Assembly: GCA_002159065.1 (NCBI GenBank)
Contig: LZRV01000107.1
Coordinates: 1 to 60,934, forward strand
Direction of reading: 5' to 3'
From: Paenibacillaceae bacterium ZCTH02-B3
GTDB lineage: Bacteria; Bacillota; Bacilli; Paenibacillales; Paenibacillaceae
DNA length: 60,934 nt
Made by a program: the position numbers and the translations under genes. The notes under the pieces were generated by a model, which did not search any database, was not told the origin of the DNA, and saw only the letters and a program-made list of their open reading frames with translations. Below, in pieces: positions 1 through 60,934 of the stretch. Numbering within the stretch: the stretch's first letter is position 1; each line of letters begins with the position of its first letter.

Positions 1-132
1 GGGAATGCCGTTGGCGCGCAAGTATTTGCGCACGGTATTTCGGGCATGTCCCGTGATGCGGGCAATTTCCCGAATGCTCTTGCCACTGGCGTAAAGTTCA
101 TGTAAGCTGATCACAGTCCCACTCCTTAGCAT
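1..132 (-). CDS. IS21-family transposase (IstA-like), N-terminal fragment cut by window edge
   Basis: Reading leftwards from an ATG at 132, the first 44 codons are open to the window edge. They encode a helix-turn-helix with the pattern SIREIARITGHARNTVRKYL, typical of the N-terminal DNA-binding part of IS21-family IstA transposases. The start is followed on its upstream side by non-coding DNA with subterminal repeats, as expected for an IS21 end. The catalytic DDE region and the IstB helper ATPase would lie to the left, outside the window, so intactness cannot be judged. Confidence 0.75.
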   Translation of the reverse strand, partial: MLRSGTVISLHELYASGKSIREIARITGHARNTVRKYLRANGIP

Positions 133-192
133 CGGTCTCCCCTCTGAAGCTTTGCTGTGTTCCTCATCAGAGGGAGACGATTCTACAGGGGT

Positions 193-237
193 GGGTCATT
201 TTCTTTCCGGCGCTGCAGGGTCAATTATATCCCGGCG
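193..237. repeat. Two subterminal direct repeats of the IS21 end
   Basis: Two 20-base units, 193-212 and 218-237, begin GGGTCA and end CCGGCG and match at 15 of 20 positions, with a 25-base period. Multiple terminal repeats are usual transposase binding sites in the IS21 family. Confidence 0.55.
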
Positions 238-385
238 GTGACAACGTGCAACAGGTCGTTTTCGAGTTCAAGAGAATATGCTGTTTGTCCCACGGCAAAA
301 GAAGACACGTATTTGAGAATACGGTAAAATATCACATGGACCCCTTGACAAAAACTGTAAATCATCCGAATTGAGGCGAAATCCC

Positions 386-1159
386 ATGGATTCAAGCCCC
401 ATCAACATTCTTGACATCAATGAATCCAATGTGGAGCAATACGGCTTCTTTTGCATGAGAAGCAAACGGAACGCGGCGGGCTACCAAAACAAGCTCCAGT
501 GGCTGAAGAGCCGGTTTCGCGAGGGACTGAAGCTGAAGCTCATCCGGGACGGCGATTTTCCCCTCGGGTTCATTGAATACATTCCCGGCGAATACACGTG
601 GCGATCCGTCGTGGCGGAGGGGATGTACGTCATCCATTGCCTGTGGGTTCTCGGGAAAAACAAGGGCAAAGGATACGGAGGCATGCTCCTAAAAGCATGC
701 GAAGCGGATGCGAGGCAATCCGGCAAAACCGGCATCGCCGTGGTAACGAGCAAACAAACCTGGCTGCCGGACAAAGCCTTTTTCCTGAAACACGGCTTCA
801 AGGTGGTGGACACCGCGCCGCCGGCCTTTGAACTGCTCGTCAAAAAATGGGCGCCCGCCCCCGATCCCCGCTTCATCCGGGATGAAGAGCGGGAAACGCC
901 GCCCCAGGGCGACGAAGTCACTGTCTGCTATTCCCACCAGTGTCCCTACATCGATGCCGCCCTCGATGTCATTACCGAAGCATCCAGGGAATTCGGGCTA
1001 AAGACCAACTTGATTCCCCTGACCGATGCGCGGCAGGCGAGACAGTGCGTCCCGGCCGCATACGGGGTGTTCGGCGTGTATTACAACGGCAAGCTGATCA
1101 CCTATCATCCGGTGACCAAACGGGAATTCCACAAGTTGATTTCCCCGCATCTCTCTTGA
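386..1159 (+). CDS. GNAT acetyltransferase with YoaP-like C-terminal domain
   Basis: A 257-residue protein. The first half is a GNAT fold; the acetyl-CoA loop is seen around GKNKGKGYGGMLL (about residues 93-105). The second half, after about residue 160, contains a thioredoxin-like segment CYSHQCPYIDAA, as in the two-domain Bacillus YoaP proteins, whose total length is similar. The acetylated substrate is unknown. The ATG at 386 is preferred over a TTG at 371 because GAGG lies eight bases upstream of it. It stands alone between the IS end and a broken deaminase. The family call is good; the YoaP link rests on architecture recalled from the family. Confidence 0.72.
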   Translation: MDSSPINILDINESNVEQYGFFCMRSKRNAAGYQNKLQWLKSRFREGLKLKLIRDGDFPLGFIEYIPGEYTWRSVVAEGMYVIHCLWVLGKNKGKGYGGMLLKACEADARQSGKTGIAVVTSKQTWLPDKAFFLKHGFKVVDTAPPAFELLVKKWAPAPDPRFIRDEERETPPQGDEVTVCYSHQCPYIDAALDVITEASREFGLKTNLIPLTDARQARQCVPAAYGVFGVYYNGKLITYHPVTKREFHKLISPHLS

Positions 1160-1202
1160 ACCTGGACCAAATATTCCAATTTCAAAGTCGGATGGGCCGC
1201 AC

Positions 1203-1747
1203 ATGTGGGAAAGCATTCCGAAACCCTGGCAGCTTGCGTTTGCGGAAGCATGGGAGGCTTACTGCGCCGGTTCCATCCCCATCGGGGCCGTGCTTGCCGA
1301 CGCGTCCGGCGAGATCATCTGCCGCGGCCGCAACCGGATCCACGACCGGTCCGTGCCGGCCGGACGAATTGTGCGAACAAACTGGCCCATGCCGAGCTGA
1401 ACGTCCTGCTTCAGGTCGGCATCGGCGAAGCCCAAAAGCTCCCGGAATGCACGCTATCCACGACGACCGAACCGGGTGTGCTCTGCTTCGGCGCCATCGT
1501 CATGGCGGGGGTCCGCCGGGTTCGCTATGCGACTGCGGACACCCTGGCGGGCGGAGCCGATTTGAATCGGGCAGGCAACCGGTTCGTGGCGTCCCGCAAG
1601 ATCGACATGCGATGTGAGCACGGGTTCCTGGCCGTCATCCAGAAAGTGCTGCGCACGGACTATTTGCTCGGGCTGCAGGACAAAGAACTGGCGGAGCGGC
1701 TTCTGGTCTACGAAATCGCCGAATATCCGGACGCGGTGGAACATTGA
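1203..1747 (+). pseudogene. Nucleoside deaminase-like gene, frameshifted and lacking a zinc ligand
   Basis: The N-terminal part (WESIPKPWQLAFAEAWEAY, then PIGAVLADASGEIICRGRN) is in one frame and stops at 1400. The rest (ANKLAHAELNVLLQ onward) is in another frame and runs to 1747. A one-base deletion near 1370-1375 joins them into a cytidine/tRNA-adenosine deaminase-like fold. HAE, the first zinc motif, is intact. The second motif, normally PCxxC, reads PGVLC, so one zinc cysteine is also lost. Two independent lesions argue for a dead gene rather than a sequencing slip. No good ribosome binding site precedes 1203. Confidence 0.8.
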
Positions 1748-2051
1748 CGACGAACTCTCCCGGGAGATCGGGCACATCGCCTGAAAAAGTGACGTCGCAT
1801 TGAATACGGAAAAGCATCTCATCCCGGTCTTGCTGGCGCTGACTCGTGCGCGACAGGAAAATATTCCAATTTGAGAAGATATACGAAAACTCGATTTGAT
1901 GATCAACAATGAGCTGCAGGAGGTCAACTTCCATATTGATTTGAGGAAAGTTTACTTCCATCTTGCCAGTGATCATCGCAGCCTTTTACAATAAGGTGAG
2001 CGAATCATCTCCGTGGCACGCCGCTCATGTCCCTCATCATTCAAAAAACCG
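1748..2051. other. Gap with no supported gene
   Basis: No frame here gives a convincing product; short open stretches on both strands overlap the deaminase remnant. The 14-base sequence AAATATTCCAATTT occurs at 1859-1872 and also at 1169-1182, flanking the broken deaminase. The stretch looks like decayed sequence. Confidence 0.4.
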
Positions 2052-2082
2052 GACCTAATTCCCTTTGCCCGGGAATTAGGTC
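2052..2082 (+). promoter_or_regulatory. Perfect 12-bp hairpin in the leader of the MFS gene
   Basis: GACCTAATTCCC (2052-2063) pairs perfectly with GGGAATTAGGTC (2071-2082) across a seven-base loop. The hairpin ends 12 bases before the GGGAGG ribosome binding site of the transporter. It is not followed by a U run, so a dimeric repressor operator or translational control element is more likely than a terminator. Confidence 0.5.
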
Positions 2083-2105
2083 TCATGTTCTTATGGGAGG
2101 CCATC

Positions 2106-3332
2106 ATGGATCAGGACGGCTCAAAATTGTGGACCAAAGAATTTGCGATCCTGTTCGCCATTCAATTCTGCGTGGCTTTTTTGTTTTTTCTGCTCATCGT
2201 GACCATGGCTTCCATTACGATCGATCAATACCGGGCGTCCGAGAGTCTGGCCGGTCTCGTCTCGGGAATCTATATCCTGGGGGCTCTGGTTGCCCGGTTG
2301 ATCGTCGGCCGGTTCGTGGATTCGCTCGACCCCAAAAAAATCCTGCTGGCCGGCCTGGCGCTTATGACGCTTGACATGCTTTTTTATTTTCCGCGGTGGG
2401 GGATTTCCTTCCTGCTGGTTAACCGCTTGTTTCACGGGATGACGGTGGGCGTGGCGCTCACGGTCACCGGGGCGGTCGTTTCCCGGCTTCTTCCCGAGTC
2501 GCGAAAGGGAGAGGGGATCGGGTATTTCAGCCTGAGCGGCGTATTGGGCTCGGCCTTCGGGCCTTTCATCGGGCTCTATTTGATGCAGCATGCGGATTAC
2601 AACCTGATTTACGGATTGTGTTTTGCGTTGGGCGTGATTTCTTTGGTTTGCGGAATCTTGCTGCGCCTGCCGGAGGCGGAGAGTCCGGACAAGCAGCAGG
2701 TTTCGGCGGGATTCAGGCTGTCCGATTATATCGAGCCGAACGTTTTGCCCCTTGGCGTTGTGGTGTTCGGGATTGCCCTGGGTTGGTCCAGCGTGCTTTC
2801 GTTTATCAATCTGTACGCGTCGGAAACCAATCTGGTGAATGCGGCCAGTTTCTTTTTCATGGTCTATTCGGTGTCCGTGATTGCCTCGCGTCCCGTCACG
2901 GGCCGCATCATGGATGCGCGGGGAGCCAATGTCGTGATCTATCCCGCTTTTGTGCTTTACGCGGCGGGCTTGCTCCTGTTCGGGACGGCCCGTTCGGGTG
3001 CGGTATTGCTGCTGGCGGGGCTGCTTCTGGGGCTGGGTTTCGGGAACCTGCAGAGCATTGCCAACACCATTGCGGTGAAATCCGCGCCTCAACACCGCAT
3101 GGGACGCGCCGTATCGACGTTTTTCGTGACCATGGAGGCGGGAATGGGAATCGGTCCGTATCTGCTCGGCTTTCTCATTCCGATCCTTGGGTTCAGGAAT
3201 CTGTATGTCATCCTTGCGATCCTGATGCTGGCCATCAGCGGGCTTTATCATGTGCTGCACGGCAGGAAGGAGACGCGGGGCAGGATGGCGATCCGGGGCG
3301 GGAAGGGCGAAAAAGCGGTCTCGGTGGATTAA
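2106..3332 (+). CDS. Major facilitator superfamily transporter
   Basis: A 408-residue integral membrane protein with about 12 hydrophobic segments in two halves. The loop after helix 2 carries an MFS signature-like run, GRFVDSLDPKK. The set-up resembles drug or sugar exporters of Bacillales, but the substrate cannot be read from sequence. The ATG at 2106 is chosen over an upstream in-frame GTG at 2013 because GGGAGG lies five bases before it. The gene is monocistronic: a hairpin precedes it and a terminator follows at 3386. Confidence 0.85.
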   Translation: MDQDGSKLWTKEFAILFAIQFCVAFLFFLLIVTMASITIDQYRASESLAGLVSGIYILGALVARLIVGRFVDSLDPKKILLAGLALMTLDMLFYFPRWGISFLLVNRLFHGMTVGVALTVTGAVVSRLLPESRKGEGIGYFSLSGVLGSAFGPFIGLYLMQHADYNLIYGLCFALGVISLVCGILLRLPEAESPDKQQVSAGFRLSDYIEPNVLPLGVVVFGIALGWSSVLSFINLYASETNLVNAASFFFMVYSVSVIASRPVTGRIMDARGANVVIYPAFVLYAAGLLLFGTARSGAVLLLAGLLLGLGFGNLQSIANTIAVKSAPQHRMGRAVSTFFVTMEAGMGIGPYLLGFLIPILGFRNLYVILAILMLAISGLYHVLHGRKETRGRMAIRGGKGEKAVSVD

Positions 3333-3385
3333 AGCGACGATCCGGAAGTTGAACCCGTCAAAATTTCAGGTCATGTTCAACCCTC

Positions 3386-3411
3386 TCCCGGGCATGTGTC
3401 CGGGATTTTTT
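3386..3411 (+). terminator. Rho-independent terminator after the MFS gene
   Basis: TCCCGG (3386-3391) pairs with CCGGGA (3400-3405) across an eight-base loop and is followed by six T. Confidence 0.7.
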
Positions 3412-3423
3412 ATGTCCAAAATT

Positions 3424-3452
3424 TTGACGCAAATTTTACATTCCCTTAATAC
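3424..3452 (+). promoter_or_regulatory. Candidate sigma-A promoter of the phosphonate operon
   Basis: TTGACG (3424-3429), a 17-base spacer, then TAATAC (3447-3452). This is the best match between the MFS terminator and phnF. A further TTGACA at 3463-3468 has no acceptable -10 and sits inside TTGTTGACAA, a small inverted repeat that could be part of the PhnF operator. Confidence 0.4.
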
Positions 3453-3534
3453 TGCGTTGTTGTTGACAAGTTACGTTGCAGATGGGCGGGCTGTTCGGGG
3501 TGGTTCGGGCAAGACGCGGAAGGAGGGATGCCGG

Positions 3535-4278
3535 GTGAAGCGGGAGCCGGAGCTTGCCGGAAACGTGCCGGGATATATGGCCATCGCCGAGCAAATGCGG
3601 GCGGAAATCGACGCGGGGAAATACCCCGCCGGCGCCCGGTTTCCGTCGGAGGCGGAGCTGTGCGGGCGGTTCGGGCAGAACCGCTACACAATCCGGAAGG
3701 CGCTGGACCTGCTGGTGAAAACGGGAAAGCTCTGCGCCCGCCAGGGCATCGGCCATTTCGTCTGCGGGAAGCCGCTGGACGTGCAGTATACCATCACGGC
3801 GACGATGCGGTTTTCCGAAATGATGGCGAGCCAAGGCTGCCGTCCGTCGGCCAGGCTGCTGGGGGCGGAGGAACTCGTGCCGCCGGAGGAGATCGGACGG
3901 GCCCTGGAACTGTCGGAAGGAAAGCGCGCGGTTCGCCTTCACATCCTGCGTTTCGTCGACGGGGTGCCGGTCGCCCGGAACGAGACGTGGCTCCGGGCGG
4001 AGCTGTTTCCCGGACTGCTCCGTCTGCTGAACGGGCCCGAGCCGTTTCATTCCCTGCACGCCATTTTGCTGGACCACTACGGAACCCGCCTCACCCGGGT
4101 GCGGTCGACGTTCCGGACGGCGCATCCGAAGGCTGCGGAAGCGGGGCTTCTCCACATTTCCCCCCACCAGAACCTGCTCGTCATCGACAGCCTGATGAAA
4201 GACCAACGCGGCCAACCCGCGGAATTCACCAGTGCCAGGTATCGCGGAGATTTGTGCCGGGTGACGATCGATTTTTGA
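3535..4278 (+). CDS. phnF: GntR/HutC-family regulator of phosphonate uptake and C-P lyase
   Basis: A 247-residue protein. A winged helix-turn-helix spans about residues 18-80 (FPSEAELCGRFGQNRYTIRK), followed by a UTRA/HutC ligand-binding domain. It is the first gene of a colinear phosphonate operon, the usual place of PhnF, which represses phn genes when phosphate is plentiful. The GTG at 3535 has a strong GGAAGGAGGG site seven bases upstream; the open frame extends further up but without such a site. The name rests on family plus context. Confidence 0.82.
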   Translation: MKREPELAGNVPGYMAIAEQMRAEIDAGKYPAGARFPSEAELCGRFGQNRYTIRKALDLLVKTGKLCARQGIGHFVCGKPLDVQYTITATMRFSEMMASQGCRPSARLLGAEELVPPEEIGRALELSEGKRAVRLHILRFVDGVPVARNETWLRAELFPGLLRLLNGPEPFHSLHAILLDHYGTRLTRVRSTFRTAHPKAAEAGLLHISPHQNLLVIDSLMKDQRGQPAEFTSARYRGDLCRVTIDF

Positions 4279-4316
4279 CCTCTGTGAAATCCATGAAAAA
4301 AAGGAGTGGAGACGAC

Positions 4317-5327
4317 ATGCGCAAAAAGTGGCGGCTCATTGCGGCGCCGGCGAGGGCCATGGCCTTGTCGATCCTGGTGCTGCTAGCGGCCTGCGGCACA
4401 GCCGGCGGAAACGCCAGCGGCGGAGCGGACGGCGGGACCGGAGTTTCCGGCGGCGGGCAAGACGGACAAAAGGTGTCCGCGGCCGCGGCGACGGACGGTT
4501 CCGGCGAACGGAAAGGCTGGCCGGAAGTGCTGCGGCTCGGCGTGATACCGGGGGAGGAGGTGGGCAAGCTCAGCCGCGGCAACCGGAAGCTGGTGGAAGA
4601 TCTGGGCAAAGCGCTGGGGATCAAGACCGAGCTGTTCGTCGGCGAAGACTACACGGCGGTGGTGGAAGCGATGCGCACCAGGCATATCGAGATCGCTTTG
4701 CTCGGTCCCTTTTCCTACATCATCGCCCATGAACGAAGCGGGGCGATTCCCTTCGCCGTCAAGGCCCGCAGCAAGGAAGAAGCCTTTTACTACAGCCAGA
4801 TCGTGGTGCCGAAAGACTCGCCGGTCCAGACCGTGCAGGAACTCAGGGGCAAGACGTTCCTGTTCGCCGATCCGGCCTCGACGTCGGGGCATCTGTTCCC
4901 GCGGGCCAAGCTGATCGAACTGCTCGGCATCTCCAACGACGAAATTGAGAAATTCTTCGGCAACGTGTCCTTCTCCGGCGGCCATGACAAATCCATCCTG
5001 GCCATCGCCAAGGGGACGGCGGACGGCGCCGGCGTCTGTTCGACGTGCGTGGAGCGCGTGATCGAAGCCGGGTTGGTCAACGCCGACGACTACCGGGTCA
5101 TCGCCCAGTCCGATCCGATTCCGACGAGCCCCTTCACCTACCGGAACGACCTTCCGGAAAATTTGGTGGAAGCGATCAAAGCGTTTTTTTTCAACTACCA
5201 CAATGAAAACCCCGACTACTTCGATGACGGCACCGAGCGGTTCATTCCCGTGGAGGACAAGGATTACGACGTGATCCGCAGGACGGCGGAAGCCCTGAAC
5301 ATGAGTCCGGAAGAATTGTTGGGGTGA
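4317..5327 (+). CDS. phnD: Phosphonate ABC transporter substrate-binding lipoprotein
   Basis: A 336-residue protein. A signal peptide ends in the lipobox LLAAC (Cys26), then comes a Gly/Ala-rich spacer and a PhnD-like binding domain. Family features include LRLGVIPGEE at its start and the central ALLGPFSYI and FADPASTSGHL segments, which line the phosphonate pocket in PhnD and PtxB proteins. It is anchored outside the membrane and delivers phosphonates to PhnCE. AAGGAG lies seven bases before the ATG at 4317; an ATG at 4293 is less well placed. The stop overlaps the possible GTG start of phnC, showing tight coupling. Confidence 0.92.
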   Translation: MRKKWRLIAAPARAMALSILVLLAACGTAGGNASGGADGGTGVSGGGQDGQKVSAAAATDGSGERKGWPEVLRLGVIPGEEVGKLSRGNRKLVEDLGKALGIKTELFVGEDYTAVVEAMRTRHIEIALLGPFSYIIAHERSGAIPFAVKARSKEEAFYYSQIVVPKDSPVQTVQELRGKTFLFADPASTSGHLFPRAKLIELLGISNDEIEKFFGNVSFSGGHDKSILAIAKGTADGAGVCSTCVERVIEAGLVNADDYRVIAQSDPIPTSPFTYRNDLPENLVEAIKAFFFNYHNENPDYFDDGTERFIPVEDKDYDVIRRTAEALNMSPEELLG

Positions 5328-5335
5328 GGCGCGCC

Positions 5336-6075
<740 letters not shown>

Positions 6076-6079
<4 letters not shown>

Positions 6080-6873
6080 AACGGTCGGGGCAGTTGCTTG
6101 AAGATTTGCAAAAACGAAAAAAACGGCAGATCTGGCTGGCGGCCGCGGGCATCGTCCTGATCACCGCGTGGTCCGCCCGGGAAACGGATTTTTCCGTCGT
6201 CAGCGTGGTCCGCGGATTCGGGGAAATCGTCCGGTTCATCGGACAGGACTTTTTCCCGCCGGATTTCTCCGCCTTCCGGTCGCTGATCGGCCCGGCGGTG
6301 GATACGATCTGCATCAGCTTCGTGGCGATGGTGGTCGGCGCCGTGCTGTCGCTCCTGCTGAGCTTTTTCGCGGCGGCGACGACCTCCCCGTACCGCTGGC
6401 TGCAGGCGTCCGTGCGGGCCGTGTGCTCCGTGCTCCGCAACATCCCGGCGCTGATCTGGGCGCTCCTCCTGGTGGCGGCCTACGGGCTGGGCACTTTGGT
6501 GGGCACGCTGGCGCTCATCCTTACCTCCGTCGGCACGCTGACCAGGGCCTATGCGGAGATCCTGGAGGAAATCGACATGGGCCAGGTGGAAGCGGTGCGG
6601 GCCACCGGGGCGTCCTGGCCGCAGGTGATCGCCCACGCGGTGCTGCCGCAGTTTTTTCCGGGATTCGTCGGATGGTCGCTGTACAAGCTGGAACTCAACA
6701 TGCGGGCGTCCACCCTGATCGGCATGGTGGGCGGCGGAGGGCTCGGTTTCTCCATCCAGAAGGGACTCAAACTGTTCCAGTTCCAGGAAGTGTGCGTGGC
6801 GATCCTGATGGTGATCGTGCTTGTCCTGACGACGGAATTCATCACCGGAAAGTTGAGGGAGCGATTGATATGA
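6076..6873 (+). CDS. phnE: Phosphonate ABC transporter permease, first PhnE
   Basis: A 265-residue membrane protein with about six hydrophobic segments and the EAA loop typical of ABC importers (EAVRATGASWPQVIAHAVLP, near residues 173-192). The start overlaps the phnC stop (ATGA) and the stop overlaps the next permease (ATGA). Two consecutive phnE genes are common in Firmicutes; the products probably form a heterodimeric channel. Confidence 0.9.
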
Positions 6874-7703
6874 GCATGGAAGTGGATTGGGCGCCGGCCG
6901 GCGCCGCCCGGCAGACCGGCCGGACGGAGACGCCCGCCAGACGGCGCCGGGATCCGGTGCTCACCGGTGCGGCCATTTTTGGAGCGGTGTTCTTCGTCTT
7001 TGGCCTGATCCATCTCAATTTCGACTACGGGCAGCTGTGGAAAGGGACGCTGGCGTTCGTCCGGTCCTGGGCGTATCTGTTCCCGCCGAACGCGGCGGAG
7101 TGGCAGCCGATCCTGGCCGCCGCGCTGGAGACGCTGTATGTGGCCGTCGTCGGCACGGTGCTGGCGGTTGCCGTCGCGTTCGTGCTGGCCTTTTTCGCCG
7201 CGGAGAATGTGGCGCCGAAAACGGCGCCGCTGGTGAAGGGGTTCGTCTCGCTGCTCCGGGCGGTTCCGACGCTGGTGTGGGCGCTTATTTTCATTGTGGC
7301 CGTGGGGATGGGACCGCTGCCGGGGATTCTGGCGATTTTCACCCACGCCGTCGGCATGCTGACCAAAATGTTCGCCCAGTCCATCGAGGAAGTGGACGAG
7401 GGCGTGCTGGAGGCGCTCCGGGCCACCGGAGCCGGCTGGCTGCAGGTGATGCTGCAGGGGGTGTTGCCTTGCGTCGCCACGTCTTTTCTGGCCTGGAGCG
7501 TGTTCCGGCTGGAGGTGGACATCGGCGAATCGACCATCCTGGGCGTCGTCGGGGCGGGCGGCATCGGCTGGGAGATGGCCAACGCGATGCGGAACTATGA
7601 GTTCGACACGGCGTCGTTTGTGGGCATGGTCATTTTCGCCATGGTGTACAGCGTGGAATTCGCCACCAATCGCCTGAAAAACCGGATTCGCCTGAGGGGG
7701 TGA
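6870..7703 (+). CDS. phnE2: Phosphonate ABC transporter permease, second PhnE
   Basis: A 277-residue membrane protein with a charged N-terminal tail of about 30 residues, some six membrane segments and an EAA loop (EALRATGAGWLQVMLQGVLP). It is clearly similar to the preceding permease in the conserved core but not a recent duplicate. ATGA overlap with the first phnE implies coupled translation and a 1:1 ratio, as a heterodimer would need. Confidence 0.9.
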   Translation: MSMEVDWAPAGAARQTGRTETPARRRRDPVLTGAAIFGAVFFVFGLIHLNFDYGQLWKGTLAFVRSWAYLFPPNAAEWQPILAAALETLYVAVVGTVLAVAVAFVLAFFAAENVAPKTAPLVKGFVSLLRAVPTLVWALIFIVAVGMGPLPGILAIFTHAVGMLTKMFAQSIEEVDEGVLEALRATGAGWLQVMLQGVLPCVATSFLAWSVFRLEVDIGESTILGVVGAGGIGWEMANAMRNYEFDTASFVGMVIFAMVYSVEFATNRLKNRIRLRG

Positions 7704-7709
7704 CCATCC

Positions 7710-8159
7710 GTGGCGGAAATGACCAGATCGCGCATCGCCCAGGTGCTGATCGAAGGCGACCGGGAGTTCCTGAAGCGCCTGTGCGGACAGATCGGGGAGC
7801 GGTACCGGGTGGAGCCGGTGCGGCCGCCGTCGAGGACGCTGGTGATGGGCAAAGCCCGCGACCCGGTGTCGGGCAAGCCGTTTTACCTTGGCGAGATCCT
7901 GGCGACGGAATGCACGGTGGCCATCGGCCCGGCACACGGCTTCGGCATCCTTCTCGGCGAGGATGCGGAGAAGGCATACGAGCTGGCCGTGGTGGACGCG
8001 GCCCTGAACGCCCGGCTGCCGGAAACGGCAGGCTGGACGGCGGAGTTCGAGCGGGAAGAACGGAAACTTGTGGAACGTTGGAAAAAGGACCAGGAACGCG
8101 TGATGCGGACCAAAGTCCAATTTGACACAATGGAGGATTCGTATGGAAATCGCCTCTGA
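7710..8159 (+). CDS. phnG: C-P lyase system protein PhnG
   Basis: A 149-residue protein matching the usual PhnG length. Conserved stretches include RTLVMGKARDPVSGKPFYLG and GEILATECTV. PhnG is a core subunit of the PhnGHIJ complex that couples a phosphonate to ATP, releasing adenine. The GTG at 7710 has GAGGGGGTGA upstream at suitable distance; an ATG at 7719 is possible. The 3' end overlaps phnH by 17 bases. Confidence 0.88.
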   Translation: MAEMTRSRIAQVLIEGDREFLKRLCGQIGERYRVEPVRPPSRTLVMGKARDPVSGKPFYLGEILATECTVAIGPAHGFGILLGEDAEKAYELAVVDAALNARLPETAGWTAEFEREERKLVERWKKDQERVMRTKVQFDTMEDSYGNRL

Positions 8160-8784
8160 TGTTTTGGGCACCCAGCTGGTATATCGGACCATGCTTGACG
8201 CCGTCGCCCGTCCGGGCACCGTCAAAAGTTTTGCGGCGGCGGCCCGCGAACTGGGCAGTGAAGCGGGTTGCAGTCCGGCCGCCGCGGCCATCGCGCTCAC
8301 GCTGCTCGACCGGGAGGTCACGCATGCGGTGTTTCTGGACGACGGGGGGAAGCTCGCCGCCTTCATCCGCCGCATGACCTTCAGTCCGGAAGCCGATGCG
8401 GCATCCGCCGACTACGTGTTTGCGGAAGGGCACGCGGACGCCGGGGCGGTGCGGAGCATCGCCGGGAAACTCAAGACCGGCACGTTGGAAGCGCCCGAAG
8501 AGAGCGCCATGGTGTTGCTGCGCGTGGACCGGTTTGCGCCGGCCCGGGACGGGTCGGGCGAAGGCGAAGACACGCTGGTGCTTTCGGGCCCCGGCATTCC
8601 GGGCGAATGGCGGTGCGCCATCTCCGGCGTACACCCGGAATGGTGGACGCAGCGGGAACGGCTGAACGCGGAATTCCCCATGGGCACGGATTGGTTCTTT
8701 TTCACGGACGAGGGCCTGATGATGGCGATTCCACGGACCACCCGGGTGAGAAGGGAGGCGGCGTCTTGGCATACACGGCGGTAA
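8143..8784 (+). CDS. phnH: Phosphonate C-P lyase system protein PhnH
   Basis: A 213-residue protein of normal PhnH length. It starts with the family pattern TQLVYRTMLDAVARPGT and has FLDDGG and PGIPG in the middle and FPMGTDWFF near the C terminus. PhnH is the dimeric subunit of the core C-P lyase complex. TGGAGG lies six bases before the ATG at 8143. It overlaps both phnG (17 bases) and phnI (19 bases). Confidence 0.88.
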   Translation: MEIASDVLGTQLVYRTMLDAVARPGTVKSFAAAARELGSEAGCSPAAAAIALTLLDREVTHAVFLDDGGKLAAFIRRMTFSPEADAASADYVFAEGHADAGAVRSIAGKLKTGTLEAPEESAMVLLRVDRFAPARDGSGEGEDTLVLSGPGIPGEWRCAISGVHPEWWTQRERLNAEFPMGTDWFFFTDEGLMMAIPRTTRVRREAASWHTRR

Positions 8785-10058
8785 CCGGCGGAAAAGAGGC
8801 GATCGCGGAAGCGGAAAAACTGACGGAATTCTTTCGGCTGAAAGACGCGCAGGCGATCCTCACCGTCGGAATGATCGAAACGCAGCTCCGCCTGCTCGTG
8901 GACCGGGTCATGGGCGAAGGCGGCCTGTACGCGCCCGGATACGCGGCGCTGGCCCTGAAGCAGGCGGAAGGCGACCCGGCGGAAGCGGCTTTCCTGCTTC
9001 GTGCCTATCGCTCCACGCTGCCGCGCAACCATGTCTCGACGGTGATCGATCCGGCGGACATGCGCGTGCTGCGGCGGATTTCCTCGTCGTTCCGCGACAT
9101 GCCGGGCGGCCAGGTGCTGGGCCCGACGCGGGATTACACCCATCGGCTGCTGAAGTTTGCGCTCCGGGAAGAAACGATGGACGATGCGGAATCATTTCTC
9201 GGGAAATATCGGGAAGAAACGAGCCTTCCGCGGGAGCGGCCTGCGGATTTGGCGGAGCCGGCGACGGATCGGGAAGGGCGGGCGGCGCTTCCGGCGTTTC
9301 CCAAGATTGCGGACCTGTTGCGCAAACAGGGCTTCATGAAGGCGGCGGAAGGCGGCCGGGCGGAAGAAGGACGGGAAGAAGAACCTTTCGACATTACCCG
9401 ACAAAAGCTGATCTTTCCGGTGCCCCGTTCCGGCCGCCTGCAAATGCTCGCCCGGGGCGAGACCGGCGCGATGACGGCCCTGGCCTACAGCAGCATGCGC
9501 GGCTACGGCGCGGTGCACCCGACCATCGGGGAGCTGCGCGTCGGCTACGTTCCCGTGGCCGTGCCGTATCCCCTCGACGAGGGCGGCGCCCGGGGCGAGC
9601 CGCTGTATATCGGGGAAATCCTGCTCACCGAAGTGGAAACGATCCATCCGTTCACCCAGAACGCCTCCGGGGAAGCGTTGTTTGTGCCCGGTTACGGCCT
9701 CTGTTTCGGCCAGAACGAGGTGAAGGCCATCTCCATGGCCATCCTCGAGCGAAGCCTGGAAACGTCGGGTACGGCGCCGGCCCAGGACGAGGAATTCGTG
9801 CTCCTGCACATCGACAGCGTGGAATCAAACGGCTTCGTATCCCACCTGAAACTGCCCCACTACATCACCTTCCAGTCGTCGCTGGACCGCATTCGCCGGG
9901 CGCAGCGGGCGGCCGGGGGGAAGGAAGCCGGGGAAGGAGCGCCGGAGCCGCAGACCGGGACGCCGGTGGGCGTGAAGACGGAGACGGCGACGGCGGCCGC
10001 CGGAAAAACCGCCGAAGCCGACAAGGAGGCGCTGACCCATGGAAGCCGCGCGGATTGA
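8766..10058 (+). CDS. phnI: C-P lyase core subunit PhnI (nucleosidase)
   Basis: A 430-residue protein. The N terminus (AYTAVTGGKEAI) is the family start and fixes the TTG codon at 8766, with GGGAGG seven bases upstream. PhnI performs the ATP-dependent displacement of adenine by methylphosphonate together with PhnG, PhnH and PhnL. PhnI proteins are usually near 350-370 residues; this one adds a tail of about 50 residues rich in Ala, Gly, Thr, Glu and Lys after RIRRAQRAAGG. The tail looks disordered and has no evident role. The stop overlaps phnJ by 20 bases. Confidence 0.9.
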   Translation: MAYTAVTGGKEAIAEAEKLTEFFRLKDAQAILTVGMIETQLRLLVDRVMGEGGLYAPGYAALALKQAEGDPAEAAFLLRAYRSTLPRNHVSTVIDPADMRVLRRISSSFRDMPGGQVLGPTRDYTHRLLKFALREETMDDAESFLGKYREETSLPRERPADLAEPATDREGRAALPAFPKIADLLRKQGFMKAAEGGRAEEGREEEPFDITRQKLIFPVPRSGRLQMLARGETGAMTALAYSSMRGYGAVHPTIGELRVGYVPVAVPYPLDEGGARGEPLYIGEILLTEVETIHPFTQNASGEALFVPGYGLCFGQNEVKAISMAILERSLETSGTAPAQDEEFVLLHIDSVESNGFVSHLKLPHYITFQSSLDRIRRAQRAAGGKEAGEGAPEPQTGTPVGVKTETATAAAGKTAEADKEALTHGSRAD

Positions 10059-10926
10059 GCACACCCGGCCGTGGATGAACCGGCCGGCGGCGGCATATAA
10101 CTTCGCTTTCCTCGACGAAGGGTCCAAGCGGGAGATTCGCCGCAAAACGCTGAAGGCGGTGGCCATCCCCGGCTACCAGGTGCCCTTCGCCTCCCGGGAG
10201 CTGCCGATCGCCCGCGGCTGGGGCACCGGCGGCCTCCAGCTGACGCTGTCGCTGCTCGGCCCGAACGATGTGGTCAAGGTCATCGACCAGGGCCATGACG
10301 ACAGCGTCAACGCGGTCAGCATCCGCCGCCTCATCGCGGAGACGAGCGGCGCGGCTACCACGGAAGACACGGCGAAAGCCACCCTGATCCAGTCCCGCCA
10401 CCGGATCCCGGAAGAACGGCTCCGCGCCGACCAGATCCTGGTGCTGCAGGTGCCCCAGCCGGAGCCGCTGCGCAGGGTGGAGCGCAGCGAGCGGCTGACC
10501 CGGCGCAAGCACGCGGAAATGGACTACAGCGCCATGTGGCTCGCCCTGTACGAAGGCATCGTCCGCTGGGGCGACATTACCCTGGGCGCCGACTACCCGG
10601 TGATGGTGCACGGACGCTACATCATGGCGCCCACCCCGATCCCCCGCTGGGACAACGAAAAGCTCCACCAGGCCGAGCATCTCACGCTGTTCGGAGCGGG
10701 ACGCGAGAAAAAAATCTACGCCGTGCCGCCGTACACCGACGTGATTCCGCTCCAGTTCGAGGATTACCGGTTCCGGAAGGAATCGTTCGACGGCAAAGCC
10801 TGCCGGCATTGCGGCAGCACGGACACGTTCCTGGACGAAACGACCGACGAGGCGACGGGCTTTACGGTATATCAATGTTCGGACACGGCATTTTGCCGCA
10901 AGCGGAGAGGGGAGGAACTTCCGTGA
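10039..10926 (+). CDS. phnJ: Alpha-D-ribose 1-methylphosphonate 5-phosphate C-P lyase
   Basis: A 295-residue radical-SAM enzyme that breaks the carbon-phosphorus bond, releasing methane and 5-phosphoribosyl 1,2-cyclic phosphate. Cys255, Cys258 and Cys280 (CxxC-x21-C) are the cluster ligands and Cys286 corresponds to the catalytic cysteine; the spacings match those of the E. coli enzyme as recalled. The conserved GYQVPFASRELPIARGWGTG region is present. AAGGAGG lies nine bases before the ATG. The stop overlaps the phnK start as GTGA. Confidence 0.94.
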   Translation: MEAARIEHTRPWMNRPAAAYNFAFLDEGSKREIRRKTLKAVAIPGYQVPFASRELPIARGWGTGGLQLTLSLLGPNDVVKVIDQGHDDSVNAVSIRRLIAETSGAATTEDTAKATLIQSRHRIPEERLRADQILVLQVPQPEPLRRVERSERLTRRKHAEMDYSAMWLALYEGIVRWGDITLGADYPVMVHGRYIMAPTPIPRWDNEKLHQAEHLTLFGAGREKKIYAVPPYTDVIPLQFEDYRFRKESFDGKACRHCGSTDTFLDETTDEATGFTVYQCSDTAFCRKRRGEELP

Positions 10927-11819
10927 TCCAGGTGACGGAACATGCGGCGGAACGGGCGGTCCCGACGTGGACGGCGCGCATCCGCGCGGACGAAAAGCTG
11001 CTGGAAGTCAGAGGCCTGACCAAACGGTACGGTCCCGGCTGTTCCTCCTGCCATCAGCCGGAAACCGGCGAGTGGCATTCTTCCCGCTGCCCCCGCTGCG
11101 GCACGATCTGGGCCTGCCGCTCGCTGGACTTCCATCTGTATCCCGGCGAAATCCTCGGCGTCGTGGGCGAGAGCGGCTCCGGCAAAAGCACCATGGTGAA
11201 ATGCCTCTATTTCGACGAAGAAGCGACATCCGGGGAAATGACCCTCTCCGTCTGCCCGGGGGACGGCAATCTGCTGCAAGCATCCTCGCAGCGCAAACGC
11301 TACGTCCGCAACCACCTGATGGGGATGGTCTATCAAAATCCCTACCTCGGATTGCGCATGAATTTTTCGTCGAGCGGCAACGTGGCGGAGAAGCTGTTCG
11401 CGGCCTCCCAATTCCATGTCGGGCGCGTCCGGCGCCGGGCGGCGGAGCTGCTGGAGCGGGTGGAGATCCCCCTCGCCCGCATGGACGAACCGCCCGCCCG
11501 TTTCAGCGGCGGCATGCAGCAGCGCGTGCAGATTTCCCGGGCGCTGGCGAACGATCCCCCGATTCTGCTCCTGGACGAAGTGACCACCGGACTCGATCTG
11601 TCGGTGCAGGCCCGGGTGCTGGATCTCATCCGTTCCATCCGGCGCGAGCTCGGCGTGGCCATGATCGTCGTCTCCCACGATCTGGGCGTCATCCGCATGC
11701 TGGCGGACCGCACGATGGTGATGCGGCACGGCGCGATCGTGGAACACGGGCTCACCGACCAGATCCTGGAGGACCCGCAGCATCCCTATACCCAGCTTCT
11801 GGTCCATTCCCTGCTGTGA
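10923..11819 (+). CDS. phnK: C-P lyase ABC-type protein PhnK with a CxxC-CxxC insert
   Basis: A 298-residue ABC ATPase-like subunit of the C-P lyase complex. Walker A GESGSGKST lies near residues 80-88, signature FSGGMQQRVQISRAL and Walker B LLLDEV follow. Between the first strand and Walker A there is an insert with Cys40, Cys43, Cys56 and Cys59 (CSSC and CPRC), which looks like a small zinc ribbon. The GTG start overlaps the phnJ stop and has GGGGAGG upstream. PhnK binds the PhnGHIJ core and does not act as a transporter. Confidence 0.9.
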   Translation: MIQVTEHAAERAVPTWTARIRADEKLLEVRGLTKRYGPGCSSCHQPETGEWHSSRCPRCGTIWACRSLDFHLYPGEILGVVGESGSGKSTMVKCLYFDEEATSGEMTLSVCPGDGNLLQASSQRKRYVRNHLMGMVYQNPYLGLRMNFSSSGNVAEKLFAASQFHVGRVRRRAAELLERVEIPLARMDEPPARFSGGMQQRVQISRALANDPPILLLDEVTTGLDLSVQARVLDLIRSIRRELGVAMIVVSHDLGVIRMLADRTMVMRHGAIVEHGLTDQILEDPQHPYTQLLVHSLL

Positions 11820-11879
11820 CCCGAAAAACCCGGCGGAGACCCGGAACCCGAAAATCCAAACCAATGGAGAGGTGAAGCC

Positions 11880-12599
11880 GTGTTAACGGTCGAGAATCTG
11901 TCCAAAACCTTCGAGCTCGCCCTGACGCACCGGATGACCGTCCGTCCCTTCGACAGCGTATCGTTCCACGTGCCGAAGGGGCACTTCCTGGGCATCGTCG
12001 GGCCGAGCGGCATCGGCAAGTCGTCCATCCTGAAATGCATCTACCGCACCTATTTGCCGACCACCGGCAACATTTACTACGAATCCGAAAGGCTGGGTCC
12101 CATCGATCTGGCCCAGGCGGACGAACGCGACATCCTGCTGCTCAGGCAGACGGAGATCAGCTACGTGACGCAGTTTTTGCGGGTCATTCCGCGCGTGCCG
12201 GCAGTGGACGTGGTGGCCGAGCGGCTGCTCCCCCTCGGCTGGCCGGAGGACAGGGCACGCGGCGAAGCCCGTGCCATGCTGGAGCGGCTGCGCATTCCGC
12301 CGGCGCTGTGGGACGCCTTCCCGGCCACCTTTTCCGGCGGCGAACAGCAGCGCATCAACCTCGCTCGGGCGCTGATCGTCAAGCCGAGGCTGCTCATCCT
12401 CGACGAGCCGACCGCTTCCCTTGATCCCGAGACGAAGGAAATCGTCATCGGCTTCCTGCGGGACATGAAACGGGAAGGAACGACGATGGTCGGCGTATTC
12501 CACGACCGCGACGCCATGGCGCGGCTGGCCGACGAGGTCTTCGATCTGGCCGACTGGAACCGGCGGAGGGCGGAGGCCTTCCATGCGTACAACGGATAA
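11880..12599 (+). CDS. phnL: C-P lyase ABC-type protein PhnL
   Basis: A 239-residue ABC ATPase with Walker A GPSGIGKSS, signature FSGGEQQRINLARAL and Walker B LLILDEP. In known systems PhnL joins PhnGHI in forming ribose 1-phosphonate triphosphate. The GTG at 11880 follows GGAGAGG. The 60-base gap after phnK holds no other signal. The strong likeness to other PhnL proteins is in the signature region and in the downstream FHDRDAMARLADEVFDL. Confidence 0.9.
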   Translation: MLTVENLSKTFELALTHRMTVRPFDSVSFHVPKGHFLGIVGPSGIGKSSILKCIYRTYLPTTGNIYYESERLGPIDLAQADERDILLLRQTEISYVTQFLRVIPRVPAVDVVAERLLPLGWPEDRARGEARAMLERLRIPPALWDAFPATFSGGEQQRINLARALIVKPRLLILDEPTASLDPETKEIVIGFLRDMKREGTTMVGVFHDRDAMARLADEVFDLADWNRRRAEAFHAYNG

Positions 12600-12612
12600 G
12601 GAGCGTGAAGCG

Positions 12613-13824
12613 ATGGACCGGATGCAGCGCATTTGCGGCGGCAGGATCGTGACACCCGACGGGGTGCTGGAAGGCGGTACGGTGGTGATCGAAGGCGGCA
12701 AAATCGCCGAAGTCTCCGGGCGGTGTGACATTCTGGGCCCAGGCGACGTCTACGCCGGCGGGTGCTGGATTTTGCCGGGCATGATCGACCCCCACAGCGA
12801 CGCCATCGAGCACGAGATGCAGCCGCGCCCGAACAGTCGCTTCCCCCTGGAGTGGTCGTTCCTGGAACTGGAACGAAAATTGGCAGCCCAGGGAATCACG
12901 ACCATCTACCATTCGTTCAGCATGGTGGACGGCGACACGCCGAACGCCTCCCGGCGCAACGCCAGCGTGGCCGAGTACGTCCACAAAGTCCGCGAGCTGA
13001 GCCGGACGAACCGGCTCATTCGCCACAAGGTGCATCTCCGCTTCGAAATCACCAACACGGGCGGCGTTCCTTTGGTGGAACAGTTCATCCGGAACGGGAC
13101 GATCGATCTGCTTTCCTTCATGGACCACACGCCGGGCCAGGGCCAGTACCGGGACCAGGAGCTGCACAAGCGGTACGTCATGCAGCGGCAAAACCTGAAC
13201 GAACAGGAAGTGCTGAGGCGATTCGAGGAAAGCCGCAGGCGGCCCAAAGTACCGCCGGATACGCTGCAACGCCTTGCGGACCTGGCCCGGGAGCACGGCA
13301 TTCCCCTGGCGTCCCATGACGACGATTCCTGCGAAAAGCTGGAGATCGTGAGCGGTTGGCGGGCCGCCATCAGCGAGTTTCCGGTGGACATGGAAACGGC
13401 CGCCTGCGCCAAACGGCGCGGCATGGCCGTCGTCATGGGCGCGCCCAACGTCATGCTCGGCCGGTCGCACAGCAACAACCTGTCCGCCCGCGAGGCGATC
13501 CGGGCCGGAGTCGTGGACATCCTTTGCTCGGACTACTATCCGCCCGCCATGCTGCAATCCGTTTTCCTGCTGCACCGGGAAGGGCTGCCGCTGCACCTCG
13601 CGGTCCGGATGGTCACGAAGAACACGGCGTCGGTGCTCGGACTGTCGGGGGAGTTTGGCTCCATCGAGCCGGGGAAGGCGGCGGATCTGATCATGGTCGG
13701 GATGCACGGGGACAGGCCCGTGGTGGAACGCGTCTGGGTCGGCGGACGGACGGTCTGCCTGATGGCGTACAAGGAGACCGCCGCGGTGCCGTCCGGCTCC
13801 ATGGCTTTGCAAAATTTGCCGTAA
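12613..13824 (+). CDS. phnM: Alpha-D-ribose 1-methylphosphonate 5-triphosphate diphosphatase
   Basis: A 403-residue amidohydrolase-fold enzyme that removes pyrophosphate before PhnJ acts. The metal site opens with GMIDPHSDAIEHE; a PRPNSRFP motif and ASHDDDS further on are also PhnM-like. The ATG at 12613 has AAGGAG nine bases upstream. An ATG at 12583, overlapping phnL and preceded by GGAGG, is an alternative that adds ten residues. Confidence 0.9.
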   Translation: MDRMQRICGGRIVTPDGVLEGGTVVIEGGKIAEVSGRCDILGPGDVYAGGCWILPGMIDPHSDAIEHEMQPRPNSRFPLEWSFLELERKLAAQGITTIYHSFSMVDGDTPNASRRNASVAEYVHKVRELSRTNRLIRHKVHLRFEITNTGGVPLVEQFIRNGTIDLLSFMDHTPGQGQYRDQELHKRYVMQRQNLNEQEVLRRFEESRRRPKVPPDTLQRLADLAREHGIPLASHDDDSCEKLEIVSGWRAAISEFPVDMETAACAKRRGMAVVMGAPNVMLGRSHSNNLSAREAIRAGVVDILCSDYYPPAMLQSVFLLHREGLPLHLAVRMVTKNTASVLGLSGEFGSIEPGKAADLIMVGMHGDRPVVERVWVGGRTVCLMAYKETAAVPSGSMALQNLP

Positions 13825-13837
13825 AGGCGGGATCTTG

Positions 13838-14761
13838 ATGCTCGTAACCAAAGGTGTCGGCGTGAGCCTCCCGGTAAACGAGACGGTGGGCGATCCGGAG
13901 CGGCTGGAGCGGAAACTGGAAAAAGCGGCCCGGCTCGGTTTCGACTGCGTGGAATTGCCGATCCAGGCCATGCGGCTCATCCGGGGCGGCGAGCTGGACG
14001 ACCGGAAGCTGCGCCGGTACGAGGAAACGGTCCGCCGCAGCGGGCTGGCCGTCACGCTGCACGCGCCCTTTGACCTGAACCTTTTCCGGCAGGATGACCG
14101 GGATACGGATTTTCGGTGCCTCATGGCTTCCATCGAAATCGGCGGCGTTCTGGGCGCCGAAACGCTGGTGGTGCATCCCGGCCGCTACGTGGGAGAAGAG
14201 CGCTTGCTGTACCCCCGTCTGTGGCCGGAATATACGGAAGACCAGAAGGAAGCGCTGCTCCGGGAGGAACGGCGCCTGATGCGGCTGGCCGGCGATGCGG
14301 CCAAGGCCCGGAACGTGCGGATCGGCATGGAAAATTTGCGTCCCTGGCCGGAATGCCCCGGATACAGCTACGCCGTCATCCCGGGCGAGCTGGCCGAGCA
14401 GGTGGCCGCCATCGGCCACCCCCATGTCGGCATCGTATTGGATGTCGGCCATTTCTACCTCGCCTGCCAATTCTATCGGCTGGACCCGAAGACGGAGATC
14501 GAATGCGTCCGCTCCCGCGTCGTGCATCTCCATGTCCACGACAACTTCGGAAAGCCCAGCTTTGCCGCGGAGAAGAACCAACACGAACTGTACGCCCTCG
14601 GCAGGGGGGATCTCCACATGCCGATCGGTTTCGGGGAAATTCCGATGGAACAAATCGCGGAGTGGCTGGGCGGAAAAGCCGACGTCTTCCTCATCCACGA
14701 AATCAGGGAGATGTACGAATCCGAATGGCCGGTTTTGCCAAAATTCAAAGCCACGGTTTGA
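13838..14761 (+). CDS. Sugar phosphate isomerase/epimerase-like TIM barrel in the phn operon
   Basis: A 307-residue protein of the xylose-isomerase-like / AP-endonuclease 2 superfamily. Metal-ligand candidates appear at VVHPGR, GMENLRP, LDVGHFYL, LHVHDN and the final FLIHEIRE. It sits between phnM and a PHP phosphoesterase, 13 bases after phnM and overlapping the next gene, so it is probably co-translated with the C-P lyase genes. It is not one of the classical Phn proteins. A role in reshaping the ribose phosphate product is inference from context. AAGGCGG precedes the ATG; a TTG at 13835 is adjacent. Confidence 0.75.
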   Translation: MLVTKGVGVSLPVNETVGDPERLERKLEKAARLGFDCVELPIQAMRLIRGGELDDRKLRRYEETVRRSGLAVTLHAPFDLNLFRQDDRDTDFRCLMASIEIGGVLGAETLVVHPGRYVGEERLLYPRLWPEYTEDQKEALLREERRLMRLAGDAAKARNVRIGMENLRPWPECPGYSYAVIPGELAEQVAAIGHPHVGIVLDVGHFYLACQFYRLDPKTEIECVRSRVVHLHVHDNFGKPSFAAEKNQHELYALGRGDLHMPIGFGEIPMEQIAEWLGGKADVFLIHEIREMYESEWPVLPKFKATV

Positions 14762-15639
14762 GGAACGGGCAAGGTCGCGTCGTCGCGGATCTGCATTGCC
14801 ACACGTCCTGGTCGGACAACGACCAGCCGGTCCGGAGCGTCATCCGGCTGGCCCGGGCGCGCGGCGTCACCCATCTTGCGATCACCGACCACGACACGAC
14901 GGCGGGCCTTCCGGAAGCGATCCGGTGCGGGCGGGAAGAAGGGATCACCGTCATCCCCGGCATTGAACTGTCGGCGTGGGACGGCAAGCGCAACCGGCGA
15001 GCGCACATTCTCGGGTATTTCGTCGAACCCGGCCACCCCGCGCTGGAAGCCGTCGGAGGCCGGCTGCTTGCGGAGCGGGAGGAGGCTGCCCGTCAGATGA
15101 CGGAGAAACTGGCCGAGGCCGGGTACCGGATCGACTGGGAAACGGTCAAAACCTATGCCGCGTCCAGCACGACGGTCTACAAACAGCACATCCTGCACGC
15201 GCTCATGGACGCCGGGTACTGCGACAGCATCCGGGGCGCGCTGGCCCGCCGGCTGTTTTCGCGGGGGGACAACGGCCGGCCGCCGGGCATCGCCTACGTC
15301 CCGGTCCGCTACATGGCGGCCGAGACCGCCATCCGGGCGATTCTCGACGCCGGCGGCGTGCCGGTGCTGGCCCACCCCGGCCAGCTGGGCAACTTCGAGG
15401 CCGTGGAAGAATGGGTCGGCTGCGGGCTCATGGGCATCGAGGCCTATCACCCTTCCCATACGGTGGCGGAAATCCGGCGCGCGTTGGCCCTGGCGGAGAG
15501 GTATGGCCTGGCGGTGACGGGCGGATCGGATTACCACGGCAATTACGGCGAAGACGGTGAGCCGCCGGGAACCGTGCATGTGGGCGCGGAGCATCTGGAG
15601 CTGCTCATGCGGAAGCGGGACCTGGTGCCGCACCTGTGA
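14725..15639 (+). CDS. PHP-domain phosphoesterase, probable cyclic-phosphate hydrolase of the C-P lyase pathway
   Basis: A protein of 304 residues (293 if the TTG at 14758, overlapping the previous stop, is used). PHP metal-site motifs are complete: DLHCHTSWSDN, ITDHDT, PGIELSA, LAHPGQ and GSDYHG. Known work on a PHP protein of the Eggerthella lenta phn operon showed hydrolysis of phosphoribosyl cyclic phosphate through ribose 2,5-bisphosphate. With phnP and phnN not seen here, the same job is the best inference. Neither start has a convincing ribosome binding site, so translational coupling is likely. Confidence 0.75.
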   Translation: MAGFAKIQSHGLRNGQGRVVADLHCHTSWSDNDQPVRSVIRLARARGVTHLAITDHDTTAGLPEAIRCGREEGITVIPGIELSAWDGKRNRRAHILGYFVEPGHPALEAVGGRLLAEREEAARQMTEKLAEAGYRIDWETVKTYAASSTTVYKQHILHALMDAGYCDSIRGALARRLFSRGDNGRPPGIAYVPVRYMAAETAIRAILDAGGVPVLAHPGQLGNFEAVEEWVGCGLMGIEAYHPSHTVAEIRRALALAERYGLAVTGGSDYHGNYGEDGEPPGTVHVGAEHLELLMRKRDLVPHL

Positions 15640-15676
15640 CGCGGGCGCATCCCGCGGAAGCGAAAACCGCTTGCCG

Positions 15677-16468
15677 TCAAGGTTTTTCCGCTTTGATGAC
15701 GGCGGATACGATCACGTCTTCGAGGCGGGTTCCGGGCAGCCAATCGCTCACCGGCGCCCGCGATTCGTCTTTCGTTTCGATGGCGATCCGGGTGAACCCG
15801 CATTGCTCCAGGGCCAGCTTCCAGTCCTCGACGGACAGGGCTCCGGCGATGCAGCGGGAGTGCGCGTCCGGGTCGTTTTTCAGTTCGGGCGGCAATTCCG
15901 CCGTCAATACCACGTCGGCGATCGCAAGCCGGCCTCCCGGCTTCAGCACGCGATACGCTTCCCGGAGCACCTGCGGTTTGTCCGGCGACAGGTTGATCAC
16001 GCAGTTGGAAAGGATGACGTCGACGGACCCGTCGGCCACCGGCAGGTGTTCGATTTCCCCTAGGCGGAACTCCACGTTGGAATAGCCGCCCTTCGCCGCG
16101 TTGGCGCGGGCTCTGTCGATCATCTCCGGCGTCATGTCCACGCCGATGACCCGGCCGTTCTCTCCGACCCGGCGGGCCGCCAGGAAACAGTCGAAACCGC
16201 CGCCGCTCCCGAGGTCCAGCACCGTTTCCCCGGGTCGGAGCTCCGCGGCGGCCAGCGGATTGCCGCAACCGAGGCCCAGATAGGATCCTTCGGGCGCCCC
16301 GGACAAGTCCTCCGCCGAGTACCCGAGCCGGTGCGAAATTTCCGGGGACGGGGCGCAACAGCCGGAAGACGACCGGCAACCGGCCCCGGCGTCCGCCTCC
16401 AGCAGGGCGATTTGTCTGTACCGGTTCCGGACATGCCGCCGGATCTGATCCTTTGTGGGACCGCTCAT
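15677..16468 (-). CDS. arsM: Arsenite S-adenosylmethionine methyltransferase
   Basis: A 263-residue class I methyltransferase. The SAM motif DLGSGGGFD is at about residues 85-93. The arsenic-binding cysteines of the family are present: Cys68 in GLGCGNP, Cys156 in SNCVINLSPDK and Cys206 in SRCIAGAL, with a cluster at Cys31, Cys37 and Cys38 in the N-terminal region. The enzyme converts arsenite to methylated, often volatile, species. The ATG at 16468 has GGAGGGG nine bases upstream; starts further out lack this. It lies 78 bases downstream of a MarR gene on the same strand. Confidence 0.88.
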   Translation of the reverse strand: MSGPTKDQIRRHVRNRYRQIALLEADAGAGCRSSSGCCAPSPEISHRLGYSAEDLSGAPEGSYLGLGCGNPLAAAELRPGETVLDLGSGGGFDCFLAARRVGENGRVIGVDMTPEMIDRARANAAKGGYSNVEFRLGEIEHLPVADGSVDVILSNCVINLSPDKPQVLREAYRVLKPGGRLAIADVVLTAELPPELKNDPDAHSRCIAGALSVEDWKLALEQCGFTRIAIETKDESRAPVSDWLPGTRLEDVIVSAVIKAEKP

Positions 16469-16494
16469 GAACAACATCCCCTCCGATGGATTAA

Positions 16495-16507
16495 TTGCAA
16501 AATGCAA
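16495..16507. promoter_or_regulatory. Candidate MarR operator in front of arsM
   Basis: TTGCA-AAA-TGCAA, an inverted repeat with five-base arms and three-base centre. The same design occurs at 17022-17034 in front of the marR gene. Confidence 0.55.
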
Positions 16508-16546
16508 ATATTGGGCGCGGCCAATCCCCGCCTCCGCTCCCCGCTG

Positions 16547-16984
16547 TCACCGGCAGCAATATCCCGCTTTTTCCATGCAGGCGTGCAGCAGCCTGAGCGA
16601 GCGAATCACGGTTTCTTTTTCAAACTCGTTCATATGGGAAAAAATTTGCCGCAAATACCCGAGGGCTTGCTGCTCGATCGATGCCGCGACCGCCGTTCCT
16701 TCCTCTGTAAGTTCCAGCCGGTAAACCCTGCGGTCCCGGTCGGAAGGCGTTTTTTTGACGAGCCTTTTCCGGACCAGCGATTGAATCTGCCGGCTGAACG
16801 TGGCGATGTCCATGCCCAGCGCGTCCGCAACCTGCTGCATGGACGGGCGGTCCCGGCGGCCGATCTCGTACAGGATGTGGCTTTGCGTCAGGGAGACGTC
16901 CTTCCCGCAGGCCGAGCAGCAATTTTTGTCGAGGATTCCAAGGTGCCGGATGATCGATTGGAGCGTGTGGCGGACTTCTTCCAT
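16547..16984 (-). CDS. MarR-family regulator with cysteine pairs, likely arsM regulator
   Basis: A 145-residue winged-helix protein. The MarR wing is seen as DRDRRVYRLELTEEG and the recognition helix around QQVADALGMDIATFSRQIQS. Unusual are Cys22, Cys23 and Cys26 (CCSAC) before the HTH, and Cys136, Cys143 and Cys144 at the C terminus. This pattern could bind arsenite or another thiophilic ligand. It is first in a marR-arsM operon with the same inverted repeat before each gene, so autoregulation and control of arsM are likely. GGAGG precedes the ATG. Confidence 0.8.
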   Translation of the reverse strand: MEEVRHTLQSIIRHLGILDKNCCSACGKDVSLTQSHILYEIGRRDRPSMQQVADALGMDIATFSRQIQSLVRKRLVKKTPSDRDRRVYRLELTEEGTAVAASIEQQALGYLRQIFSHMNEFEKETVIRSLRLLHACMEKAGYCCR

Positions 16985-17004
16985 CGGGCCTTCCTCCTTC
17001 CCTC

Positions 17005-17034
17005 ATGATACGCCAAATTATTTGCAATATGCAA
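17005..17034 (-). promoter_or_regulatory. Candidate sigma-A promoter of marR-arsM
   Basis: On the minus strand TTGCAT (17029-17034), an 18-base spacer, then TATCAT (17005-17010). The -35 hexamer lies inside the TTGCA-N3-TGCAA inverted repeat, as expected for repression by MarR. Confidence 0.55.
17022..17034. promoter_or_regulatory. Candidate MarR operator in front of marR
   Basis: TTGCA-ATA-TGCAA, same arms and spacing as 16495-16507, overlapping the -35 of the predicted promoter. Confidence 0.6.
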
Positions 17035-17056
17035 CTATTAATGTTGTCCTGTTTTT

Positions 17057-17085
17057 TTGTCGCTCCTCCCTGATCGTGGTATAAC
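17057..17085 (+). promoter_or_regulatory. Sigma-A promoter of the YfjL-like gene
   Basis: TTGTCG (17057-17062), a 17-base spacer, then TATAAC (17080-17085), divergent from the marR promoter. Confidence 0.55.
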
Positions 17086-17109
17086 TGTTGTTAAAAAGGG
17101 GGGAAGACC

Positions 17110-17835
17110 GTGGAGGATCAAACGACTCGTTCGAACGCCGAAAATGGCCCCATCGGAAACGGCCCGAAGGATGACGCCGAAGCGACGATCCGCAGTCTGA
17201 GGCGGCAGGTGCGGGCGCTGCGGCTGATCCTCACGGTTCTTGCCTTCATCGCGGCGATGGGTTCGACGATGCTGGCGAACAGCCTCGGGTTCATCCTGTG
17301 GTTCGCTGTACTTGGCGGGGTCGTGTTCCATTTCTATCGGAACATGTGGCTGGTGCTGCTTCTATCCTTTGTCCCGGTGTTTGTGTGGGGGATCGCGGAT
17401 CAGGCCGGCAACCCCGGGGAACTCGGGATCGCCGGCGTGCTGCCGGGTTCGCTGGCATTGGCCGGCATCCACACCGTGTTTGCCGTCGCCGGCATGGCGA
17501 TCGCCTGGCTGGACGGCTTCCGCAAGATTTCCCTCCGCGTGCTGTCCGCCGCGCTGGCCGTCGGCGTTCTCATTTTCTACGACGGGTTCAACGGCAACCC
17601 GGTCAGCAAATGGCTGGCGGAACAAACGGTGCGCTCCTACCTGGCGAAAACGTACCCCGATCGGGAACTGGTCATCCGGGACGGCGGCTACAATTTCAAA
17701 TTCTCTTCCTACGAGTTCCGGGTGGTGGCCGTCGGCACCCAAGGCGAGGACGGACAGCCCAAGGAATATTGGTTCCGGGTGCGCGGCGCGATCCCGAAAC
17801 TGGCCTACGACCCCATATCGGAACAGAATTCGTAA
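17110..17835 (+). CDS. Membrane protein with YfjL-like extracytoplasmic domain
   Basis: A 241-residue protein. After a hydrophilic N terminus of about 40 residues there are four or five membrane segments to about residue 155. A soluble C-terminal domain follows (AEQTVRSYLAKTYPDREL onward), which resembles the YfjL-like domain of Bacillus membrane proteins of unknown function. The GTG at 17110 follows AAGGGGGG. It stands alone between its own promoter and terminator. I do not recognise a function. Confidence 0.6.
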   Translation: MEDQTTRSNAENGPIGNGPKDDAEATIRSLRRQVRALRLILTVLAFIAAMGSTMLANSLGFILWFAVLGGVVFHFYRNMWLVLLLSFVPVFVWGIADQAGNPGELGIAGVLPGSLALAGIHTVFAVAGMAIAWLDGFRKISLRVLSAALAVGVLIFYDGFNGNPVSKWLAEQTVRSYLAKTYPDRELVIRDGGYNFKFSSYEFRVVAVGTQGEDGQPKEYWFRVRGAIPKLAYDPISEQNS

Positions 17836-17902
17836 TGAGCATGATCCCCCATTTTCGGGATGATGAAGAAGCTGCCGCCATGGAAACGGAAGTGGTCACA
17901 TG

Positions 17903-17940
17903 ACAAGGCAGGGGCGTTCAACCCCTGCCTTGTGCGTTTT
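17903..17940 (+). terminator. Strong rho-independent terminator
   Basis: ACAAGGCAGGGG (17903-17914) pairs perfectly with CCCCTGCCTTGT (17922-17933) across a seven-base loop, followed by GCGTTTT. It separates two convergent genes; the minus-strand side lacks a U run. Confidence 0.75.
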
Positions 17941-17957
17941 CCAGCCTGATATGCTTC

Positions 17958-19541
17958 TTATGCCTTCGCCTGCGCCGCCGCGTGGGCGCCGGCCCGCCGG
18001 CCGGAGAACACGCCGTCCGCCAGGGACAGTCCGCTGATGTAGCCGTTGGAGCAGATCCCCACCGCCGTGCGGCCCGCCGCGTACAGCCCGGGGATCGTCT
18101 CGCCGTTTTCCTTTTTCACCAGTCCGGTGTCTTCGTCGACCACGAGGCCGCCCAGCGTCAGTCCCGGCGTCGGGAACGCCGCGGAATTTTTCACCGAAAT
18201 ATCGATGGCATAAAACGGCCCCGTTTCGATCGGGCTGCACAGGTCTTCCGCCTTGTGGAAGGGATCGCCGTTTCCGGACTTGATGCCTTCGTTGTAGGCC
18301 CGGATGGTTTCCAGCATGGCGTCCGCCGGAACGTCGATCCTGCGCGCGAGCTCCTCCAGGGACCCCGCTTTCTTGTGCCCCAGGGTGAACAAATAGTAGA
18401 GCTGCAACCTCTGGAAGATCTGCGTCTGCGTTTTCAGCTGTTCCCTGGCTTTTTTCCACTGGTTCGAGTCGAGAATGAGGAAGCCCCGGGCGCCGTGTTC
18501 CGTCACCATGATGTGGGTGAAGGTGGCGCCGTACAGGTCCTCGTTGGCGATGCGGCGGCCGCTCGGCCCGATCGCCACGCCTTCGGTAAACGCCGTCGGC
18601 GGCGAAAGGAAGCGCCAGCCCGTCATGTGGTGCATATACCGGGTCATGCCGCCGGCCGACACCCCCAGCATGATGCCGGCCCCGTCGTCCCCGGCGGTGC
18701 CGAGGGGCGAGATGTCCCGGTAGCCGCCGGCATGCTCTTCCATCATGTTCGGATTGTAGACGAAACCCCCGGCCGACAGGATGACGCCGCCCGCGGCCCG
18801 GGCTTCCGCCTCCTGCGCGTGGGCCTGCCAGAGGCGTTCGGCCTGGGCGTCGAATTTGGCGCCGTATTTCGGGAACCAGTTGCCGAGCTTGCCGCTCCGC
18901 TGCACCAGCCTGCGGTGACGGGCCACGACCGAGGGGTCCCGCACCGTCCGGTAACGGACGCCGACCACGGCGCCGTTTTCCATGATGAGTTCATGTACCC
19001 GGCTCAGGGGACGAAGCTCCACGCCTTTCTCAAAGGCGGTGCACATGAGGCGCTTCATGAGCTCCTTGCCGGAATTCAGGCCCTTCGCCACCTGGCGGTG
19101 GCCCCGCGGCGCGGGTTCGGCGTGCTCGATATACGGCCAGGCCTTCTCGTTTCCGGAATAATAGAGGTAATGGGGATCGGTGGGGTAGGACGTTTTGAAA
19201 GGACAGACCGTTCCGCGGAATTCGGCTCCGTTGCCGATCAGCCACTCGATCATGGCCGGGCTCGTCTCGCAGAACCGCATGAGCGTCCGGTCGGAGACGA
19301 TGCCCTTCACTTCCTGCTTCAGGTAGTTGAACATGTTCTCCGGCGTGTCGCGGACACCGGCTTCCTTCTGGATGCGCGTGCCGCCCCCGGCGTAGACGAC
19401 GCCGCCCGACAGCGCGCTCGCTCCGCCGCCGTGGCTGCGGTCCAGCACCAGCACTTTGGCGCCCGCGTCCGCCGCCTCGATGGCGGCGCAGACTCCGGCG
19501 ATTCCGAAACCGACAATGATGACATCCGCTTTTTCCGTCAC
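17958..19541 (-). CDS. FAD-dependent dehydrogenase (fumarate reductase / 3-ketosteroid dehydrogenase type)
   Basis: A 527-residue flavoprotein. The N-terminal dinucleotide-binding motif is IIVGFGIAGVCAAIEAADAG, followed by LDRSHGGGASALSGG. The C terminus has the second FAD contact GLYAAGRTAVG. The fold is that of FAD_binding_2 enzymes such as 3-oxosteroid 1-dehydrogenase and soluble fumarate reductases. Substrate is uncertain. No haem motif or signal peptide is seen, so it is cytoplasmic. The start is a GTG at 19541 with only a weak purine-rich site. Confidence 0.82.
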   Translation of the reverse strand: MTEKADVIIVGFGIAGVCAAIEAADAGAKVLVLDRSHGGGASALSGGVVYAGGGTRIQKEAGVRDTPENMFNYLKQEVKGIVSDRTLMRFCETSPAMIEWLIGNGAEFRGTVCPFKTSYPTDPHYLYYSGNEKAWPYIEHAEPAPRGHRQVAKGLNSGKELMKRLMCTAFEKGVELRPLSRVHELIMENGAVVGVRYRTVRDPSVVARHRRLVQRSGKLGNWFPKYGAKFDAQAERLWQAHAQEAEARAAGGVILSAGGFVYNPNMMEEHAGGYRDISPLGTAGDDGAGIMLGVSAGGMTRYMHHMTGWRFLSPPTAFTEGVAIGPSGRRIANEDLYGATFTHIMVTEHGARGFLILDSNQWKKAREQLKTQTQIFQRLQLYYLFTLGHKKAGSLEELARRIDVPADAMLETIRAYNEGIKSGNGDPFHKAEDLCSPIETGPFYAIDISVKNSAAFPTPGLTLGGLVVDEDTGLVKKENGETIPGLYAAGRTAVGICSNGYISGLSLADGVFSGRRAGAHAAAQAKA

Positions 19542-19596
19542 GACACAACCCTGCCTTTCCCAAGATGTCGTTTGATGTATGCGCTTTCATAAATCT

Positions 19597-19625
19597 ATTC
19601 TATCACAGGACTTCGGTCTCGTCAC
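19597..19625 (-). promoter_or_regulatory. Candidate promoter of the FAD dehydrogenase
   Basis: Minus strand: GTGACG, 17-base spacer, then TAGAAT with a TG one base before it (extended -10). Confidence 0.45.
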
Positions 19626-19646
19626 GCCGCAGAAACCGGATGATGA

Positions 19647-19655
19647 TGATATAAT
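19647..19655 (+). promoter_or_regulatory. Extended -10 promoter of the diguanylate cyclase
   Basis: TGA followed by TATAAT (19650-19655), a perfect extended -10; no clear -35 is seen. It is 51 bases upstream of the start codon. Confidence 0.55.
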
Positions 19656-19705
19656 TAAGGTTGTGGTTTCGCATTCCAGTACCGGACATCCCAGGGGTCG
19701 ACACC

Positions 19706-21277
19706 ATGAGTTCTCCGCTGACAGCCTACATCGCCCTCACAAGCCTGTCTGGCGCCATCAACCTGCTTCTTTTCCTGTACGTGTTTCCGAAACGGAAAAG
19801 CTACGGAAGCATCTCGACGTTCTTCCTGCTGGGCGTGGCGGCCAAGATCATCTACTGCTTCGGCTACGCGTTCAATCTGGCGGCGTCTGCCACACTGGCC
19901 GAGATGCGTTTCTGGAACATCGTGCAGTACTTTGGCATTTTGTTCGCTCCGCCCTTCGGGCTGCTGTTCGTTCTGCAATATCTGGGGTTCCGGGTCACGC
20001 GGCGGGAAATCGCCGGCCTGCTGGCGATCTCCGTCGCCATTCTGCTCAGCAACATGACCAACGACTGGCACCATCTGCATTACAGGACATACCGGGTCCA
20101 TGAAACGCTCGGAGCCCCGTTTTTCCACATCGAGATCGGACCCACTTACATCATCATGATTTGGTACCTGTATCTCTGCATGCTGGGCAGCATCGTGCTG
20201 GTCCTTTCGCGCTGGCGGCATGCGGTTCCGCGGGTCCGCCGTCATTTGCTTGCGCTCGCGTTCGCGAATCTGATCCCGATGACGACCAACATCCTGTACC
20301 TGAGCGGCGTCACGCCGGAGGGAATCGATCCCGTGCCGATGGTGGTCGGCTTATCGTCCGTGCTCATCATGTGGGCGATCGAATCGTCCCGGATGCTCAC
20401 CGTCTTTCCGGTGGCGATGGACGCCGTTTTTTACAGCATCGGAGACGGCGTTGTCGTGCTGGACAGGTCGGGCCGGCTGGTGGAATTCAACGAAAGCTGC
20501 CGGCGCATGTTCGGCGGACTGGACCGGTCGATGATCGGACAACCGATGGAGAGGGTCTGGTCCGCGATGTTCGGCCCGCGGCCGCCCGCGCCGGATTTGG
20601 GAGCGGGTGCGCAGCAGCTGGAGGTGCCGACGGGGGAAGGCGGCGGACGCACCTATCTCGTGCGGATCTCGCCGCTGAAGAAGCACCGGAAAACCGCCTC
20701 GTCGGGAACGGTCATGATCATCTCCGACATCACGGAAACGAAGCGCATGCAGCGGCAGCTGGAGCGGCACGCGTATTACGACGACCTCACCGGCATCTAC
20801 AACCGCAGGGCGTTCCTCGAGTATTGTGAAGCGGAATTCGAGAAGGCGAGGGAAGCGTCGGGCCCGTTTACGGTCATCCTGTTTGACATCGACTATTTCA
20901 AGCGGATCAACGACACCCACGGCCACCAGACGGGCGACCGGGTGCTCGTGCACGTGGCCGGCATCACCCGGCGCTGCCTCGGGGAGGACATGCTGCTGGC
21001 GCGGTACGGCGGGGAGGAATTCGTGCTGGCCCTGCCGGGCAAGGGGGTTTCGGACGGGAAAGCATTCGCCGAAACGCTGCGCCGGCAAATCGAGTCCCAG
21101 CCGCTTGTGGTGAACGGTCAGGAGGTGGCCATCACGTCCAGTTTCGGGATCGCCGGCGCTTCATGGCAACCGGGCGAGTCCCTGCAGCATGTGCTGCACT
21201 GCGCCGACAAGGCGCTTTATGAAGCGAAACGCGGCGGCCGCAACCAGGTCAGCGTGCACGACAACCCCCGGGAATGA
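19706..21277 (+). CDS. Membrane-bound diguanylate cyclase (7TM, PAS, GGDEF)
   Basis: A 523-residue protein. About seven membrane helices fill residues 5-225 (histidine-kinase-type N-terminal 7TM domain). A PAS-like domain follows, beginning near MDAVFYSIGDGVVVLDRSG, then a GGDEF domain with YDDLTGIYNRRAF and the active-site loop YGGEEFVLAL. The intact GGEEF motif predicts synthesis of cyclic di-GMP from two GTP. No EAL domain is present. The ATG at 19706 is preceded by AGGGG; the frame is open further up but without better signals. Confidence 0.88.
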   Translation: MSSPLTAYIALTSLSGAINLLLFLYVFPKRKSYGSISTFFLLGVAAKIIYCFGYAFNLAASATLAEMRFWNIVQYFGILFAPPFGLLFVLQYLGFRVTRREIAGLLAISVAILLSNMTNDWHHLHYRTYRVHETLGAPFFHIEIGPTYIIMIWYLYLCMLGSIVLVLSRWRHAVPRVRRHLLALAFANLIPMTTNILYLSGVTPEGIDPVPMVVGLSSVLIMWAIESSRMLTVFPVAMDAVFYSIGDGVVVLDRSGRLVEFNESCRRMFGGLDRSMIGQPMERVWSAMFGPRPPAPDLGAGAQQLEVPTGEGGGRTYLVRISPLKKHRKTASSGTVMIISDITETKRMQRQLERHAYYDDLTGIYNRRAFLEYCEAEFEKAREASGPFTVILFDIDYFKRINDTHGHQTGDRVLVHVAGITRRCLGEDMLLARYGGEEFVLALPGKGVSDGKAFAETLRRQIESQPLVVNGQEVAITSSFGIAGASWQPGESLQHVLHCADKALYEAKRGGRNQVSVHDNPRE

Positions 21278-21280
21278 GAA

Positions 21281-21311
21281 GGCGGGCCCTATTTCCGGCC
21301 CGCCATTTTTT
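21281..21311 (+). terminator. Rho-independent terminator of the diguanylate cyclase
   Basis: GGCGGGCC (21281-21288) pairs with GGCCCGCC (21297-21304), followed by ATTTTTT. It overlaps the last codons of the convergent deaminase gene. Confidence 0.7.
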
Positions 21312-21780
21312 CGTAATATCGCCGATGCAGTTCGCGCACTTCTTCCGCAAACTCCGGCGCCGGACCGTCGACGATGGCGTCGCGGATGATTTCCTGAATC
21401 GGAATCGGGCGAACGCGCGGCAGCTCGACGCCCATCTCGCGCCGCCACTCGGTCAGCTGCGCCGAAGACACCGCGTACACGATGCGTCCCAGGCCCACAT
21501 GGCCGTGCGCCGCCGCGCACATCGGGCAATGCTCGCCGGAAGTGTACACCGTCGCCAGTCTGCGCTCTTCCGGGGAAAGGTGATTTGCCGCCCAGCGCGC
21601 AATTTCGAATTCCGGATGCCGGGTGTTGTCGCCGCCGGACACGCGGTTGTGGTCTTCAAACAGCACCCGGCCGTCTTCCGACACCAACACCGAGCCGAAC
21701 GGCTGGTCGCCGGACTCCAGAGCCTTTCTTGCCAATTCGACGCACCGCCGCAGATATTCGAGATCCTGTTCCGAAATCAT
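21289..21780 (-). CDS. Nucleoside/cytidine deaminase-family protein
   Basis: A 163-residue zinc deaminase. The metal site reads HPEFE (the family norm is HAE; a proline replaces alanine) and GEHCPMCAAAH, giving the PCxxC-like cysteine pair. The length fits guanine- or tRNA-adenosine-type deaminases of the CDA superfamily, but no subtype signature is clear. The ATG at 21780 is preferred over that at 21786, because GAGGGGGG ends directly at the upper one. It is convergent with the diguanylate cyclase and shares sequence with its terminator. Confidence 0.78.
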   Translation of the reverse strand: MISEQDLEYLRRCVELARKALESGDQPFGSVLVSEDGRVLFEDHNRVSGGDNTRHPEFEIARWAANHLSPEERRLATVYTSGEHCPMCAAAHGHVGLGRIVYAVSSAQLTEWRREMGVELPRVRPIPIQEIIRDAIVDGPAPEFAEEVRELHRRYYEKMAGRK

Positions 21781-21859
21781 GGCCATCCCCCCTCTTTACA
21801 GATTAACATGAAAAACGAGAATTGTGGGCGGGAAGTGACGGCATGCTCGGAGGGACGAT

Positions 21860-22054
21860 ATGCGCGGCCGCCGGGCGGCGTCAGTCGAAACCGGGCTCGG
21901 CAGCGACTTCCCGGCATTCCATCCGGCGCGCGGCGTGCCGTTCATGGGCTTCGTTCCCTGCTTTGAGGCATGCGGATTCGTGAAGGACGGCACGGCGGGA
22001 AGCCGCCGGCACGTCATGCGGCTGAAACGGGACGGGACGGAGGAAGGCCCATGA
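21860..22054 (+). pseudogene. C-terminal remnant of a GNAT acetyltransferase
   Basis: The open frame ends with GFVPCFEACGFVKD and RRHVMRLKRDG. This is the usual last strand pair of GNAT proteins (F-E-x-x-G-F ... VMRL). The acetyl-CoA-binding part is absent, and the first 30 residues are not recognisable. It is most likely the decayed tail of a deleted gene. Confidence 0.4.
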
Positions 22055-22131
22055 ACCGGATCGGAAGAAGGAACCCGCCGGCGCGGCCACGATCGTCTGC
22101 CTGGCGTCAAGAGCCTGCCGCAGGCGGGTTT

Positions 22132-22367
22132 TCAGCCGTTGTTTCTCTTCTTGATCGTCAATTGATGATTTTGCATGAAATGGTGGAGTTCTTCGCCGCC
22201 GGGAACTTCCTTTTGGCAGGTATTGCAATAGGGTACTACATCAAGGTTTGATTTTATTTTTTCAAACATTTCTTCCAGATTTCCGCCGGTGATCTGGTCC
22301 AACTCGCGGTCCTCCAGCCGGCGGGCTTCCGATTCGGATTGATGGGGATTTTCTTTTCTTTGTCCAT
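22132..22367 (-). pseudogene. Frameshifted double-glycine-leader peptide gene
   Basis: A good start (ATG at 22367 with AGGGAGG, 22376-22382, eight bases upstream) begins MDKEKKIPIN. About ten codons later the reading must shift by one base near 22335-22340. The next frame then gives EARRLEDRELDQITGG, a textbook leader of the double-glycine (ComC/bacteriocin) type, and a 49-residue core running to a stop at 22132. The core holds C-x2-C and, ten residues on, HHxxxxH (LHHFMQNH), like a small zinc finger. No peptidase-transporter or modification gene is nearby. A sequencing error or real inactivation could explain the shift. Confidence 0.6.
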
Positions 22368-22400
22368 TCCGGGTTCCTCCCTTAACCTTATTGCGCTTTC

Positions 22401-22428
22401 ATCATATCATGCCAGTTGTAAATTCAAA
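22401..22428 (-). promoter_or_regulatory. Candidate promoter of the leader-peptide gene
   Basis: Minus strand: TTTGAA, 16-base spacer, TATGAT preceded by TGA (extended -10). It lies 34 bases before the start codon. Confidence 0.4.
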
Positions 22429-22650
22429 TTAAGGAAAATTAAAGAACGCTTAAAATTTTAATCGACTTTATTCTCCGATTGGGCGTCCAACCATCTGCAG
22501 CGTCGCGTCCGACGGTTGATCAGCGGGATAACTTCAAAACCGGCCCCAAAAGTGTTAACAACTGTTTGATCGGTTTGTCATCTGAAAAGCTCTTCATGAT
22601 ACAAGTGCCGAACCGGAACGGAATCGGACCGCAAAAAAATTTCGTTCTCC

Positions 22651-22679
22651 TGTAGCAAAATCGCGTCCCGGCACGTCTA
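22651..22679 (+). promoter_or_regulatory. Probable autoregulated ECF-sigma promoter
   Basis: TGTAGC (22651-22656), a 17-base spacer, then CGTCTA (22674-22679). This fits the TGwAAC / CGTCTA pattern of Bacillales ECF sigma factors. It sits directly before the sigma gene, so the sigma factor probably drives its own operon. Confidence 0.6.
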
Positions 22680-22701
22680 TAAGGGCGACGGGGGTGGTGA
22701 A

Positions 22702-23274
22702 ATGGAACGGCCGGCCGGCCAAGTCGACCGGAACGACAGGGTCGACTATCCCGCGGACCCCTCCGCCGCGCTCGAAATCATGATGGAACGCCACGGCAAC
22801 GACGTGCTGCGGACCGCTTTTTTCTATCTGGGCGACCGGCATCTTGCCGAAGACGTCAGCCAGGAGGTCTTTCTGCGCGCCTACCGGCACTGGACGTCGT
22901 TTCGGGGGGACGGCAGCGTCAAGGCGTGGCTGGCAAAAATCACGGTGCACCTGTGCCGCGATCGGCTGAGGCTGAAGAGCGCCTCCGAGGTCCCCGCCGA
23001 TCCCGCCCTGCTGAGGCAAGACGCCGGCCGCGCCGCCGGGCGCGGCGCCGAGGAAGAAGCGATGCGCCGTCTCGGCCGGGCCGGGCTGCTCCGGCATCTC
23101 GCGGCACTTCCGCCCCATTACCATGAAGCGTTGTATCTCTACTATTATCTGGATCTCAGCACGAAGGAAATCGCGGAAGCCACCGGCGCCCCGGAAGGAA
23201 CGGTGCGGGGCCGGCTGAGCCGGGCGCGGGAACTCCTGGCGGAACGCCTGCAAAGGGAGGAACGGACCTCATGA
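22702..23274 (+). CDS. ECF-subfamily RNA polymerase sigma factor
   Basis: A 190-residue sigma-70 factor with region 2 (LRTAFFYLGDRHLAEDVSQE) and region 4 (STKEIAEATGAPEGTVRGRL) and no regions 1 or 3, the ECF design. It is the first of three genes with a downstream anti-sigma factor (ATGA overlap) and a secreted protein. GGGGTGGTG precedes the ATG at 22702. Which signal it answers is not known. Confidence 0.88.
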   Translation: MERPAGQVDRNDRVDYPADPSAALEIMMERHGNDVLRTAFFYLGDRHLAEDVSQEVFLRAYRHWTSFRGDGSVKAWLAKITVHLCRDRLRLKSASEVPADPALLRQDAGRAAGRGAEEEAMRRLGRAGLLRHLAALPPHYHEALYLYYYLDLSTKEIAEATGAPEGTVRGRLSRARELLAERLQREERTS

Positions 23275-24173
23275 CGCGATCGGACCGGGAGCTTGCCCGA
23301 AGATTCAAGGAAGAAGCGGATGAGTTCTGGTTTCGGGACGTTCGGTTTGACGATGCGTTGAAGCAAAAGGTGCGGGACCGGATCGGGAAAGAACGCGCGG
23401 CGGGCGCAAGGAGCATGCGGGTCCGGAAAACGGCGCTGGGGGCGCTGGCGTTGGCGTCCGCGGCGGCGCTCCTGCTCGTCATCGTTCCGCAGGTGTCTCC
23501 CGACCGGCAGCCCGCATCGACCGTCATCCTGTCCGGCGCGGGCGGGCCGGGACCGTCGCCCGCCGGAGGGGCCGGCGACGTCCTCGTCATGGAAGGCGCG
23601 ACGACGCCCGCGCCTTTCGCCGGGGGGATGCCTTCCGAAGGGCCCGCCGTGCGGGAAGGCGTGTCGTGGACGCCGCTGTCCGCGGAAGAGGCGGCGGAAG
23701 CCTTCGGGCCCGGTCTCGCGATGCCCGGCTGGCTGCCGGACGGGTTCTCGCTCAGGCAAATCGGAGCCTTCGGCGAACGGGAAGGCGAAGTCTTCGCCGT
23801 CACGCTGATGTACATGTCGGAAGACAGGACGTTTTGGCTGACGCTGCGGAAGGCCGGGCGGCCGGAATTTTTCCCCGCCTGGCAAACGGTGGATATCAAT
23901 GGCGCCGTCGGGTATCTGAACGCCGCCCCGCCGGCGGGAGGGATGCCGGCGCCGGCGGAAGCCGGAACGGACGGCGCCCCGCCCGGAGCGCCGCCCACAG
24001 AGGCGCAAGGCACGGTCCCGGCAAGCGCGCCGGAAGCGCCGGCGGCGCCCTGGCCGGCCGCCGAACTGCACTGGTTCGCGGGCGGCGTCCAATATGAGCT
24101 GCAAGGCGCGATCACCGGAGAAGAAGCGGTGAAGATCGCCCGTTCGATCCCGTTGGCAACGGAGGAAAATTGA
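23271..24173 (+). CDS. Transmembrane anti-sigma factor-like protein with DUF4367-type domain
   Basis: A 300-residue protein starting inside the sigma gene's stop (ATGA). A charged cytoplasmic part (about 1-50) is followed by one membrane segment (about 52-72, LGALALASAAALLLVIVP). The extracytoplasmic part has two Pro/Ala/Gly-rich linkers flanking a folded region (MPGWLPDGFSLRQIG onward), like the DUF4367 domain of anti-sigma partners. No zinc HxxxCxxC motif is seen, so it is not a ZAS protein. The partner role is inferred from coupling and topology. Confidence 0.7.
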   Translation: MTRSDRELARRFKEEADEFWFRDVRFDDALKQKVRDRIGKERAAGARSMRVRKTALGALALASAAALLLVIVPQVSPDRQPASTVILSGAGGPGPSPAGGAGDVLVMEGATTPAPFAGGMPSEGPAVREGVSWTPLSAEEAAEAFGPGLAMPGWLPDGFSLRQIGAFGEREGEVFAVTLMYMSEDRTFWLTLRKAGRPEFFPAWQTVDINGAVGYLNAAPPAGGMPAPAEAGTDGAPPGAPPTEAQGTVPASAPEAPAAPWPAAELHWFAGGVQYELQGAITGEEAVKIARSIPLATEEN

Positions 24174-24200
24174 ATCGAAAGCTGCAGGGAGGTCATCGAC

Positions 24201-25058
24201 ATGAGGAACCATCGTTGGATCAAATCCGTCGGCGCGCTGCTGATCGCGGGGTGCGTCACCGCCTTCGGAACCGCCGCCGCCATGGCCGCGCCGGACGAAA
24301 GCGCAAGCGTAAGCCGCGGACAGGGCTACGGCGTGACGGTGGTGGACCGCGCCGAACCCGTCACCGGGTCCGTCCCGGGCATCGATCCCGCCGTGCTCGC
24401 CAAGCAGCGGGAAATCGACGCCTACGTGTTCGGAACGGAAGGCAGTAAAGAGCTGGCCGGGCGCGGATTCAAGGCGACGCACACCGCGCCGTCGGGCGAC
24501 CGCGTCGAGATCGGCATCCTGCCCTACGAGGAAAGCCATGCGGAGTTTCTGTACGAAAAATTCGGCCGCGATCAGATCGTGGTGGTGGAAGGCTTTGAAG
24601 CGGTGGCGATGGAGGGGCCGATGACCATCCTTCCCGCGCCGGCGCCGGGGGCGCAGGGAGGCGCCGAACCGGCCTACCCCGGCGGAACGGCTCCGTCGGC
24701 CGGAGGAGGGGCGTCCGGTTCCGGCGGCGCGGCTGCGCCGGGCGCAGTCCCTGCCTTGCCCGAACCCGTCGCGCCCGGCGACGGCGGCAACCAGGCGGGT
24801 CCGATCGCCGATCCGGACCGGCCGGTGAGCGCCGTTCCCGGCGGCCCGGCCGTCGATTTGCCGGCGTTTTCCGAACCCGGCGCCGGCGATGCGGCGGGGG
24901 CGGCGGAGGCCGTGCCGCTCTCCGCTGAGCCCATCGCCAAGGTCTCGTCGCCGTGGACGTCGCCGTACCTTTACGCGGCGATTGCGGCCGCGGCGCTGGT
25001 GCTGGCTCTCGCCTTGCTTGCGGCGCGGCGCAAGCGCCTCGCGGCGAAAAGCGAATAA
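24201..25058 (+). CDS. Secreted, C-terminally anchored protein of unknown function
   Basis: A 285-residue protein with a signal peptide ending at about AMAAP (residues 28-30) and a folded N-terminal region. A long Pro/Gly/Ala-rich stretch (about 145-245) is followed by a final membrane helix (about 258-278) and the basic tail RRKRLAAKSE. The layout is that of a cell-surface protein with a wall-spanning spacer. It is third in the ECF operon, 27 bases after the anti-sigma gene, with GGGAGG before the ATG, so it probably belongs to the same signalling unit. I do not recognise a family. Confidence 0.6.
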   Translation: MRNHRWIKSVGALLIAGCVTAFGTAAAMAAPDESASVSRGQGYGVTVVDRAEPVTGSVPGIDPAVLAKQREIDAYVFGTEGSKELAGRGFKATHTAPSGDRVEIGILPYEESHAEFLYEKFGRDQIVVVEGFEAVAMEGPMTILPAPAPGAQGGAEPAYPGGTAPSAGGGASGSGGAAAPGAVPALPEPVAPGDGGNQAGPIADPDRPVSAVPGGPAVDLPAFSEPGAGDAAGAAEAVPLSAEPIAKVSSPWTSPYLYAAIAAAALVLALALLAARRKRLAAKSE

Positions 25059-25066
25059 AAGAACGG

Positions 25067-25091
25067 GCGCCGGTCCTTTGCGGGCCGGCGC
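25067..25091 (+). terminator. Hairpin terminator of the ECF operon
   Basis: GCGCCGGTCC (25067-25076) pairs with GGGCCGGCGC (25082-25091), one wobble, five-base loop. The U run is weak (TTCC), so efficiency is uncertain. Confidence 0.5.
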
Positions 25092-25123
25092 TTCCGGTAT
25101 AAAAATACGAAAGCGCAATTATT

Positions 25124-25135
25124 GCCAATATTGGC
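25124..25135. promoter_or_regulatory. 12-bp perfect palindrome upstream of the FadF-like gene
   Basis: GCCAATATTGGC is its own reverse complement. It lies in the 257-base gap between the ECF operon and the reductase gene and could be an operator. No partner regulator is encoded nearby. Confidence 0.25.
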
Positions 25136-25348
25136 GGCATGGAATTAGCCATACATTTATTGCGGGTTGCGGCAAAGGCTCCGGTGTGTCATTTTTAACA
25201 ATGAACCGTCCGGTTCCCGCTGGCTGACGTTTTTGTAAAACGCATTCATGAACCCTGGGCACGGAATTCCGGGCTTCGGACCGCCCGCTTCCGGCCGCGG
25301 GCTCCGGATGTTCCGTTTCCCCGGGGGCGTCAAAGGAGTGCGGCCATC

Positions 25349-27391
25349 GTGTGGAGATGGATTCATCTCGCGTTGTTCGTTGCCGTGACGGTATACGCCG
25401 TCTATCTTTTCGTCCATGTGGTGTATACGCGGTACCTGTTCATGAGGCTGGGGAAGCCGTCGCAGGATCCCCCGAACCGGCGGGAGCGGATCCGCGCCGT
25501 CCTCGTCAACGTGTTCGGGCAGCGGAAGCTGTTCAAGGACGCCAAAAGCGGCGTTTTTCACTTTATTTTGTTTTACAGCTTTTTCATCATCCAGGCCGGC
25601 CTCATCGAACTGATCGGCAAAGGATTCGTCCGCGGGTACGAATATCCGCTCGGCGCGGGGCACAAGGTGTTCAGCCTCGTGCAGGAATGGACCGTGTTTC
25701 TGATGCTGCTGGCGGTTCTTTACGCCGCGTACCGCAGGTACGGGGAGAAGCTGACGCGTCTGCAGTGGAAACGGGACGGCAAGGCGGCGTTCGTGTACAT
25801 CGCCCTCACCGTGCTGACCGTCTCGATCTTCCTCGCGCTCGGTTTCGAGAGGGTGATGCTGGCCCGGGAGCCGGATTTCGTCCACGCGCCTTTTTCCGGC
25901 GTCGTGACGGCGCTGTTTGCGGGAATCGGCGAGACGGCCGGCGCCGTGCTGTTCTACGTCTTCTGGTGGGTGCACATGCTCACCGTGTACTCCTTCATGG
26001 TGTTCGTGCCGCAATCCAAGCAGGCGCACGAGCTGTTTGCGATTTTCAACGTGTTCTTCAAAAAGCCGGAACCCGCCGGACGCCTGCGCAAAATCGACTT
26101 TGAAGACGAGGGCGCGGAGGAGTTGGGCGTCGGGAAGATCGAGGATTTCACCCGCCGCCAGCTCATCGACCTGTACGCCTGCGTCGAATGCGGCCGCTGC
26201 ACGGCCATGTGCCCGGCGACGGGAAGCGGGAAGACGCTGTCGCCCATGCATCTCATCCTCAAACTCCGGGATCACCTGACGGAGAAAGGCGCGGCTGTCA
26301 CTTCCCGCACGCCGTGGATGCCCGCCTTCGCCATGGCGAACGCGGCGGCCAACCGGATCGCGCTCGGACAAGCCCGGCCGGCCGAGAACATGATCGGCGA
26401 CGTCATCACCGAGGATGAGCTGTGGGCCTGCACCACCTGCCGCAACTGCGAAGACCAGTGCCCGGTGATGAACGAACACGTGGACAAGATCGTCGACATG
26501 CGCCGCTACCTGGTGCTCACCCAGGGGAGCATGCCCTCCGACGCGGCCCGGGCCCTGCAGAACATCGAACGGCAGTTCAACCCGTGGGGCCTGAATCGCA
26601 ACGACCGCGTCAAGTGGCGCGAGGGCATGGAGGACATCGTCAAAACCGTACAGGAAAAACCGGATTTCGAATTTCTGTTTTGGGTCGGATCGATGGGGTC
26701 CTTCGACAACCGGGCGCAGAAGGTGGCGCGGTCCTTCGCCCGCCTCATGCACCGGGCCGGCGTCAGCTTCGCGATCCTGGGCAACGAGGAGCGAAGCTCC
26801 GGCGACACCGCGCGGCGCCTCGGGAACGAGTACCTGTTTCAGGAGCTGTGCCTGCAGAACATCGAGATTTTCCGAAAATACAACGTCAAAAAAATCGTCA
26901 CCATCGACCCGCACGCTTTCAACACCTTCAAGAACGAGTATCCCGAATTCGGCTTCGAGGCCGAGGTGCTGCACCATACGCAGCTGCTCGCCGACCTGGT
27001 GCGGAGCGGGCGCCTGAAGCCCGCGAAAGAAGTCCGCGAGCGGGTCGCGTACCACGATTCCTGCTATCTCGGCCGCTACAACAACATTTACGACGCGCCG
27101 CGGGACATCCTGCGCGAAATTCCCGGCGTGGAACTTAAGGAGATGCGGCGCAACCGGGAAAACGCCCTTTGCTGCGGCGCGGGAGGCGGCAGGATGTGGA
27201 TCGAGGAGCGCGAGGGCAGGCGCATGAACGCGGTCCGGACGGAAATGGCGCTCGAGACCGGTCCCACCGTCATCGGCAGCAACTGCCCGTATTGCCTGAC
27301 CATGCTGACGGACGGCACGAAGGCGCTGGGCGCCGAAGACCGGGTGGCCGCCCTCGACGTCGCCGAAATTCTGGAGCGTTCGCTGGACTGA
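25349..27391 (+). CDS. fadF: Membrane-bound iron-sulfur reductase of the FadF type
   Basis: A 680-residue protein. Five or six membrane helices in the first 235 residues resemble the haem-binding nitrate-reductase gamma fold. A ferredoxin domain follows with CVECGRCTAMCP and CTTCRNCEDQCP, then two heterodisulfide-reductase-type CCG modules (HDSCYLGRYNN and ALCCGAGGGRMW; SNCPYCLTML). This is the layout of Bacillus FadF, thought to pass electrons from acyl-CoA dehydrogenase and electron-transfer flavoprotein to the quinone pool. No etf or fad genes lie next to it. The GTG at 25349 has AAGGAG upstream. Confidence 0.82.
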   Translation: MWRWIHLALFVAVTVYAVYLFVHVVYTRYLFMRLGKPSQDPPNRRERIRAVLVNVFGQRKLFKDAKSGVFHFILFYSFFIIQAGLIELIGKGFVRGYEYPLGAGHKVFSLVQEWTVFLMLLAVLYAAYRRYGEKLTRLQWKRDGKAAFVYIALTVLTVSIFLALGFERVMLAREPDFVHAPFSGVVTALFAGIGETAGAVLFYVFWWVHMLTVYSFMVFVPQSKQAHELFAIFNVFFKKPEPAGRLRKIDFEDEGAEELGVGKIEDFTRRQLIDLYACVECGRCTAMCPATGSGKTLSPMHLILKLRDHLTEKGAAVTSRTPWMPAFAMANAAANRIALGQARPAENMIGDVITEDELWACTTCRNCEDQCPVMNEHVDKIVDMRRYLVLTQGSMPSDAARALQNIERQFNPWGLNRNDRVKWREGMEDIVKTVQEKPDFEFLFWVGSMGSFDNRAQKVARSFARLMHRAGVSFAILGNEERSSGDTARRLGNEYLFQELCLQNIEIFRKYNVKKIVTIDPHAFNTFKNEYPEFGFEAEVLHHTQLLADLVRSGRLKPAKEVRERVAYHDSCYLGRYNNIYDAPRDILREIPGVELKEMRRNRENALCCGAGGGRMWIEEREGRRMNAVRTEMALETGPTVIGSNCPYCLTMLTDGTKALGAEDRVAALDVAEILERSLD

Positions 27392-27432
27392 AGCGTGCCG
27401 TGCGGTTTGCATGCTTTCCTTGCGGTTTCTCC

Positions 27433-27501
27433 GGGGCGGCGGCCTTGCCACGGCTTCGCGGACCGGCTTGTTCCGCGGAATGGCCGGCCGCCCTGTTTTT
27501 T
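27433..27501 (+). terminator. Long GC-rich hairpin terminator after fadF
   Basis: GGGCGGCGGCC near 27434 pairs, with one bulge, with GGCCGGCCGCCC ending at 27493, followed by TGTTTTTT. The loop is long. Confidence 0.5.
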
Positions 27502-27529
27502 CAATTTTTTCGGAATGGCGGAGGGTCAT

Positions 27530-28501
27530 ATGGAAAATAGGATATCTCGCGTCACGTTGACCCTGGAGCGCAGTCCCTGGGACGTCAACATGTATCTGCT
27601 GGATGACGGAGACAGCCTGACGCTCGTCGACGCCGGCTACCGGCCGGAGGAAAGCCTGCCGCTGCTCCGGAAGGCCCTCGACGATCTGGGATACGGTCCC
27701 GAGCGGATCGACCGCATCCTGGTCACCCACCACCATCACGACCATACCAGCCTCATCAGGCATCTGACGGAACGCCGGAAAATTCCCGTCTACATCCATC
27801 CGTCGGGCATTCCGCATGTGCTACGCGATGAGCGGGTGTTCCGGATGCGTCTGGAGTTCCGCAGGCGGCTGTACCGCGAATCCGGCTGCGGCGACGCGGG
27901 GGAGCCGCATCTGGAGGCCTTTCGGGCCCAATGGGAAGCCTCCAGGGAGCTTGCGCCCCCGGAGGACTGCATCGTGCCGATCCGCGAAGGCGACCGGATT
28001 CCCGGACTGGAATCGGTGCGGATTCTGGAGACGCCGGGGCATTCCTTTGACAGCGTGGTGTTTTACGATCCGCGTGAACGGTGGCTGTTCGCCGGCGATC
28101 TTCTGATCCGGGACATCTCCACCAACGCTTTGGTGGAACCGGATGACGAAGGCCGGCGCAGGCCGGTGTGGGAGATCTACCGGCGTTCGCTGCGGCGGGC
28201 GGCGGAGCTCGAAGCCGAAGTGGTTTACAGCGGACACGGCGAGCCGTTCTCGGGCCACCGGGAGCTCATCGAACACCGCCTGAAGCGGATGATCGAAAAA
28301 TCCGACCGTGTGGCGGACTTGCTGGCCGGGCGGCCGATGAGCCCCTACGAAGTGGCCCGTGCGATTTATGCGAAGGCGCTGCAAAACGAGTTTCACCTGG
28401 TCATGTCGGAAGTGAACGGCATGCTGGATTTCCTCGAAGCGGCGGGGAAAGTGTCGAAAAGGATGGAGAACGGCGTGTGGATTTACGCTGCGAATCGGTG
28501 A
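27530..28501 (+). CDS. MBL-fold metallo-hydrolase
   Basis: A 323-residue metallo-beta-lactamase-fold protein. The zinc motif is THHHHDHTS (about residues 65-73). The further ligands appear at TPGHSFDS, FAGDLLI and YSGHGEPF, and the C-terminal part (PMSPYEVARAIY) is the helical winged domain of the glyoxalase II/LACTB2-like group. Substrate is unknown. GGCGGAGGG precedes the ATG at 27530; the same frame is open upstream but without a better site. The terminator at 27433-27501 separates it from fadF. Confidence 0.82.
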   Translation: MENRISRVTLTLERSPWDVNMYLLDDGDSLTLVDAGYRPEESLPLLRKALDDLGYGPERIDRILVTHHHHDHTSLIRHLTERRKIPVYIHPSGIPHVLRDERVFRMRLEFRRRLYRESGCGDAGEPHLEAFRAQWEASRELAPPEDCIVPIREGDRIPGLESVRILETPGHSFDSVVFYDPRERWLFAGDLLIRDISTNALVEPDDEGRRRPVWEIYRRSLRRAAELEAEVVYSGHGEPFSGHRELIEHRLKRMIEKSDRVADLLAGRPMSPYEVARAIYAKALQNEFHLVMSEVNGMLDFLEAAGKVSKRMENGVWIYAANR

Positions 28502-28580
28502 TCGTAGCCGTCGAGGGCGCTTCCCCCGAAGAGCTGAACGAGATGCTGCGGGAGCGTCGTCCCAAGTACGCTCTTACCTG

Positions 28581-29041
28581 GTGGTCTTGGACTACATTTC
28601 GATTTGCCTTCCCTTTATGGAGAAGCTGCCGCAGGAAATCGGGATGACCACGGCGCTGGTCCAACGGGTCGGGGACGACCGGCTGACCTTCGTGGCCAAG
28701 GCGGAAAAGGACGACTTCGGCATACACGTCGCCATCGGGCGGCATTTCCACATCACCGACGGCGCCTTCGGCCAATGTTTCCTCGCCCGGAAGAACGGAA
28801 ACGCGCCATGGGGGAACTGGACCGGGTCCGCGACAGGGGGTACGCCGTTTCGTACGAAGGACTGTTCAAGGGGATCATCGGGGCGGCGGCGCCCATCTTC
28901 ATGGACCAGGACAAAATGGAAATGTGCATCAATGCCATCGGCATGACGGCGGATTGCACGAAGGAAGAGCTGGAAACCCGGATCGGCCCGCTGGTGAAGC
29001 GGTATGCCGATGCCATCACGGAAGCGCTGACCCGCATCTGA
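28581..29041 (+). pseudogene. Decayed IclR-family regulator, effector domain only
   Basis: One frame gives LPQEIGMTTALVQRVGDD and then HITDGAFGQCFLARKNG. A shift near 28795-28805 is needed to continue with GELDRVRDRGYAVSYEG, GIIGAAAPIF and ACINAIG-like CINAIGMTADC. Together these are the ligand-binding half of an IclR regulator. The winged HTH that should precede it is missing; the 80 bases upstream do not encode one. Loss of the DNA-binding part plus a frameshift marks a dead gene. Confidence 0.7.
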
Positions 29042-29054
29042 GCATGCGCGGGTG

Positions 29055-29120
29055 AACGGCGGCGTGCCCGCAGGCGGCAATGTTACCGCAGGCGGCAGAC
29101 ACGCCGCCGTTGTTTTATTT
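29055..29120 (+). terminator. Hairpin terminator before the germination operon
   Basis: AACGGCGGCGTG (29055-29066) pairs perfectly with CACGCCGCCGTT (29100-29111), followed by GTTTTATTT. The 33-base loop holds two copies of CCGCAGGCGGCA. Confidence 0.6.
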
Positions 29121-29153
29121 CGCGGAAGGATGCGGAGAGCCGGAGGAACGGAC

Positions 29154-30836
29154 ATGAAAGGGCGGAATAAAACAGCACGCGAGGGAAATAATCCACAATG
29201 CGGACGGCTCTACCCTTGCCTGCGGGAGGCGGGACGGCGGACAGGAGGGGAAGCGAAGCCGGACCGGGCCGAAGAACGGGGAGCCGAACGGGAAATCCGC
29301 GCCGGACATGACCGGGAAACCCGAACCGGACAGACGGAGGACCGGAGGGAAGCCATGGCATACACGAAAAGGCGGGACGAAAACAAGGGACAAAAGGCGG
29401 AAGCGGAATTGCTGGCACGAATCAAGGCGCTGCTGGGCTCGCCGCCGGATCTGGTCTGCCATTCGGTATGTCCGGAGAAAGCGGCGGAACCCGTCCTGTG
29501 CCTGTACCTGGAAACGATGGTGAACCGGACGGACATCGACGGGTACATCCTGTCCGCATTGCGGAAAGGCGAGTTCTCGGAAAGGGAACCGTCCGGCGCG
29601 GAGGACAACGCCTTCGTGCAGGAACTTCCGGAGGACCTGGGCGCGGAGGAACTGGCCCGCCGCTCGGCGGACGGCCTGGTCAAAGGTTATTGCGTCCTGA
29701 TTGACTCATCCGGCGGCGTCCGTCTGGTCCGCATCACCGACCCGAAGCAGCGCCAGGTGGATACGCCGGTGGCCGAGGTCAGCATCCGCGGCCCCAACGA
29801 GGGGTTTTCGGAGAGCATCTCCACCAGCATCGGGCTGATCCGCAAACGGATCGGAACGCCGCAGCTGCGCTTCGAAAGCATGCAGATCGGCCGAGTTACC
29901 CGCACCACCGTGGTGCTGGCGTACATCGAAGGCATCGCCCCGGACGAACTCGTCCGGGAAATGCGGCGCCGGCTCCGGGCCATCCGGACGGACGGTGTGC
30001 TGGAGAGCGCCTATATCGAGGAATTCATTCAGGACAGCGCGCTGTCTCCCTTTCCGACGCTGCTCAGCACCCAGCGTCCCGACGTGGTGGCGGCGCATCT
30101 CCTGGACGGCAAGGCGGCCGTGCTGGTGGACGGCGCCGCGGACGCGCTGGTCGCACCGATTACGTTTTTCGAACTGTTCAACTCCCCGGAGGACTACTAC
30201 CAGCGGGCGGATATCGCCACGTTCATCCGGTGGATCCGCCTTCTGTCTTTTTTTATCGCCGTGTTTGTCCCTTCCCTGTATGTGGCCGCGACCACCTTCC
30301 ATCAGGAAATGATCCCGGGGACGCTGCTCCTCAGCCTGTCCGCGCAACGGGAAGGGGTGCCGCTGCCCGCCTTCGGCGAGGTGCTGATGATGGAGCTCAT
30401 CTTCGAGATCATCCGGGAAGCGGGCGTCCGCATGCCGCGGGTGGCCGGCCAGGCGCTTTCCATCATCGGCGCCATCGTCCTGGGCCAGGCCGCCGTGGAC
30501 GCCGGGCTGATCACCGCCGCCATCGTCATTGTGGTGTCCGTGACCGGCATCGCCAATTTTGTCGTGCCCGCCTACAGTTTCGGCATCGCCCAGCGGCTGG
30601 TCCGATTCACCTTCATCATCCTGGCCGGCTTCGTGGGATTGTTCGGAATCCTGTGCGGCACGCTGCTGCTCATCGCCCATCTGTCGTCGTTGAAGTCTTT
30701 CGGCGTTCCCTATTTATCGCCGGTGGTGCCGTCCTATCCGGCGGACTGGCGGGATGTGCTGTTCCGCGTGCCGAGGCCGCAGATGGGCGCCCTCGCCCCG
30801 CAATTCGTGCGGAATTTGAAGAAAAAGGGCAGATGA
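29154..30836 (+). CDS. Spore germinant receptor subunit A (GerA family)
   Basis: A 560-residue protein. The cytoplasmic N-terminal domain (to about residue 360) ends in segments typical of GerA (LPFPTLLSTQRPD-like PFPTLLSTQRPD and DGAADALVAPITFFELFNSP). Then come five or six membrane helices to about residue 520. With GerB and GerC it forms the inner-membrane nutrient receptor of the spore. The ATG at 29154 has GGAGG seven bases upstream. A second ATG at 29355 also has GGAGGG and would remove 67 hydrophilic residues, giving a more usual length, so the start is open. Confidence 0.88.
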   Translation: MKGRNKTAREGNNPQCGRLYPCLREAGRRTGGEAKPDRAEERGAEREIRAGHDRETRTGQTEDRREAMAYTKRRDENKGQKAEAELLARIKALLGSPPDLVCHSVCPEKAAEPVLCLYLETMVNRTDIDGYILSALRKGEFSEREPSGAEDNAFVQELPEDLGAEELARRSADGLVKGYCVLIDSSGGVRLVRITDPKQRQVDTPVAEVSIRGPNEGFSESISTSIGLIRKRIGTPQLRFESMQIGRVTRTTVVLAYIEGIAPDELVREMRRRLRAIRTDGVLESAYIEEFIQDSALSPFPTLLSTQRPDVVAAHLLDGKAAVLVDGAADALVAPITFFELFNSPEDYYQRADIATFIRWIRLLSFFIAVFVPSLYVAATTFHQEMIPGTLLLSLSAQREGVPLPAFGEVLMMELIFEIIREAGVRMPRVAGQALSIIGAIVLGQAAVDAGLITAAIVIVVSVTGIANFVVPAYSFGIAQRLVRFTFIILAGFVGLFGILCGTLLLIAHLSSLKSFGVPYLSPVVPSYPADWRDVLFRVPRPQMGALAPQFVRNLKKKGR

Positions 30837-30840
30837 CCGG

Positions 30841-32052
30841 GTGATCCGCATGAGAGCATGGACCCCCGCCAATCGCATTTCCGAAGACCGCGCCGGAAGC
30901 CGGACGGCGGCGCGTTCCGGCTCCGCGCCGGCCTCCGTCCCTCTGGGCTCCGGGCGGCGGGCGGCGGCCTGTCTTGCGCTCGCGCTGGCCGCCGTGCTGC
31001 TTGCCTCCTGCTGGGACAAGACGGAACTGAACGAACTGGCCATCGTCACCATGGTCGGGCTGGACGAAGACCCGGATACGGGCCGGAAAACGATTTATTA
31101 CCAGGTGGTCAATCCTCTCATGGCGGTGACTTCCAGGGGAACGGCCGGCGGGGATCAGGCGCCCGTCTATACCTATGAGGTGAGCGGACGGTCGTATGGC
31201 GAAATCCGCGCATCCCTTTACCGGATCCTGCCGCGCAAGCTGTTCATCGCCTACTACCGGGCGGTGGTCGTGTCGGAACGGATGGCACGCCGCGATCTGC
31301 GGGATAAGGTCAATCTGATCCAGATTCAACCCCAGGGGCGGGCTTCGGTACCCGTCCTGATCGCCCGGGAGCCCATGGACAAGGTGATGTACACCCTGAC
31401 CCCGCTGGAGATGTACCCCGGCGAATCGGTCAGCCTGAGGCTCAGTCTGCTCAAGGACGAATCGCTGCTGGTGGGCAAGCGGATCGCGGTGCGGGACCTG
31501 GTGGAGCGGATGGAGCGGTCGGAGAGCGTCGTGCTGCCCATGCTGGAAACCGTCGGAGAGGCGCCTTCGCCGGAATTTTCCCGCATGACCGGAACCGTCG
31601 ATGTCCGGAACAGCAACATGCAAATCACGGGAGGCGCGGTCATCAGGGATTACCGCATGACGGGCACGCTGGACAACCATCTGCTCATCGCCTACAACCT
31701 GCTCAAGGGGAACAAGGGATGGTTCATCCGGCAATTCCATGTGGACGGAAAGCCGATCACCCTGACCGGCCGGCTGGTCAGAATCGAACGGTCGCTGGGC
31801 GACGCTCCCCGGATTCTGATCAACATCGACGTGGCCCTTCAATTCGCCATTGAACAAATGCCGCGGACCGAGAAGGAAGTTCACAAGCTGGAACGGGAAG
31901 TGGCCGCGCAGCTGGAAGAGGAAATGCGGGAGGTGTGCCGGCAGGGGCGAAAACTCGGGCTGACGCTGCCGAACATCCGGAATCTGGAAGACGTCCGGGT
32001 CAAGGTGACCGCCCGTCTGGAACACATCAGCGGCATCAACCAAACGTTTTAG
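30841..32052 (+). CDS. Spore germinant receptor lipoprotein subunit C (Ger(x)C)
   Basis: A 403-residue protein with lipobox LLASC (Cys57) followed by WDKTELNELAIV, the GerC hallmark. The body carries the GerC domains, for example VVVSERMAR and the final RVKVTARLEHISG. The signal peptide is unusually far from the start (about 40 residues before the hydrophobic stretch), so the true start may be downstream. A GTG at 30841 and an ATG at 30850 are both possible. It is second in an A-C-B operon, the order of gerK rather than gerA. Confidence 0.88.
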   Translation: MIRMRAWTPANRISEDRAGSRTAARSGSAPASVPLGSGRRAAACLALALAAVLLASCWDKTELNELAIVTMVGLDEDPDTGRKTIYYQVVNPLMAVTSRGTAGGDQAPVYTYEVSGRSYGEIRASLYRILPRKLFIAYYRAVVVSERMARRDLRDKVNLIQIQPQGRASVPVLIAREPMDKVMYTLTPLEMYPGESVSLRLSLLKDESLLVGKRIAVRDLVERMERSESVVLPMLETVGEAPSPEFSRMTGTVDVRNSNMQITGGAVIRDYRMTGTLDNHLLIAYNLLKGNKGWFIRQFHVDGKPITLTGRLVRIERSLGDAPRILINIDVALQFAIEQMPRTEKEVHKLEREVAAQLEEEMREVCRQGRKLGLTLPNIRNLEDVRVKVTARLEHISGINQTF

Positions 32053-32064
32053 GGGGGACGACAA

Positions 32065-33249
32065 TTGGGCGCTACGGTCATCCGGGGCAGCCAGTACTAT
32101 TTTTTGACCGTCAATTTCTGTCTGGGGACGACGCTGTTTGTGCTCATCCAGTCCCTCGTGCAGGCGGGAGGCCGCGACGCGTGGCTGATCCCTCTCTGGG
32201 GCGGAGCCGCCGGGGTGCTGTTTGCCCTCCTGTGGATCTGGCTGTGCCGCCTTTACCCGGGGATGAGCCTGGCGCAGATTGCCCTGTCCGCCCTGGGCCG
32301 GCCTCTCGGGACGGCGGTTGCGACGTTGTATTTTCTCTACTTCAGCGTCATTGCCGGATTCGTGCTGCGGAATTTGAGCGATTTTCTGACCGGCACCATC
32401 CTGCCGAGGACGCCCGGGCCCGTTTTTCACGTCATGTTTCTGATCGTGGCGAGCTATGCGGCGGCGCATGGGGTGGAGACCATCGCGCGGCTCAACCAGC
32501 TGCTCACGCCTTTGCTCGCGTTTCCCTTCTGGTTCGTCATCCTGCTGGCGTCGGTCAACTGGGACTGGACGCGTTTTGCGCCCGCCTTCCGGCCGGAATC
32601 GCTCGCCGGCGTGTTCCGGTTCAGCGGCATTTTGGGCTTTCCCTTCCTGGAACCGGTCGCGCTGCTCATGATCTTCCCGTTTGTCGGCGGCAAGACGGGC
32701 CGCGCGCTGGTGGCGGGCATCGCCACGGCCGCCGCCTCCATCAGCCTGACGGTGTTTGCCATCATCGGATCGCTGGGGGTGGAACGGTCGGCCAAGCTGA
32801 CCTATCCCATCTACTCCCTCGTCCAGGAAGTCGCCGTCAACGACGTGTTCATCAACATCCAGTCGGTCATTTCGATCATCCTGCTGACGCTCATTTTCAT
32901 CAAATTGCAGGTGCTGTATTACGCGGCCTTCGAGACACTGCGCCAGACGTTCCGGCCCGTGAAGCGCTGGCCCCTCCTGCTTGGCGTTTCGATGGTCATG
33001 GCGGGCATGGCACCGTCCATTTTTGAAAACAGCATCCAGAATTGGGAGTGGAGCAAAAAGTACACGTTCATCCATGACGCGATTTTCGGGCTGGGAATTC
33101 CCGCGCTGCTCATCGCCGTCACCCTGATCCGTCTGGCGGCGGGAAATCGCCCCGGGGCGGGGAGAGGCGCGCGGGCCGGCGGGGGTGCGCGATCGGCGGG
33201 GAAAGGCGCGCGATCCGGTTCGGGCACGCGTCCGGAGACGGGGGGATGA
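32065..33249 (+). CDS. Spore germinant receptor subunit B (amino-acid permease family)
   Basis: A 394-residue membrane protein with about ten helices, of the APC-type spore permease family. GerB contributes ligand binding in the receptor. The start is TTG at 32065, with GGGGGG seven bases upstream, giving MGATVIRGSQYYFL. The last 35 residues are an Arg/Gly/Ala/Ser-rich tail (GAGRGARAGGGARSAGKGAR) encoded by repetitive GC-rich DNA; such a tail is unusual. Confidence 0.87.
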   Translation: MGATVIRGSQYYFLTVNFCLGTTLFVLIQSLVQAGGRDAWLIPLWGGAAGVLFALLWIWLCRLYPGMSLAQIALSALGRPLGTAVATLYFLYFSVIAGFVLRNLSDFLTGTILPRTPGPVFHVMFLIVASYAAAHGVETIARLNQLLTPLLAFPFWFVILLASVNWDWTRFAPAFRPESLAGVFRFSGILGFPFLEPVALLMIFPFVGGKTGRALVAGIATAAASISLTVFAIIGSLGVERSAKLTYPIYSLVQEVAVNDVFINIQSVISIILLTLIFIKLQVLYYAAFETLRQTFRPVKRWPLLLGVSMVMAGMAPSIFENSIQNWEWSKKYTFIHDAIFGLGIPALLIAVTLIRLAAGNRPGAGRGARAGGGARSAGKGARSGSGTRPETGG

Positions 33250-33253
33250 AGGC

Positions 33254-33469
33254 GTGCTCATGTTCCACCTGTGGTTCTTATTGGTGGTCGGGCCGGTGCT
33301 GGTCTACCTCGCGGTCAAAAGGCTGCCTCGGGACGCGGCGCTGTTTTTCGCCCTGTCCGTTCTGTCCTACGTGTTGTGGTACGGCATCGCCCGGGATCGG
33401 CCGTTTGTCATCATCCGCCTGATCGAACAGGGAATCGGCGGGGTGATGGCCCTGTTTGGCGCCGCATGA
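33254..33469 (+). CDS. Small two-helix membrane protein, probable D subunit of the germinant receptor
   Basis: A 71-residue protein with two membrane helices (about 5-22 and 31-48) starting GTG at 33254, five bases after gerB, with GGGGGATGAAGG upstream. Small two-helix D proteins are known next to several Bacillus germinant receptors, where they change germination rates. The size, topology and place fit. Sequence similarity could not be checked. Confidence 0.65.
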   Translation: MLMFHLWFLLVVGPVLVYLAVKRLPRDAALFFALSVLSYVLWYGIARDRPFVIIRLIEQGIGGVMALFGAA

Positions 33470-33473
33470 AAAC

Positions 33474-33525
33474 AAGGCGGGCCGGCCCGGGTCGGGCCGG
33501 TCCGCCGGAACGCCGGCCCGCCTTT
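33474..33525. terminator. Bidirectional hairpin terminator
   Basis: AAGGCGGGCCGGC (33474-33486) pairs perfectly with GCCGGCCCGCCTT (33512-33524). On the minus strand it is followed by GTTTTC; on the plus strand by only one further T. It separates the germination operon from the convergent FMN protein. Confidence 0.6.
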
Positions 33526-33553
33526 GGGGCCGTCCGGTAACGCAACCGGGGCG

Positions 33554-33624
33554 GGATGCGGCGTACCCGCGTCCGCGGGCTGGTGGCGCGTCTGCGGCGG
33601 ATGCGGCGTACCCGCGTCCGCGGG
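33554..33624. repeat. Two exact 26-base direct repeats, each with an inner palindrome
   Basis: The same 26 bases (starting GGATGCGGCGTACC) occur at 33554-33579 and 33599-33624, 45 bases apart. Each ends in CCCGCG-TC-CGCGGG, a six-base-pair hairpin. The second copy abuts the stop codon of the FMN protein. Confidence 0.7.
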
Positions 33625-35124
33625 TCAGTGCCGCAGCTCCGGCAGTTCGCGGGGCTCCTCCCCGTCGGCGGACCGTTCCGGCGGCGCGGACAAGCCGTCC
33701 TGCCGCCCGGCCGCCGGCTTCCGTTCCGCCGGCATCCGCTCCGCCGCGGCCCATGCCGGCAGACCGGCGTAGTAGGCGTCCTGTTCTTCCGGCGCCACGA
33801 AGCCGAGCTCCACGCCGACCGCCCGGGCAAGGAACGGGTCCAGCGCGCACAGGTCCGAGCGGTTCACATGCGACAGGCTTTTTTTGCCGAGGGAATAGCA
33901 GACGAGCTTCATCTCCTGGACCGACGCGTTCAGGAAATTGACCAGCTGTTCCGCGCCGCGGTCCGGGTCCAGCCGGTCGGTCATTTTCGCATCGTACACC
34001 ACCAGGCTGGTCGGCGGTTCGAAGGGAGCCGTCTTGGCCATCTGGTCGCCGACCAGCGCCATGATCGCCGCCGTGCCGATGTAGACCGCGTCCGCGCCCA
34101 GGGCCATCGCTTTCAGGCAATCGCCCGGCGTGATGAGCCCGCCGGCGGCGATCAGGCTGACCCGGCCGGCCGCTCCCTTGGCGGCGAGGTGGCGGGAGGC
34201 CCGGGAGACGGCGTAAATGGTGGGCAGGCCGAGGTCGTCCTCGAGAATGGGAGCCGCGGCATGCGTGCCGCCTTCCGCGCCGTCGACGGTGACGAAATCG
34301 ACATCCGCTTCAAGGGCGATGTCCAGCTCCCGTTCCAGGTGGTGGGTGGCGGCGATCTTCAGGCCGACGGGAACGCCGGTTTCCTTTTTCAACCGGCGCA
34401 CCAGCCGGAAGAAGTCTTCCTTCGTATCGACGCCGGGCAGCCGGGAATGGATGACCGCGTCGGCGCCTTCCGGCAGGCCGAAAACTTTCCGGAATTCGGG
34501 GCCGATTTTGTCGGCGGCCGTGCGCTGCGGGCTGGACCCTTGCGCACCCTGGCCGAGCTGGATTTCGATCGCGTCCAGCCGGGAATATTTTTCCCGGTCG
34601 TTCAGCCAGCCGCCGCGGTTGTACTGGCCGATAAGCAGGGCGGCTTCGCTGCGTTCCTCTTCCATGAGCCCCGCTTCGCCCGTGTTGGTGGCGGTGCCGG
34701 CCCGCGTCGCCGCCCGGGCCAGGGCGATCTTGGCCGTTTTGCTGAGGGCGCCGCCGAAGGACATGCCCGCGATCATGATCGGGATGGCGATGCGGAGGGG
34801 CTTGTCCGCCTTCGGGCCGATGGTGACGGCGGTGTCGATGGTTTCGCCGTCCGGCGTGGGAAAGCGGAACAGATGCACGGGGTTGAAAAGCAGCTTGTCC
34901 CACGGGGAAAACCGCATGTAACTGCCGAGGGGACGCCCCGGCGGCAGGCCGGTTTTCGTGCGCATGGCGATTTCCGCAAGCTGTACCAGTCCGACCTTCC
35001 GGGACGAGGGCACCATCTCGAACAGGTTTTCCGTGTACGGGTCCCGCACCAGCCGTTCAATGGCCTTGTCCATCGCTTCGTTCGCGGCGCTGCGGATAAG
35101 GTTGCTGAGCAGTTTTTTGAACAT
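33625..35124 (-). CDS. FMN-binding glutamate synthase-like protein (YerD type)
   Basis: A 499-residue protein of the glutamate-synthase central/FMN domain family. Family segments are MSFGGALSKTAKIALARAA, TGEAGLMEEE, IQLGQGAQ and, at the phosphate-binding end, VSLIAAGGLITPGDCLKAMA followed by GADAVYIGTAAIMA. The glutaminase and Fe-S domains of true GltB are absent. The stand-alone version of Bacillus is of unknown substrate. The last 40 residues are hydrophilic and low in complexity. Confidence 0.8.
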   Translation of the reverse strand: MFKKLLSNLIRSAANEAMDKAIERLVRDPYTENLFEMVPSSRKVGLVQLAEIAMRTKTGLPPGRPLGSYMRFSPWDKLLFNPVHLFRFPTPDGETIDTAVTIGPKADKPLRIAIPIMIAGMSFGGALSKTAKIALARAATRAGTATNTGEAGLMEEERSEAALLIGQYNRGGWLNDREKYSRLDAIEIQLGQGAQGSSPQRTAADKIGPEFRKVFGLPEGADAVIHSRLPGVDTKEDFFRLVRRLKKETGVPVGLKIAATHHLERELDIALEADVDFVTVDGAEGGTHAAAPILEDDLGLPTIYAVSRASRHLAAKGAAGRVSLIAAGGLITPGDCLKAMALGADAVYIGTAAIMALVGDQMAKTAPFEPPTSLVVYDAKMTDRLDPDRGAEQLVNFLNASVQEMKLVCYSLGKKSLSHVNRSDLCALDPFLARAVGVELGFVAPEEQDAYYAGLPAWAAAERMPAERKPAAGRQDGLSAPPERSADGEEPRELPELRH

Positions 35125-35211
35125 CGGAATCCACCCGCCGGATTGTGTTCTTGTTCAATTACTGGGTCCATTGTTCCCCGGGAGGGGACGGAGCATGCGG
35201 GCGGCACGAAA

Positions 35212-35243
35212 CAAGCCCCGGCGGTGCGGACCGCCGGGGCTTG
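35212..35243 (-). terminator. Terminator of the ABC-transporter operon
   Basis: CAAGCCCCGGCGGT pairs perfectly (14 base pairs) with ACCGCCGGGGCTTG across GCGG. On the minus strand it is followed by TTTCGT. Confidence 0.65.
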
Positions 35244-35265
35244 CCTGACTTGCCTTGCGGCAGGA

Positions 35266-36575
35266 TCACGATCCGAGGACGGTGGCGGCTTCCTGGAAGA
35301 AGCCGTCCACCGCCTGCTGGACGCTCATGCGGCCGAAGGCCAGCTGCTCCAGGTACTTCTTGTAAAGCGTGAAGACTTCCGCCGCGCCCTGCGGACGGTA
35401 GTCCGTGGGCGGCACTTGAGCGCTTCACGAATTTTCGACGAGCCGGGAATCCCGTTTTCCAGGGCGTAGATTTGCTGCGCTTCGACGCTGTTTACGAACC
35501 AGCTGATCAGCTTGGCCGCCTCATCCTTGTGCGGCGAGTTCTTGTTGATGACCCAGGAGGGCGCCTGCAGGTTTTCGCCGCTGCGGTATTGCGCGCCGTC
35601 CGCGCTCGGCGTGCGCAGGATGGCGATGTCCCGGTCGGTGAGGGAGCGGCTGTAGATCTTGCCGTGGTTGCTCGGCTTGATGTCGATGGCGATGCGCTCT
35701 CTCACGAACAGCGAGTTTTCCGCGGGCTGGCCGGTGTTTTCGATGGTGATCTGTGCCGGAACCGTCAGACCCTGTTTGCGGAAGTCCTCCCAGATGGTCC
35801 AGAATTCCGCCAGGTCCGCCTTGTCGAAGCCGAGGCTCTTGCCGTCGCTGGTCAGGAACGATTTGCCCTTGGTGCGCACGAAGGATTCGATGTAGTGGTC
35901 GTCGAAGCTGCCGTCGATGATCGGATAGACGTCCTTCGGCAGTTTGGCCCGGAGCTCTTGCAGATACTTTGTGAATTCGCCGATCGTGGTGATCTCGGGC
36001 AGGCTGAGGCCCGCGTTTTTGATCATCGTCTCGTTGACGATCAGCGCGCTGGCCGTGACGCCTTTCGGCAGGGCGTAGAATTCGCCGTTCAGCTTGCCGG
36101 CGTTGATGACGGCTTCATCCCACCCGTCCAGGTCGATCAGGCCGCGGTCCACATAGGGTTGCAGCGGTTCCAGAATGTCTTTGCTTCCGTACTCGCCGCC
36201 GTAGAGCAGCACGTGCAGGCTGAAGATGTCGGGCGCGTTGCCGCCGGCGACCTGCGTGGCCAGCTTCGGCCAGTAATCGTTGAAGCTGGTCCATTCGCGG
36301 ACGGTCTTGATGTGGGGATTTTCCTGTTCGTACATGTCGAGGATCTGATCGTACAGGTTCGCCCGGTCGGCGTTGCCCCACCAGGAAATCCGCAGTTCGA
36401 TCGTCTGCTGCGGAGACGAAGTTCCCTCGGACGGAGCAGCGCCCGGAGACGAGCCGCCGTCCGGAGACGGGGATGCGCCGCCGGACGGAGAAGATCCCCT
36501 GCCGCCGCTGCAGGCCGTGAGCACCAGAAGCAGAATGACCAGAAGAAGGATGCCAAACTTTTTCTTCCTTTTCAT
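35266..36575 (-). pseudogene. ABC transporter sugar-binding lipoprotein, frameshifted near the C terminus
   Basis: An extracellular family 1 solute-binding protein with signal peptide and lipobox LVLTAC (Cys22). The main frame is sound to SSKIREAL and then runs off into an unrelated tail (stop at 35325). A one-base shift near 35413-35420 restores VPPTDYRPQGAAEVFTLYKK and a proper end, FFQEAATVLGS, with the stop at 35266-35268. About 50 residues are affected. It would serve the two permeases at the other end of this operon. One lesion alone could be an assembly error. Confidence 0.75.
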
Positions 36576-36607
36576 CATCTTCCCTCCATGGTGTCCGATA
36601 TTGGATT

Positions 36608-37774
36608 TCAGCTCGACAGATTGCCTTCGTAGGCGTTTCGGATGATATTCTCGATGTCGGACGGACCGGTTCGTCTCGGATTGACCAGCACGTTGCCGCT
36701 GCGCATGGCGTCTTCCACCAGCTTGGGGAGCGCTTTCAAGTCCACCCCGAGTTCCCGCAAATTCGACGGAATGTTCAGCGTCCGGTTGAGTTCAGCCACG
36801 GCGTGTACGGCGCGCTCTCCCGCTTCGGTCGGAGACAGTCCGTCCACCCGGCAGCCCAGCGCCTCGGCGATGTCCTTCATCTTTTCCGGACAGGCCGGCA
36901 GGTTGTACATCATGACGTAGGGCAACAGCGCCGCGTTGGCGACCCCATGGGGGATGTGGAACACGCCTCCCAGGGTGTGGGAGATGGCGTGCACGTTGCC
37001 AAGCCGGGATTGCGAAAACGCCATGCCCGCCATGGCGGAAGCGACCAGCATCTGTTCTCTGCTTTGCAGGTCATTGCCGACGAAATAGGCTTTCCGGATG
37101 TTCCCGCCGATCATGCGGACCGCTTCAATGGCGAGCGCCCTGCTGAACGGCGTGGCCGTTTTGGACGTGTACGATTCGATGGCGTGGGTGAGCGCGTCCA
37201 TTCCGGTGGCGGCGGTCAGTTCCTGCGGCAAATTCTCCGTGAGCGCCGGGTCAAGCAACGCCGCCTTGGGGAAAATGTACGGACTGATCACCGCGGCCTT
37301 GAAGCTGGTCTTGAGATTGGTGATGATCGTCGACGCGGTCACCTCGCTGCCCGAACCCGCCGTGGTGGGAATGGCCACCACGGGCAGTCCGGGCCGCGGG
37401 ATTTTGTTCACCCCCTCGTAATCCAGAATGTGCCCCTTGTTGACGGCCATGATCGCGATGCCTTTGGCCGTGTCAATGCTGCTCCCACCTCCCAGGGCGA
37501 GGATATGGTCATGCGGCTGCCGTCCGAGTTGCTCAAGCCCCTCCATCACACTCTCGGCGCTGGGGTCGGGGACGGTTTTGTCGAAGACGTCGTATTTCAG
37601 TCCGTGCTCCTCGAGCGAACGGAGGACGGGGCCCAGCAGGCCGGCGTTGCGAATGCCCTGGTCGGTCACGACGAAGACGTTTTTGGCTCCCCAGTTTTTC
37701 AGAAACTCCCCGGCCCGTCCGGCGAGACCGGTGCCGCATTCCACAACCGTGGGAATCGAATGGCGGTAATGCAT
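36608..37774 (-). CDS. Iron-containing alcohol dehydrogenase
   Basis: A 388-residue group III dehydrogenase. The NAD-binding motif is LGGGSSIDTAKG, and metal-ligand regions are GMDALTHAIES and AISHTLGGVFHIPHG. The ATG at 37774 (MHYRHSIPT) is chosen; one at 37786 lies directly on the purine-rich site and is less likely. The substrate is probably a hydroxy or aldehyde intermediate of the sugar-acid pathway encoded here, inferred from the neighbours. Confidence 0.85.
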   Translation of the reverse strand: MHYRHSIPTVVECGTGLAGRAGEFLKNWGAKNVFVVTDQGIRNAGLLGPVLRSLEEHGLKYDVFDKTVPDPSAESVMEGLEQLGRQPHDHILALGGGSSIDTAKGIAIMAVNKGHILDYEGVNKIPRPGLPVVAIPTTAGSGSEVTASTIITNLKTSFKAAVISPYIFPKAALLDPALTENLPQELTAATGMDALTHAIESYTSKTATPFSRALAIEAVRMIGGNIRKAYFVGNDLQSREQMLVASAMAGMAFSQSRLGNVHAISHTLGGVFHIPHGVANAALLPYVMMYNLPACPEKMKDIAEALGCRVDGLSPTEAGERAVHAVAELNRTLNIPSNLRELGVDLKALPKLVEDAMRSGNVLVNPRRTGPSDIENIIRNAYEGNLSS

Positions 37775-37796
37775 GGTCACAACCATCCCTTTTCGG

Positions 37797-38519
37797 TCAG
37801 CTCACCTGTTCCGCTTCCTTCAGCGCCTCGATCAGCCGTTTGGAAGCGTCGTCCATGTGAAGCTGCATCGCTTTGGCCGCTCTGTCGGGATCCCTTCCGG
37901 CCACGGCCTCGTAGATGGCCAGATGGTCCAGGTAGGAGAACGCGGTCTCTCCGGCTTTGTCGATCACACATTTGATCCAGGTGTGCAGCAGGTTGCGGAT
38001 GCTGGAAAGCATGTTCTTGAGCACGGAGTTTTTGGCCATGTCGCACAGTTTCAAATGGAACTGCACGTCGGCGTCCACGAAGTCGGCCAGGCTGCATTGT
38101 TTCATGCGTTCCAGGATTTCCTTCAGTTCCGCAAGTTCGCTCCCCGCCCAACGCCGGGCGGCCAGACGCGCGATGGACACTTCGAGAAGCATCCGGGTTT
38201 CCACCAGGTCCATCGTGTTTTTTTCGCCCAGAAGGAGTCCCCATTCGATGCTTTGGATCAGCAGGGAGGAACTTGTATTTTTGACATAGGTGCCGTTGCC
38301 CTGCCGCACTTCGAGGATGCCGAGGACCGTGAGCGCCTTGATGGCTTCCCGGATCGCCGACCGTCCGACGCCCAGGGCTTCGGAGAGCTGGCGTTCCGCG
38401 GGGATCTTGTCCCCCGGACGGACGTTCCCCGAGAAAATGTAATCCAGAAGGCGTTTCGTCAGCTCGACGACCAGGGAATGGGTTTCAACGGGTTCGAATT
38501 TGTAGCCGGAAATCTCCAA
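37797..38519 (-). CDS. FadR-type GntR regulator (FCD domain)
   Basis: A 240-residue regulator with an N-terminal winged HTH (KIPAERQLSEALGVGRSAIR) and an FCD ligand domain with metal-ligand candidates (DADVQFHLKLCDMAKN, HLAIYEAVAGRDP). The start is TTG at 38519 with GAAGGAGAA eight bases upstream. It lies inside the catabolic operon it most likely controls, through the repeat at 42568-42590 between the divergent promoters. Confidence 0.82.
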   Translation of the reverse strand: MEISGYKFEPVETHSLVVELTKRLLDYIFSGNVRPGDKIPAERQLSEALGVGRSAIREAIKALTVLGILEVRQGNGTYVKNTSSSLLIQSIEWGLLLGEKNTMDLVETRMLLEVSIARLAARRWAGSELAELKEILERMKQCSLADFVDADVQFHLKLCDMAKNSVLKNMLSSIRNLLHTWIKCVIDKAGETAFSYLDHLAIYEAVAGRDPDRAAKAMQLHMDDASKRLIEALKEAEQVS

Positions 38520-38557
38520 CTGCGTTCTTCTCCTTCGGCGATGGCGGATGATTCGGG

Positions 38558-39271
38558 CTACGGGTTCAACCGGTTCAGCGTTTCGTCGGGCTCGAAGCCG
38601 AGGGCCTCGTAATGCCGGGCGCGGACTTTCATGTCGGCTTCCAGGATGGCTTTGGCGAACATCAGCACTTCCTCGGCCCTCTCCCGCGGGATGACCAGAA
38701 CGCCGTCGTCGTCGGCGCATACGACGTCGCCGGGGCGCACCGTCACGCCCGCGCACTGGACCGGGATGTTGACGCCGCCGAACACCATGCGCCCGGACAC
38801 GTGGCGGAAGGTGCGCTTTGTGCAGAAGACGTTGGCCCCCTGTTTGTTGCACTCGTAGGAGTCACGGCAGCCGCCGTCCACCACGTAGCCCACCACGCCC
38901 CGAAGCTTGAAGTCCATGGTGTTTTCGGAGCCGAGCACGCCGCCCGGATAGCCGCCCATGTCAATGACGAGGACCTTGTCGGACATGTCTTCCTGCTTGA
39001 GAATCCGGGCGAAGGTGTAGGTGTCGGAGCACCATTCGCCATTCATCTTCATGTACTCTTCCACCGTCTTGCACGGGTGGAACGTGCGTTGCGCGGGAAT
39101 GAGCTTCACGGTCCAGGCGAATCCCGCGAAGGAAATGCCCGGGCGGAGCGGCCGCATTTCCGGCGACATGGCTCCCACGTCCACCAGTCCGAGGGCGTCC
39201 ATGCCGTCGGACAGGTCGGCCAGTCGACATTTGCGGATCTCGCGGATGAGTTCCTGGTCAGTCATGGGCAT
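38558..39271 (-). CDS. RraA-family protein, probable hydroxy-oxo acid aldolase
   Basis: A 237-residue protein with the RraA fold: LADLSDGMDALG at the start, GVVGYVVDGGCRDS in the middle and VRPGDVVCADDDGVLVIP near the end. The GGCRD motif is shared with 4-hydroxy-4-methyl-2-oxoglutarate aldolases, where Arg and Asp help bind metal and substrate. An aldolase cleaving a 2-keto sugar acid fits the context. GGAGGG lies seven bases before the ATG. Confidence 0.8.
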   Translation of the reverse strand: MPMTDQELIREIRKCRLADLSDGMDALGLVDVGAMSPEMRPLRPGISFAGFAWTVKLIPAQRTFHPCKTVEEYMKMNGEWCSDTYTFARILKQEDMSDKVLVIDMGGYPGGVLGSENTMDFKLRGVVGYVVDGGCRDSYECNKQGANVFCTKRTFRHVSGRMVFGGVNIPVQCAGVTVRPGDVVCADDDGVLVIPRERAEEVLMFAKAILEADMKVRARHYEALGFEPDETLNRLNP

Positions 39272-39289
39272 GACGGATTCCCTCCAAGG

Positions 39290-39754
39290 TCAAGGATTGG
39301 TATTGCACGCGGCTTGCGGTTTGCGGGTCAGGTAGACGACGCCGTGCTCGTCCTTCACCCGATGGATGCCCGGATCCTTGATTTCCGCCAGAATGATTTC
39401 CGCCAGGAACAGCACCTCGGTGCCTTCTTCCAGATGGCCGACATAGGTGCCTTTCGCGTCCTGGGCGACGATGTGCAGGTGGGGATCGCCGTCGATCACG
39501 TTCCCCGACAGGGAGCCGAGCTCGATCGGGCCGTTGCCTTCCACCGTGATGAATTTGTCGTTGGAGGTCGGTCCCGTGCTGGTGGGCAGATGGTACACCA
39601 GCTTGCGCATCGAACCCACCGCTCCGAACAGGACCGCGTTTTTGATGCCTTCCTTCGCCAGGAGATCCCGGATGCTTTCCAGCAGCAGATCTCCCCGCTT
39701 CAGATGGATGATCAGCGCCCTTCCGAAACCTTCGCCGATGAACAGTGACGCCAT
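39290..39754 (-). CDS. PPC/DUF296-domain protein
   Basis: A 154-residue protein built of a single PPC (DUF296, 'PD1-like') domain: FGRALIIHLKRGDLLLESI, GAVGSMRKLVY, DGDPHLHIVAQD and GHLEEGTEVLFLAEIIL. In plants this domain is linked to DNA-binding AT-hooks. In bacteria it stands alone, with a histidine-rich metal site and no firm function. The ATG at 39754 has AAGGGGG nine bases upstream. Embedded in a catabolic operon, it is more likely an enzyme or metal-binding accessory than a regulator. Confidence 0.75.
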   Translation of the reverse strand: MASLFIGEGFGRALIIHLKRGDLLLESIRDLLAKEGIKNAVLFGAVGSMRKLVYHLPTSTGPTSNDKFITVEGNGPIELGSLSGNVIDGDPHLHIVAQDAKGTYVGHLEEGTEVLFLAEIILAEIKDPGIHRVKDEHGVVYLTRKPQAACNTNP

Positions 39755-39859
39755 TTGGAACATCCCCCTTTGCTCAACGTGATATCGCGTCATGATGCCG
39801 CGCATTTGCTGCGCGGCGAAGTCCCGGGACGCAAATCGAGACTGAATCGGGTCTTGCAG

Positions 39860-40612
39860 TCAGGACATGAAGTTGATGCTAAACCCGCCGTCCACCACCA
39901 GCGTCTGCCCGGTGATGAAGCTGTCGGCGCTCACGAGCGCCCACACCGCGTCGGCCACGTCTTCCGCCGTGGCGGCCCGGCAGAGCAGCGTTCCTTTCGC
40001 AAAATTGGTCACATGGGCTTCCTGGCCTTCCACCCAGCGGGTGACCGCCACGCCGGGCGCCACGTTGTTCACCCGGACATGGGGAGCCAGCACCCGTGCG
40101 AACGAGCGGGTGATATTGATCGCCGCCGCCTTGGAGGCGGCGTAGGCCAGGCAGCTCCCCGTTCCGGTAAAACCCGCGATCGATGTGATGTTGACGATGC
40201 TTCCCCGGTTGCGGATCAGCTCCTTCGAGCAGGCCCGGCTGGTGAAAAAGACGCCCTTCACGTTCACGGCCAGGATGCGGTCCCATATTTCCTCCGTCAT
40301 CCCTTCCAGATCGACCAGCGGCACGAACGCGGTGTGGCCCGCGTTGTTGACCAGCACGTCGATGTGGCCGAAAGCGCCCAGCGCTTCGTCGACCATCCGG
40401 CGCACCTCGTCGTCACGGGCGACATCCGCCCGGCAAAGGATTCCCTTCACCCCCTTTTTCTCCACTTCGTGAAGGGTGTCTTCCGCTTCCGCCTGCGATT
40501 TCGAGTAGTTGATGACGATGTTGGCCCCGCTTTGCGCGAACTTCAGCGCGACCGCCCGGCCGATGCCGGTGGCTCCGCCGGTGATCAGAGCAGTTTTGCC
40601 TTCCAGATCCAT
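39860..40612 (-). CDS. Short-chain dehydrogenase/reductase
   Basis: A 250-residue classical SDR. The cofactor motif is TGGATGIG, the structural motif NNAG, the catalytic residues Ser (in NITSIAGF) and YAASK, and the C-terminal GQTLVVDGG. Probably an NAD(P)-dependent sugar or sugar-acid dehydrogenase of the surrounding operon. The 105-base gap to the next gene holds no hairpin that I can support. Confidence 0.87.
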   Translation of the reverse strand: MDLEGKTALITGGATGIGRAVALKFAQSGANIVINYSKSQAEAEDTLHEVEKKGVKGILCRADVARDDEVRRMVDEALGAFGHIDVLVNNAGHTAFVPLVDLEGMTEEIWDRILAVNVKGVFFTSRACSKELIRNRGSIVNITSIAGFTGTGSCLAYAASKAAAINITRSFARVLAPHVRVNNVAPGVAVTRWVEGQEAHVTNFAKGTLLCRAATAEDVADAVWALVSADSFITGQTLVVDGGFSINFMS

Positions 40613-40662
40613 TCCCGTCAGTCTCCTTGCGTGTCAGAAATTTTTGAAGCCATGCGCGGGTG

Positions 40663-41514
40663 TCAGCCCTTGAGGCCGGCCGTCGCGATCCCTTCGATCA
40701 GCCAGCGCTGGAAGATCAGGAAGAAGACGAAGATCGGAATCAGCGACAGGATCGACATCGCAAACAGCGAACCCATGTTGGATTGGCCCATGGCGTCCAT
40801 GAACGACCGCAACGCCAGCGCGACGGTGAGTTTCCGCGGATCGCTGATGTAGATCAGCTGGCTGAAAAAGTCGTTCCACGTCCAGATGAACGTGAAGATG
40901 GACGTCGTGACCAGAGCCGGAAGGAGCAGCGGCAGGATGATCCGGCTGAAGATCTGGAAATGGCCGCAGCCGTCGACTTTCGCCGCCTGGTCCAGCTCGT
41001 ACGGCAGGCCCCGGATGAACTGCACCATCAGGAAGATGAAAAACGCGTCATGCGCCAGGAACTTGGGCACGATCAGGGGCATGTACGTGTCCACCCAGTT
41101 CAGGCTGTTGAACAAAAGGTATTGCGGAATCAGCACCACATGGTGCGGCAAGAGCAGCGACGCGAACATGAGCGCGAACCAGAGGTTGCGGCCCTTGAAT
41201 CTGATCCGCGCGAAGGCGTACGCGGCCATGGAACAGGTCAGCAGGTTGCCGAGGATGCAGAGCAGGACGATGATGAACGAATTTTTGAAAAAAGTCGCAA
41301 AGGAAATGTTCGAGATGCCCCGCCAACCGTTCACGTAATTTTCCAACGTGATGGTGTCCGGCCACAGGCTCAGGTCCCGAAAAATCATGTTCTGGGGCTT
41401 GAGCGAGCTGGACAGCATCCAGATCAGCGGATACAGCATGAAGATCGCGAAGACGACCGCTATGACGGTCTTGGCGTAGGCGATGCGTTGCTTGCGGGCG
41501 TTGGCGCCGGTCAT
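40663..41514 (-). CDS. Carbohydrate ABC transporter permease, MalG type
   Basis: A 283-residue membrane protein with about six helices and the EAA loop DQAAKVDGCGHFQIFSRIIL. It is the second permease of a CUT1 sugar importer, ten bases after its partner. No ATPase is encoded in the operon, which is common in Bacillales where one shared MsmX-like ATPase serves several importers. Confidence 0.87.
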   Translation of the reverse strand: MTGANARKQRIAYAKTVIAVVFAIFMLYPLIWMLSSSLKPQNMIFRDLSLWPDTITLENYVNGWRGISNISFATFFKNSFIIVLLCILGNLLTCSMAAYAFARIRFKGRNLWFALMFASLLLPHHVVLIPQYLLFNSLNWVDTYMPLIVPKFLAHDAFFIFLMVQFIRGLPYELDQAAKVDGCGHFQIFSRIILPLLLPALVTTSIFTFIWTWNDFFSQLIYISDPRKLTVALALRSFMDAMGQSNMGSLFAMSILSLIPIFVFFLIFQRWLIEGIATAGLKG

Positions 41515-41524
41515 GTCGTTCCCC

Positions 41525-42409
41525 TCAGCTTTCGTAATGGACCCATTTTCGCGACGACAGGAACAACAGCCAGATAAACACGCCGCAGATGACGAGCAGC
41601 ACCCAGGCCAGGGCGGAGGCGTAGCCCATATGGAATTCGGTGAACGCCTTGATGTACAGGTAGAGCGTGTAGAACAGGGTGGAATCCATCGCTCCGCCTT
41701 GTCCGCCGCCCACGATGTAAGCCGGCGTGAACGCCTGGAACGCGTTGATGATCTGCATGATCAGGTTGAACAGGATGATGGGCGTGATCGACGGCAGCGT
41801 GATATGGAAAAATCGCGAGAAGACGCCGGCGCCGTCGATGGACGCGGCTTCGTACAGCTCGGCCGGAATCTGACGCAGGCCTGCCAGGAAAATGATCATC
41901 GGCGATCCGAACTGCCAGACGAGCAGCAGGATCAGGGTGTACAGCGCGGTGGAAGGATCGCCCACCCAGCTTCTGGGCTCCAGCCCGAAGATCGCGAGGA
42001 AACCGTTGACGATGCCTTCATAGCCGAACACCTGCCGCCACAGGATGGCCACCGCGACGCTGGGCCCGAGGATGGAAGGGATGTAGTAGATGGCCCGGAA
42101 CAGGTTCAATCCCTTCATGCCGCGGTTCAGGAAAAGCGCCAGCGAGAACGCGGTGATGAGCTGCAGCGGAACGCCCAGGAACACGTAGGTCAGGGTGACT
42201 TGCAGCGCTTTCACGAACCGCGGGTCCGATCCCATGCGCCGGTAGTTCTCAAACCCGGTCCAGTCAGGCGATTGCAGCATGGTGTAATCTGTCAGGGACA
42301 GGTAAAGGGAAACCGCCATCGGACCCAGGCTGAGCACCAGAAGTCCGATGAACCAGGGACTGAGAAACAGATAGGCGGACAGGTTTTCCCGGAGGGCTGG
42401 CCGGTTCAA
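41525..42409 (-). CDS. Carbohydrate ABC transporter permease, MalF type
   Basis: A 294-residue membrane protein with about six helices and the EAA loop YEAASIDGAGVFSRFFHITL. It is the first gene of the minus-strand operon. The only usable start in frame is TTG at 42409, with AAAGGAG 13 bases upstream, a rather long spacing. The 150-base leader holds degenerate repeats. Confidence 0.85.
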   Translation of the reverse strand: MNRPALRENLSAYLFLSPWFIGLLVLSLGPMAVSLYLSLTDYTMLQSPDWTGFENYRRMGSDPRFVKALQVTLTYVFLGVPLQLITAFSLALFLNRGMKGLNLFRAIYYIPSILGPSVAVAILWRQVFGYEGIVNGFLAIFGLEPRSWVGDPSTALYTLILLLVWQFGSPMIIFLAGLRQIPAELYEAASIDGAGVFSRFFHITLPSITPIILFNLIMQIINAFQAFTPAYIVGGGQGGAMDSTLFYTLYLYIKAFTEFHMGYASALAWVLLVICGVFIWLLFLSSRKWVHYES

Positions 42410-42437
42410 GGGCGGTGTTCAACTCCTTTGGAGCGGT

Positions 42438-42526
42438 TTGCAGACTTTGTGGTCCTTGCAGACTTTCCTTGCGCCGCCGACTTTGCGGACTCTGCGGACT
42501 TTGCGTGGTTCGCGGACTTGACGAAC
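42438..42526. repeat. Degenerate tandem repeat in the transporter leader
   Basis: About seven copies of a unit close to TTGCGGACT / TTGCAGACTTT fill this stretch, with irregular spacing of roughly 11-14 bases. It lies between the predicted promoter and the first permease gene and so would be in the 5' untranslated RNA. Confidence 0.5.
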
Positions 42527-42558
42527 ATCCGTCTTGCCAACTGTGCGCGCAACAGATT

Positions 42559-42588
42559 AACATATTAATTGGTTGATTGGTTGATCAA
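42559..42588 (-). promoter_or_regulatory. Candidate promoter of the transporter/catabolic operon
   Basis: Minus strand: TTGATC (42583-42588), 18-base spacer, TATGTT (42559-42564). The -35 lies in the operator-like repeat. Confidence 0.45.
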
Positions 42589-42590
42589 TT
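42568..42590. promoter_or_regulatory. Candidate GntR operator between divergent operons
   Basis: ATTGGTTG occurs twice in tandem (42568-42575, 42576-42583) and is followed by ATCAATT. The second copy with its flank forms the imperfect palindrome ATTGGTTGATCAAT, close to FadR-subfamily operators. It sits midway between the permease operon and the UxaA-type genes. Confidence 0.55.
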
Positions 42591-42687
42591 TACATCCATT
42601 ATTTTACTCGGCTGGGCCGGAGGATGTCAAGTATGCGCTTTCATGTTACGTTTGGAGCAATGAAAGAAAAGGGAAAGGGATGATCCC

Positions 42688-43059
42688 ATGATGCGGGAAG
42701 AACGGCGGGAAGCCCGCCGGGAAACCGGACGGGAAGCCGGAAGGAAGGCGCGGAACGGACCGCACAAGGTCGTCATGCTGAATCCCGCGGACAACGTGGC
42801 CGTCGCGCTCGCGGACATCGCCGCCGGAACGCGCGTCCGCGTGGCATGCGGGGACGAGACGCTGGAGGTGGAGCTGGCCGATCCCGTCGAATTCGGCCAC
42901 AAGTTCGCGGTAAGGCCCATCGCCGCGGGGGAGAACGTCATCAAGTACGGCGAAGTGATCGGCAGAGCCACGGCCGACATCCGGCCGGGCCAGCATGTGC
43001 ATGTTCACAACATCGAGGGCATCAGGGGAAGGGGGGATCGGCTTGCGACGGGAACTTGA
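42688..43059 (+). CDS. UxaA-type dehydratase, small SAF-domain subunit
   Basis: A 123-residue protein. After about 25 Arg/Glu-rich residues comes a SAF domain with VVMLNPADNVAVALADI and GHKFAVRPIAAGENVIKYG. The histidines of HVHVHN near the end are the expected metal ligands. In altronate and galactarate dehydratases this is the N-terminal part; here, as in sulfolactate lyase SuyA, it is a separate gene. It overlaps the next coding region by 17 bases. Confidence 0.82.
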   Translation: MMREERREARRETGREAGRKARNGPHKVVMLNPADNVAVALADIAAGTRVRVACGDETLEVELADPVEFGHKFAVRPIAAGENVIKYGEVIGRATADIRPGQHVHVHNIEGIRGRGDRLATGT

Positions 43060-44218
43060 AACGCGGTTCTGGGGATACCGGCGCCCGGACGGGCGGGTCG
43101 GCGTGCGCAACCATGTGCTCATTCTGCCCACGATCACGTGCGCGGCGCAGGCGGCGCACCAGATCACCCAGCTGGTGGCGGGGACCGTTTCGTTCATTCA
43201 CCAGCACGGCTGCGCCCAGGTGGGCGTCGACTACGAGCAGACGTTCCGCACCTACGTCGGCATGGGCGCCAACCCCAACGTCTACGGCGTCGTGGTGATG
43301 GGGCTGGGCTGCGAGACGCACCAGGCCCGGCGCGTGGCCGAGGAAATCGCCAAAACCGGCAAGCCGGTGGAAGTGGTGTCCATCCAGGACCATGGCGGCA
43401 CGCTGATGGCGATCGCGCAGGGGGCCAGGATCGCGGCGGCGATGGTGGCGGACGCTTCCCGCCTGATGCGGGAGCCGGCGTCCGTCAGCGAGCTTGTCGT
43501 CGGCACCGAGTGCGGCGGATCCGACGCCTGTTCGGGCATTTCGGCGAATCCGGCCGTCGGCTGGGTCAGCGACCGGGTGGCGGACGCCGGCGGCACGTCC
43601 ATTCTGGCGGAAACCACCGAGCTCATCGGCGCGGAGCATCTGCTGGCGAAGCGGGCGGTGAGCGACCGGGTGGCCAGGCGGGTCTACGAGGTCATCCACG
43701 CGATGGAAAGCCGGGCGTTCCAGATGGGGGTGGACATCCGCACGGGCAACCCGAGCCCGGGCAACATCCGCGGCGGACTCAGCACGCTGGAGGAAAAATC
43801 GCTGGGCGCCGCGGCCAAGGCCGGAACCCGGCCGCTGCGGGAAGTGGTCGACTATGCCCAGCGGCCGAGCGAGAAGGGACTGGTCTGGATGGACACGCCG
43901 GGGCACGACATCGAGCAGCTCACCGGCATGGTGGCCGGCGGCGCCCAGGTCGTCCTGTTCACCAGCGGAAGGGGAACGCCCACCGGATCGCCCATCGCCC
44001 CGGTGATCAAGATCGCCACGAATTCGTTCCTGTTCGAGCGGATGGGGGACAACATGGATTTCAACGCGGGTACCGTCATCGAGGGCACCGAGACCATCGA
44101 GGAGGCCGGAGCCCGGCTGTACGAAGAGCTGCTGGCGGTCTGCTCCGGCAAGCTCACCCGGTCGGAAATCCTGAAGCAGCATGATTTCGGCATCTGGCGG
44201 ATCGGACCGACGTTTTGA
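43043..44218 (+). CDS. UxaA-type dehydratase, large subunit
   Basis: A 391-residue protein starting TTG at 43043 after GGAAGGGGGG. It begins with GYRRPDGRVGVRNHVLILPT, the family opening, and has HQHGCAQVG, NPNVYGVVVMGLGCE and GTECGGSDACSGISANPAVG with conserved Cys and His. It probably pairs with the preceding SAF subunit to dehydrate a sugar acid (altronate, galactarate or similar). (R)-sulfolactate lyase SuyB has the same build and cannot be excluded. Confidence 0.83.
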   Translation: MRRELETRFWGYRRPDGRVGVRNHVLILPTITCAAQAAHQITQLVAGTVSFIHQHGCAQVGVDYEQTFRTYVGMGANPNVYGVVVMGLGCETHQARRVAEEIAKTGKPVEVVSIQDHGGTLMAIAQGARIAAAMVADASRLMREPASVSELVVGTECGGSDACSGISANPAVGWVSDRVADAGGTSILAETTELIGAEHLLAKRAVSDRVARRVYEVIHAMESRAFQMGVDIRTGNPSPGNIRGGLSTLEEKSLGAAAKAGTRPLREVVDYAQRPSEKGLVWMDTPGHDIEQLTGMVAGGAQVVLFTSGRGTPTGSPIAPVIKIATNSFLFERMGDNMDFNAGTVIEGTETIEEAGARLYEELLAVCSGKLTRSEILKQHDFGIWRIGPTF

Positions 44219-44231
44219 ATGTTTCCCCAAA

Positions 44232-44297
44232 CCCGGGCGCGGCGCATACCCTGACAGGGGGACGATTGCCGATTGTGCCGCTCCCGGGATTTTTTTA
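44232..44297 (+). terminator. Terminator of the dehydratase operon
   Basis: CCCGGG-C-GCGGC (44232-44243) pairs with GCCGC-T-CCCGGG (44277-44288) with one mismatch, followed by a run of eight T. Confidence 0.65.
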
Positions 44298-44430
44298 TGA
44301 TGAAACCACCAATCGCCATCGGCTAACGGCCCCGGCGCGGCGCCATCCTGACATCCGGCGGCATGAACGGCGGAGGAGGTTTGTATATATAGAAAAAATC
44401 GCGAAAAAACGGGAGCAAGGGGTTGCCGCC

Positions 44431-45453
44431 GTGTCCGTTCAGACGAAACCCAGGGTGTTTGTCGGGTGTTCCGCGGAAGCCATCCAGTACGCCCGCGCCG
44501 TGCATGAACAACTCGCTCCCTATGCCAGGGTGCGTGCCTGGTACGCGGGGATTTTCGCGCCGGGCGAGTATCCCATGGAATCCCTGGAGAAATGCCTGGA
44601 CGCGAGCGACTTCGCCGTGTTCATTTTCGCTCCGGACGACGTGGTGCTGATGCGCGGCAAGTATTACTTCCAGCCGCGGGACAATACGTTGTTCGAAATG
44701 GGCCTGTTCTGGGGCAGGCTGCGACGCGGGCGGGTGTTCTGCCTGATGCCCGAGCGGGTGCGGGAACGGGACGACCTGGTGCCGGGGGAAACGGTGGGCG
44801 AATTTCGCCTCCTGTCCGATCTGCAGGGGCTGACGGTGCTGCGGTACGATCCGTCGGCCGAGGAAGAGGGGGAATTCGCGGCGGCGGTGGATACGGCATG
44901 CGGCGCCGTCATCGACGCGATCCAGAAAAAGGGACTGTTCGTCGATCCGCGCCGCGCCCTGGAAGACACGAGGGCGGTGCTGGCGCGAAGGACGGCCACG
45001 CTTCGGTTTCTGTGGGAATACATCCGCGGCGTCACCGTGAAAAACGAGGAAGAGAAACGCGATGCCGTCTGCGAGGCGGTCCGCAATTCGCTGCTTGTTC
45101 CGGAGTCGTGCCGCGTGACGGGTGCCGCGCTCTGGCAGCGGCTGTCCACCGGCCGCATCGTCCAGGTCGCCGGAAACGTCGGCAAGGGACGGGATATCGA
45201 CCCGTCCGGGGCGGACGGACGGGAGAGGCCGAACCTGGTGGCGGACACGTTCGAGAAAGGCGAATGGAACTTCTACGAGCGGAAGGAAATCGGCATGCTG
45301 TACATCTTGTGCTATCCGCTGGGCGGGGAACTGGCCCTCGCCGTGCACCTGTCCGCCGACGAACCCGTGCCGCGGGAGCGGCTGGGCGAAATGGTGCGGC
45401 AGAACGAGGAGCTTCTGCATACCATTCACTATTTGCTGGGAGGTATCGCATGA
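44431..45453 (+). CDS. CAP12/Pycsar-like TIR-domain protein with uncharacterised C-terminal domain
   Basis: A 340-residue protein. Residues 7-110 match the CAP12-type TIR-like domain: RVFVGCSAEAIQYA opens it, FAVFIFAPDD forms a central strand, and PRDNTLFEMGLFWGRL (82-97) holds the expected catalytic glutamate, Glu89. Such domains cleave NAD+ when an antiviral signal is sensed. The C-terminal part (about 190-340) is not a known cyclic-nucleotide sensor to my eye; its strands IGMLYILCYPLGGELALAVH suggest a GAF-like fold. The GTG at 44431 follows AAGGGG. It is coupled to the next gene by ATGA. Defence function is inference. Confidence 0.75.
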   Translation: MSVQTKPRVFVGCSAEAIQYARAVHEQLAPYARVRAWYAGIFAPGEYPMESLEKCLDASDFAVFIFAPDDVVLMRGKYYFQPRDNTLFEMGLFWGRLRRGRVFCLMPERVRERDDLVPGETVGEFRLLSDLQGLTVLRYDPSAEEEGEFAAAVDTACGAVIDAIQKKGLFVDPRRALEDTRAVLARRTATLRFLWEYIRGVTVKNEEEKRDAVCEAVRNSLLVPESCRVTGAALWQRLSTGRIVQVAGNVGKGRDIDPSGADGRERPNLVADTFEKGEWNFYERKEIGMLYILCYPLGGELALAVHLSADEPVPRERLGEMVRQNEELLHTIHYLLGGIA

Positions 45454-45677
45454 GCCGACAGAAATCCCGAGAACGTCCCCTGCCGGGCGCGCTGCCCGTC
45501 CGCCGGAAGGCCGTCAAAGGCGTCCATCCCGTCCGTCCGGGAGGCGGAACCGCCGGGCCGCGGGCGGCCGGAAGCGCCGGGCCGGTCTTCGTCGGTCCGA
45601 CGCCGGACGGCGGCGACAAAGAGTTCGTCAAGATCGTCGCCGGCAAGGTGGGACGCCGGAAACCGTGGTTTGTGTGA
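45450..45677 (+). CDS. Small basic protein coupled to the TIR gene
   Basis: A 75-residue protein starting at the ATGA that ends the TIR gene. It is rich in Arg, Pro and Gly, has no membrane segment, and ends with a more ordered stretch (KEFVKIVAGKVGRRKPWFV). I do not recognise it. The tight coupling suggests it acts with the TIR protein, perhaps as an inhibitor, adaptor or nucleic-acid contact, but nothing in the sequence proves that. Confidence 0.55.
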   Translation: MSRQKSRERPLPGALPVRRKAVKGVHPVRPGGGTAGPRAAGSAGPVFVGPTPDGGDKEFVKIVAGKVGRRKPWFV

Positions 45678-45713
45678 GGCCGTCCGCGAACGGAAAAACC
45701 CGCGAAAGGCTGA

Positions 45714-45742
45714 AAACCCGGGGAGCGCATCTCCCCGGGTTT
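45714..45742. terminator. Bidirectional terminator
   Basis: AAACCCGGGGAG (45714-45725) pairs perfectly with CTCCCCGGGTTT (45731-45742) across CGCAT. A-rich and T-rich flanks serve both the TIR pair and the convergent cytochrome gene. Confidence 0.75.
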
Positions 45743-45772
45743 GCCTTGCGGGTCGTTTGTCAGGATCATTTG

Positions 45773-46144
45773 TCAGGAACCCATTTCGGCCAGCCAGTTG
45801 GTCAGGTTGACGATCTCGTCTTCGGACAGGCGTCCGCCGAACCCCGGCATGTTGCCTCTGCCCTTCGAAATGATCTGGTAAATTTCCTCCCGGCTGAGCG
45901 ACGCCCCGACCGCGTCGAGCGCGGGGCCGAATCCGCCCTGCAGCTGGTCGCCGTGGCAGGCCAGACAGTTGGATTTGTACGCCGCTTCCGCCATCGCCGC
46001 GTCCGCGGGCACGACCGGCACCTCGAACGCGGGACCTTCGTCTTCGTGCGCGGCTTCTTCCTTGGGCGGCATGCCCCAGACGAGCAGGCCGACTCCGACC
46101 AGACAAGCCACACAAATGAGCCCCGCCATGAACCATTTGTGCAT
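45773..46144 (-). CDS. cccA: Membrane-anchored c-type cytochrome (cytochrome c550-like)
   Basis: A 123-residue protein with one N-terminal membrane anchor (about 5-24) that is not a lipobox. After an acidic linker comes a small class I cytochrome domain with CLACH (60-64) and the methionine ligand in GNMPGF. This is the build of Bacillus CccA, which carries electrons on the outer face of the membrane to cytochrome oxidase. It follows the LarA-family gene by 27 bases on the same strand, but on the other side of it, so the two may share a transcript. Confidence 0.82.
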   Translation of the reverse strand: MHKWFMAGLICVACLVGVGLLVWGMPPKEEAAHEDEGPAFEVPVVPADAAMAEAAYKSNCLACHGDQLQGGFGPALDAVGASLSREEIYQIISKGRGNMPGFGGRLSEDEIVNLTNWLAEMGS

Positions 46145-46171
46145 GTTTCGTTCTTCCTCCCGTCGTGATGG

Positions 46172-47458
46172 TTACAGGTTCAGCTTTTCCCGCGTCGTCC
46201 ACAGACCGGCGGACGGAGTGCTGATGAAGTAGATTTCTTCCCCGTTCGCAAGGCGGTTGAAGCCGTTTTTCAGCCGGTCCACCGGATAGCGTTCCAACGC
46301 TTCTTCCAGATCCATGTATCCGAAGTGGACGGATTCGATTTCCTCTTTGGACAGGTGGCCGGGCGCATAGGTGATGCGGAATCTGCCCTCCGACGACCCG
46401 TGGATCAGGTGGGCCGTGGCGTGGGTGAGATCCTGCAACTCCTCGTTTTGCCGCCAGGCTTCGAGGATTTTGGGCGTTCCGGCGTACCCGTATTTGCGGA
46501 TGATCCGGTCCACCTCTTCCTTTTCGCCGAAGCGCTTCAGGCCGGGGGCGATGACGATCAGTTCGCCGCCGTCGGCCATCGCCTTGCGGGTGCGGTAGAT
46601 CGCCTTGTTGGCCACCCAGGTGCTGAAAAACTCGTCGCCCTGCATGTAGGCCACCACTTTTTTGAGCGGCGGCACGATTTCGATGTTTTCTTCTCCCGAC
46701 TGGCGGGCGGCCTGCAGATAGGTGTCCAGGTCGTCCCCGCAGTAGAAGCCGCTGTGGACCAGTCTGCCTTCCTCATTGTATTTCATGACGATCTGAATAT
46801 ACACATCCGGCAGATGGCCCAGGTACTCGGATTCCGCCTTGTTGAAGCAGTGCCGGACCGGCGTCACCAGGTTGCCCAGGTTGTTCTCGATGCCGTAGCA
46901 GGCGGAGGCCATGTGGGAGGCGCAGATCATGTCCTTGCCGCCCAGGCCGATGAAATAGTTTTTGTTGTGGTTGGCGAATCCCAGCACCTCGTGGGGCACC
47001 ACGTGTCCGACGTTGACGATGATGTCCCACTTTTCCTCCAGCAGGGTGCGGTTGAGGCTGACCGGGATCTCCCAGTCGGCGGCGCCGCGGGTGACCGCTT
47101 TTACGTAATCCGCGGGGATGGCGCCGATGGTTTTGCAGCCGTTTTTCCAGTCGTGGACGAGGATGCGCTCTTCCGGAACATCACCGAACATCCAGCGGTT
47201 CTGCTCCGGCGTGTGCGGAACGTGCTGCCCCAGCGTGGGGATGAGGTACACGTCCGCTCCGGCGTCGGTGAAAAAGTGATACAGGATGTTGGTGATCCAT
47301 CCCGCGCCGGAATGGGCCCGCGTGATGTCGGGCGGAAGCAGCAGCACCTTGCGCGGCCTGGCGCTGAGGCGCTTCAGGCATTCTTCGCCCGCGCGGCGGG
47401 TCAGCTCTTCCATCCGGGGGCGCGGGATTTCCGGAGCCCGCTCGAAAAACCACGACAT
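46172..47458 (-). CDS. LarA-family nickel-pincer-type racemase/epimerase
   Basis: A 428-residue protein of the LarA (DUF2088) family. Typical segments are LLPPDITRAHSGAG, TLGQHVPHT with catalytic-type histidine, NVGHVVPHE and GLGGKDMICASH, where the lysine would hold the nickel-pincer cofactor. LarA homologues isomerise several 2-hydroxy acids. The cofactor enzymes LarB, LarC and LarE are not in the window. AAGGAG precedes the ATG at 47458. The frame is open upstream but lacks signals. Confidence 0.82.
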   Translation of the reverse strand: MSWFFERAPEIPRPRMEELTRRAGEECLKRLSARPRKVLLLPPDITRAHSGAGWITNILYHFFTDAGADVYLIPTLGQHVPHTPEQNRWMFGDVPEERILVHDWKNGCKTIGAIPADYVKAVTRGAADWEIPVSLNRTLLEEKWDIIVNVGHVVPHEVLGFANHNKNYFIGLGGKDMICASHMASACYGIENNLGNLVTPVRHCFNKAESEYLGHLPDVYIQIVMKYNEEGRLVHSGFYCGDDLDTYLQAARQSGEENIEIVPPLKKVVAYMQGDEFFSTWVANKAIYRTRKAMADGGELIVIAPGLKRFGEKEEVDRIIRKYGYAGTPKILEAWRQNEELQDLTHATAHLIHGSSEGRFRITYAPGHLSKEEIESVHFGYMDLEEALERYPVDRLKNGFNRLANGEEIYFISTPSAGLWTTREKLNL

Positions 47459-47626
47459 ATTAATCTTCTCCTTTTGTAACAAATGATCAGCGTTTTCGCA
47501 AGGACGTCCCGAAAAAGTCACGATTTGTTCAAAACCGTGGAAGAAGTCCTCCCCATGGACGAGTATACATTCGGAAAGGCGGGCGCACAATGGCGGAAGG
47601 TAACAGGGGCGGGGAAAACATGGCAA

Positions 47627-47680
47627 AGGGCGGCGGGAATGCCGGGCACGGTGGTTACGGCTTGCATTCCTTGCCGCCCT
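47627..47680 (-). terminator. Hairpin, probable terminator of the dinB gene
   Basis: AGGGCGGC-GG-GAATGC pairs with GCATTC-CTT-GCCGCCCT with a small internal loop. On the minus strand it is followed by TTGCCATGTTTT. Confidence 0.4.
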
Positions 47681-47695
47681 TGGTCGTTTTGGGGG

Positions 47696-48214
47696 TTACG
47701 GGGCGCCGATTTCCTGCAGATAGAACACGTAGTCGGTCGGCACGCCGGGGTGGCCGAGCTGGCGGAGCATGGCGGTGATGTTGCCGCGGTGGTACGTCCC
47801 GTGGTTGACGACGTGCCGCACGATGTCGATATAGCGGGCGTGCAGCGTGCCGAATTGGGGGTGCGGGTAGGCGGAGACGGCTTCCGCGTCGGTGTCGTTC
47901 AGAAACGTTAGGTATTGATCGGCAAGGTCGCGGAATTTTTCCTCCAGCCGGCGGAGATCCATCCCGCGGGTTTCCTCCAGAATGCTCCGGCTGGCGGGGA
48001 TGATCTCGTCGAATCGCTGCCGCATCGCCAGGAACCAGACGGTGTCGATCCGATAAATGTGCGCCAGGGTGTCGAAGACCGACGGAAACACGCTTTGGAT
48101 TTCCCGGCGCGCGATGTCCTGCGGCAGTTCCTCCAGGCGCCGGAACACCCGGCCGTTCGCCCAGACGTGGTATCCGTACAGGCGGAGCGCTTCTTCTTTC
48201 GCGTTCATGGCCAC
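47696..48214 (-). CDS. DinB-family protein
   Basis: A 172-residue four-helix DinB/YfiT-type protein with the metal-binding histidines in DTLAHIYRID and HVVNHGTYHRGNI. DinB proteins include thiol transferases and many members without known function. A GTG at 48214 has AAGGAGG nine bases upstream; an ATG six bases later is the alternative. It follows a WYL regulator on the same strand after 154 bases. Confidence 0.82.
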   Translation of the reverse strand: MAMNAKEEALRLYGYHVWANGRVFRRLEELPQDIARREIQSVFPSVFDTLAHIYRIDTVWFLAMRQRFDEIIPASRSILEETRGMDLRRLEEKFRDLADQYLTFLNDTDAEAVSAYPHPQFGTLHARYIDIVRHVVNHGTYHRGNITAMLRQLGHPGVPTDYVFYLQEIGAP

Positions 48215-48368
48215 GGATTTCACCCTCCTTCCTTGTTCATGATAAGACGGCTTCGCTGACAACCGCTGTCAGGGAAAAGCGGAAGGATGCGCGGGCTCGC
48301 GCGGCGGCGCGGTTCTCCGGCTGTGCCGGCCGGCGCGGCAAGGACAGGTTCCCTCCAGGCGGGAGCGG

Positions 48369-49328
48369 TCAGCCCAGGTGATGTTCCGCAAGTTCCGCCG
48401 CGATTTCCGCCAGGCGCTTCCGCAGGCGGGCCGGTTCCAGAACGCGGATCGATTTGCCGTACGGCAGCAGGAAATAGGGCGCATAGGTGCGGATCGCCGT
48501 TTCGTCCAGCCGGAACCACGCATCGCCGCCGGAGCGCTCCGCCAGCACATGCGCGAAGTACCAATGTCCGCACAGATCGGCCATGGCCTCTTCCCTTCCC
48601 CGGATGTGCACCGTTACGGTCTGGTTGCCATGCGGGTCGGGCAGGATCCCCTTCATGAAAAATTCCCGGGCCGAAAACCCTTCCGGCCGGGTGAAGGTTC
48701 GTTCCGTCCGGGCGGCTTCCGTCATCCGGTCCGCGCGGAAGCTGCGGATTTCGCCGCGGAGATGGCACCAGCCGACCACGTACCAGCGGTTTTTCCAGTA
48801 AACGAGCCCGTAAGGGTCGATATGCCGCGCCCGGGGCCCGTCCGCCGAAGGTTTCCGGTACACGACGCGCACGGTGCGGCTTTCCGCCACCGCCGCCTCC
48901 AGCTCCCGGACCAGGGGCGTGTGCGCCTGTCCGGATCCGGGAGAGGACAAAATGACGTCAAACCCTTCGACATGGCGGCGCAGAGCATCCTCGCCGGCGA
49001 AGCGGCGCAGTTTGGCGACGGCCCGTTCGAGGGCGTCTCCGTGCGGGTAGCCGGCTTCCCGGGCGAAAGCGGCGGCGTGGAGGAGGGCTTTTTGCTCGTC
49101 CGGGTCGAAGATGAGCGGCACCTGTCCGAAGGATTCGGGCAGGCGGAACCCGCCGCCGTGGCCCGGTTCGGCCAGCACCGGGACGCCGCTCATGCACAGG
49201 GCGTCGATGTACCGGTAGACGGTCCGCACGCTGATCTCCAGGGCTTCGGCCAGCTGCCGCGCGGTTATTGGTTTTCCGGCGGAACGGAGCATCCACAGGA
49301 CGGCGAGCAGGTTGTCGGCTTTGGACAT
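48369..49328 (-). CDS. YafY-family regulator with HTH and WYL domains
   Basis: A 319-residue transcription regulator: an N-terminal HTH (ITARQLAEALEISVRTVYRY) and a WYL domain (HIDPYGLVYWKNRWYVVGWC, RSFRADRM), then the usual C-terminal extension. WYL domains sense nucleic-acid or small-molecule ligands. Members of this group commonly sit next to a DinB or glyoxalase-like gene that they control, as here. The ATG at 49328 is chosen as the family start (MSKADNLLAVLWML). Confidence 0.85.
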   Translation of the reverse strand: MSKADNLLAVLWMLRSAGKPITARQLAEALEISVRTVYRYIDALCMSGVPVLAEPGHGGGFRLPESFGQVPLIFDPDEQKALLHAAAFAREAGYPHGDALERAVAKLRRFAGEDALRRHVEGFDVILSSPGSGQAHTPLVRELEAAVAESRTVRVVYRKPSADGPRARHIDPYGLVYWKNRWYVVGWCHLRGEIRSFRADRMTEAARTERTFTRPEGFSAREFFMKGILPDPHGNQTVTVHIRGREEAMADLCGHWYFAHVLAERSGGDAWFRLDETAIRTYAPYFLLPYGKSIRVLEPARLRKRLAEIAAELAEHHLG

Positions 49329-49603
49329 GGCAGGCCGGTCCTTTCGGTTTTTTCCATATTTTAACCTTGTCGCGGGCGGTCTGGAAAGCCGGCGGTGATC
49401 CAGGCGCCTGCCGGGTTCTTCGTGTCGCCGGCCGAGCAAGCACAGGCAGGCGATCGGCCGGGCGCATGGCCGGAAGACGGGTCCCGGACCCCGACCAGGG
49501 TCCAGGTGCAAAAACATCCGCGGGTCCGTTTTGCGGGGGAAAGCGTCTGTTTACAATGAGGTTGAAAACTTCGAGAAAAAAGCTTCAAGCAGGCGGAAAC
49601 GGG

Positions 49604-49906
49604 GTGAGCGCGTTGGAAGGAAAGAAACTGGCGGCAGTGTTGCTCATACTGCTTGGCGTGCTGATCATCGCCGGCAAGCTGGGTTTCCTGTCTTCCCTTA
49701 TGGGATTCCTGGTGCCGATCCTGATCATTCTGCTGGGCTTTGTCGCCTGGCGCAACGGCAACCGCGCAGCGGGCGCCGTGGTCGTCGCGGTCGGCGGCTT
49801 CATGCTGCTGGGCAAGCTCTGGGGCCTGCTCCTGTGGATCGCGGCCATCGCGGCGATCGTGGTCGGCATCTCCTGGCTCCGGGGCAATTCGGCGCCGCGC
49901 TGGTGA
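49604..49906 (+). CDS. LiaI/LiaF-type transmembrane protein
   Basis: A 100-residue membrane protein with three or four hydrophobic segments and short glycine turns (VLIIAGKLGFLSSL, GFMLLGKLWGLLLW), like the LiaI/LiaF transmembrane region. The GTG at 49604 is preferred to an ATG at 49557 because it gives the usual N terminus. It is the first gene of the envelope-stress operon and probably anchors the PspA proteins at the membrane. Confidence 0.65.
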   Translation: MSALEGKKLAAVLLILLGVLIIAGKLGFLSSLMGFLVPILIILLGFVAWRNGNRAAGAVVVAVGGFMLLGKLWGLLLWIAAIAAIVVGISWLRGNSAPRW

Positions 49907-50080
49907 CGGACCGGTCGAGGCGCCGAAAGAGGCCGGCGCACGATGGAAGCAAGCGCAACGCACCGTCGGATGGGGCCGGCCGGCAAGCGCCGACCGGGGC
50001 CGGGAGAACCGGCGAGACCGGCGAAACCAAACCAAGCCAACCGAAATTCTTGACACGGCAACGGGGGAGGAATCGAAAGC

Positions 50081-50746
50081 ATGAGCGTAATGAAACGCGT
50101 CCGCGACATGACCATCGCCACGCTGAACGATCGGCTGGAACGCGCGGAAGATCCGGTGCGCCTGATCGACCAGTTCCTCTGGGCCACGCACCAGGACATC
50201 GTGCAGGGCGAGCAGCTGCAGCGGCAATACGCCGCCCATGTGGAACACCTGCGGGCGCAATGGCAGGACGCGGAAGCCTGGAAGGAGCGGCGGGAGCAGC
50301 AGGCGCTCACCGCGCTGCAGGCGGGCGAGGAGCATGCCGCGCGGCTCGCGCTGCAGGACAAACTGGTCCACGAAGAACGGGCCTCCCGCTATCGCGAGCT
50401 TTACGAACAGGCCAGCCGCGAGCTGCGGGAACTGGAACAGCTGCTTACGGAACTGCGCGACGAATACCGCCAGGCGTACGACAAGCGGCAATATTACCTG
50501 GCGCGCATGGAATCCCTCCGGCTTCAGCAACGGCTGAACGCCCGGTTCGGCACCGGCACGGCCGATTCCCGCGAACTGTTCCGCAGCATTGACGACCGGA
50601 TCACCGATATGGAGCTCGAGGCCCGCAGCCTGCGGGAGGTCCGCCGCATGGGGCAGGAGCTGGCTTACCGGGCGGGGACCGTTCTGCAGGAAGCGCTGGA
50701 GCAGGAAATGCAGAGACTGAAGCGAAAATTAGAGCAAGGAGGCTGA
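50081..50746 (+). CDS. PspA/IM30-family protein (LiaH-like), first copy
   Basis: A 221-residue, almost wholly alpha-helical protein with long coiled coils. It begins MSVMKRVRDMTIATLNDRLE, the amphipathic helix region of the PspA family. Such proteins assemble into rods or rings that protect a damaged membrane. GGGGGAGG precedes the ATG. It is only distantly similar to the second PspA in this operon (51342), so the two are not a recent duplication. Confidence 0.85.
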   Translation: MSVMKRVRDMTIATLNDRLERAEDPVRLIDQFLWATHQDIVQGEQLQRQYAAHVEHLRAQWQDAEAWKERREQQALTALQAGEEHAARLALQDKLVHEERASRYRELYEQASRELRELEQLLTELRDEYRQAYDKRQYYLARMESLRLQQRLNARFGTGTADSRELFRSIDDRITDMELEARSLREVRRMGQELAYRAGTVLQEALEQEMQRLKRKLEQGG

Positions 50747-50750
50747 GGCG

Positions 50751-51338
50751 ATGCGAAGACTGTACCGCTCGACGCAAGACCGGATGCTGTTCGGCGTTTG
50801 CGGAGGCCTCGCCCAATACTTCTGCGTGGAATCGACGCTGCTGCGCATCCTGGTGCTCGTCGCCGCGATTTTCTCGGCGGGTTCCGTCCTGCTGGTGTAC
50901 CTCATCGCCGCCTTGGTCATCCCCCGGGAACCTTATTCCGCCACGGGCGGGTACTACGGATCGTCCGGGTATCCGGGCTCCGGATGGGGCCATGCGGGTC
51001 CGCCTCCCCACGCGGGCGCTTCCCATACTGGCGGGACGCGGGGCTGGAGCGGACACGGATCGTGGAATCCGGGTTCCGGTTACGGCGGAACGGGATACGC
51101 CGCGGGAACCGGCGGCGCGGGCTTCGCGGGTTCCGGTACGGGAGCCGCGGGATACGGTCCGGGTTCCCCGGGTTACGGCGGCGCAGGGTCCGGCGCTCCG
51201 GGCCAGACGTCACAGCCGGCGGGCAGCCACATCGACGCCATGATGGAAGACATCGAAAAAAAGGCGCTGAAACGGGAAATCGAGGAACTCAAGGCGCGTT
51301 TGGCCAAATATGAAAACCAGGAAAAGAAAGGGGAATAA
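50751..51338 (+). CDS. PspC-domain protein with Gly-rich linker and coiled coil
   Basis: A 195-residue protein. Residues 1-62 are a PspC domain (STQDRMLFGVCGGLAQYF, then a membrane helix). A Gly/Ser/Tyr-rich linker spans about 63-155, and a charged helix ends the protein (KKALKREIEELKARLAKYEN). The helix may bind the PspA coiled coils. It lies four bases after one pspA and three before the other. Confidence 0.85.
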   Translation: MRRLYRSTQDRMLFGVCGGLAQYFCVESTLLRILVLVAAIFSAGSVLLVYLIAALVIPREPYSATGGYYGSSGYPGSGWGHAGPPPHAGASHTGGTRGWSGHGSWNPGSGYGGTGYAAGTGGAGFAGSGTGAAGYGPGSPGYGGAGSGAPGQTSQPAGSHIDAMMEDIEKKALKREIEELKARLAKYENQEKKGE

Positions 51339-51341
51339 ACG

Positions 51342-52034
51342 ATGGGCGTTTTTCAACGGGTGAAAGATCTGACGAGGGCTTCGATCCATGACCTGCTGGA
51401 CCGACTCGAAGATCCGGTGGTCATGCTGAACCAATACCTGCGCGACATGGAGAAAGAAATCCGTGACGCGGAAGTGACGGTGGCCCGGCAGATGGCGGCC
51501 GAGCGGCGCCTGAAGCAGCGGCTGGACGATGCCGCGCGGCTGAGCGCGGAACGCGAAATGCAGGCCGAGCAAAGCCTGCGCGCCGGCAACGAGCCGCTGG
51601 CCCGCAAGCTTCTGGAAGAGAAGGTTTACTACGATCAGCAAATCGCCGATCTGACGGTGCTGCATGAACAGGCCTGCGCCCAGGTGGGCGAGCTGCAGGC
51701 GCAGCTGCACGAAATGAAAGAGGAATACTACAAACTGCGCAACCGGCGCAACGAGCTGGCGGCCCGCGCGCAGATGGCGAAGGCCCGCAAGCAGCTGGCG
51801 CAGATCAGCTCGGTGCACACCATCGAAAGCGGCCGCGCCGCGGCGGGATTCCAGCGGATGGAGGAAAAAATCCTGCAGATGGAAGCGGAAGCGGACGTGG
51901 CGCGGCTCGCCGCCGGGACGCCGCTGACGGTTCGGCCTCCGGACCTGAGCCCGGAGCGACAGTACCGCGTGGAGCAGGAGCTGGCCGCGCTGAAAAACCG
52001 GATCGCCCCCGCTCCGCCGCAAAACCACGAATAA
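51342..52034 (+). CDS. PspA/IM30-family protein, second copy
   Basis: A 230-residue coiled-coil protein starting [20 protein letters not shown] and containing [18 protein letters not shown], the classical PspA family signature. It is nearer to canonical PspA than the first copy. Its spacing of three bases to pspC shows co-transcription. The gene is followed by a hairpin at 52077 that may reduce expression of the genes downstream. Confidence 0.87.
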
Positions 52035-52076
52035 CCGCGTGACGGTCTGACGTTTGCGGGCGATGACCGCACCGCG

Positions 52077-52107
52077 AGCCATAACGGTTTGAACCGTTAT
52101 GGCTTTT
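52077..52107 (+). terminator. Intra-operon hairpin, possible attenuator
   Basis: AGCCATAACGG (52077-52087) pairs perfectly with CCGTTATGGCT (52094-52104) across TTTGAA and is followed by TTT. It stands between the second pspA and the liaF-like gene. Confidence 0.6.
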
Positions 52108-52158
52108 GCGCTGACCGGCGGGATTCGGACATTCCAGGCAGGAGGAGGTACGGCGCCC

Positions 52159-52797
52159 ATGGTTCTGTCCCGCAACGCCATCCTGTTTGCCGCGGCCGCG
52201 CTGTACCTTGCGCTCGGCTTCACGGCGGGCTTTGTCACGGCCAACGCGGCGCTGGTGCTCGCCTTGGGCATCGAGCTGTTCCGCCGCGGGCGGAGCCAGC
52301 GGGGCATCGTGCTCATGGCGGGCGGCGCGCTGGTCATCCTCATCCGGCATTTCGTCCTGTTTTTCGCCCTGATGGTGCTGGCCGCCGCGGTGATTCTGTT
52401 CGAAGCCCGCCGGTCGCCCCCCGGCAGGCTGCCCGGACGGCACGGTTTTTATCTGGCCATGCGCCGGGAGGAGGAAAACTGGGTGCTTCAGCCGTTTTCC
52501 TCCTGGCACCTGATCGGCGACGTGCGCCTGGACCTGACCCGGGCGATGCCGGAGGAGCCGGAAACGGTCATCGCGCTGCAGGGCCTGCTGGGAGATGTCC
52601 ATCTGCTGGTGCCCGAGGACTGGGGCCTGTGGGTCGAAGCCTCGGTGCCCGTCGGCAGGATCAAATGGCAGCACGCTCCGGACGACGCCGGGGTCAACCG
52701 CCTCGTGTGGCGCACGCCGGATTACGAGAACAAGCGGTTCCGGCTTCGTCTGAAGGTGTTCTATCTGGTCGGGGACGTGAAAATCACGCCGGGTTGA
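52159..52797 (+). CDS. liaF: LiaF-like membrane protein
   Basis: A 212-residue protein. Three or four membrane helices occupy the first 85 residues. The C-terminal LiaF domain has HLIGDVRLDLTRA, GLLGDVHLLVPEDWGLWVEA and a final FYLVGDVKITPG, the repeated G-D-V turns of the family. LiaF holds the LiaS kinase off in the absence of envelope stress. GGAGGAGG precedes the ATG at 52159; the frame also starts at 52099 but without a site. Confidence 0.82.
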   Translation: MVLSRNAILFAAAALYLALGFTAGFVTANAALVLALGIELFRRGRSQRGIVLMAGGALVILIRHFVLFFALMVLAAAVILFEARRSPPGRLPGRHGFYLAMRREEENWVLQPFSSWHLIGDVRLDLTRAMPEEPETVIALQGLLGDVHLLVPEDWGLWVEASVPVGRIKWQHAPDDAGVNRLVWRTPDYENKRFRLRLKVFYLVGDVKITPG

Positions 52798-52825
52798 CCC
52801 GGGCGGACGGCGGGGAGGGCAACCC

Positions 52826-54271
52826 TTGGAACCGTTGGAATCGAAGGAAACCGAAAGCCGCAGGTACCACCCTCCGGGGCGTCACAACCCCCTCTGGCGT
52901 CACAATCTCCTGTGGCGGAACATGGGGGAATCGGTCATCTACTCGCTGATCGCCGGCGGCGTTTTCGTCTATCTGCTGTTCAGCTACGGCCTGGCGTCGC
53001 GCGCGGCGCTTTGGACGGATTATCTCTTTTTCGGGCTGACGGCGTGCGGCGCGGCGGTCATCGGGGGACTGGCCTTCGGCTTTTTGCGCGGATACCGGCT
53101 CCGGGGCAGGCTCGAAGACCTGACGGAAGCCATGCGCCAGCTGGAAACGGGAAGCCTCGGCCCGCCCCTGCCGGAGATGGGCGACGACGAGATCGGCAGG
53201 CTGGCCCGGCAGCTGGAGCGGATTCGCCGCAAGTGGGAGGAACAGGTCATGTCGCTGCAGCGGCTCACCGCGAGCCTGGCGGACATGGAAACGCGGGCGC
53301 GGATGAACGCGGCGCTGGAGGAGCGGCAGCGGCTCGCCCGGGAACTGCACGATTCGGTGAGCCAGCAGCTGTTCGCCATTTCCATGACGGCGACGGCGGT
53401 CAGGCGCACCCTGGACCAGGATTTCGAGCGCGCCCGCCGGCAGGTGGAGCTGATCGAGGAGATGGCGGCGGCCGCGCAGTCCGAGATGCGGGCGCTGCTG
53501 CTCCACCTTCGGCCCGTCCAGCTGGCGGGCAAACCGCTGGCGCTGGCGGTGCGGGAGCTCGTGGCGGAAATGCGGGCGAAGGTGCCGATGGAAATCGCGC
53601 TGGACATCGACGAGGACCTGCCGCTCAACCGCGGGGTGGAAAACCATCTTTTCCGCCTGCTGCAGGAAGCAATGTCGAACACGTTCCGCCACGCCCGGGC
53701 GAGCCGGATGGAAATTTTCCTCAAGCGGCGGGGCGACGCGGTGCAGCTCCTGGTGCAGGACAACGGCGTCGGCTTCGATCCCCGCGCCAAGCGCCAGACG
53801 TCGTACGGCTTAACCAACATGGAGGAGCGGGTGAACGAGCTGGGCGGCTCCCTGCACATCGCCAGCGCGCCGGGCAAAGGGACGCGGGTCGACATCCGGG
53901 TTCCGCTGGTAAAAGGCGATGCGCCGCCCGGGACGGCCGCGGGCGGGGATGCGCAGGCGGAGGTGCCTGTTCGTTCGGTTGCGGGCGGGGAAGCTTCGGC
54001 AGTTCCGTCCGCGGACGGGGATGCGCGGGCGGAAGCGCCGGCCGCGGAGGCTGCAGGCGGAAAATCGCCGGGGGAGGCGCAACGCGTGGAGGGCGCGGGC
54101 GGAGAGACGCCGTCGGATGCGCCTGCCGGGGTACCGCCCGCGGGGGCTGCCGGCGGAGGAGCGCATGGCGGGGCGCCCGTCGCGCAGGATGCAGGCGGCA
54201 TGACGAACCCGGACGCCGCAGGCGGCACGAATCATGCGGAAGGCGGCAAGGCGCCGCGGGAAGGAGGCTGA
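52826..54271 (+). CDS. liaS: LiaS-like sensor histidine kinase with long low-complexity tail
   Basis: A 481-residue kinase of the NarL-partner (HisKA_3) type. Two membrane helices (about 40-60 and 70-92) are followed by HAMP, the phosphoacceptor region [15 protein letters not shown] and an ATPase domain with [11 protein letters not shown] and [12 protein letters not shown]. The last 110 residues after IRVPLVKGD are Gly/Ala/Glu/Pro-rich and full of imperfect AGG-x repeats; LiaS proteins normally stop near the end of the ATPase domain. The TTG at 52826 follows GGGGAGGG. A short tandem repeat near the start gives [14 protein letters not shown]. Confidence 0.85.
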
Positions 54272-54278
54272 AACGGCC

Positions 54279-54926
54279 GTGTCGGATCGCCCGATCACCG
54301 TGCTGATCATCGACGATCATGAAATGGTGCGCATCGGCCTGGCCGCCGTGCTGAACACGGAGGAAGACATCGAGGTCGTGGGCGAGGCGGAAAACGGGGA
54401 AAGCGGGCTTCGCCTGGCCAGGGAATACAAGCCGAACGTCGTGCTCATGGATCTCGTCATGGAGGGCATGGACGGGGTCGAAACGACGCGCCGCATCATG
54501 GAGGAGCTGCCGGACTGCCGAATCATCGTCCTGACCAGCTACTTGGACGACGACAAGGTGTATCCGGTGCTCGAGGCCGGGGCGTTCAGCTATCTGCTGA
54601 AAACCTCCCGCGCATCCGAAATCGCCGACGCCATCCGCGCCGCCGCGCGGGGGCAGTCCGTGCTGGAGCCGCAGGTCGCCGCCAAGATCATGAGCCGGTT
54701 CCGCAAGCCCCAATCCCGGCCGCTGCCCCACGAGGACCTGACGGAGCGGGAAATGGAAGTGCTCAAGCTCCTGGCGCAGGGCAAATCCAACCAGGAAATC
54801 GCGGACGAGCTGTCCATCGGCGTGAAGACGGTGAAATACCACCTGACCAACCTGTTTGCCAAACTGGGCGTGGAGGACCGCACCCAGGCCGCCATCTACG
54901 CCCATCGCCACAAGCTGGCGGACTGA
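54279..54926 (+). CDS. liaR: LiaR-like response regulator (NarL/FixJ type)
   Basis: A 215-residue regulator. The receiver domain has [11 protein letters not shown] and the phosphoacceptor Asp in [12 protein letters not shown]; the C-terminal LuxR-type HTH reads [20 protein letters not shown] with [15 protein letters not shown]. It is the partner of the preceding kinase and, by analogy with LiaR, drives the same operon. The GTG at 54279 follows AAGGAGG by 11 bases. Confidence 0.9.
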
Positions 54927-54997
54927 GCGGCCAGCAGTCCTGTATACCGGGCGCAGGCCGGGCTTCAGCCCGCCGGAACCCGGACGAATGAACCTGA

Positions 54998-55184
54998 CGG
55001 ACATATGGTCCGTTGCAATCCGAAAAACGGCCCATCCAAAATTCCAACGGACATATGGTCCGCAAGAAGCTCCGCTGTGCAGGTGAAACCGTTTCCTCCA
55101 ATGGCCGCGGGCGTTCTTGCGGACTGGATGTCCGTTGCGTTTTCGCAGAGCCGTTTTTTTCGATTCTAACGGACCATATGTCCG
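54998..55184. repeat. Palindromic intergenic repeat element (four CGGAC-N5-GTCCG units)
   Basis: CGGACATATGGTCCG occurs at 54998-55012 and 55048-55062. CGGACTGGATGTCCG occurs at 55120-55134 and CGGACCATATGTCCG at 55170-55184. Each is itself an inverted repeat; the pairs are both spaced 50 bases and the right half resembles the reverse complement of the left half. The whole forms a large imperfect stem of some 65 bases per arm around a unique core. It looks like a MITE-like or structured intergenic element. Confidence 0.7.
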
Positions 55185-55343
55185 TTTGCGTTTGCCAGCC
55201 GCCGCCGGCCGAAAACAATCCGGCGCCGAACATTCGGTTCGGCGCCGGTTTTCCGTCGCATGTGTCGTCATATCGCAACCGCAAAAGTTGTTTCCGGCGC
55301 CCGGCGCTCCTGACCGGGCCGGTTTCCGCCGGATTCATCCGGG

Positions 55344-55577
55344 TCACCGGTATTCCTCGTGATCATCCACGGCGTCGTAGAAGTAATCGTCCGGGTCGGG
55401 CACGTAGTCCGGATCCAGATAATCTTCTTCCCTGGCCCAGACGTAGTCGTATCCGGGGGTAAGTCCGGGCGGGACGGAGGATGCCTTGCCAGGCCGTTTG
55501 GATTCCGACGGGTTGCGTGGGGTGCGGTTTGCACGGTTGCCGGATTCGCTTATGCGCTTGTTCCGTTTTTCCGTCAT
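55344..55577 (-). CDS. Small hypothetical protein, basic N terminus and acidic C terminus
   Basis: A 77-residue protein starting at an ATG at 55577 with AAGGTGAGGG upstream. The first half is rich in Arg, Lys, Asn and Ser. The second half is acidic and tyrosine-rich (LDPDYVPDPDDYFYDAVDDH). It has no membrane segment or cysteine. I do not recognise it; strong charge polarity and a good start make it a plausible real gene. Confidence 0.45.
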   Translation of the reverse strand: MTEKRNKRISESGNRANRTPRNPSESKRPGKASSVPPGLTPGYDYVWAREEDYLDPDYVPDPDDYFYDAVDDHEEYR

Positions 55578-56151
55578 GTTCACCCTCACCTTTCTGCTTG
55601 AGATTTTGAAGACATCCGCAGTATTCGTCCAAAGGCGGCCGGACAATCTTCGAAGCCCGGCGGCGTCACGACCCGGTTGACATGGATTTTACAAGTTGTA
55701 TAAAAAATGTTAGCGCATTTCGGACCGGGATGCAAATGGCAGGAACGGAAACCGCCGCGGCTTTGATTTTAGTATCCGCCATTTTTCGCGGTTTTTCCAC
55801 CGACTTCGCTACCAGGATTGTGAATTTTCTGAGAAAAGAGAAGTTTCTTTGCAAGAGGCGGGAGAATCGGGGTGAGGAGTGCCGTCGCCGCCGGAATGGC
55901 GTTCGTCCCTGACCTGGCGGAACCGCGATTTGGCGCCGTGACGATTGCGACCCCGGTTTAAACTGTTCCGTTCCGCAGGCGGGCCAAACGCATTGACGTC
56001 GGCGGTGACCGCTTCCTTTTCGCCCACGGTGCCTTTTTCCACAAAACCACCGTCAGATGATCCGGATGATCCGGATCCTTCGGACTTGATGGTTTTTGTC
56101 GATCAACGCGCGGATTCATTTTTTTTCAATGCTCCGGCAAAGTTTTGGATT
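55578..56151. other. AT-richer gap without a supported gene
   Basis: Short open frames exist on both strands (for example 55682-55912 plus and 55666-55854 minus) but have no ribosome binding site or recognisable motif. Base composition is more AT-rich than the flanks, as in the HisD-like gene to the right. The unit GATGATCCG is repeated in tandem near 56056-56075. Confidence 0.4.
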
Positions 56152-56176
56152 TAATACCATGGTTTCCATGTTATTA
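56152..56176. promoter_or_regulatory. Inverted repeat upstream of the HisD-like gene, candidate operator
   Basis: TAATACCATGG (56152-56162) and CCATGTTATTA (56166-56176) are inverted copies with one mismatch and a TTT centre. It overlaps the best promoter-like sequence (TTGGAT at 56145). Confidence 0.45.
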
Positions 56177-56319
56177 TGTGTGTGACCTGATTTCGCAGCG
56201 GCTTCCAACCCGGACCGGTCATATCAACGGCATTCATGGCGAAAAATCTTGCTGATCACGCACGGGTTCCCCGGCGTTTATCAGCGCGCGCCTGTCAGTC
56301 ATGCAAAGGAGGATGCGGG

Positions 56320-57630
56320 ATGATTTACCATTATCACGAGCTGACCCCAGATCAGTTGGACCGGCTGAAATACCGTTCCAGCAGCCGCATTATTCATGAT
56401 GAAACTTTTGCAAAAGTGTCGAAAGTGATGGAAGACGTTAGAAAATTCGGAGACCGTGCAATATTGGCCGCGACGAAAGAATTTGACCGTGTGGATCTCG
56501 GTCGCATTGAAGTATCCGATGCGGAATTTGAACATGCGTGGCATTCGCTTGATCCTGTTGTCATCGAAAGCCTGAAAGAGGCGATCCAGAACCATTTTGA
56601 ATAAAACAAACGGTTGTCTCCTCCGAAGCTTCAGATCGAGCAGCTGGGAAACGGCATTTTGGCGGGCAGGAAAGCCGTCCCTTTGGAAAGGGTCGGATTA
56701 TATGTCCCCTGCGGCAAAGGCGCCTACCCTTCGTCGTTTATTACGATTGCTGTTCCGGCGATAGTGGCCGGTGTGCCTGATATCCAGGTTGTCGTTCCGC
56801 CCAACCCCGATGGAAGCGTTGATGCGGCTCTTCTCGCGGTTGCCAGGATTTTGGGGATACGCCGGGTGTTCAGGGGAAACGGCGTGGCGTGCATCGCCGC
56901 GTATGCTTTTGGGACCGAAACGATCAAGAAAGTCGACAAAATTGTTGGACCGGGCGGTCCGTTTATTGTGGCGGCCCAAATGAAAGCCCAATTGGAAGGC
57001 GTTTCCGTAGGTCTCTTGTACGGGCCGTCGGAATGCATGATTATCGTGGACGATTCCGCCGATCCGGAATTGGTGGCGGCTGATTTGATCAATGAGGCCG
57101 AGCATGGCATGGAGAGTTCCGCCATTCTTCTCACCGATTCCGTGACGCTGGCCCGGAACGTGGAGAAAGCCGTTCGTGAGCAGCTGGAATTATTGCCGGA
57201 AGACAGAAGAAAATATGCCGAGCGGTCTCTCTGCGTCAATGGCGGAATTATTATTGTGGAGGATCTGGATCAGGCGATTGAAGTGGCAAATGACTGGGGG
57301 AACGAACATATCCAGATTGTTACCGGAGATCCATGGGAGGTAGCCAATCGAATCAACAGCGCTTCGGAGCTTTTGATCGGTCAGCATACCACGTTCTCCG
57401 CCATCAGCTACGCGATCGGAGTGCCGGCCTGTTTGCCGACGGGGCAGTTTTCGAAAATTTATTCCGGTGTTACCGTGGATACCTATCTTCGTTACAGCGC
57501 AGTTACCCAATTGGATCGGGAAGGATTGCAAAATTTGTCCCGAACCATAAGCACGCTGGCAAAGTACGAAGGTTTTCCCGCACACGACCGTTCCATAGAG
57601 ATCAGAAAATCCAAGGGAGTTATAAAGTAA
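56320..57630 (+). pseudogene. HisD-family dehydrogenase interrupted by one in-frame stop
   Basis: A histidinol-dehydrogenase-family gene of 437 codons. AAAGGAGG lies seven bases before the ATG. The frame is uninterrupted except for TAA at 56602-56604, after IQNHFE; the same frame resumes at once with NKRLSPPKLQIEQLGNG. A single C-to-T change from CAA would explain it. Key residues are intact downstream: GPSECMIIVDD, NEAEHGMESSA (zinc ligands) and GNEHIQI. The paralogue may oxidise another polyol, as HpsN does with sulfopropanediol. Codon use is visibly more AT-rich than that of the neighbours, a sign of transfer. Confidence 0.8.
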
Positions 57631-57737
57631 AACGAACGAAGCGGCGCGAAACCGCGCAAGCGTCTTCCGGCGACATGGCTGCGGGTTTTGCGCTCCGAAC
57701 CCTGTTCGGTACCTTTTGGCTGAGTGACTGTGGATGG

Positions 57738-57766
57738 TTGACAGGAAAATACCAATCTTGTATATT
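57738..57766 (+). promoter_or_regulatory. Near-consensus sigma-A promoter before the pilus operon
   Basis: TTGACA (57738-57743), 17-base spacer, TATATT (57761-57766): the strongest promoter match in the window. Confidence 0.75.
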
Positions 57767-57772
57767 GGTGAC

Positions 57773-57847
57773 AAAAGCATACGAATGTTGTTGCGAGCGG
57801 AAGCACCGCAGCTTGGGCGTCTGTAACGCCGGGTTGCGGTGCTTTTT
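57773..57847 (+). ncRNA. Predicted short leader or small RNA ending at a terminator
   Basis: A transcript starting about seven bases after the -10 would run some 75 nucleotides to the T run of the hairpin at 57802-57847. No ribosome binding site or reading frame of note lies in it. It could be a stand-alone small RNA or an attenuated leader of the cpaE gene. Confidence 0.35.
57802..57847 (+). terminator. Terminator or attenuator upstream of cpaE
   Basis: AGCACCGCA (57802-57810) pairs perfectly with TGCGGTGCT (57835-57843), followed by TTTTG. It lies between the strong promoter and the pilus genes. Confidence 0.65.
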
Positions 57848-57899
57848 GTCTGTCGGGGCATGAGCCGGTGCCATGCCCCGGAAGGAGGTGCATGGCGGG

Positions 57900-59051
57900 A
57901 TGCGTGTCGTGCTGGCGGCGGAACATCCGGTTTACGCGGCCAAGCTGGCCTCTTATCTGCGGGAGGCGGAACCGGGCTGGGAGGTGGCCGCGTGCACCCA
58001 TGAGCTGGCCCTGCGAATGGTCCTTCGCGAAGCCGGACGGGTCGATGTGCTCGTCGCGCCTCCCGCATGGCTGAAGGGATTGGGGGAGCAGGCGGCTTTC
58101 GCGGCAGCGCGTCTGGCCCTGGTGGAACAACCCGGGCTAGGCGAAGGCGAGCGGGAACTCATGCAATATCAGCCGCTGCCCGGGCTTCACGCGGCCATAC
58201 GGGAGACGGCGGAGCTCGCAAGGGGAGGAAGCGGGGGCGCGGGCGGAAACGCAAGCCTTCCGCTGGTCACCGTTGTTTCCGCGTCGGGAGGAGCGGGGAA
58301 AACGACCTTGGCGCTCAATCTGGTCCGGCAGGCGGGGGAGCGGGGGCTTCGGACATTCTATCTCAATCTGGAGGCGGTAAGCGGGATTGAGCCATGGCTG
58401 GGACAGGAACACCCGGACAGCCTGACGCGCCTTTTGTATGCCTTGAAATCTCGCCCGGAGCAATGGCAGGAAGAATGGAAGCGCCTGTGCCGATACCGTG
58501 ACCGGCTCATGGCCGACGCGCTCGATTGCCCGGACCGTCCCGACGAGCGGCTGGCGATGACGCCGGACACGCTGGACAGGCTGCTTGAAGCGGTGGCCGC
58601 CGGCGGATACGACTGGATTGTGGCCGACCCGGACTGCGGGGCGGGAGACTGGCATTTCCGGCTTCTGGAACGAAGCCGGTGCGTGGTCTGGCTGGTGACG
58701 GAGGATATCCAGGGGGTGCACAAGGCGGCCAAGCTGTTTCGGTGCTGGGTGGAACGGAATCCTTCCCTTTCCGCGCGGACCTGGTTCGTCAGCAGCAAGC
58801 GGGTGGGAGGGTTGCGGCCCCGAGAGGAGGATGCGCCGTGGAGGGCCGCGGACCGCGTCTGGCCGCTGCCCGGGAAAGGACCGGCGGCGGCGCTTCCCTA
58901 CATCTCATCCTGGAAGACGCTCGATCATCCCGGACGCCTTCTGGACGAGCCAGCCTTTCAGGAAGCGACAGGGAAGCTGATGGATCTTCTGGGGATGCGG
59001 AAAGGGGGAGTCCGGCATGCGCACGGAGCTCTCGCAGGCGGAACTGGCTGA
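57900..59051 (+). CDS. CpaE-like P-loop ATPase of a Tad/Flp pilus system
   Basis: A 383-residue protein. The N-terminal 115 residues form a receiver-like domain without an obvious phosphoacceptor. Then comes a MinD/ParA-type ATPase with SASGGAGKTTLALNL (deviant Walker A) and DWIVADPDCGAGD. In Tad systems CpaE/TadZ places the secretion apparatus. AAGGAGGTG lies nine bases before the ATG at 57900. The 3' end overlaps the next gene by 35 bases. Confidence 0.78.
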   Translation: MRVVLAAEHPVYAAKLASYLREAEPGWEVAACTHELALRMVLREAGRVDVLVAPPAWLKGLGEQAAFAAARLALVEQPGLGEGERELMQYQPLPGLHAAIRETAELARGGSGGAGGNASLPLVTVVSASGGAGKTTLALNLVRQAGERGLRTFYLNLEAVSGIEPWLGQEHPDSLTRLLYALKSRPEQWQEEWKRLCRYRDRLMADALDCPDRPDERLAMTPDTLDRLLEAVAAGGYDWIVADPDCGAGDWHFRLLERSRCVVWLVTEDIQGVHKAAKLFRCWVERNPSLSARTWFVSSKRVGGLRPREEDAPWRAADRVWPLPGKGPAAALPYISSWKTLDHPGRLLDEPAFQEATGKLMDLLGMRKGGVRHAHGALAGGTG

Positions 59052-60327
59052 ATTGCGGGATGCGGTGCGCGCCCGGCTGCCGTGGGACCGGGAGGTCAGC
59101 GACGAGGAGCTGTACCGGCAGATCGAGCAGGCGCTTCGCGGCAGCGGACGGGCGGGCCGGCTGACGGCGGAACAGTTCGCGGCGGCGGTGAAGCGGCTGT
59201 TCCACGCGTTCCGCGGCCTGGACGCGCTGCAGCCGCTGCTCGAAGATCCGGAAATTACGGAAATCATGGTCAACGATTACGACGAAATTTTTGTCGAGCG
59301 CAAAGGGGTCATCGAGCGGGCGCCCGTGGCGTTTGAAAGCCGGGAAAGGCTCGAGGAACTGATCCGGAAGTTGGTGGGACGGGTGAACCGGATCGTGAAC
59401 GAGACGTCGCCGATCGTGGACGCCCGCCTGCCGGACGGTTCGCGCCTGCACGTGGTGCTGCCGCCCGTCGCCCTGAAGGGGCCGACGGTGACGATCCGCC
59501 GCTTCCCCGCCAAGCCGATGCGGATGGAAGACCTGATCGCCGCCGGATCCATCACCCGGGAAGCGGCGGATTTTCTGGGCCGGTTGGTAAAGGCCAAATA
59601 CAACATCTTCATCAGCGGAGGCACCGGTTCCGGGAAGACCACCTTTCTGAACGCCCTGGCCGGCTCTATCCCCGCGGACGAACGGGTGATCACCATCGAA
59701 GACGCCGCCGAACTGCAAATCCGGAACGTCCCGAACCTGGTTTCCCTCGAGACGCGGGACGCCAACAGTGAAGGCAAGGGACGGATCGGCATCCGGGAGC
59801 TGATCCGCGCGTCGCTGCGCATGCGGCCGGACCGCATCATTGTCGGCGAAGTGAGGGGCGCGGAAGCCCTGGACATGCTGCAGGCGATGAACACCGGCCA
59901 TGAAGGAAGCATGTCCACCGGGCATGCGAACAGCGTGCGGGATATGCTTTCGCGGCTGGAGACGATGGTATTGGCGGCGGAAGAAGTGCCGCTGTCCGCG
60001 ATCCGCCGGCAGATCGCCTCGGCCATCGACATCATGGTGCATCTCAGCCGCTTCCGCGACCGCAGCCGCAGGGTGGCGGAAATTTGCGAAGTGGCGGGCT
60101 GCGAATTCGGGGAAATCGAACTCAGGACGCTGTTTCGGTTCGAGGAGGATGCCGGCGGCGGGAAAGACGGTCCGGATCCGGACGCGCCGGCGCAACCCGG
60201 CAAGGCGGTGTCCGGACGTCTGGTCAAGGTCGGGCAGCTCAGCCGCATCCGGAAACTGACGTTCGCGGGATTCGGAATGCCGGGAGAGGATGCGGCGGCG
60301 GCCAAGCGGGGGCTGACAGGCACATGA
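59017..60327 (+). CDS. cpaF: CpaF/TadA-type secretion ATPase
   Basis: A 436-residue type II/IV secretion ATPase. Walker A is SGGTGSGKTTFLNAL (about residues 200-214), Walker B region RPDRIIVGEVRGAEA, histidine box TGHEGSMSTGHANS. It powers assembly of Flp-type pili or a related machine. It overlaps cpaE by 35 bases and the next gene by ATGA, so the three form a tight operon. Confidence 0.9.
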   Translation: MRTELSQAELAELRDAVRARLPWDREVSDEELYRQIEQALRGSGRAGRLTAEQFAAAVKRLFHAFRGLDALQPLLEDPEITEIMVNDYDEIFVERKGVIERAPVAFESRERLEELIRKLVGRVNRIVNETSPIVDARLPDGSRLHVVLPPVALKGPTVTIRRFPAKPMRMEDLIAAGSITREAADFLGRLVKAKYNIFISGGTGSGKTTFLNALAGSIPADERVITIEDAAELQIRNVPNLVSLETRDANSEGKGRIGIRELIRASLRMRPDRIIVGEVRGAEALDMLQAMNTGHEGSMSTGHANSVRDMLSRLETMVLAAEEVPLSAIRRQIASAIDIMVHLSRFRDRSRRVAEICEVAGCEFGEIELRTLFRFEEDAGGGKDGPDPDAPAQPGKAVSGRLVKVGQLSRIRKLTFAGFGMPGEDAAAAKRGLTGT

Positions 60328-60934
60328 GAGGGATCAGGGAAAGCGAAAAGCCGGCGGATTATCGGCAATACCGCTTGACGCGGGCGCAGCGGTTCGCGTT
60401 TGCCTTGGCCGGGTGCGCGGCGGTTTTCGGTGCCGGATGGTTCGTCTACGGTCATCCGCTGGCGGGGGTTCTGCTGTCGCCGGCGGGCTTGCTGGCGCCC
60501 CGGGCGGCGGCGGGCGTTCTGCTGAAACGCCGCAGGGAGCGGCTGCGCAAGGAATTCAAGGACATGCTGCAGGCGCTCTCGGCGCTGCTGGCCGCCGGGC
60601 GTTCCGTGGAAAACGCCTTTCAGGCGCTGGAATCCGAACTGGGGCTCATGATGGCGCACGGCCGATCGGATCTGCTGCGGGAAATCCGCGCCATCGCCGC
60701 CCGTCAGCGCAACGGCTTGCCCCTTGAAGAGGCTTTGCGGGACTTTGCCGAGCGGGCGGGTATGGAAGAAGTCGACCGGCTGGCGGAGGCGCTGGCCGTC
60801 TGCAGGAAAACCGGCGGCGATCTGGTCGACGTCGTGCGCCGAACCTCCTCCTGGATCGGCGAAAAAATGGAGGTGGAATTGGAAGTGGCGGTCGTGACGG
60901 CGCAGAAGCGGTTTGAAGCCCGGATGATGATGGC
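60324..60934 (+). CDS. tadB: TadB-like type II secretion F-domain protein, cut by window edge
   Basis: The first 203 codons are open to the right edge. Two membrane helices near residues 25-60 are followed by a T2SF domain with KEFKDMLQALSALLAAGRSV and the later CRKTGGDLVDVVRRTS. TadB and TadC form the inner-membrane platform of the Tad machine; tadC and pilin genes should follow to the right. The start overlaps the cpaF stop (ATGA). Confidence 0.85.
   Translation, partial: MRGIRESEKPADYRQYRLTRAQRFAFALAGCAAVFGAGWFVYGHPLAGVLLSPAGLLAPRAAAGVLLKRRRERLRKEFKDMLQALSALLAAGRSVENAFQALESELGLMMAHGRSDLLREIRAIAARQRNGLPLEEALRDFAERAGMEEVDRLAEALAVCRKTGGDLVDVVRRTSSWIGEKMEVELEVAVVTAQKRFEARMMM

Follow-up and report, generated by a model that had tools for sequence, protein, structure and literature searches.

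A TIR gene with a predicted GAF-fold tail is coupled to a conserved micro-partner gene in Bacilli

TIR NADases are usually grouped by their activating sensor or cyclase, and a TIR gene accompanied by nothing larger than a very small one raises the question of how such a protein stays silent. We analyzed a 60,934-nucleotide stretch of DNA from Paenibacillaceae bacterium ZCTH02-B3 (contig LZRV01000107.1, positions 1 to 60,934; hereafter, the window) that contains such a pair, encoding a 340-residue protein, here called TIR-GAF, and a 75-residue micro-partner (Table 1). A preliminary description, made from the sequence letters, had proposed a self-contained TIR plus sensor unit with a small partner, possibly an undescribed defence module.

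Table 1. Features of the TIR-GAF operon in the window and of two DUF4062-headed sister loci (last two rows)
Feature	Position	Strand	Basis or remark
Terminator (hairpin with T-run) following the upstream altronate/galactarate dehydratase-type gene	44232..44296	+	-34.2 kcal/mol, z -3.0; CCCGGG...CCCGGGATTTTTTT
TIR-GAF gene	44431..45453	+	GTG start, 340 aa; translation, family searches, homologues, structure model
TIR domain, CAP12/Pycsar type, residues 1-170	44431..44940	+	PF10137, PADLOC CBASS TIR effector, VIA-align
Long helix and predicted GAF-fold domain, residues 182-340	44974..45450	+	AlphaFold2 model and VIA-align; without Pfam sequence match
Micro-partner gene, 75 aa	45450..45677	+	ATG overlaps the TIR-GAF TGA stop (ATGA)
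Conserved C-terminal segment of the partner (predicted docking), residues 46-75, VFVGPTPDGGDKEFVKIVAGKVGRRKPWFV	45585..45674	+	Alignment, purifying selection, strand pair in read-through model
Terminator hairpin behind the operon	45714..45745	+	RNA fold z -5.1
DUF4062-GAF gene L127	5695-6732	-	Overlapping or closely coupled small gene
DUF4062-GAF gene L136	10330-11364	+	Overlapping or closely coupled small gene

A CAP12-type TIR head and a predicted GAF-fold tail

Residues 8-140 of TIR-GAF matched the Pfam family CAP12-PCTIR_TIR (PF10137; E = 1.2e-22) at 80.5 bits against a gathering cut-off of 24.7, and the head matched the PADLOC CBASS TIR effector family (7e-40). The CAP12-like TIR with a PRDN motif (P82 to N85) and Glu89 that had been read from the letters was thereby confirmed, with R83, D84, N85 and E89 invariant across an alignment of 50 homologues. 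Glu89 is the predicted catalytic residue, and we infer that TIR-GAF is an NAD+ hydrolase. The TIR domain of SfSTING (7un8) was a structural neighbour of the modelled head (VIA Z = 15.1), and PycTIR (8jsj) was the top sequence-scoring TIR in the PDB.

The C-terminal half had been described as free of a recognised cyclic-nucleotide sensor. This stood insofar as residues 190-340 gave no Pfam, PADLOC or NCBIfam family match worth keeping and PDB profile searches with the tail returned nothing useful, but structure prediction for these residues, which the description had proposed as a check, now assigns them a fold. In an AlphaFold2 model built from 50 sequences (pLDDT 88.6), residues ~180-340 matched GAF domains in VIA-align with Z values of ~11-12.6, the best neighbours of the predicted model being 3ci6 (PtsP; Z = 12.6, 3.5 Å, 138 residues) and 8dgd (Z = 12.4), with fRMsr (3ksf), phytochrome (8rvx) and PDE2A (3ibj) also found. 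The rows aligned to residues 182-340 were GAF domains, and a family missing from the VIA-align list, such as STING, is not thereby excluded. The tail resembles the GAF domains of PtsP, fRMsr, phytochrome and PDE2A in predicted fold (Z = 11.5-12.6) but differs from them in having no detectable Pfam GAF match. Because the Pfam profile found a GAF domain in 0 of 27 members, the fold assignment rests on prediction, and at that level we predict it with confidence.

An obligatory micro-partner under coding selection

The basic 75-residue protein said to start at the ATGA of the TIR stop was likewise borne out, with a net charge of +12 by direct count. It had no Pfam, PADLOC or NCBIfam family match worth keeping, and a PDB profile search with it gave nothing useful. 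Homologous loci were collected by an alignment-based scan in which the best 80 of 199 qualifying stretches were kept (38-51% identical), covering Paenibacillaceae and other Bacilli, with Paenibacillus, Cohnella, Brevibacillus, Gorillibacterium, Neobacillus, Peribacillus, Ureibacillus and Sporosarcina among the genera. A small gene lay directly behind TIR-GAF in 80/80 of these best 80 of 199 loci, so that the homologue search for conserved pairing envisaged in the preliminary description came out in its favour. Since every one of these loci carries a coupled copy, the small gene is real rather than a product of chance, and the micro-partner is obligatory in TIR-GAF units. The two genes overlapped by 4 bases in 51 of the 80, with spacings of -23 to +28 bases in the remainder, and the partners ranged from 47 to 105 residues with a median net charge of +8 (both for the best 80 of 199 loci).

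Alignment of the partners revealed a variable N-terminal part and a conserved C-terminal part with the consensus GPS-V-E-G-x-D-x-E-Y-x-K-V-x-S-G-K-V-x(3)-K-P-S-F-A. Across 82 close pairs, differences at codon positions 1/2/3 were 0.028/0.015/0.322 for the last 26 partner codons, compared with 0.073/0.050/0.300 for the TIR gene, and purifying selection on these codons is stronger than on the TIR gene. A spurious small open reading frame is ruled out by this coding selection together with the 80/80 conservation (best 80 of 199). A motif derived from the partners occurred in 69 of the 80 (best 80 of 199 loci), in 0 of 8,626 background open reading frames and behind none of eight TIR-only relatives; because the expression was composed with knowledge of the partners, the first count is not independent, and the information lies in the zero background.

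Predicted docking of the partner and a proposed switch

In four loci, including L036, L041 and L068, a TAG stop separates TIR-GAF from a partner in the same frame. Translating this TAG as Gln, a device that passes through a stop codon, yielded a natural-sequence fusion of TIR-GAF and partner for modelling. In the fusion model the linker was disordered (pLDDT <50), partner residues 46-50 and 56-66 formed strands within a stretch of pLDDT ~76-89. The GAF strand, residues 280-285 in the window protein, lengthened to the equivalent of 278-285. For the 75-residue protein, whose structure prediction had also been suggested, the read-through model thus gives a disordered basic N terminus and a C-terminal strand pair. 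A structure look-up with the fusion model (411 residues) returned TIR-like rows only, models of more than 400 residues being poorly served. The top inter-protein covarying pair joined GAF W279 to partner G65. Of the 60 highest-ranking pairs, 46 fell in residues 171-340, where ~51% were expected; this comparison, at an effective depth of 39, is not a formal test. Secondary structure and this weak covariation do no more than suggest docking on the edge of the GAF sheet near Trp279, and the partner hairpin could fold without docking.

We propose, with a probability of roughly 0.5, that the pair forms an autonomous two-gene NADase switch with the micro-partner as a GAF-docked regulatory subunit. 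The TIR head would be a dormant NAD+ hydrolase and the GAF domain, set behind a long signalling helix, its regulatory input, while the micro-partner would be a dedicated regulatory subunit, produced by translational coupling, that docks with its conserved C-terminal hairpin at the GAF edge strand, around Trp279, and leaves its disordered basic N-terminal tail exposed. Partner-bound GAF most likely keeps the TIR heads apart at rest; a trigger on the GAF pocket or the basic tail would change the GAF dimer, and the TIR heads would then assemble and deplete NAD+, leading to growth arrest or abortive infection. The fold and the docking are model predictions; we infer the trigger, the inhibited resting state and, from the TIR class, a role against phages. 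An inhibitory partner is preferred over an activating one: the partner is the sole companion of TIR-GAF, and TIR NADases act by assembling (PMC13174449), which favours inhibition at rest.

Genomic context and distribution

The operon had been placed between two terminators, and both flanking hairpins indeed fold well below shuffles (Table 1); a simple terminator scan reported neither. A promoter-like site lay close upstream in 20/80 loci (25%; best 80 of 199) compared with 4% of shuffles under a strict score, and none was found upstream of the window operon under that score. Because such sites are commoner in the relatives than in shuffles, they suggest that TIR-GAF units may have their own promoter.

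A dehydratase gene and a cytochrome c gene are adjacent in the window, as is a gene for a nickel-dependent epimerase-type protein. This last gene (46172-47458, minus strand) scored 586.7 bits (cut-off 500) against NF052594, a family of putative nickel-dependent hexonate epimerases, and split galactarate/altronate dehydratase-type genes lie near it at 42688-44218. No neighbour besides the partner recurred across clades, and locus position was stable inside species groups. An accessory role for the neighbouring metabolic genes was ruled out, as the neighbours differ between clades. PADLOC-like proteins were only sporadic among 137 neighbouring proteins from ~39 loci, mostly methylases and regulators, and most loci have variable neighbours unrelated to defence and lie outside defence islands. 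The preliminary description had named homologues without the small gene and in metabolic surroundings as what would speak against its proposal: none of the best 80 of 199 lacked the gene, whereas their contexts were largely non-defensive.

The TIR-GAF query matched 15/61 genomes, 12 of them at full length (window included), and the GAF-domain profile matched 44/399 class genomes. With the same profile the phylum sample yielded nothing outside the family, whereas the class sample did yield such members; a single-sequence scan of genome contigs gave no match. One full pair is plasmid-borne (Terribacillus pDMT04), annotated as 'nucleotide-binding protein' and 'hypothetical protein'. Carriage as phage cargo was rejected. 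Phage records gave no match; beyond them there was the one plasmid copy, and a single locus (L137) seems to adjoin a prophage. In that locus (apparently identical to L020, from Cohnella zeiphila), the pair lies beside repressor-like and metallopeptidase-like (HELCH motif) genes at an apparent prophage end.

Sporadic defence-like neighbours and a clade-stable position fit a physiological stress role equally well, in which the enzyme would adjust NAD+ or make an ADP-ribose signal according to a GAF-bound metabolite, redox state or nucleotide, with no part in phage defence. Solitary chromosomal loci kept in place within species groups, the scarcity of defence-like neighbours and the small molecules that GAF domains usually bind all speak for such a role, but the distribution is patchy, one copy sits on a plasmid, the head has been lost repeatedly and the TIR class is otherwise known from phage defence, and we consider this explanation unlikely.

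The partner follows the GAF domain rather than the head

The proposed switch assigns the partner to the GAF domain, and the sister loci bear on this point. Two divergent members (L127 and L136, the latter containing the gene first seen as L014) carry a DUF4062 head before the GAF tail; the L014 head matched PF13271 (E = 3.7e-15) and the L127 head was assigned by similar sequence. The tail common to the DUF4062-headed gene and TIR-GAF showed 31% over 121 residues (BLASTP), and the small genes behind both DUF4062-GAF genes encode a related C-terminal motif. The two DUF4062-headed rows group together in the GAF tree (support 99/98), which implies one or more exchanges of the head. The sensor-partner module appears from these comparisons to have changed between TIR and DUF4062, so that a single module occurs with NADase heads from two families. 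None of eight CAP12-type TIR-only relatives (viral contigs in which the TIR part alone matches) had a partner behind it. Partner distance tracked GAF distance (partial r = 0.44) more than TIR distance (0.23), and sequence evidence supports a partner that belongs to the GAF domain rather than to the TIR head. Three partner matches without an intact TIR-GAF gene (L152-L154) look like relics; L133 and L154 keep the GAF end and the partner after loss of the TIR head, and L152 and L153 probably do likewise.

A toxin-antitoxin system, with TIR-GAF as an always-active NADase toxin and the mostly disordered small protein as a labile antitoxin needed continuously, would account for the strict pairing, the translational coupling and the relics that keep the partner once the head is gone, and it suits the modelled division into a disordered basic N terminus and a folded C-terminal segment. 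The partner follows GAF across two heads, however, and an antitoxin would therefore have to inhibit through GAF; chromosomal position is clade-stable, and the relics are equally compatible with random decay. We find this explanation quite unlikely. For the switch with a GAF-docked partner, the architecture, obligatory pairing, coding selection and partner-GAF linkage are supported. A bolder version would make the pair a new class of immune switch: a GAF-fold sensor that can be exchanged between TIR and DUF4062 heads would always be under the control of a dedicated micro-protein docking through beta-addition, with the exposed basic tail of that micro-protein as infection sensor or bait. This version is tentative and on balance doubtful.

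Comparison with known systems

CBASS Cap12 and TIR-STING (SfSTING 7un8; 9lmq, 9lmr) share with TIR-GAF the PF10137 subfamily, an N-terminal TIR with a C-terminal sensor and a predicted catalytic Glu, but TIR-STING has STING in place of the predicted GAF-fold tail, and the TIR-GAF unit differs from Cap12 in having a coupled micro-protein and no CD-NTase. The NCBIfam Cap12 equivalog cut-off lies far above TIR-GAF (450 bits versus 70.9 and 59), and a CD-NTase (SMODS, PF18144) had no match in the unit's own genome (G000, 97.7% complete). In Pycsar, PycTIR (8jsj) carries its TIR at the C terminus (residues 155-309), whereas that of TIR-GAF is N-terminal; Pfam and PDB sequence searches matched no cNMP-binding domain in TIR-GAF, and the two-gene operon between terminator-like hairpins holds no pyrimidine cyclase. 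Thoeris also uses TIR-based NAD+ chemistry and occurs in Bacilli, but here no ThsA/ThsB pair lies among the adjacent genes and the TIR matches PF10137, not the ThsB family. The earlier statement that a cyclase or ThsB-like partner is absent agrees with these searches. The self-contained TIR plus sensor unit is well supported by the conserved pairing, the predicted GAF-fold tail and the genome free of SMODS CD-NTase matches; its defence role is putative.

An orphan CBASS or Pycsar effector, whose GAF domain would bind a cyclic nucleotide from a cyclase encoded elsewhere, is very improbable: the TIR subfamily is common to Cap12 and PycTIR and many GAF domains bind cyclic nucleotides, but a genome-wide search for nucleotidyltransferases of the SMODS type found none, no neighbour gene recurs across clades and the partner would be left unexplained.

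A further related system is Swarozyc from Klebsiella, a DUF4062 TIR-like NADase triggered by phage portal and tested as a single gene, for which phage-triggered NADase activity has been experimentally shown (PMC13174449). Both join a NADase head to a C-terminal auxiliary domain, and DUF4062-headed GAF units exist (L127, L136), but the window head is a PF10137 TIR, with DUF4062 only in sisters, and TIR-GAF differs further in its GAF tail, partner gene and loci outside defence islands. We place the unit among TIR NADase systems as a variant that belongs to none of CBASS, Pycsar, Thoeris and Swarozyc. In the literature searched, with subscription journals largely outside that search, we found no description of a TIR-GAF plus partner unit and nothing combining TIR with GAF. 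The unit is widespread in Gram-positives; the family libraries searched recognise neither its predicted GAF-fold tail nor its obligatory micro-protein, and with it the silencing of a solitary TIR can be put directly to the test.

Two minor observations concern the history of these loci. Head-first decay recurs among the apparent relics (L133, L152, L153 and L154), and one species, Paenibacillus typhae, carries two diverged copies of TIR-GAF with partner (L068 and L073).
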